Origin: Methylovulum sp.
GTDB taxonomy: Bacteria > Pseudomonadota > Gammaproteobacteria > Methylococcales > Methylomonadaceae
Direction: 5' to 3'
Assembly (NCBI GenBank): GCA_028713595.1
Contig: JAQTNZ010000003.1
Location: forward strand, 1 to 20,827
Length of the DNA stretch: 20,827 nucleotides
The notes under the pieces are model-generated. The model had not been told where the DNA came from, ran no database searches, and was given only the letters and a program-made list of their open reading frames with translations. A program made the position numbers and the translations under genes. Of this stretch, positions 1 to 20,827 are shown piece after piece (position 1 is the first letter of the stretch; each line of letters begins with the position of its first letter).

Positions 1-1
1 G

Positions 2-121
2 GCCAAGTTGCCGCTGTACCTGAGCTTTTTTGAGTTTGTCCATAACGTCAGAAAACGCGGTAAAGGCTTGCTGTCTTCATTACTGGCTGTTTTGGTTAAA
101 AAGACCTTGAAACCCATATAG
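2..121 (+). CDS. C-terminal end of an unidentified protein (partial)
   Basis: Frame 2 is open from the left edge to a TAG at 119-121, giving 39 residues; the other two plus-strand frames close within the first 35 bases. The fragment is basic and aliphatic, with a helix-like tail (LLSSLLAVLVKK). I do not recognise the family. It does not look like the C-terminal domain of TonB, which would be the obvious neighbour of exbB. The stop lies 8 nt before the exbB ATG, so if real the gene is probably co-transcribed with exbBD. It may be chance open sequence, because only 120 bases are visible. Confidence 0.35.
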   Translation, partial: AKLPLYLSFFEFVHNVRKRGKGLLSSLLAVLVKKTLKPI

Positions 122-129
122 AGCCATAT

Positions 130-819
130 ATGGATTTACCACATTTTTTGGCACAGAGCGATAGCGTTGGGCAAACCTTGTTTGGGCTATTGCTGGGCAT
201 GTCGATGGCAAGCTGGTTTTTCATCCTGGTCAAAGCTTGGCAAGGTCGCGTGGGCCGTCGCCGTAGCCAACGGTTTTTGGTGCAATTTTGGGAGGCGGCC
301 TCTTTGGATGATGTCGCCCAGTCGTTAAATCGGCATCCTGCCACCGAACCCTTTGCCCATTTAACCCGCCATGCCATCAGTTCCTCCCGGCATCATGCTG
401 TTCACGGTGCGCATCGTCTGCATGAAGCCGGTTCGGCTACGGAGTTTTTGACCCGCGCCATGCGGCGCGTCATTGACGAAGAAACCGCCAAGCTTGAATG
501 GGGGCTAACCGCGTTGGCTTCCATCGCCAGCACTGCGCCGTTTGTCGGTTTGTTTGGCACGGTGTGGGGTGTTTACCACGCGCTGATCGGCATCGGTAAA
601 GGTGGGCAAGGGACGCTAGACCAAATCGCCGGGCCTGTAGGCGAAGCATTGGTCATGACCGGATTGGGTTTGGCGGTCGCCATCCCCGCTGTATTGGCTT
701 ATAACGATTGCTCACGCTCGAACCGCTTGACGTTGGCAAAGCTTGATGCCTTTGCCCATGATTTGTTTGCATTTTTGACCACAGGCGCTGCCGTGCCGCC
801 GCAAACCGGAGACCAGTGA
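130..819 (+). CDS. exbB: ExbB: proton-channel subunit of the TonB energy-transducing complex
   Basis: This 229-residue protein belongs to the MotA/TolQ/ExbB family. With ExbD it forms the inner-membrane proton channel that drives TonB-dependent import. Three membrane segments are visible: about 15-35, 127-150 and 172-192, with a long cytoplasmic loop between the first two. The second contains TAPFVGLFGTVWG and the third follows GEALVMTGLGLAVAIP; Thr144, Glu172 and Thr177 sit where ExbB and TolQ have pore-lining residues. The stop overlaps the exbD start (TGATG), so the two are translationally coupled. The TonB-dependent receptor and PiuC downstream argue for ExbB rather than TolQ or MotA, since no tolR, pal or motB lies nearby. 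The ribosome binding site is weak, which would fit coupling to the open frame ending at 121. Confidence 0.93.
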   Translation: MDLPHFLAQSDSVGQTLFGLLLGMSMASWFFILVKAWQGRVGRRRSQRFLVQFWEAASLDDVAQSLNRHPATEPFAHLTRHAISSSRHHAVHGAHRLHEAGSATEFLTRAMRRVIDEETAKLEWGLTALASIASTAPFVGLFGTVWGVYHALIGIGKGGQGTLDQIAGPVGEALVMTGLGLAVAIPAVLAYNDCSRSNRLTLAKLDAFAHDLFAFLTTGAAVPPQTGDQ

Positions 820-1244
820 TGGCGTTCGGAGGTTTTGACCAAAACAAAAACCCGCATCCCGTTGCGGAAATTAATATGGTGCCGCTGATCGACGTGATGT
901 TGGTGCTGTTAATTATTTTTATGATCGCCGCACCCTTGATGACACATACCGTGAAAATCGACTTGCCAAAAACAGGTGGCGCACCGCAACCCGAACAGCC
1001 GGAGGCGGTCAGCTTGTCAATCAATGCCGACCAACAGTTGTTCTGGAACGACAAGCACTTGTCACGCATCGAGTTCCGGCAACATCTACAGGAAATTGTC
1101 ACGCAAACACCGCAACCGGAAGTACATATCCGTGCCGACCAAGCCGTGCCGTACCGGCTGATAGCCGAAACCTTGTCAGATGCCGCCCAAGCGGGCGTAA
1201 CCCGGATTGGCTTTGTCGCCGTGTCTGAATCAGGCAAGCAATAA
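819..1244 (+). CDS. exbD: ExbD: TonB-complex accessory subunit
   Basis: This is an ExbD/TolR-family protein of 141 residues: a short cytoplasmic N-terminus, one membrane helix (about 22-42) and a periplasmic domain. The signature EINMVPLIDVMLVLLIIFM is present. Asp25 inside the helix is the proton-carrying residue of the family and falls at the same number as in E. coli ExbD. A GTG at 816 is in frame, but GGAG at 808-811 is 7 nt from the ATG at 819 and only 4 nt from the GTG, so I chose the ATG. The start overlaps the exbB stop by one base. No tonB follows in this window, so TonB must be encoded elsewhere or upstream of the left edge. Confidence 0.93.
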   Translation: MAFGGFDQNKNPHPVAEINMVPLIDVMLVLLIIFMIAAPLMTHTVKIDLPKTGGAPQPEQPEAVSLSINADQQLFWNDKHLSRIEFRQHLQEIVTQTPQPEVHIRADQAVPYRLIAETLSDAAQAGVTRIGFVAVSESGKQ

Positions 1245-1341
1245 TAGTTTTGATTTTATTGAAAATTTTATTTTAACCCAGCCACCCAGCATTTCCCCAG
1301 CTAGGCAGCCATTTTGAACACCATAAACCTGAGGGGAAAAC

Positions 1342-3552
1342 ATGAATAAGGCTATAAATCAAAAAGCCAAATGGCGGTTAGGCACGCTCGTGCCGTTGGG
1401 GGCAATGTTGAGCGGCTGGGTCATGGCGGGCGAGCCTGCCGTCACTTATCCGGGCGAGACGGACACTCGCCATTATCAGCCGCACCGCCACCCTGCGGAA
1501 GACGGTGAAACCGTACTGGAAGATGTCAAAGTCAAAGCCGCACAAGCGCCGAAACCCAACCGCTTCAAGGCTGAAACTTCCACCACAGGTGGTAAGGCCG
1601 AGATGGCGCTCCGGGACATCCCGCAATCGGTCAGTGTCGTCACAAAAGAGCTGATAAAATCTCAAAATGCGTTCAATTTGCGGGATGCACTAAGAAACGT
1701 CAGTGGCCTAACCATAGCTGCTGGTGAAGGTGGCCGCACAGGCGATTCCATCACTTTACGCGGATTTGCAGCCAATACTGACAATTATTTGGATGGTGTG
1801 AAAGAAAACGGGCAGTACAACCGTGACACTTTTTTTATCGAGAAAGCCGAAGTGCTGAAAGGCGCGTCATCCATTCTATTTGGGCGCGGCGCGACGGGTG
1901 GGGTGATTAACCAAGTCGCCAAAAAACCGACGGGCAAAACAGGGGTGACGGGCGCTTTCACTTATGGGTCTTATGATTTTAAACGCACGACCCTTGATGC
2001 CGAATCAGCTTATCAAAACCTGTCAGCGCGGCTGAATTTCCTGTTCCAAGATAACGGATCGTTCCGCGATTACAACGACACCCAGCGGCTAGGCTTAGCG
2101 CCGTCGTTCCGCGTGAAAGTCGCTGACGGCACCAGCATGGATTTAAGTTTGCTGCATCAGGAAGAACAGGGGGTGTTCGATTACGGTGTGCCGATGTATC
2201 GCGGCAAACCCGCCGCTGTGCCGATCAACACTTATTACGGTTTCACCGACAATCGCTTGCTGGATACCGACACCAATGTCGCTACAGCTGCGCTTAACCA
2301 CCGATTTAACAGTGATTTTTCAGTGAAAAACACCGTGCGGGTCGGAGCGTACCAACGCGATTACCTGACCCATTTGTTCGGTGCGGTCACGGACACAGGC
2401 GCAACGTCCACAGTGGCACGCACCCAAGCTTTGCGCCGCAATGAGCAGGACAATGTCTATAATCAGACTGATTTTGCCTATAAAAAACCGTTATTGGGTT
2501 TCAACAACATGCTGATGTTCGGTAGCGAATTCGGTTGGGAAAATTACGATTTCAAATCTAAAAGTTCAACCGGAGTCAGTAGCATTTCGATATTTAATCC
2601 GGTGCTGACCGCCAGTAGCACGGGTTTGGCGAGCGATTTTAGCGGCACATTGGCAACTGACCGTTACACCAAGGCGCAAACTTACGCGGGTTATGTGCTG
2701 GATCAGTTTGAAATTACGCCGGAATGGAAGTTATTGGCGGGTACGCGTTATGACCAGTTTGATGCTCAACAACTCGACCGCGTCAGCACCAATAATTTCA
2801 GCCGCAGCGATAGCCAATGGAGTCCGCGCAGTGGCTTGGTTTGGCAACCGGACAAGGCGCAGTCGTATTACTTCAGCTATGGCACTTCGTTTAACCCCTC
2901 GGCGGAAAGTTTGTCGATCACCGCAGCCAACGCCAATTTGCCGCCGGAGCATAACCAAAATTTTGAAATCGGCGCGAAATACGATGTGTTTGGCGGGCGT
3001 TTGGGCGTGACCGCCGCTTTGTTCCGTCTGGAAAAAACCAATGCCCGCACCACTAACCCCAACGATTCCGCGCTGAGTATCTTGGCGGGTGAGCAACGCA
3101 CCGATGGTTTTGAATTCGGCTTGGCGGGTGAGGTGTTGCCGCGTTGGGATATGTCGATGACTTATGCGTATTTGGATGCCAAAATCACCAAATCGACCAC
3201 TACGGCAGTGGGTACGGTCAGTGGCCTGAGCAAATCGTTCGAAGGCATGAGCGCAACCAACGTGCCGGCACACAGCGGCGTATTTTGGAACAGTTACCAT
3301 ATTACGCCGCAGTGGGAAGTCGGGGGAGGCGTGTTCTACGCTTCCGACCGCTATGCCGATAGCGTTAACGAAGTGACCTTACCCGCGTATGCGCGTTTGG
3401 ATGCCGTCGTTGCGTATCACCAGAAACGTTACGATGTGCAGATGAATGTTTTTAACTTGGCTGATACGGTTTATTACGAATCAGGGCAGACAAGCTCGGC
3501 CTTACCTGGCGTACCGTTGTCGGCGCAGGTGACGGTTAATGTGAAATATTAA
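1342..3552 (+). CDS. fiu: TonB-dependent siderophore receptor, catecholate (Fiu/PiuA) type
   Basis: This 736-residue outer-membrane receptor begins with a signal peptide (about 1-29, ending VMA before GEP). A likely TonB box lies at about 56-64 (ETVLEDVKV). The plug domain (about 85-195) shows DIPQSVSVV, an LRGF motif and EVLKGASSILFGRGATGGV. The remainder is a 22-strand-type barrel ending in an aromatic residue (VKY), as outer-membrane barrels usually do. AGGGG precedes the ATG. The gene sits between exbBD and a PepSY-piuC pair; in E. coli and Pseudomonas the receptors Fiu and PiuA lie beside the PiuC/YbiX hydroxylase and take up monomeric catechols. The symbol rests on that context and the plug type, not on a ligand-specific motif. 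A His-containing stretch (HYQPHRH, about 44-50) precedes the TonB box and is unusual. Confidence 0.88.
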   Translation: MNKAINQKAKWRLGTLVPLGAMLSGWVMAGEPAVTYPGETDTRHYQPHRHPAEDGETVLEDVKVKAAQAPKPNRFKAETSTTGGKAEMALRDIPQSVSVVTKELIKSQNAFNLRDALRNVSGLTIAAGEGGRTGDSITLRGFAANTDNYLDGVKENGQYNRDTFFIEKAEVLKGASSILFGRGATGGVINQVAKKPTGKTGVTGAFTYGSYDFKRTTLDAESAYQNLSARLNFLFQDNGSFRDYNDTQRLGLAPSFRVKVADGTSMDLSLLHQEEQGVFDYGVPMYRGKPAAVPINTYYGFTDNRLLDTDTNVATAALNHRFNSDFSVKNTVRVGAYQRDYLTHLFGAVTDTGATSTVARTQALRRNEQDNVYNQTDFAYKKPLLGFNNMLMFGSEFGWENYDFKSKSSTGVSSISIFNPVLTASSTGLASDFSGTLATDRYTKAQTYAGYVLDQFEITPEWKLLAGTRYDQFDAQQLDRVSTNNFSRSDSQWSPRSGLVWQPDKAQSYYFSYGTSFNPSAESLSITAANANLPPEHNQNFEIGAKYDVFGGRLGVTAALFRLEKTNARTTNPNDSALSILAGEQRTDGFEFGLAGEVLPRWDMSMTYAYLDAKITKSTTTAVGTVSGLSKSFEGMSATNVPAHSGVFWNSYHITPQWEVGGGVFYASDRYADSVNEVTLPAYARLDAVVAYHQKRYDVQMNVFNLADTVYYESGQTSSALPGVPLSAQVTVNVKY

Positions 3553-3592
3553 TGTCGGTTAGCGGGCGTAACCTAATATTTTTGCGCCGATT

Positions 3593-3630
3593 GCGGCGGA
3601 TTACGCGACCATTGGCCCGCCGCCCTTTTG
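3593..3630 (+). terminator. Possible terminator after the TonB-dependent receptor
   Basis: GCGGCGG (3593-3599) can pair with CCGCCGC (3617-3623) around a 17-nt loop, followed by CCTTTTG. The loop is long and the T run short, so termination would be weak. It overlaps the earliest possible TTG start of the next gene, which supports a later start for that gene. Confidence 0.35.
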
Positions 3631-3702
3631 TTCATGCCTTTTGGCTGTGATACATCCTATGCCATTCAAACAGTCACCCAAAAACATCATTTAACTCGCC
3701 CA

Positions 3703-4401
3703 ATGAACACCAGCCAACCGACAACAACCGATTCCCCTAAAAAAACGCAAGGCGGCTATCTTTTCCTGCCCAAACCTTTCGCCCGTGGTGCATTTTTAAA
3801 ATGGCTACGCCGCACCCATGCCTGGCTGGGCTTATGGGGCGCGATGCTAGGATTATTGTTTGGTGTGTCAGGCATTTTACCGAACCATCGCGACATCCTA
3901 AAAATCCCCGCCGTCAAAATCAGCCAACACGAACTGCAATTGCCATTGCCCGAACCGCATCCCAGTGATCCTAAAGCCTTGGCGGCTTGGTTGGGTCAGG
4001 CTTTAAACATTGACATCAAACACGCCAAAATTCGCCTGGAACCCGCCAAACAGGTCATCTGGAACAATACCGATTTCCAGCAACCGCCGCTGTGGCAAAT
4101 TACCGTACGTAATCCCAAACGCATGTTGCAAGCCGACTATTGGCAAGGCAACGCCTTTGTCAGCGTCAAACAAGGCGAAGGCAATATTTTCGCCTTGTTG
4201 ACCAATCTACACAAAGGCTCAGGCATGGGCATAGGCTGGATATTGTTGGCTGACACCCTGGCCGGCAGTTTAATTGTGCTGAGTGTGACCGGAACTTTGC
4301 TGTGGACAGGCTTGCACGGCAAACGCATTGTGGCAGTCGGTTTAATGCTGGCTTGTTTGGGTTTGGGTGGGTTTTTCACCTGGCAAGCGATAGGTGAATA
4401 A
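3703..4401 (+). CDS. PepSY-associated transmembrane protein of the iron-uptake locus
   Basis: This is a membrane protein of 232 residues. A cytoplasmic lead of about 35 residues is followed by [19 protein letters not shown], a TM helix typical of PepSY-associated proteins, then a periplasmic PepSY-like region. Two closely spaced C-terminal helices follow; the first begins [20 protein letters not shown] after the characteristic LHKGSGMG. Such proteins often accompany siderophore receptors, and some relatives reduce ferric siderophores, but no haem-ligand pattern is obvious here, so the role is uncertain. The frame extends back to a TTG at 3628 and an ATG at 3634, but those lie in the terminator-like sequence, so I prefer the ATG at 3703. 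The stop is 2 nt from the piuC start, implying a shared transcript. Confidence 0.8.
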
Positions 4402-4403
4402 CT

Positions 4404-5087
4404 ATGCTGATCCACATACCTGAACTGCTCAACCCGCAAACTTTGCGGCAATGCCGTGACTTGCTCACGGATGCCGCTTGGGTGGACGGGCGTGTCACCG
4501 CCGGAACGCAATCGGCGCAAGTTAAAAATAATTGGCAATTGCCCGAGCAAAGCCCCGAATGTCAGGCCTTGCGCCCGATTATCGCCGATGCCTTAAATCA
4601 AGACGCATTATTTTTATCCGCCGCCTTGCCGAAACGGATTTCCCCGCCTTTATTCAACCGCTACCAAGGTGCGCACAACGCCTTCGGCAACCATATCGAC
4701 AACGCCATCCGCGCTTGCCCCGTCACTGGGCAACGCATCCGCACCGACTTGTCGGCAACGGTGTTTTTAAGCGACCCGGACAGTTACCAAGGCGGAGAGC
4801 TGATGATTGAAGACACTTACGGACAACACGCGGTGAAATTAGCGGCGGGCGATATGGTTCTGTACCCTGGTTCCAGCCTACATCGTGTCGAACCGGTTAT
4901 CAGTGGTGTGCGGCTTGCGGCGTTTTTCTGGATAGAAAGCATGGTGCGCGAGACTGAACGCCGCCGCTTATTGTTTGAGATGGACATGGTGATCTTGGAA
5001 CTGCGCAACACCCAAGGCGATACGGCCGCCGCCGTCAATTTGACGGGCTGTTACCACAACTTATTACGGATGTGGGCGGATGTATGA
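4404..5087 (+). CDS. piuC: PiuC/YbiX: Fe(II)/2-oxoglutarate-dependent PKHD-type hydroxylase
   Basis: The 227 residues align closely by eye with E. coli YbiX (225 aa), including [15 protein letters not shown] near the start and YHNLLR.W at the end. The iron-binding triad is visible: His97 and Asp99 in NHIDNA, and His160 in SSLHRVEPV; Arg170 is placed to bind 2-oxoglutarate. PiuC proteins are encoded beside catecholate receptors and are iron-regulated, but their substrate is not firmly established; modification of a catechol or a siderophore-related molecule is inference. It is the last gene of the iron locus, 2 nt after the PepSY gene, and faces the convergent sulfur-relay operon. Confidence 0.93.
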
Positions 5088-5226
5088 GCGTCCAACAATT
5101 CCCGTCATGTTCAAGCCGCCATTCGCGATGGTTGCACGGGGATTAGGGCGGGTGTCCGGGCGCAGCCAAGACCGCAGCAGCGACCAGAAGCCGGACTATG
5201 GTGTTCCTGTGTTTTCGGCCACAGCG

Positions 5227-5559
5227 TCACAAACAAGTCGGTGGTTTAGGCAAACCCGCCAATTTGCAGGTATATTTCAAAGGGCCATCGGGGAACAATT
5301 TTAATAAATAACGGCTAGTGCCTTTATCTTCCCCTAGCGTTTTGGCTATGGCTTTGGCAAACACCCGCGCATTCGGCAGATGCTTATACTGCTGATAATA
5401 ATGGCGCATAAACCAGATCAGTTCCCAATGCGCCTCGGTCAAGCGGAGGCCGTTGGCCTCGGCCAAGGCCAGGGCGACCGCCTCGTTCCAATCGGCCAAA
5501 TTGACCAAAAAACCTTGCTCCGTGGTTGCCAAGGCTGCGCCATCAACTGTCAAGACCAT
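5227..5559 (-). CDS. tusE: DsrC/TusE-family sulfur relay protein with both C-terminal cysteines
   Basis: This 110-residue protein has the DsrC/TusE fold signatures GFLVNLADWNE, HWELIWFMRHYY, KGTSRYLLKLFPDGP and a C-terminal arm ending AGLPKPPTCL. It carries the penultimate Cys109 and also Cys98, exactly 10 residues apart. E. coli TusE has only the penultimate one; true DsrC has both and cycles through a trisulfide between them. The sequence is therefore DsrC-like, while the operon partner is TusB. In the Tus pathway the protein passes sulfur to MnmA for tRNA 2-thiouridine. It starts 10 nt inside tusB, which implies translational coupling. No dsrAB, tusC or tusD is in the window. Confidence 0.9.
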   Translation of the reverse strand: MVLTVDGAALATTEQGFLVNLADWNEAVALALAEANGLRLTEAHWELIWFMRHYYQQYKHLPNARVFAKAIAKTLGEDKGTSRYLLKLFPDGPLKYTCKLAGLPKPPTCL

Positions 5560-5840
5560 GATTGGATCGCCGTGTTTTTAACCGTCAAGGCCACCAGCCC
5601 CGCATAATCAAGCACCACCAAGCCCGCCGCCAACTCCTGTCCGGCAATGCCCCGCACTTGCAGGTCATCGGTTAAGGCGAACAATTGGCAGGTGTCCGCC
5701 AGAGAGGTTAACAACTGCGCCCAGCGGCTGTTTTTTAACAAGCCCAGCACCGCGCTATCCAGAAACACCACGTCATCACCCGCAGCAATGCGCCCTAGCA
5801 CCGCCGTGTCCAACGGCGATTGAAAAATTAGATGTAACAT
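5550..5840 (-). CDS. tusB: TusB/DsrH-family sulfur relay protein
   Basis: The 96 residues match TusB/DsrH in length and pattern: MLHLIFQSP at the start, GDDVVFLDSAV, a central LFALTDDLQVRGI, then VVLDYAGLVALTVKN near the end, all recognisable from E. coli TusB. In the TusBCD hexamer TusB is the structural subunit without a catalytic cysteine, relaying sulfur from TusA to TusE. The usual partners TusC and TusD are not adjacent; the upstream neighbour is an SMR exporter whose stop overlaps this start by one base. That separation from tusCD is odd, and the partners may lie elsewhere in the genome. Confidence 0.88.
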   Translation of the reverse strand: MLHLIFQSPLDTAVLGRIAAGDDVVFLDSAVLGLLKNSRWAQLLTSLADTCQLFALTDDLQVRGIAGQELAAGLVVLDYAGLVALTVKNTAIQSWS

Positions 5841-6160
5841 TAAGCCGTGTCCGTTATTTTCAGGCCAACAATACCGACAATCACCAACAGCAGTGACAGC
5901 AAGCGCGGCCAGTCTGCGGATTCTTTAAACAAAACAATCCCCAAAACCGCCACCCCCACCGCACCGATGCCAGTCCACACGGCGTAAGCCGTACCAACGG
6001 GCAAGGTCCTGATCGCCAGCGTCAGCAGATAAAAACTTATCGCCCCTGAGGCGGCGGTCAACAAGCTCGGCCATAGCCGGGTAAAGCCTTCGTTATATTT
6101 AAGGCTTATTGCAAAAACAATTTCCACCCCACCCGCCAAAAATACCAACAGCCACGCCAC
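5840..6160 (-). CDS. sugE: Small multidrug resistance protein, Gdx/SugE (guanidinium exporter) type
   Basis: This is a four-helix SMR protein of 106 residues. Glu13 in the first helix (GGVEIVFA) is the essential proton and substrate-binding residue. LKYNEGFTRLWPS after helix 1 and LPVGTAYAVWTGIGAVG in helix 3 are the SugE/Gdx version rather than the EmrE version. Gdx proteins exchange guanidinium for protons as an antiparallel dimer. I looked for a guanidine riboswitch in the 77 bp upstream and found none. The stop overlaps the tusB start, so it heads a three-gene unit with sulfur relay genes; no functional link is known to me. Confidence 0.9.
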   Translation of the reverse strand: MAWLLVFLAGGVEIVFAISLKYNEGFTRLWPSLLTAASGAISFYLLTLAIRTLPVGTAYAVWTGIGAVGVAVLGIVLFKESADWPRLLSLLLVIVGIVGLKITDTA

Positions 6161-6237
6161 AGCAACCCCTGCTTATCAATAAAGTAACCGCCATTTTACA
6201 ACAACCGGCACAATAAGGGGGCAATAAGTAAAATCCA

Positions 6238-6675
6238 TTAACAGCGTAAGGGCGTGACTTGCCCGGTCGTCAGATAGTATTGGTAATCCGCCAGCACCAG
6301 CGCGTGGTCGAAAGCCAATTCGCTGGTCAGGTCATCGAAGGTAAAAATCCCGCAATTTTTGGCATCGTCAGCCGCTTTCGGCAAGCCATTGGCTTCGCCA
6401 ATATAGACGGCGGTCACGGTATGGTTGCGGGAATCGCGTTGGGGGTCGGAATACAAGCCCAGCAAGATTTTCAGGGTCACATCCAGCCCCACTTCTTCTT
6501 GGGCTTCACGGATGGCTGCTTGCTCGACGGTTTCGCCCACATCGACAAAACCACCCGGTAGCGCCCAACCATAAGGCGGATTGGCACGCTCGATCAAGAC
6601 AAAAGGACGGTGGGGCAGGTCAATCAGCTCGATGATAATATCGGCGGCCAAAAGTGGCGTGGTGGGCTTGTGCAT
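6238..6675 (-). CDS. Nudix hydrolase
   Basis: The 145-residue protein contains a complete Nudix box at 42-64: Gly42, Glu48, then REAQEEVGL with Arg56, Glu57, Glu60, Glu61 and Gly63 in the canonical spacing. The preceding [17 protein letters not shown] resembles ADP-ribose pyrophosphatase-type members, but substrate cannot be read from the box. There is no helix-turn-helix extension, so it is not an NrtR-type regulator. AGGA lies 8 nt before the ATG. Two 12-bp palindromes sit 28-70 nt upstream of the start codon and may control it. The gene appears to be its own transcription unit between the beta-RFAP operon and the SMR gene. Confidence 0.9.
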
Positions 6676-6702
6676 AGGTGTTCCTGAATGGTACGGTCAA
6701 AC

Positions 6703-6744
6703 CGGTAATTTTACCCCGTAGGCGGGACAAAGGTAAAATTACCG
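6703..6744. promoter_or_regulatory. Pair of inverted GGTAA(TT/AA)TTACC palindromes upstream of the Nudix gene
   Basis: CGGTAATTTTACC (6703-6715) and GGTAAAATTACCG (6732-6744) are exact reverse complements, 13 bp each, separated by 16 nt. Each copy is also a palindrome with 5-bp arms (GGTAA/TTACC) around a 2-bp centre, and the centres are 28 bp apart. This could be two operator sites for a dimeric regulator, or a long hairpin in the Nudix 5' leader. It lies upstream of the Nudix start and downstream of the beta-RFAP operon terminator, so operator or leader is more likely than terminator. There is no T run on either side. Confidence 0.55.
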
Positions 6745-6777
6745 CAGGCTATGCAGACATCAAACAAAATGGCGGGC

Positions 6778-6814
6778 AATAAAAAAGGCGTTCTATCCGA
6801 GAAAATAGAACGCC
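6778..6814 (-). terminator. Rho-independent terminator of the beta-RFAP synthase operon
   Basis: A perfect 10-bp stem (6787-6796 with 6805-6814) closes an 8-nt loop and, read on the minus strand, is followed at once by TTTTTTATT. It lies about 210 nt after the beta-RFAP synthase stop, so it should end transcription of the 9181-to-7023 gene set and insulate the Nudix gene. Confidence 0.85.
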
Positions 6815-7022
6815 AGGATGGCACCAAACACAGGCGAACGTGACGGTATCTTGACTTACTTTACTACCTGCATTAATAGTGCCACACATTTAATTTTGCT
6901 ATATTTCAATGGGTTAATTGTTTTTTTAGGATAAACGCCGTGTCACTGCTTGTCGTTAATGCACCAAAATAAATCAAAAATAGGCCATAGTGGAGCAAAA
7001 CCGACTAAAGCGGCCAAAGCCC
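6815..7022. other. Noncoding stretch with no recognisable feature
   Basis: This is the rest of the 347-bp gap between the Nudix gene and beta-RFAP synthase. It is AT-rich with short T and A runs. I see no ORF of note, no tRNA and no strong hairpin here. Read on the minus strand it would be the long 3' untranslated region of beta-RFAP synthase up to the terminator. Confidence 0.5.
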
Positions 7023-7985
7023 TTAAAAAACCGCCACCTCACCGCCGCTATTTTTGGCGCTGACGGTGACTAAGGTCAAGTTATGAAATTGTGCAAACCG
7101 TTCGCAAGCCTGTTGGCTTATGGTTTTGGTACGCTCCACGCCTTGTAAGGCGCAAAAGCCAGTAGGGCCCCAGGAAGTCTGCCCTATCGCCACCGCCCCC
7201 TGTGCCGCCAGCCACGCCATCACTTGCGCCACTTCGGGGCTGGTGAACACGCCGCCTTGCGCAGAGGCAAAATGCTCGCCTACTGAGCGTTGTAACTCGG
7301 TAATCACAGCGCCAAATTTTTCCAAATCCTGTTCGGCAACCGCAGGCAAGCCCTGCATCAGCAACAAATAACATAACCGTGCCGCTTCCAAGGCCGAAAA
7401 CGGCGGCAATTGGCTAAACGCCTGCACTTCCTGCAAGCCATGCAGGCCCTGTCCGCGCTGGTCAAACACCAAGATAAAGCGCCAATCGTCAGGAATAGCC
7501 ATCTGCACCAACACCGGCGGGGTGATGGTTTTTTCACCACGGCCACCGTCCACCACCAAGCCGCCTTGTTCAAAAATGCCGATACCGATACCTGAACGCA
7601 AACCCCGTTCGGTCACGGCGGCAATTTGCCGCACCGTTAGGCCCAAATCATAAATGCCGTTCAGGGCAGAGCCTATCGCCAAAGCCATCTGTGTACCCGA
7701 ACCTAAACCGACATGTTCGGGGATGGCCGTGTCAATGATGATACTGAGCCGGTCAGATACCCCTAAGGCTTGGCATAGCATGGTCAGGCACTGTCCGGCA
7801 CGTTGGGACGATGGCCCGACAATTTGTCTGGCAGCGGCGGGAGTCACCGATAAACGGGTGCTGATTTCGTTCAGGGCAATGCCAATACTGCCAAAATGAC
7901 GGCCTAAGGAACCGCTTAAATCAAAAAAACCCATGTGCAAACGGGCAGGGGCGATGACGGAGACTTTAGAATATTTAGCTTTCAA
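7023..7985 (-). CDS. Beta-ribofuranosylaminobenzene 5'-phosphate (beta-RFAP) synthase
   Basis: This 320-residue GHMP-superfamily protein is homologous to MptG. It joins 4-hydroxybenzoate or 4-aminobenzoate to PRPP in the first committed step of methanopterin synthesis; the cofactor carries formaldehyde in methylotrophs. Signatures are APARLHMGFFDLSGSLGR at about 12-29, the GHMP loop EHVGLGSGTQMALAIG at about 90-105, and QTSWGPTGFCAL near the C-terminus. The start is a TTG at 7985: between it and the stop of the preceding HAD gene there is no in-frame ATG or GTG, and starting at the next ATG (Met18) would cut the conserved N-terminus. No clear ribosome binding site precedes it. It follows the HAD gene by 66 nt and ends about 210 nt before the terminator. 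Confidence 0.9.
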   Translation of the reverse strand: MKAKYSKVSVIAPARLHMGFFDLSGSLGRHFGSIGIALNEISTRLSVTPAAARQIVGPSSQRAGQCLTMLCQALGVSDRLSIIIDTAIPEHVGLGSGTQMALAIGSALNGIYDLGLTVRQIAAVTERGLRSGIGIGIFEQGGLVVDGGRGEKTITPPVLVQMAIPDDWRFILVFDQRGQGLHGLQEVQAFSQLPPFSALEAARLCYLLLMQGLPAVAEQDLEKFGAVITELQRSVGEHFASAQGGVFTSPEVAQVMAWLAAQGAVAIGQTSWGPTGFCALQGVERTKTISQQACERFAQFHNLTLVTVSAKNSGGEVAVF

Positions 7986-8019
7986 ATTGAAGGTACAAAA
8001 AGTAGTGCATGATGGTGAA

Positions 8020-8025
8020 ATTATA
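8020..8025 (-). promoter_or_regulatory. Possible -10 element in front of beta-RFAP synthase
   Basis: A consensus TATAAT on the minus strand lies about 35 nt upstream of the TTG start, just past the end of the HAD gene. No good -35 hexamer is found at 16-18 bp spacing, so this would be a weak or activator-dependent internal promoter. Confidence 0.25.
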
Positions 8026-8051
8026 ACTGATTGCCTTAAGGATGGGCGAAC

Positions 8052-8726
8052 TCAGAACATGTTCTCGGCGTGGACGGTCGCCAACACGGCGTGCAGATCA
8101 GGGCGCATAATACCGCATAAAGCCGCCGCTTGCGCCTCAACAGGATAGACTGATGGCACCAACACCGGAAACGCCCCGGCCCTGTGTGCGGCAATAATGC
8201 CCGTCAGCGAATCTTCCAGTGCCCAACAGCGTTGGATAGGTGTTTGCAATAGTGCCGCCGCTTGCAAAAACACATCGGGCGCCGGTTTGGCACAGGCCAC
8301 ATCATCACGGGTGACTTGCAACGCAAACGCCCCATCCAGCCCCGCCAACGCCAGGCATTCGTTGGCATTCACCGCCCGGCTATTGGTCGCCAAAGCAAAG
8401 GGGATGCCCCGTTCAGTAAGATAAGCCAATAGGGCCAACACTCCTGGTTTGACAGGAATGCCATTGGTGTTGGCCTCATCGCGCCAACAGTCCCCGGCTT
8501 GTCGGTTAAATGCCTGCATATCAAAATCCGCCCCACAAACGGTACGCAATTGGGTTTCCACTGCGTCATGGTGCAAGCCGGACAAGGATAGGCAAAAGCT
8601 ATCGGACAACACATAGCCCATCGCCGCCGCCGTGTGTTGCCATGCCCGGCAATACGTGCTTTCCGTGTCCAGCACGAGGCCGTCCAAATCGAAGATCATG
8701 GCGGAAAAAGGCGGCAGCGCGGACAT
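8052..8726 (-). CDS. HAD-superfamily subfamily IA phosphatase (beta-phosphoglucomutase-like)
   Basis: The 224 residues carry all four HAD motifs: FDLDGLVLDTE with nucleophile Asp13 and acid/base Asp15, ATNS for motif II, KPAPDVFLQAA with the motif III lysine, and EDSLTG for motif IV. The insert between motif I and the core is a helical cap of the IA type. The substrate is unknown; close-looking relatives act on sugar phosphates. It starts 2 nt after yaiI and is followed by beta-RFAP synthase. Methanopterin synthesis includes dephosphorylation of a phosphorylated intermediate, so a pathway role is possible but is only inference from position. Confidence 0.88.
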   Translation of the reverse strand: MSALPPFSAMIFDLDGLVLDTESTYCRAWQHTAAAMGYVLSDSFCLSLSGLHHDAVETQLRTVCGADFDMQAFNRQAGDCWRDEANTNGIPVKPGVLALLAYLTERGIPFALATNSRAVNANECLALAGLDGAFALQVTRDDVACAKPAPDVFLQAAALLQTPIQRCWALEDSLTGIIAAHRAGAFPVLVPSVYPVEAQAAALCGIMRPDLHAVLATVHAENMF

Positions 8727-8728
8727 GC

Positions 8729-9181
8729 TTATTTTTTGAGTTGACGGGCAAAAAAACCGTCCAATTGGTTGGCGAACGCCTGTATGTCACGCGGGCTTAA
8801 CGCCGCCGGCCCGCCCGTGTCAATACCGCTGGAGCGTAGGGTGTCCATAAAATCACGCATGTTCAGACGCTCTTTAATGGTTTCCTGGCTATAGCGCTCC
8901 CCACGCGGATTGATGGCATGGCCGCCCTTGGCTAACACCTCGCTTGCCAAAGGAATATCTCCTGTAATCACCAAATCGCCGACGCTTAAGCGGGTGACGA
9001 TTTCATTATCGGCGACATCAAAACCGGCGCGTACTTTCAACATTTTGATATAGCGTGACGGTGGGGTCGGCAAATGCTGGTTGGCGACCAGCGTCGTCGT
9101 TATGGCGGTGCGTTCCGCCGCCCGAAATAGAATATCCTTAATAGGCTTAGGGCAGGCATCGGCATCGACCCATATTTGCAT
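8729..9181 (-). CDS. yaiI: YaiI/YqxD-family protein (DUF188)
   Basis: The 150-residue protein opens with [16 protein letters not shown], the hallmark of the UPF0178/DUF188 family, and continues with [25 protein letters not shown] and the conserved [18 protein letters not shown] near the C-terminus. The acidic residues (Asp6, Asp8 and the GDLVITGD aspartates) resemble a PIN-like nuclease centre, but no activity is established. GGGAG about 7 nt before the ATG is a good ribosome binding site, so this is probably the first gene of the yaiI-HAD-beta-RFAP unit. Confidence 0.93.
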
Positions 9182-9249
9182 GGTTTAACTCCCAATCAGT
9201 CAATAAAATGCCGAACCATGCAGGACATTGATGCACTTGTCAACCTTAA

Positions 9250-10434
9250 TCATGCTGCATCTAAATGACAAACCGTTTCCACTAACTGCACCCAATACGC
9301 CGCCCCTATCGGCAATAGCCCGTCATTAAAATCATAGTGCGGATTATGCAATAAACAGCTATTGGCCGATGGGCCATTGCCTATCCACAAGTAACAGCCG
9401 GGTTTTTCCTGTAGCATAAAAGCAAAGTCTTCTGACCCCATGCTGGGGACAGGCTGCGTATCGACACCTGCCACACCGGCAATGGCAATGGCGGCTTGCA
9501 GGGCCTGGGCGGTTTCCGCTTCGCTGTTCCATGTCACCGGATAGCCTGGGTTTTCGGGATTGAACACCACCTTGGCGCTGACGTTAAAAGCTGTACACAC
9601 GCTGGCGCTCAGATGGCGGATTTGCTCGGCGATTTGGCTTTGTAAGGCGGGCTTGAAGCAGCGCACCGTACCTCTTAACAGCACCGTGTCAGGGATGGCG
9701 TTCCAGGTGTTGCCCGCATGGATTTGGGTGATGCTGACCACCGCCGGATCGGCGGGGTTAAGGCTACGGCTGACGATGGTTTGCAAGGCCATAATCAACT
9801 GTGCGGCGGCGACAATGGCATCATTACCCAAATGTGGCATGGCGGCATGGGTCGCTTGGCCTTGGATAGTGATTTCAAAACAATCAAAAGCCGCCATCAT
9901 CGCCCCCGCCTTAACCGCAAACTGCCCTGCGGGAATATCGGGGAAATTGTGCATCCCGAACACGCAATCGGCGGGGAACAGCTCAAACAAACCGTCCTGG
10001 ATCATTTCCTTAGCCCCGGCGCGGCCTTCTTCGGCAGGTTGGAAAATAAAATACACCGTGCCGTCAAAATTAGGTTGCCGGGCCAAATGACAGGCCGCAC
10101 CCAGCAACATAGCGGTATGCCCGTCATGACCACAGGCATGCATTTTGCCATCGTGGCGGGATTTATGGGCAAAACTGTTGTGTTCTTGGATGAACAAGGC
10201 ATCCATATCAGCGCGGAGGGCGATTTTTTTGCCGGAAACGCCTGCGCTCAACGTCCCCACCACTCCCGTTCTGCCCAAGCCTTGATGAACTTGCAGGCCA
10301 AACTCCTTCAGTTTATCCGCCACAAATTGCGCGGTCTGGGTTTCTTCAAACGCCGTTTCAGGGTATTGGTGCAAATGCCGCCGCCATTCACGCATGGCGG
10401 TGTGCAGGTAGCTTAGGGATAGGGTATTGGGCAT
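9250..10434 (-). CDS. M20-family amidohydrolase (hippurate hydrolase/N-acyl amino acid deacylase type)
   Basis: This is a full-length 394-residue M20D metallopeptidase. Metal-binding and catalytic motifs appear in order: ADMDAL (Asp76), MHACGHDGHTAMLLGAA (Cys101, His103), FQPAEEGRAGA (Glu135/Glu136), GMHN (His162) and GSEDFAFM before LHNPHYDFND at the C-terminus. A dimerisation domain fills about 185-300. Members remove acyl groups from amino acids, indole-3-acetyl conjugates or diaminopimelate intermediates; the acyl donor cannot be told from sequence. There is no signal peptide, so it is cytoplasmic. It lies 153 nt after the aguB-like gene on the same strand. Confidence 0.92.
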   Translation of the reverse strand: MPNTLSLSYLHTAMREWRRHLHQYPETAFEETQTAQFVADKLKEFGLQVHQGLGRTGVVGTLSAGVSGKKIALRADMDALFIQEHNSFAHKSRHDGKMHACGHDGHTAMLLGAACHLARQPNFDGTVYFIFQPAEEGRAGAKEMIQDGLFELFPADCVFGMHNFPDIPAGQFAVKAGAMMAAFDCFEITIQGQATHAAMPHLGNDAIVAAAQLIMALQTIVSRSLNPADPAVVSITQIHAGNTWNAIPDTVLLRGTVRCFKPALQSQIAEQIRHLSASVCTAFNVSAKVVFNPENPGYPVTWNSEAETAQALQAAIAIAGVAGVDTQPVPSMGSEDFAFMLQEKPGCYLWIGNGPSANSCLLHNPHYDFNDGLLPIGAAYWVQLVETVCHLDAA

Positions 10435-10587
10435 GGTGTGGGGAGTGTGGATAAAATGGAAATAGGCTCTATACTTTAAGCGGTCAAGTTTTCGTTTTTT
10501 GCAGCGTGGGCTTCTTTGATCGCAACCAGCGGGGCCGAGCCAGCGCTCCTTTTAATACCCCACGCCTAATAGTGCATTAAACTACGC

Positions 10588-11472
10588 TCAATCAATAAAC
10601 CGTTTGGTCAAGTCGCCATAAGCATCAATCCTACGGTCACGCAAATACGGCCAGATTTGTCTGACCCGCTCGGTTCTGGCACTGTCTAATGTCCAGGTCA
10701 GCATCGTATTGTCGGTGGCGTTGGCACGGCTGAGGATTTCCCCTTGCGGCCCTGCGATAAAGCTGTTGCCCCAGAAATGGATGCCCTTATCGGAATCGGG
10801 GGCTTTTTCAAAGCCTATGCGGTTACAGGCAATCACGGGCAGGCCATTGGCGACGGCGTGGCCGCGTTGGATAGTCACCCACGCGTCCAATTGCCGTTGT
10901 TGTTCGTCATCGGTGTCTTGCGCATCCCAACCGATGGCGGTGGGGTAGATTAGCAGTTCCGCACCCGCCAAGGCCATTAGCCGCGCCGCTTCGGGATACC
11001 ATTGATCCCAGCAAATCAACACGCCCAATTTGCCAATAGAGGTGTCGATGGGGGTAAAACCCAAATCGCCCGGGGTGAAAAAATATTTTTCATAAAAGCC
11101 GGGGTCATCGGGGATGTGCATTTTCCGGTATTTGCCCGCGATACTGCCATCCTTGTCGAACACCACCGCCGTGTTGTGGTAAAGTCCTGGGGCGCGTTTT
11201 TCAAAAATGGTCGAGACAATGACCACCTTCGCCTGTTTGGCGACTTCCGCCAAAATAGCCGTGGTTGGGCCAGGAATAGCCTGTGCCAGATCAAAATGGT
11301 TATAATCTTCATTTTGGCAAAAATACGGCCCCAGATGCAGTTCGGGCAGGATGACCAAATCGGCTTGCTTGGCGGCGGCCTCGTAGATTTTGGCAATGGA
11401 AAAATTCAAATTGGTTTGGCGGTCTTCATTGCAGGGCTGTTGCACTGCACTAACGGTTAAGGATGCTTTCAT
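10588..11472 (-). CDS. aguB: N-carbamoylputrescine amidase (nitrilase superfamily)
   Basis: The 294-residue carbon-nitrogen hydrolase has the catalytic triad Glu44 (LPELHLGPYFCQ), Lys117 (YRKMHIPDDPGFYEKYFF) and Cys154 (LICWDQWYPEAAR). The KMHIPDDP...FTPGD segment and overall length are characteristic of AguB, which converts N-carbamoylputrescine to putrescine, CO2 and ammonia, the last step of the agmatine route to polyamines. Its usual neighbour agmatine deiminase (AguA) is not in the window; the downstream gene is the M20 amidohydrolase. The next gene on the other side is divergent, with 141 bp between them. Confidence 0.92.
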   Translation of the reverse strand: MKASLTVSAVQQPCNEDRQTNLNFSIAKIYEAAAKQADLVILPELHLGPYFCQNEDYNHFDLAQAIPGPTTAILAEVAKQAKVVIVSTIFEKRAPGLYHNTAVVFDKDGSIAGKYRKMHIPDDPGFYEKYFFTPGDLGFTPIDTSIGKLGVLICWDQWYPEAARLMALAGAELLIYPTAIGWDAQDTDDEQQRQLDAWVTIQRGHAVANGLPVIACNRIGFEKAPDSDKGIHFWGNSFIAGPQGEILSRANATDNTMLTWTLDSARTERVRQIWPYLRDRRIDAYGDLTKRFID

Positions 11473-11613
11473 GGGTGTGGGTTTAGCCGTGGGATAGTTT
11501 TTAATCGGTATAGTTTATAACGGTTTGGCCGAAAAATTGAGCGGCGGCATACATTATTCGACTGGACAGCGTTAATGCAATACCATAACTAGATTAGAAA
11601 ATAGCCTGCCATT

Positions 11614-12798
11614 ATGAAAATACTGACTTACACCACCCTTTACCCTAATGACGTGCAACTGCGTCATGGCATTTTTATTGAGCAACGCTTAAGGCATTTA
11701 TTGGCACAAACGCCCGTGGAGGCGAAAGTAGTCGCGCCGGTGCCGTGGTTCCCATCCACTGCCCAACGGTTTGGCAGCTATGCCGATTATGCACGGGTTG
11801 CTAGGCAAGAGTGCCGTCATGGCATCGATGTCTATCATCCGCGCTATCCGGTAATCCCCAAAATTGGCATGACGGTCGCCCCGGCGTTGTTGGCGGCGGC
11901 CAGCTTGCCGTTTATAAAACGCCTGATGGCTGATGGCTATGATTTTGATGTCATTGACGCGCATTATTTTTATCCCGATGGTGTGGCGGCGGCAATAGTG
12001 GCGAAAGCCTTGGGCAAACCGATGGTGATTACCGCTAGGGGTTCCGATGTCCATCATATTCCCCAGTACGCCTTACCGAAAAAAATGATTCTGTGGGCGG
12101 CGCAACAGGCCGATCAGGTCATCACCGTCTGCGAAGCCTTAAAAGAGGAGCTAATCAAACTCGGTGTCCCCGAAAGCAAAACCATCCATGCCTTGCGCAA
12201 TGGCGTGGATTTGCAGGCTTTTTGCCCCAAACCCCGCGCCCCGATCCGGCAGGCCATGAACCTGTCCAGGCCCACACTGCTATCGGTCGGCAATTTAATC
12301 GAGTTGAAAGGCCACCATTTGGTGATTGAGGCTATGCAGCAATTGCCCGACCACCAATTGTTAATAGCGGGTGGCGGACAGGAATTGCAAAATCTGCAAG
12401 CCTTGGCGGCAAAACTGCAACTGGGCGATAGGGTGCGCTTTTTAGGGACACTGACCCACCCGCAACTGGCCGACGTTTATAATGCCGCCGATGCGCTGGT
12501 GTTGGCTTCCAGCCGTGAAGGCTGGGCGAATGTGTTGCTGGAATCGATGGCTTGCGGTACGCCGGTCGTAGCCACCAAAATTTGGGGGACACCGGAGGTG
12601 GTGCGCTCTGCCGATGCCGGGGTCTTGGTTGGCGAGCGCACCGCCGCTGGCATTGCCCAAGGGGTCCGGCAGTTGTTCGCCCATTATCCTGACCGGCAAG
12701 CCACCCGCCACTATGCTGAGGGTTTTTCATGGGATGACACGGTGGCTAAGGTGTATGCGGTGCTTGCCAGCGCAATCGGCACCCGGCAAACGCCTTAA
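11614..12798 (+). CDS. Family 4 glycosyltransferase (GT-B fold)
   Basis: This 394-residue retaining glycosyltransferase has two Rossmann-like domains. The N-terminal half opens with ILTYTTLYPND...HGIFIEQRLRHL; the C-terminal donor domain begins near TLLSVGNLIELKGHH and carries the EX7E motif Glu302/Glu310 in SREGWANVLLESMACGTP. It is cytoplasmic and probably adds a nucleotide-activated sugar to a lipid-linked exopolysaccharide or other surface glycan; donor and acceptor cannot be read. There is no good ribosome binding site before the ATG, yet the conserved N-terminus begins immediately. A structured repeat region separates it from a second glycosyltransferase and ugd. Confidence 0.92.
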   Translation: MKILTYTTLYPNDVQLRHGIFIEQRLRHLLAQTPVEAKVVAPVPWFPSTAQRFGSYADYARVARQECRHGIDVYHPRYPVIPKIGMTVAPALLAAASLPFIKRLMADGYDFDVIDAHYFYPDGVAAAIVAKALGKPMVITARGSDVHHIPQYALPKKMILWAAQQADQVITVCEALKEELIKLGVPESKTIHALRNGVDLQAFCPKPRAPIRQAMNLSRPTLLSVGNLIELKGHHLVIEAMQQLPDHQLLIAGGGQELQNLQALAAKLQLGDRVRFLGTLTHPQLADVYNAADALVLASSREGWANVLLESMACGTPVVATKIWGTPEVVRSADAGVLVGERTAAGIAQGVRQLFAHYPDRQATRHYAEGFSWDDTVAKVYAVLASAIGTRQTP

Positions 12799-12814
12799 GA
12801 CGCTTTTTTAACTG

Positions 12815-12831
12815 ACGTTACGCAGTAACGT
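12815..12831. repeat. Perfect 7-bp-arm palindrome after the first glycosyltransferase
   Basis: ACGTTAC-GCA-GTAACGT lies 17 nt after the glycosyltransferase stop. A T6 run (12804-12809) precedes it rather than follows it on the plus strand, so it does not look like a standard plus-strand terminator. It may be a protein-binding site or a weak 3' end hairpin. Confidence 0.5.
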
Positions 12832-12837
12832 GTTTGT

Positions 12838-13120
12838 CTCCCGTTTGCCGCGCCGAGCACCGCAGGTTTTGTCGGGATCAGCCCGAATACCCGCAGGGCA
12901 TAAAGGGGCGCGGCAAGGATGCCGCGCGTCGGCAGAGGGGCAGGAAGCCCCTTCTGCCGACCCCCGACAAAATCGAGGAGCGCAGGATTAAGCGGCAATC
13001 GGGCCGCCTTTTCTTTGGATCCTTTCTTTTCGACTGCACGGATGCAGGAGGTAGGGCAATGCAGGAGCAATTGCCGAGGCGGAGCAAAAGAAAGGATCTC
13101 GCCTTCGGGTGCGAGAACCC
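12838..13120. repeat. Composite GC-rich intergenic repeat with nested hairpins
   Basis: This fills most of the 423-bp gap between the two glycosyltransferases. Its left module has an outer stem, TTTTGTCGGG (12867-12876) with CCCGACAAAA (12963-12972), enclosing two hairpins: 12908-12927 (8 bp, AGGA loop) and 12928-12961 (14 bp with one bulge). Its right module is a 13-bp perfect inverted repeat (13018-13030 with 13086-13098) enclosing a second hairpin (13055-13060 with 13070-13075) and two TGCAGGAG copies. A C-TTCG-G loop hairpin ends it at 13097-13116. Both strands stay open in long frames across it, but the sequence is arginine-rich, repeat-like translation. It resembles multi-copy intergenic elements common in methanotroph genomes; that is from memory, since only one copy is here. 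Confidence 0.65.
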
Positions 13121-13221
13121 GATTAAAAAAATCATCGCGATAGCGATTCATTATTATCTTTTTCAATATTGCAAAATAACTGCATAACATCAGTTTTTAA
13201 TTAAGATACTCAGGACACTGG

Positions 13222-14364
13222 ATGAAAATTCTCTATCACCATCGTATTGCCTCGAAAGACGGGCAATATGTGCATATTGAAGAACTGATTACGGCCCTAA
13301 AAGAATTAGGGCATGAGGTTATTATGGCGGAACCAAAAGCCATAGAGCATAAGGGCTTTGGCAGCAGTTCCGGGTCGGTGAAGCTGATCCGCACCTTATT
13401 GCCAGGTTTCCTGCATGAGTTTATCGAATTTGCTTACGCGCTGTTTGATTTTGCCAAAATTGTGCCGTTGATTTTAAAGCACAAACCGGATGTGATTTAC
13501 GAGCGTTACAACCTGTTTTTCCCTTCGGGCATCTGGGCAAAAAAATGCTTTAAGTTACCGTTGTTGCTGGAAGTCAACGCGCCATTATATGAAGAGCGTA
13601 AAAAACATGACGGCATCCAGTTGGATTGGCTGGCGAAATGGACGGAACGCTATGTTTGGCAACAAGCCGATTATGTCTTGCCGGTGACACGGGTGTTGGC
13701 GGAAAAAATCATCGCGGCGGGGGCGGCAGAGCGCAATATCACCGTTATCCCTAATGGTATCAATCTACAGCGTTTTAGTGTCGCTATCGATAGCAGTGAA
13801 ATAATTGCAAAATACAACCTTACCAATAAACTGGTATTGGGTTTTACCGGTTTTGTCCGCGATTGGCACAGGCTAGACAAGGTGGTGCAAGCCATTGCCG
13901 ACCATAAGGAGCGCAATTGGCATTTGCTGTTGGTGGGGGACGGCCCGGCGCGTGCCGCAATCGAGCAACAGGCGCAAGCTTTGGGCATCAGCGACCGTAT
14001 CAGCATTACCGGCATTATAGATCGGGACGAGGTCGCCCGTTATGTGGCGGCTTTTGACATTGCCCTGCAACCGGATGTGGTGGCGTATGCGTCACCGTTA
14101 AAGCTGTTTGAGTATATGGTGTTGGGAAAGTCTATCATTGCCCCGGATCGGCCCAATATCCGCGAGATTTTGACGCATGGCCGCGATGCGTTGTTATTTG
14201 ACCCCGAAGACGAACAGGCCTTTACCGAACAGTTATGCGCGTTGTGTTTTGATGATGGCTTGCGCCAGCGGCTGGGTAAGGCCGCCGCGCAGACTTTGGC
14301 CGACAAGGGGCTGTATTGGCAGGAAAACGCCCGGCGGGTCGTCCACTTGTTGGATAAGCCATAA
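13222..14364 (+). CDS. Family 4 glycosyltransferase, second copy type
   Basis: This 380-residue GT-B protein is only distantly like the first glycosyltransferase. The acceptor domain begins ILYHHRIASKDGQYVHIEEL; the donor domain has LVLGFTGFVRDWHRLDKVV, LLLVGDGPAR and a C-terminal YASPLKLFEYMVLGKSIIAP. In the EX7E motif the second acid, Glu297, is kept but the first position is Tyr289, a substitution seen in some GT4 members. The product is probably a surface polysaccharide glycosyl transfer, suggested by ugd 79 nt downstream. A terminator-like hairpin follows the stop. Confidence 0.9.
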   Translation: MKILYHHRIASKDGQYVHIEELITALKELGHEVIMAEPKAIEHKGFGSSSGSVKLIRTLLPGFLHEFIEFAYALFDFAKIVPLILKHKPDVIYERYNLFFPSGIWAKKCFKLPLLLEVNAPLYEERKKHDGIQLDWLAKWTERYVWQQADYVLPVTRVLAEKIIAAGAAERNITVIPNGINLQRFSVAIDSSEIIAKYNLTNKLVLGFTGFVRDWHRLDKVVQAIADHKERNWHLLLVGDGPARAAIEQQAQALGISDRISITGIIDRDEVARYVAAFDIALQPDVVAYASPLKLFEYMVLGKSIIAPDRPNIREILTHGRDALLFDPEDEQAFTEQLCALCFDDGLRQRLGKAAAQTLADKGLYWQENARRVVHLLDKP

Positions 14365-14370
14365 TCAGAA

Positions 14371-14395
14371 GAAAACGGCCATTATCGCCGTTTTC
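14371..14395 (+). terminator. Terminator hairpin between the glycosyltransferase and ugd
   Basis: GAAAACGGC (14371-14379) pairs perfectly with GCCGTTTTC (14387-14395) around a 7-nt loop, 7 nt after the glycosyltransferase stop. The A and T runs sit in the stem base, so it could act in both directions. It implies that ugd has its own promoter in the roughly 48 bp that follow. Confidence 0.65.
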
Positions 14396-14443
14396 AAGCC
14401 TTGCAACAATATCAGTTACGAATTCTAAATTTAGGAAAAACAC

Positions 14444-15766
14444 ATGAGAGTGACAGTATTTGGTTCCGGTTATGTAGGTCTGGTTACGGGCGTTTGTTTG
14501 GCGGAAGTCGGTAACGATGTCCTTTGCATAGATGTTGATGAAACCAAAATAGCCAATCTTAAACGCGGCATCGTACCTATTTTTGAGCCGGGGCTTGAAG
14601 ACATGGTTAAGGAAAACCAACAGGCCGGCCGTTTGAAATTTACCACCAATATTTTGGAAGCGGTCAACCACGGGGTTTTCCAATTTATTGCCGTCGGTAC
14701 GCCGCCTGATGAAGATGGCGCCGCCGATCTGCAATATGTGTTGGCGGTCGCCAAATCCATTGCCGAAAACATGATGGAATATCGGGTGATTGTCGATAAA
14801 TCCACCGTACCCGTAGGCACTGCCGACCGTGTTCGGGAGGTGATTGAGCAGGTGCAAGCCGCACGGGTGGTGGATGTGCCTTATGACGTGGTGTCCAATC
14901 CTGAATTTTTAAAAGAAGGCGCGGCGATTGACGATTTTATGAAGCCCGACCGGATTATTATCGGCACTGACAACCCTAAGGCGGAAAAGCTGTTAAAAGC
15001 CCTGTACGCACCGTTTAACCGCAATCATGAGCGTATTATCAAGATGGATGTGCGTTCGGCGGAATTGACCAAATATGCCGCCAATGCCATGTTGGCGACC
15101 AAGATCAGCTTTATGAACGAACTGGCGAATCTGGCGGAACGCTTAGGCGCGGATATTGAGCAGGTGCGTAACGGTATCGGCTCCGACTCCCGTATCGGTT
15201 ACTCGTTTATCTATCCTGGGTGCGGCTACGGTGGCTCGTGTTTTCCCAAGGACGTTAAGGCCTTGGAGCGCACCGCCCAGCAAATGGGTTATGAGGCGGA
15301 GTTGCTCAAAGCCGTTGAAAACGTCAATAACCGCCAAAAACAAGTGCTGTTCAGGAAAGTGAACGAACATTACCAAGGCGATTTGCAAGGCAAGACCTTC
15401 GCCATGTGGGGCTTGGCGTTCAAGCCCAAAACCGATGATATGCGCGAAGCCCCCAGTCGCGTGATCCTCGAAGCCCTGATTGCCGCCGGGGCGGTTGTCC
15501 GTGCTTATGACCCCGAAGCGATGGGCGAAGCCAAACGCCTTTATGGCGACACGCCTAGCTTGGTATTGGTGGATAGTGCTGAAGCCGCCCTGACAGGAGC
15601 CAATGCGTTGTTGGTAGTGACCGAATGGAAAAACTTCTGGAGCCCTGATTTTGAGCTGCTGAAAAGCACCTTGAAAGACGGCGTGATTTTTGACGGCAGA
15701 AACTTGTATAAACCGGAATTGCTGCAAGAAATGGGTCTGACTTATTACAGTATTGGCCGCCCATAA
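14444..15766 (+). CDS. ugd: UDP-glucose 6-dehydrogenase
   Basis: This 440-residue enzyme oxidises UDP-glucose to UDP-glucuronate with two NAD. The Rossmann motif GSGYVG is at 7-12, the fold-linking [11 protein letters not shown] is at about 124, and the catalytic Cys266 sits in [12 protein letters not shown]. The C-terminal UDP-binding domain shows [17 protein letters not shown]. Length and motifs fit the single-polypeptide bacterial type. TAGGA about 9 nt before the ATG is a good ribosome binding site. UDP-glucuronate would feed exopolysaccharide or lipopolysaccharide made with the nearby glycosyltransferases. xerD begins 12 nt after the stop without its own clear ribosome binding site. Confidence 0.97.
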
Positions 15767-15778
15767 TTAGCCGTCACT

Positions 15779-16663
15779 ATGAACGCTGATGACTTGATCG
15801 ACCAGTTCCTCGATGCCGCTTGGGCGGAACAAGGCTTAAGCGAAAACACCCTGTCCGCTTACCGTAGCGATTTGCGCATTTTTGCCAAATGGTTGGCAGG
15901 TAAGCCGCTGTTGACGGTCGATAATGGGCAGCTTCGGGAGTTTCTTAGCAGCCGTTATGATGAAGGCATAGGCAGCCGCTCTTCGGCGCGGATTTTGTCC
16001 AGCTTGCGGCGTTTTTATGGCTATTACATCCGCGAAAACCGTATCAGCATCGACCCGACCGCACTGATAGCATCGCCGCACCTAGGCCGGCCCTTACCCA
16101 TATCCTTATCGGAAACGGACGTGGACTTGTTGCTGTCCGCCCCCGAAGTCAGCAATCCGCTAGGTTATCGGGATAAGACCATGCTGGAAATGCTCTATGC
16201 CACAGGGCTGCGGGTCACTGAGCTGGTTGACCTGAAATTTGCCCACGTCAGCTTCCGGCAGGGCGTGGTGCGCGTCACCGGCAAAGGCGACAAGCAGCGG
16301 CTGATTCCGGTGGGCGAAGAAGCGATGTCATGGCTGGAAGGCTATATGGGGCAGGCCAGAAAAGCCATTCTGGGCGAGCGGCAATCCGATTATTTGTTTG
16401 TCACCAACCGCGCCAGCAATATGACGCGGCAAGCCTTCTGGTACATCATCAAACGCCACGCGCTGACGGCGGGTATCAATAAAGAATTGTCGCCGCACAC
16501 CTTACGCCATGCTTTTGCCACCCATTTGCTCAACCACGGTGCCGACTTGCGCGTGGTGCAACTGTTGCTGGGGCATTCGGATTTGTCCACCACGCAAATC
16601 TACACCCACATTGCCAACCAACGTTTAAAAGAATTGCACGCCAAGTATCATCCACGCGGCTGA
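15779..16663 (+). CDS. xerD: XerD tyrosine recombinase (chromosome dimer resolution)
   Basis: The 294 residues resemble E. coli XerD (298 aa) throughout, from the N-terminal SAM-like domain (IDQFLDAAWAEQGLSENTL) to the catalytic domain. The catalytic residues are all present: Arg145 (ATGLRVTEL), Lys169 (GKGDKQR), His240 and Arg243 (SPHTLRHAFATHLLNHGAD), His266 (GHSDLSTTQIYTH) and nucleophile Tyr275. XerD acts with XerC at dif, activated by FtsK. The high similarity to XerD and the absence of attachment sites or phage genes argue that it is the housekeeping enzyme, not the integrase of the downstream island. It may be transcribed with ugd. Confidence 0.93.
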   Translation: MNADDLIDQFLDAAWAEQGLSENTLSAYRSDLRIFAKWLAGKPLLTVDNGQLREFLSSRYDEGIGSRSSARILSSLRRFYGYYIRENRISIDPTALIASPHLGRPLPISLSETDVDLLLSAPEVSNPLGYRDKTMLEMLYATGLRVTELVDLKFAHVSFRQGVVRVTGKGDKQRLIPVGEEAMSWLEGYMGQARKAILGERQSDYLFVTNRASNMTRQAFWYIIKRHALTAGINKELSPHTLRHAFATHLLNHGADLRVVQLLLGHSDLSTTQIYTHIANQRLKELHAKYHPRG

Positions 16664-16711
16664 CAGCCGTTTTTGCCACAGATCAAAAGTCCAGCCCCAG
16701 CCATTTTGTTT

Positions 16712-16717
16712 TATAAT
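16712..16717 (+). promoter_or_regulatory. -10 element (TATAAT) before the DUF815 ATPase
   Basis: A consensus TATAAT lies 15 nt before the ATG at 16733, without a recognisable -35 at the expected spacing. If used, transcription would begin near 16724, so the upstream TTG at 16673 could not be the start of the ATPase. Confidence 0.35.
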
Positions 16718-16732
16718 GCCGGATCAGTTTTT

Positions 16733-17521
16733 ATGGTCAATAGGTATAAAGCAATGCTTGATTGGAATGTGACTTACGCCGCCATTTGGCGGCAACGCAA
16801 AGAATACCTGCGCCCCGTGCGCCACATTGACCCTATCCAATTGGATGATTTGTTGGGCATTGACGGCAAAAAACAGTTGCTGGTGGACAATACCGAACGC
16901 TTTCTGGCGGGCAAGCCCGCCAACAACGCTTTGCTGTGGGGGTCGCGGGGTACGGGCAAATCATCATTAATCAAAGCCTTACTGAATGCCTATAAAGCGG
17001 TGGGCTTACGGCTGATTGAAGTGGATAAGCAAGATTTGGTGTATTTGCCGGAAATTGTCGATGACATCCGCGAACTCCCTCAACGTTTCATCATTTATTG
17101 TGATGACCTGTCTTTTGAGTCCGGCGACAGCCATTACAAATCCTTAAAAAGCGTGTTGGAAGGCTCAATTGAGCTGCCGCCGGACAATGTCCTGGTCTAT
17201 GCCACTTCTAACCGCCGGCATTTGCTGCCGGAGCTGATGAAAGACAACCTCGACTCCCACTTAGTTGATAGGGAAGTGCATTATTCGGACACCGTGGAAG
17301 AAAAAACCTCGCTGTCCGACCGTTTCGGCTTGTCGTTAGGTTTTTATCCGCAAACCACCCAAACCTATCTGGAGATTATTGACGGCTTTTTCCCTGAGGT
17401 GACGGGCGACCGTACCGGCCTACACAAAGCCGCCCTGGATTTTGCCCATCAACGCGCCTCAAAAAGCGGCCGCACCGCCAAGCAGTTTTATAACGCGTTT
17501 GTCGGTGCGGCATTTGCCTAA
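16733..17521 (+). CDS. DUF815-family AAA+ type P-loop ATPase
   Basis: In this 262-residue protein, the Walker A motif GSRGTGKS is at about 70-77 and Walker B is IIYCDDLSFE (Asp124, Asp125). VLVYATSNRRHLLPE is a sensor-1-like strand, and SDRFGLSL holds a probable arginine finger. This is the DUF815 arrangement, whose cellular role is not established. The frame runs back to a TTG at 16673; I chose the ATG at 16733 because a TATAAT lies between them. An ATG at 16754 (MLDWNV) is also possible. It is the last gene with the GC-rich composition of the host; the AT-rich operon begins 154 bp later. Confidence 0.88.
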   Translation: MVNRYKAMLDWNVTYAAIWRQRKEYLRPVRHIDPIQLDDLLGIDGKKQLLVDNTERFLAGKPANNALLWGSRGTGKSSLIKALLNAYKAVGLRLIEVDKQDLVYLPEIVDDIRELPQRFIIYCDDLSFESGDSHYKSLKSVLEGSIELPPDNVLVYATSNRRHLLPELMKDNLDSHLVDREVHYSDTVEEKTSLSDRFGLSLGFYPQTTQTYLEIIDGFFPEVTGDRTGLHKAALDFAHQRASKSGRTAKQFYNAFVGAAFA

Positions 17522-17549
17522 AAGCCCGGCCAAGCGGGTAGGGGTTTTT
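17520..17549 (+). terminator. Possible terminator after the DUF815 ATPase
   Basis: AAAAGCCC at the stop codon can pair with GGGGTTTT (17541-17548), with one G-G mismatch, and is followed by one further T; a smaller CCCG/CGGG stem is an alternative. It is imperfect, but it is placed exactly where the host-like sequence ends. Confidence 0.35.
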
Positions 17550-17675
17550 AGTCCGATAAGGGCAAGAAAGTATTTGTGCATTCATTGGGAATTACTCTAT
17601 GTTACAGTTGCGATGCAATTCAAGTAGGATGAACAGAATTATCTATTTTCACAAAAACAATGGGGTGATAATTAA

Positions 17676-18353
17676 ATGTTACTAAAAGCAGAGTTTCCAA
17701 GAAATTATGAAGCTAAAACGATTTGTTGCTTTGTTTTAGATACCTCAGGCTCAATGGGAGGCGAGCCAATTGCAGAGCTTAATAATGGTTTAAAAGAGTT
17801 TCATGAAGAAATCCATAACGATGAAACAACAGCTCAACGTTTGGAAATTGCTATTGTTACTTTTGACAATAATATTAAGATCGTACAAGAACCCGCTCTA
17901 GTAGAAGATTTTGCCGCGCCTACTTTAACGGTTACTGGCACAACAAGAATGGTCGATGGTGTGCGTGAAGCTATTACTTTGGTCGAAACACGCAAGCAAT
18001 GGTATAAACAAACTGGGCAGCAATATTTACGTCCTTGGATTATTCTGATTACTGATGGCGCACCCGATGGCGGTCAAAATATACATGGATTGGCGCAAGA
18101 AATTCGAGATGGCATGAATAATAAAGCCTTTGTTTTTTTAGCCGTAGGTGTAAAAGGTGCAGATATGAAAATTTTGCAAACCATATCGGGTTCCCTTAAA
18201 GAAAAATCCGTAGGCCCTTATATGTTGCAAGGCCTCAAATTTTCTGAGTTCTTTGAATGGATGAGCGCAAGTATGGCGATTGCATCAAGTTCAGCTGAAG
18301 GCGACAAAGTGAGCTTGCCTAAACCTACATGGACAGATGGTTTTGAAATATGA
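17676..18353 (+). CDS. TerY/YegL-like von Willebrand factor A domain protein
   Basis: The protein is essentially a single vWA domain of 225 residues with an intact metal-ion-dependent adhesion site: DTSGSM at 22-27, Thr89/Thr90 in TGTTRMVDG, and Asp127 in LITDGAPDGG. There is no signal peptide or membrane segment, so it is cytoplasmic. The C-terminal LPKPTW tail is typical of TerY-type proteins. It is the first gene of an operon with a PP2C phosphatase and a kinase, the set known as the TerY-P triad and matching E. coli yegL-yegK(pphC)-yegI. Its likely job is to scaffold or present a kinase or phosphatase substrate. GGGGTGAT precedes the ATG at normal distance. Composition is much AT-richer than the genes to its left. 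Confidence 0.92.
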   Translation: MLLKAEFPRNYEAKTICCFVLDTSGSMGGEPIAELNNGLKEFHEEIHNDETTAQRLEIAIVTFDNNIKIVQEPALVEDFAAPTLTVTGTTRMVDGVREAITLVETRKQWYKQTGQQYLRPWIILITDGAPDGGQNIHGLAQEIRDGMNNKAFVFLAVGVKGADMKILQTISGSLKEKSVGPYMLQGLKFSEFFEWMSASMAIASSSAEGDKVSLPKPTWTDGFEI

Positions 18354-19198
18354 ATAACAAGACCAGCACCCACTCATGGTTGATAGTATCTCATTCAGCA
18401 ATAGGTAGGCAACATGTTAAGAAGAATATCCCTTGCCAAGATGCCCATTATCTTATTGAAGTGAATGCTGAAACAGGTATTGCCGTTGTTTGTGATGGTG
18501 CTGGTTCAGCTATAGAATCCCATATGGGTGCAAAAATTGTTGCTAAACAAACGAGTGTTTTATTAAAGCGTGAAATTGAAACAGTCGCTTGGCAGTTTCC
18601 TTCCAATACTGATGCTAATATATGGCAAAACATCAGCTATGAAGTTTTGTTAAAGGTACGGGATTTTCTCAATAGATTTGCTAAAAAAACCAACAGGGAT
18701 GTTAAATTACTAGCGTGTACTGTTATTGTGGTTGTTTACAGTCCACACACCATCCTTATTAGCCATATTGGTGATGGTAGGGCGGCATATTGTAATAATC
18801 GTGGTGATTGGCAAGCAATAATGACTCCTTTTAAAGGAGAAGAGGCTAATCAGACCATGTTTATTACTTGTGATTTATGGTGTAGCCATGCCGAATACTT
18901 GGAATGCAACATTATCAATGACGATATTGCCGCATTCACGCTTATGTCAGATGGCTGTGAAAATTATGCTTTTCAAACAAATAGCTATGATGAAGAAAAA
19001 GGTATTTTTTTTTCACTTAATGAACCCTATAGCAAATTTTTTCAGCCATTAACAGGGCAGTTATTATCTTTATACAAGCAAGGCTATTCAGATCAAGAGC
19101 TTAATAAAGAGTGGCAAAATTTTATAGAATCTGGAAATGAAAGTTTAGCGAAAGAAAGTGATGATAAGACCCTAATTTTAGGCATATTGAAGGCATGA
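18350..19198 (+). CDS. PP2C-family serine/threonine phosphatase
   Basis: The 282-residue cytoplasmic PP2C protein shows metal-binding motifs in order: IPCQDAH (Asp31), VVCDGAGSA (Asp49, Gly50), LLACTVIVVV, SHIGDGRAAY, a TLMSDGCEN motif and the C-terminal ESDDKTLILGIL. The short form and the PCQD start match the PphC/YegK type that accompanies TerY/YegL proteins. It would reverse phosphorylation by the kinase encoded next. The ATG overlaps the vWA stop as ATGA, and the kinase begins 4 nt after its own stop, so all three should be made in fixed proportions. Confidence 0.92.
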   Translation: MNNKTSTHSWLIVSHSAIGRQHVKKNIPCQDAHYLIEVNAETGIAVVCDGAGSAIESHMGAKIVAKQTSVLLKREIETVAWQFPSNTDANIWQNISYEVLLKVRDFLNRFAKKTNRDVKLLACTVIVVVYSPHTILISHIGDGRAAYCNNRGDWQAIMTPFKGEEANQTMFITCDLWCSHAEYLECNIINDDIAAFTLMSDGCENYAFQTNSYDEEKGIFFSLNEPYSKFFQPLTGQLLSLYKQGYSDQELNKEWQNFIESGNESLAKESDDKTLILGILKA

Positions 19199-19202
19199 AA
19201 TT

Positions 19203-20240
19203 ATGGCTATTTTCTTCACATCAGCTCATCAAAAAATAGAAGTTGAGGATAAGCCCTTCGGAAAAGGTGGCGAAGGATCTGTACACAAAATAATATCCCC
19301 CGCTTTTTTAAAAGATTGCTGTCTAAAACTTTATGCAGATAAGTATAAAACTTCTGAACGACAAAGCAAAATAGAGTTTATGGTTAAGAATAAACCCAGC
19401 AAGTTAAGCAGTACCGTTTATATGCTATGCTGGCCTAACGAAATTGTCTTTGATAACATAGGACAATTTGTTGGTTTCTTATTGCCATTAGCTTGGCCTA
19501 ATAGCGTTAAACTATATAGTTTGTGCTTGCCTGATAAAGATACCCCAAACCCTGCGTGGCTTAGCAGATTTACTAGACAAACATCTCAGGGGAAAGCATC
19601 ACGCTTAAAACTGATTGTTAATATAGCGAGTGCTATACATAGCGTTCATAGCTTCAATAAATATGTATTCGTTGATATGAAGCCCGAAAATATATTGGTC
19701 ACGGAAGAGGCTAAAATAGCCATTATTGATCTTGATTCAATTCAAATAGCAGAAAATAAACAAGTTCAGTTCAACGCACAAGTCGCTACCCCTGAATACA
19801 GCCCACCCGAAGCAATCAATCCAAAAGAAAATTATATTCCGGTGAATTGGGATAGGTTTTCGATGGCGATTATTTTTTATAAGCTACTGTTTGGTATTCA
19901 TCCTTTCACCGCATCATTTAAAGGCAGTTATGAACAAATTACTACACCTCAAGAAGCTATAAAGAATGGGTTATTTGTCAATGGTTATAAATGGAGTTAT
20001 GTGGCGATATTACCACCGCCACATGGGAATTTTAAAAATATAGACATGAAGTTACAAGACTTATTTAAGTTAGCTTTTGATAACGGATTGATTCGCGCAG
20101 ATTTACGTCCAGCCGCAGAAAATTGGGGAAAGATAGTTTATGACATGGTTAATACCAAAATAACAAGCACAGTTTTTTTGAGCAGTGAAATCGAAAATGT
20201 CCTAAAAAACAGAATACGCCAAATTAAAGGCTTATTATGA
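19203..20240 (+). CDS. Eukaryotic-like Ser/Thr protein kinase, YegI/TerY-P type, short form
   Basis: The 345 residues form a kinase domain with a short tail. The glycine loop is GKGGEGSV (21-28) and the probable ATP lysine is Lys42 (LKLY). The catalytic loop reads FVDMKPEN, with Asp158 and Asn163, so the usual HRD is replaced by VFVD; the metal-binding DFG is DLD (Asp176), and SPPE stands for APE. These replacements are usual in the TerY-P/YegI group, and the residues needed for catalysis are kept. E. coli YegI is much longer, with a C-terminal extension that is absent here. There is no membrane segment. The stop overlaps the next gene as ATGA, tying kinase output to the MotA/ZorA-like protein, a plausible substrate. 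Confidence 0.9.
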   Translation: MAIFFTSAHQKIEVEDKPFGKGGEGSVHKIISPAFLKDCCLKLYADKYKTSERQSKIEFMVKNKPSKLSSTVYMLCWPNEIVFDNIGQFVGFLLPLAWPNSVKLYSLCLPDKDTPNPAWLSRFTRQTSQGKASRLKLIVNIASAIHSVHSFNKYVFVDMKPENILVTEEAKIAIIDLDSIQIAENKQVQFNAQVATPEYSPPEAINPKENYIPVNWDRFSMAIIFYKLLFGIHPFTASFKGSYEQITTPQEAIKNGLFVNGYKWSYVAILPPPHGNFKNIDMKLQDLFKLAFDNGLIRADLRPAAENWGKIVYDMVNTKITSTVFLSSEIENVLKNRIRQIKGLL

Positions 20241-20827
20241 AAACAGAAGAAGTGGTTATTGTTTTATTCTTTTTAGGAATATCAGGTTATGCTATTTATT
20301 ATCTATACAATTTGTGGAAAATTAAAAATCAGATACTGAATCAACTTGATAGTAAAGATATTCATGCTTATAAGTGCTATGTTAAAACGATAAAAACGCT
20401 CACTAACAGCAAAAAGACTTTTACACCCGCCAAACAGTTTTTTACGCTTGAAAAATTACTTAAAGATAATAATATCAATTTGCGTTTGTATCTTGCTATA
20501 CCCAGTTTATTAGTAGGCCTTGGCGTATTGGGAACATTTATTGGTTTTTCGATGACAGTTTGGTCGGTTGGCGACCTACTCGATGCCAGCAATCAACTGG
20601 AAAGCATGAAAAAACTATTTGCATCGGTAAAAATAGCTTTCGTGTCTTCTGTAGCCGGAATGTTTTGGTCATTTATCTTTTCAAAATTTGAAAAAATCCA
20701 ATTTTACAAATTAGAAGAAAAAATAAATATACAATGCGATCGGCTTGATGAAATTTATTATCAAGCGCATGAGGAATATATCAGGGAGTTTATTGGCAAT
20801 ATTGAAAATACGTTAACAGCCAATATA
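20237..20827 (+). CDS. MotA/TolQ/ExbB-superfamily channel protein, ZorA-like (partial, open at right edge)
   Basis: The frame starts at an ATG overlapping the kinase stop and stays open for 197 codons to the end of the window. One helix is at about 5-27, then a basic cytoplasmic stretch, then IPSLLVGLGVLGTFIGFSMT (about 88-107) and a third helix within VKIAFVSSVAGMFWSFIFSK (about 131-150). After that a charged, helix-prone tail begins. The P-x-LL-x-GLG-x-LGTF-x-G helix and the AF-x-SS-x-AGM-x-x-S helix resemble ZorA of Zorya defence systems more than the ExbB at the start of this window. ZorA pairs with the MotB/OmpA-like ZorB in a proton-driven motor with a long intracellular tail. That a ZorB-like gene follows is prediction. 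Composition matches the three genes before it. Confidence 0.82.
   Translation, partial: MKTEEVVIVLFFLGISGYAIYYLYNLWKIKNQILNQLDSKDIHAYKCYVKTIKTLTNSKKTFTPAKQFFTLEKLLKDNNINLRLYLAIPSLLVGLGVLGTFIGFSMTVWSVGDLLDASNQLESMKKLFASVKIAFVSSVAGMFWSFIFSKFEKIQFYKLEEKINIQCDRLDEIYYQAHEEYIREFIGNIENTLTANI

What the first reader, a model, noticed from the sequence alone, without database searches (positions are those of the whole stretch)
17676..20827. Four-gene operon joining a vWA-PP2C-kinase triad to a ZorA-like membrane channel
Seen: four genes with ATGA overlaps at 18350 and 20237 and a 4-nt gap at 19199, in an AT-rich block. Known: vWA, PP2C and kinase genes form the TerY-P/YegLKI triad, and MotA-like ZorA with ZorB is the motor of Zorya anti-phage systems. 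Inferred: the kinase and phosphatase switch an ion-driven membrane motor or channel on and off, with the vWA protein as scaffold or sensor. I know of no described system with exactly this make-up, so it may be a new defence or envelope-stress module.
Basis: partly seen in the sequence, partly recalled or inferred. Interest (0 to 1): 0.87.

Follow-up and report, generated by a model that had tools for sequence, protein, structure and literature searches.

The report
Kinase-phosphatase triad wired to Zorya motor
A bacterium related to methane-oxidisers carries a five-gene cassette that couples a protein-phosphorylation on/off switch to the cell-wall-anchored ion motor of the Zorya antiviral system, without the DNA-cutting enzyme that usually goes with that motor, which suggests a nuclease-free kind of immune or envelope alarm.

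Summary
The contig ends inside gene 4. The remainder lies on contig C301 of the same assembly, which shares an exact 23-base overlap and continues the frame: the end of a 464-aa ZorA-like protein, then a 265-aa ZorB-like protein (OmpA domain; PADLOC ZorB2 E 8e-60). The unit is a five-gene cassette: vWA, PP2C, kinase, ZorA, ZorB. It is AT-rich and sits between DUF815 and an lpxA-type gene, which are neighbours in one relative that lacks it. Two other genomes of the order have the same five genes in order; a third has the first four, with ZorB on another contig. The kinase-zorA ATGA overlap is in all four. None of 28 other fetched ZorB loci has the triad; the gene after ZorB was ZorE in all 10 tested. 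No clear ZorE was found in the four cassette genomes. My literature searches found no description. Best reading: a Zorya variant in which the nuclease is replaced by a TerY-P-type phosphorylation triad.

The parts
17522..17675 (.). left junction of the cassette: after the DUF815 stop, a terminator-like hairpin at 17524-17549, then sequence without a clear counterpart in the relative G496
   Evidence: one terminator-like site found against a shuffle mean of 0.5
17676..18353 (+). vWA protein (225 aa); MIDAS motif DxSxS (here DTSGS) and the later Thr and Asp conserved in the 8 relatives aligned
18350..19198 (+). PP2C-family phosphatase (282 aa); PCQD, DGAGS, GDG, SDG and DD.T segments conserved in the 8 aligned
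19203..20240 (+). Ser/Thr protein kinase (345 aa) without a C-terminal membrane helix; GKGGEG, KLY, DMKPEN and DLD present
20237..20827 (+). N-terminal 197 residues of the ZorA-like protein, cut by the contig end; continues on contig C301 (L045:3-827) to 464 aa in all; zorB follows at L045:839-1636, outside the window

Best explanation
It is a five-gene cassette in which the ZorAB motor of Zorya is joined to a vWA-PP2C-kinase (TerY-P/YegLKI-type) triad that takes the place of the usual cytosolic nuclease. Proposed mechanism: ZorA5B2 sits in the inner membrane with the ZorB OmpA domain reading the peptidoglycan (published for Zorya I/II; here inferred from conserved sequence). Damage or indentation of the wall, for instance by a phage, opens the ion path, and the long ZorA tail passes the change to the cytoplasm (inferred by homology). 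There the kinase, which has no membrane anchor of its own and whose gene is translationally coupled to zorA, is recruited or activated (inferred). It phosphorylates host or phage proteins and so halts the infected cell; the PP2C phosphatase resets the switch and the vWA protein scaffolds it (inferred). Five-gene make-up: about 0.97. Sensor-to-kinase direction: about 0.45. Antiphage role in general: about 0.65.
Against: No experiment. ZorA is only 14-22% identical to the solved ZorA chains, and every ZorA/ZorB score lies below NCBI's curated cut-off. The helical fold match is only modestly above ExbB/TolQ. The empty site is seen in one relative only; next to the DUF815 matches of the 4 other genus members that have one, no lpxA-type match was found. 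Larger neighbours are mostly housekeeping genes. It is rare: 4 of 311 genomes of the order, and no ZorB of the cassette group elsewhere in the sampled class (369) and phylum (398) sets. One ZorE model (PDLC00642) gives a weak match on an unconnected contig of the own genome. Nothing observed fixes the direction of signalling.
Confidence: 0.5

Rival explanations
1. One reading: the triad is the sensor and switch, and ZorAB is the effector. The kinase phosphorylates the ZorA tail and opens or closes an ion leak that depolarises or arrests the cell.
For: Operon order places the switch genes upstream; the kinase gene overlaps zorA; no nuclease was found to serve as the effector; an earlier proposal saw ZorAB as a channel that helps abortive infection (PMC8565338, passages).
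Against: Later structural work puts ZorAB upstream as sensor and recruiter (PMC11890865). Longer related kinases mostly carry their own C-terminal membrane part, as a receptor kinase would.
Confidence: 0.25
2. Envelope-stress or cell-wall homeostasis device, not antiviral: a wall-anchored motor reports wall tension to a kinase/phosphatase pair.
For: Housekeeping-type surroundings in the window and G310; an E. coli record carries yegL-pphC-yegI among ordinary genes; ZorB carries an OmpA-type, peptidoglycan-binding-like domain.
Against: Sporadic distribution (4 of 311 in the order); AT-rich insertion between two genes that are neighbours in G496; toxin-antitoxin-like genes directly upstream in G317 and G323.
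Confidence: 0.2
3. Two independent systems placed side by side by co-transfer, with no joint function.
For: Both parts exist separately: triads without ZorAB hits in the fetched stretch (9 of 13 triad genomes in the order) and ZorB loci without triad hits (28 of 28 fetched).
Against: Same order and tight spacing in three further genomes of two genera, ATGA coupling in 4 of 4, ZorB and kinase each in a group of their own.
Confidence: 0.05

Closest known systems
Zorya type II (ZorA-ZorB-ZorE)
   Same: ZorB is nearest to ZorB2 in sequence (PADLOC 7.8e-60, PDB 8vvi); ZorA precedes ZorB; peptidoglycan-binding segments shared
   Different: No ZorE next to the cassette; a three-gene phosphorylation triad stands in front; ZorA's membrane part matches type I structures best
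Zorya type I (ZorABCD) and type III (ZorAB-ZorF-ZorG)
   Same: MotA/ExbB-type ZorA with a long helical tail
   Different: No ZorC, ZorD, ZorF or ZorG among the neighbours scanned; shorter ZorA (455-514 aa, against 696-729 for the type I chains listed)
TerY-P triad (Gao et al. 2020, recalled, not seen; described in PMC7699616, passage read)
   Same: vWA, PP2C and Ser/Thr kinase side by side, catalytic motifs intact
   Different: Kinase is short and followed by zorAB; no PADLOC family matched the three vWA proteins tried and only candidate family PDC-M21C weakly matched two of the three phosphatases tried
E. coli yegL-pphC-yegI
   Same: Same three protein types in the same order
   Different: Kinase about 24% identical; no ZorAB in the stretch; in the record opened an IS1 copy lies between pphC and yegI
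GAP1-N2 GTPase systems with kinase, PP2C and vWA genes (PMC7159879, passages read)
   Same: Same triad attached to a further module
   Different: Partner is a GTPase system in actinobacteria; the terms Zorya, MotA and ExbB do not occur in that paper's main text

Membership tests
Zorya | ZorA: MotA/ExbB-type membrane core plus long cytoplasmic helical tail | tested here: met
   PADLOC ZorA1 8e-15 (window part) to 3e-26 (G310); AlphaFold model of the G317 ZorA: mean pLDDT 66, residues 1-200 mostly confident, long helices 223-454 at low confidence; best solved matches are ZorA
Zorya | ZorB: one membrane helix with the critical Asp and a peptidoglycan-binding OmpA-type domain | tested here: met
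   OmpA above Pfam's cut-off in the own, G317, G310 and G323 copies; D15 invariant in three aligned, opposite D21 of 8vvi in a weak 4.6-bit segment; peptidoglycan binding itself not testable
Zorya | scores above NCBI's curated ZorA/ZorB cut-offs | tested here: not met
   ZorB2 139-143 bits against 400; ZorA_2 53-58 against 100, ZorA_1 34-62 against 190
Zorya type II | ZorE HNH nuclease in the operon | tested here: not met
   Not next to ZorB in L045, L032, L034; PDLC00645 0 of 4 genomes; PDLC00642 gives only a weak 48-position match on an unconnected contig of G000, E 4.5e-5; G000 is only 76.6% complete
Zorya types I and III | ZorC+ZorD, or ZorF+ZorG, in the operon | tested here: inconclusive
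   None among the 10 larger flanking proteins scanned with PADLOC; whole genomes not searched for them
Zorya | antiphage activity that needs ion flow | not testable with these tools
   needs plating assays
TerY-P triad | adjacent vWA, PP2C and Ser/Thr kinase genes with intact active sites | tested here: met
   the G310 kinase motifs read from its DNA
TerY-P triad | antiphage activity | not testable with these tools
   needs plating assays
TolQR / ExbBD | ExbD/TolR-type partner without OmpA domain | tested here: not met
   partner is 256-268 aa with an OmpA domain and ZorB2 as best family
Flagellar MotAB stator | MotB-type partner and flagellar genes nearby | tested here: not met
   flagellar MotB models 2e-6 or weaker against ZorB2 4e-41 for the own copy; none of the flanking genes scanned is flagellar

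The most novel reading that the evidence does not exclude
A nuclease-free Zorya in which a peptidoglycan-reading rotary motor serves as the receptor of a eukaryotic-type kinase: the motor replaces the kinase's own membrane sensor and turns a mechanical wall signal into reversible protein phosphorylation, a mechano-to-phosphorylation immune relay that could be called a fourth Zorya type.
Probability: 0.38. Interest if true: 0.86.

Novelty: new variant of a known kind. Interest (0 to 1): 0.68.

Why it matters
[quoted passage not shown] A ZorAB operon whose only cytosolic partners are a kinase, a phosphatase and a vWA protein would break that generality, and would let one ask what the motor itself transmits, with a readout (phosphorylation) independent of DNA damage. 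It also offers TerY-P-type triads a concrete candidate sensor, a wall-anchored ion motor; the passages on TerY-P that I saw name no trigger.

Tried and rejected
Rejected: chance neighbours (order recurs); ordinary ExbD/TolR or flagellar partner; hidden ZorE further off (the weak hit is told in the membership test); a phage or plasmid module (phage records: no PP2C match, and one 6.5-kb unannotated record for ZorB; plasmids: 16 records match ZorB, all under 60% identity, four annotated as zorB2, their neighbourhoods not opened).

Led nowhere: viral contig scans with PP2C and with the ZorB alignment gave no relatives. The protein search with the cut ZorA found only itself, probably because of its length limits. 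The class search with the cut ZorA gave 7 of 274 genomes at E <= 1e-5, own included, used no further by itself. The genome contigs PP2C scan gave 6 distant loci without ZorA/ZorB hits. Several literature searches returned mainly unrelated papers.

Own slips: the G310 kinase row was translated one base out of frame and is meaningless; corrected. The first gene list missed that kinase; one search shows it.

Limits: fold families not listed are not excluded. The kinase tree used the quick method; 4 of its 9 labelled rows form two identical pairs, 4 of the 9 labels rest on equal contig lengths, and the label needs 5 changes on the tree because 5 clade members are unlabelled. Three of the four cassette ZorBs built the search profile and match it by construction; only that of G323 did not.
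Full report
OBSERVATION. They are a vWA protein (Pfam VWA 2.6e-10), a PP2C phosphatase (PP2C_2 1.4e-35), a protein kinase (Pkinase 4e-19) and a protein that Pfam places only marginally with MotA_ExbB (E 0.027, below cut-off), but which PADLOC and NCBIfam place with ZorA (8e-15 and 6.6e-16). The block has gene GC 0.315-0.397 against 0.51 upstream.

THE MISSING END. The window is all of contig C3 of a 3.26-Mb, 587-contig, 76.6%-complete assembly, so gene 4 is cut by the contig end. Searching the same assembly with a relative's ZorB found contig C301. C301 starts with the last 23 bases of the window and continues the frame: ZorA would be 464 residues, followed 11 bases later by a 265-residue protein with an OmpA domain (30.6 bits against a cut-off of 27.2). 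In relative G496, which has no PP2C or ZorB match, the DUF815 gene (left flank here, on C3) is followed 62 bases later by an lpxA-type gene (hexapeptide repeats and the UDP-GlcNAc O-acyltransferase domain 2); here DUF815 and the first part of that gene lie on either side of the cassette. That supports the contig join independently and indicates an insertion. It is one relative: of 20 genus members searched, 5 besides the own have a DUF815 match, and only G496 shows the lpxA-type match next to it. GC right of the cassette is 0.50-0.55. The nearest kinase, 94% identical, is in Methylovulum psychrotolerans, whose genome also holds a 96% identical ZorB (P0002 and P0127, both with longest contig 3,779,276 b). 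I did not see that genome's gene order. That the host is a methanotroph relative rests on such names and on recall.

CONSERVATION. In 311 genomes of the order, 13 have a PP2C relative at E <= 1e-12, and all 13 have vWA, PP2C and kinase hits together (in G511 the PP2C is split by a stop, in G490 the order differs). Four of the 13 have the ZorA-like gene next: the own genome, G317, G323 and G310 (whose kinase is identical to P0011, named Methylomagnum ishizawai). ZorB follows directly in G317 and G310, on contig C301 in the own genome, and on another contig in G323. G323's kinase and ZorB are identical to P0007 and P0128, whose longest contigs have the same length, 67,907 b. In all, 4 kinase/ZorB cluster pairs share a longest-contig length, from the 11 top kinase clusters (P0002-P0012) and the 15 top ZorB clusters. 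Equal length is taken as the same contig; it was not seen. The kinase-zorA junction is ATGA in 4 of 4.

CONTROL. A ZorB profile (A1, 3 rows) finds 16 of 311 genomes in the order, 14 of 369 in the class sample and 7 of 398 in the phylum sample, the own genome counted each time; the samples may overlap. The four cassette genomes score E 3e-151 or better; the next is 5e-48. Three of those four built the profile, so only G323's score is independent. I fetched 28 other ZorB loci; the 6 new ones were not opened. 27 of the 28 show the ZorB frame (L090 holds only a broken remnant); 0 of 28 has a vWA, PP2C or kinase hit at E <= 1e-5. Several end at contig ends, so absence is not proven for each. For 10 of the 28, picked because a same-strand gene follows ZorB directly, that gene was tested and matched ZorE in 10 of 10 (best E 3e-133 to 1.3e-5). 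ZorE model PDLC00645 matches 0 of the 4 cassette genomes; PDLC00642 gives one weak 48-position match on an unconnected contig of the own genome. In the large protein set, 15 ZorB clusters stand at E <= 7e-78; then come one at 4e-64 and the rest from 9e-52; 6,646 pass E <= 1e-20 among the 8,000 candidates scored, of which the best 120 were listed.

KINASE CONTEXT. Among 131 related kinases (the 120 listed of 138 database hits, plus 11 from loci), 70 of 101 longer than 376 residues show a hydrophobic helix after residue 250, against 1 of 30 shorter ones (hydropathy scan, crude). Whether each of these sits in a triad was not checked. Precomputed Pfam domains on some long ones include RDD, DUF805, SH3_3 and FGE-sulfatase. 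The 9 rows taken as ZorAB-linked fall in one 14-row clade (SH-aLRT 97) of short kinases. I read this as the ZorAB motor standing in for the kinase's own membrane and outer part. That is inference.

MECHANISM. Published work gives ZorAB as a peptidoglycan-reading ion motor whose tail recruits a nuclease (PMC11890865, section 6 part 1 and Discussion read), and TerY-P and Zorya I as separate antiphage systems in P. aeruginosa (PMC10889362, passages). The simplest joint reading is: wall signal to ZorB, ZorA tail, kinase, phosphorylation output, with PP2C as reset and vWA as scaffold. Shown: gene content, order, gene overlap, conserved residues, no ZorE in the operon. Inferred: signalling direction, targets, defence role.

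SURROUNDINGS. G317 has BrnT-BrnA and HicB-like genes directly upstream; G323 has an ImmA/IrrE-type peptidase and a PF09000 protein. I saw no such gene directly beside the cassette in G310 or the window. Ten larger neighbours in G310, G317 and G323 gave no clear defence gene: a ClpB-type ATPase matches AAA models of several systems, and an EAL/cNMP-binding protein matches two cyclic-nucleotide models weakly (1.6e-5 and 9e-5).

LITERATURE. Searches: Zorya with vWA, PP2C and kinase (0 papers); TerY with PP2C, vWA and kinase; ZorA/ZorB with kinase, phosphatase and von Willebrand terms (20 of 75 listed); MotA with PP2C, vWA and conflict systems; TerY-P/YegL terms (20 of 30 listed); ZorAB with kinase and phage defence (20 of 175 listed); ZorA/ZorE/ZorF with kinase (20 of 316 listed); Zorya with TerY or kinase. 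I saw no description of this combination in those listings or in the passages read; subscription papers are outside the library. PMC11890865 has no occurrence of kinase or phosphatase in its main text. PMC8565338 (passages) describes type III as ZorA, ZorB, ZorF and ZorG. PMC12505986 (passages) treats ZorAB as a remote stator homologue.

Noticed in passing
L045:1814-2092: The lpxA-type gene right of the cassette is only a 5' fragment (about 36 codons) that runs into unrelated sequence, while G496 has an open frame of 256 aa; deletion or assembly error. Whether another copy exists was not checked.
   Followed up: partly
L033:12094-12513 and L078:10372-10710: In G323 the contig ends about 420 b after zorA in sequence holding an inverted repeat of at least 40 b, and zorB lies on another contig with no overlap: a repeat element may have split the cassette there.
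   Followed up: partly
L035-L039: Five triads of the same order without ZorAB have kinases of 438-489 aa, three of them with a clear C-terminal hydrophobic helix in the scan: perhaps a sister system with the sensor fused to the kinase.
   Followed up: partly
L087:5140-8815 and 16067-19742: G276 carries two copies of a zorA-zorB-zorE unit of identical gene sizes about 10.9 kb apart.
   Followed up: no
L032:8177-9227: BrnT-BrnA toxin-antitoxin genes and a HicB-like antitoxin directly upstream of the G317 cassette.
   Followed up: partly
L033:6522-8038: A small PF09000 (Cytotoxic) protein, a 104-aa protein without family and an ImmA/IrrE-type peptidase directly upstream of the G323 cassette.
   Followed up: partly
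L040:1482-5079: In G511 a more distant triad has its PP2C gene split by a TAG stop.
   Followed up: no
P0141: A 351-aa ZorB-like protein (36% identity, E 4e-64, contig of 1.05 Mb) stands between the cassette group and the other ZorBs; its neighbours were not seen.
   Followed up: no
P0001 (window 20237-20827): The protein database lists a precomputed Pfam family PF28082 on the ZorA fragment that the hmmscan copy did not report.
   Followed up: no
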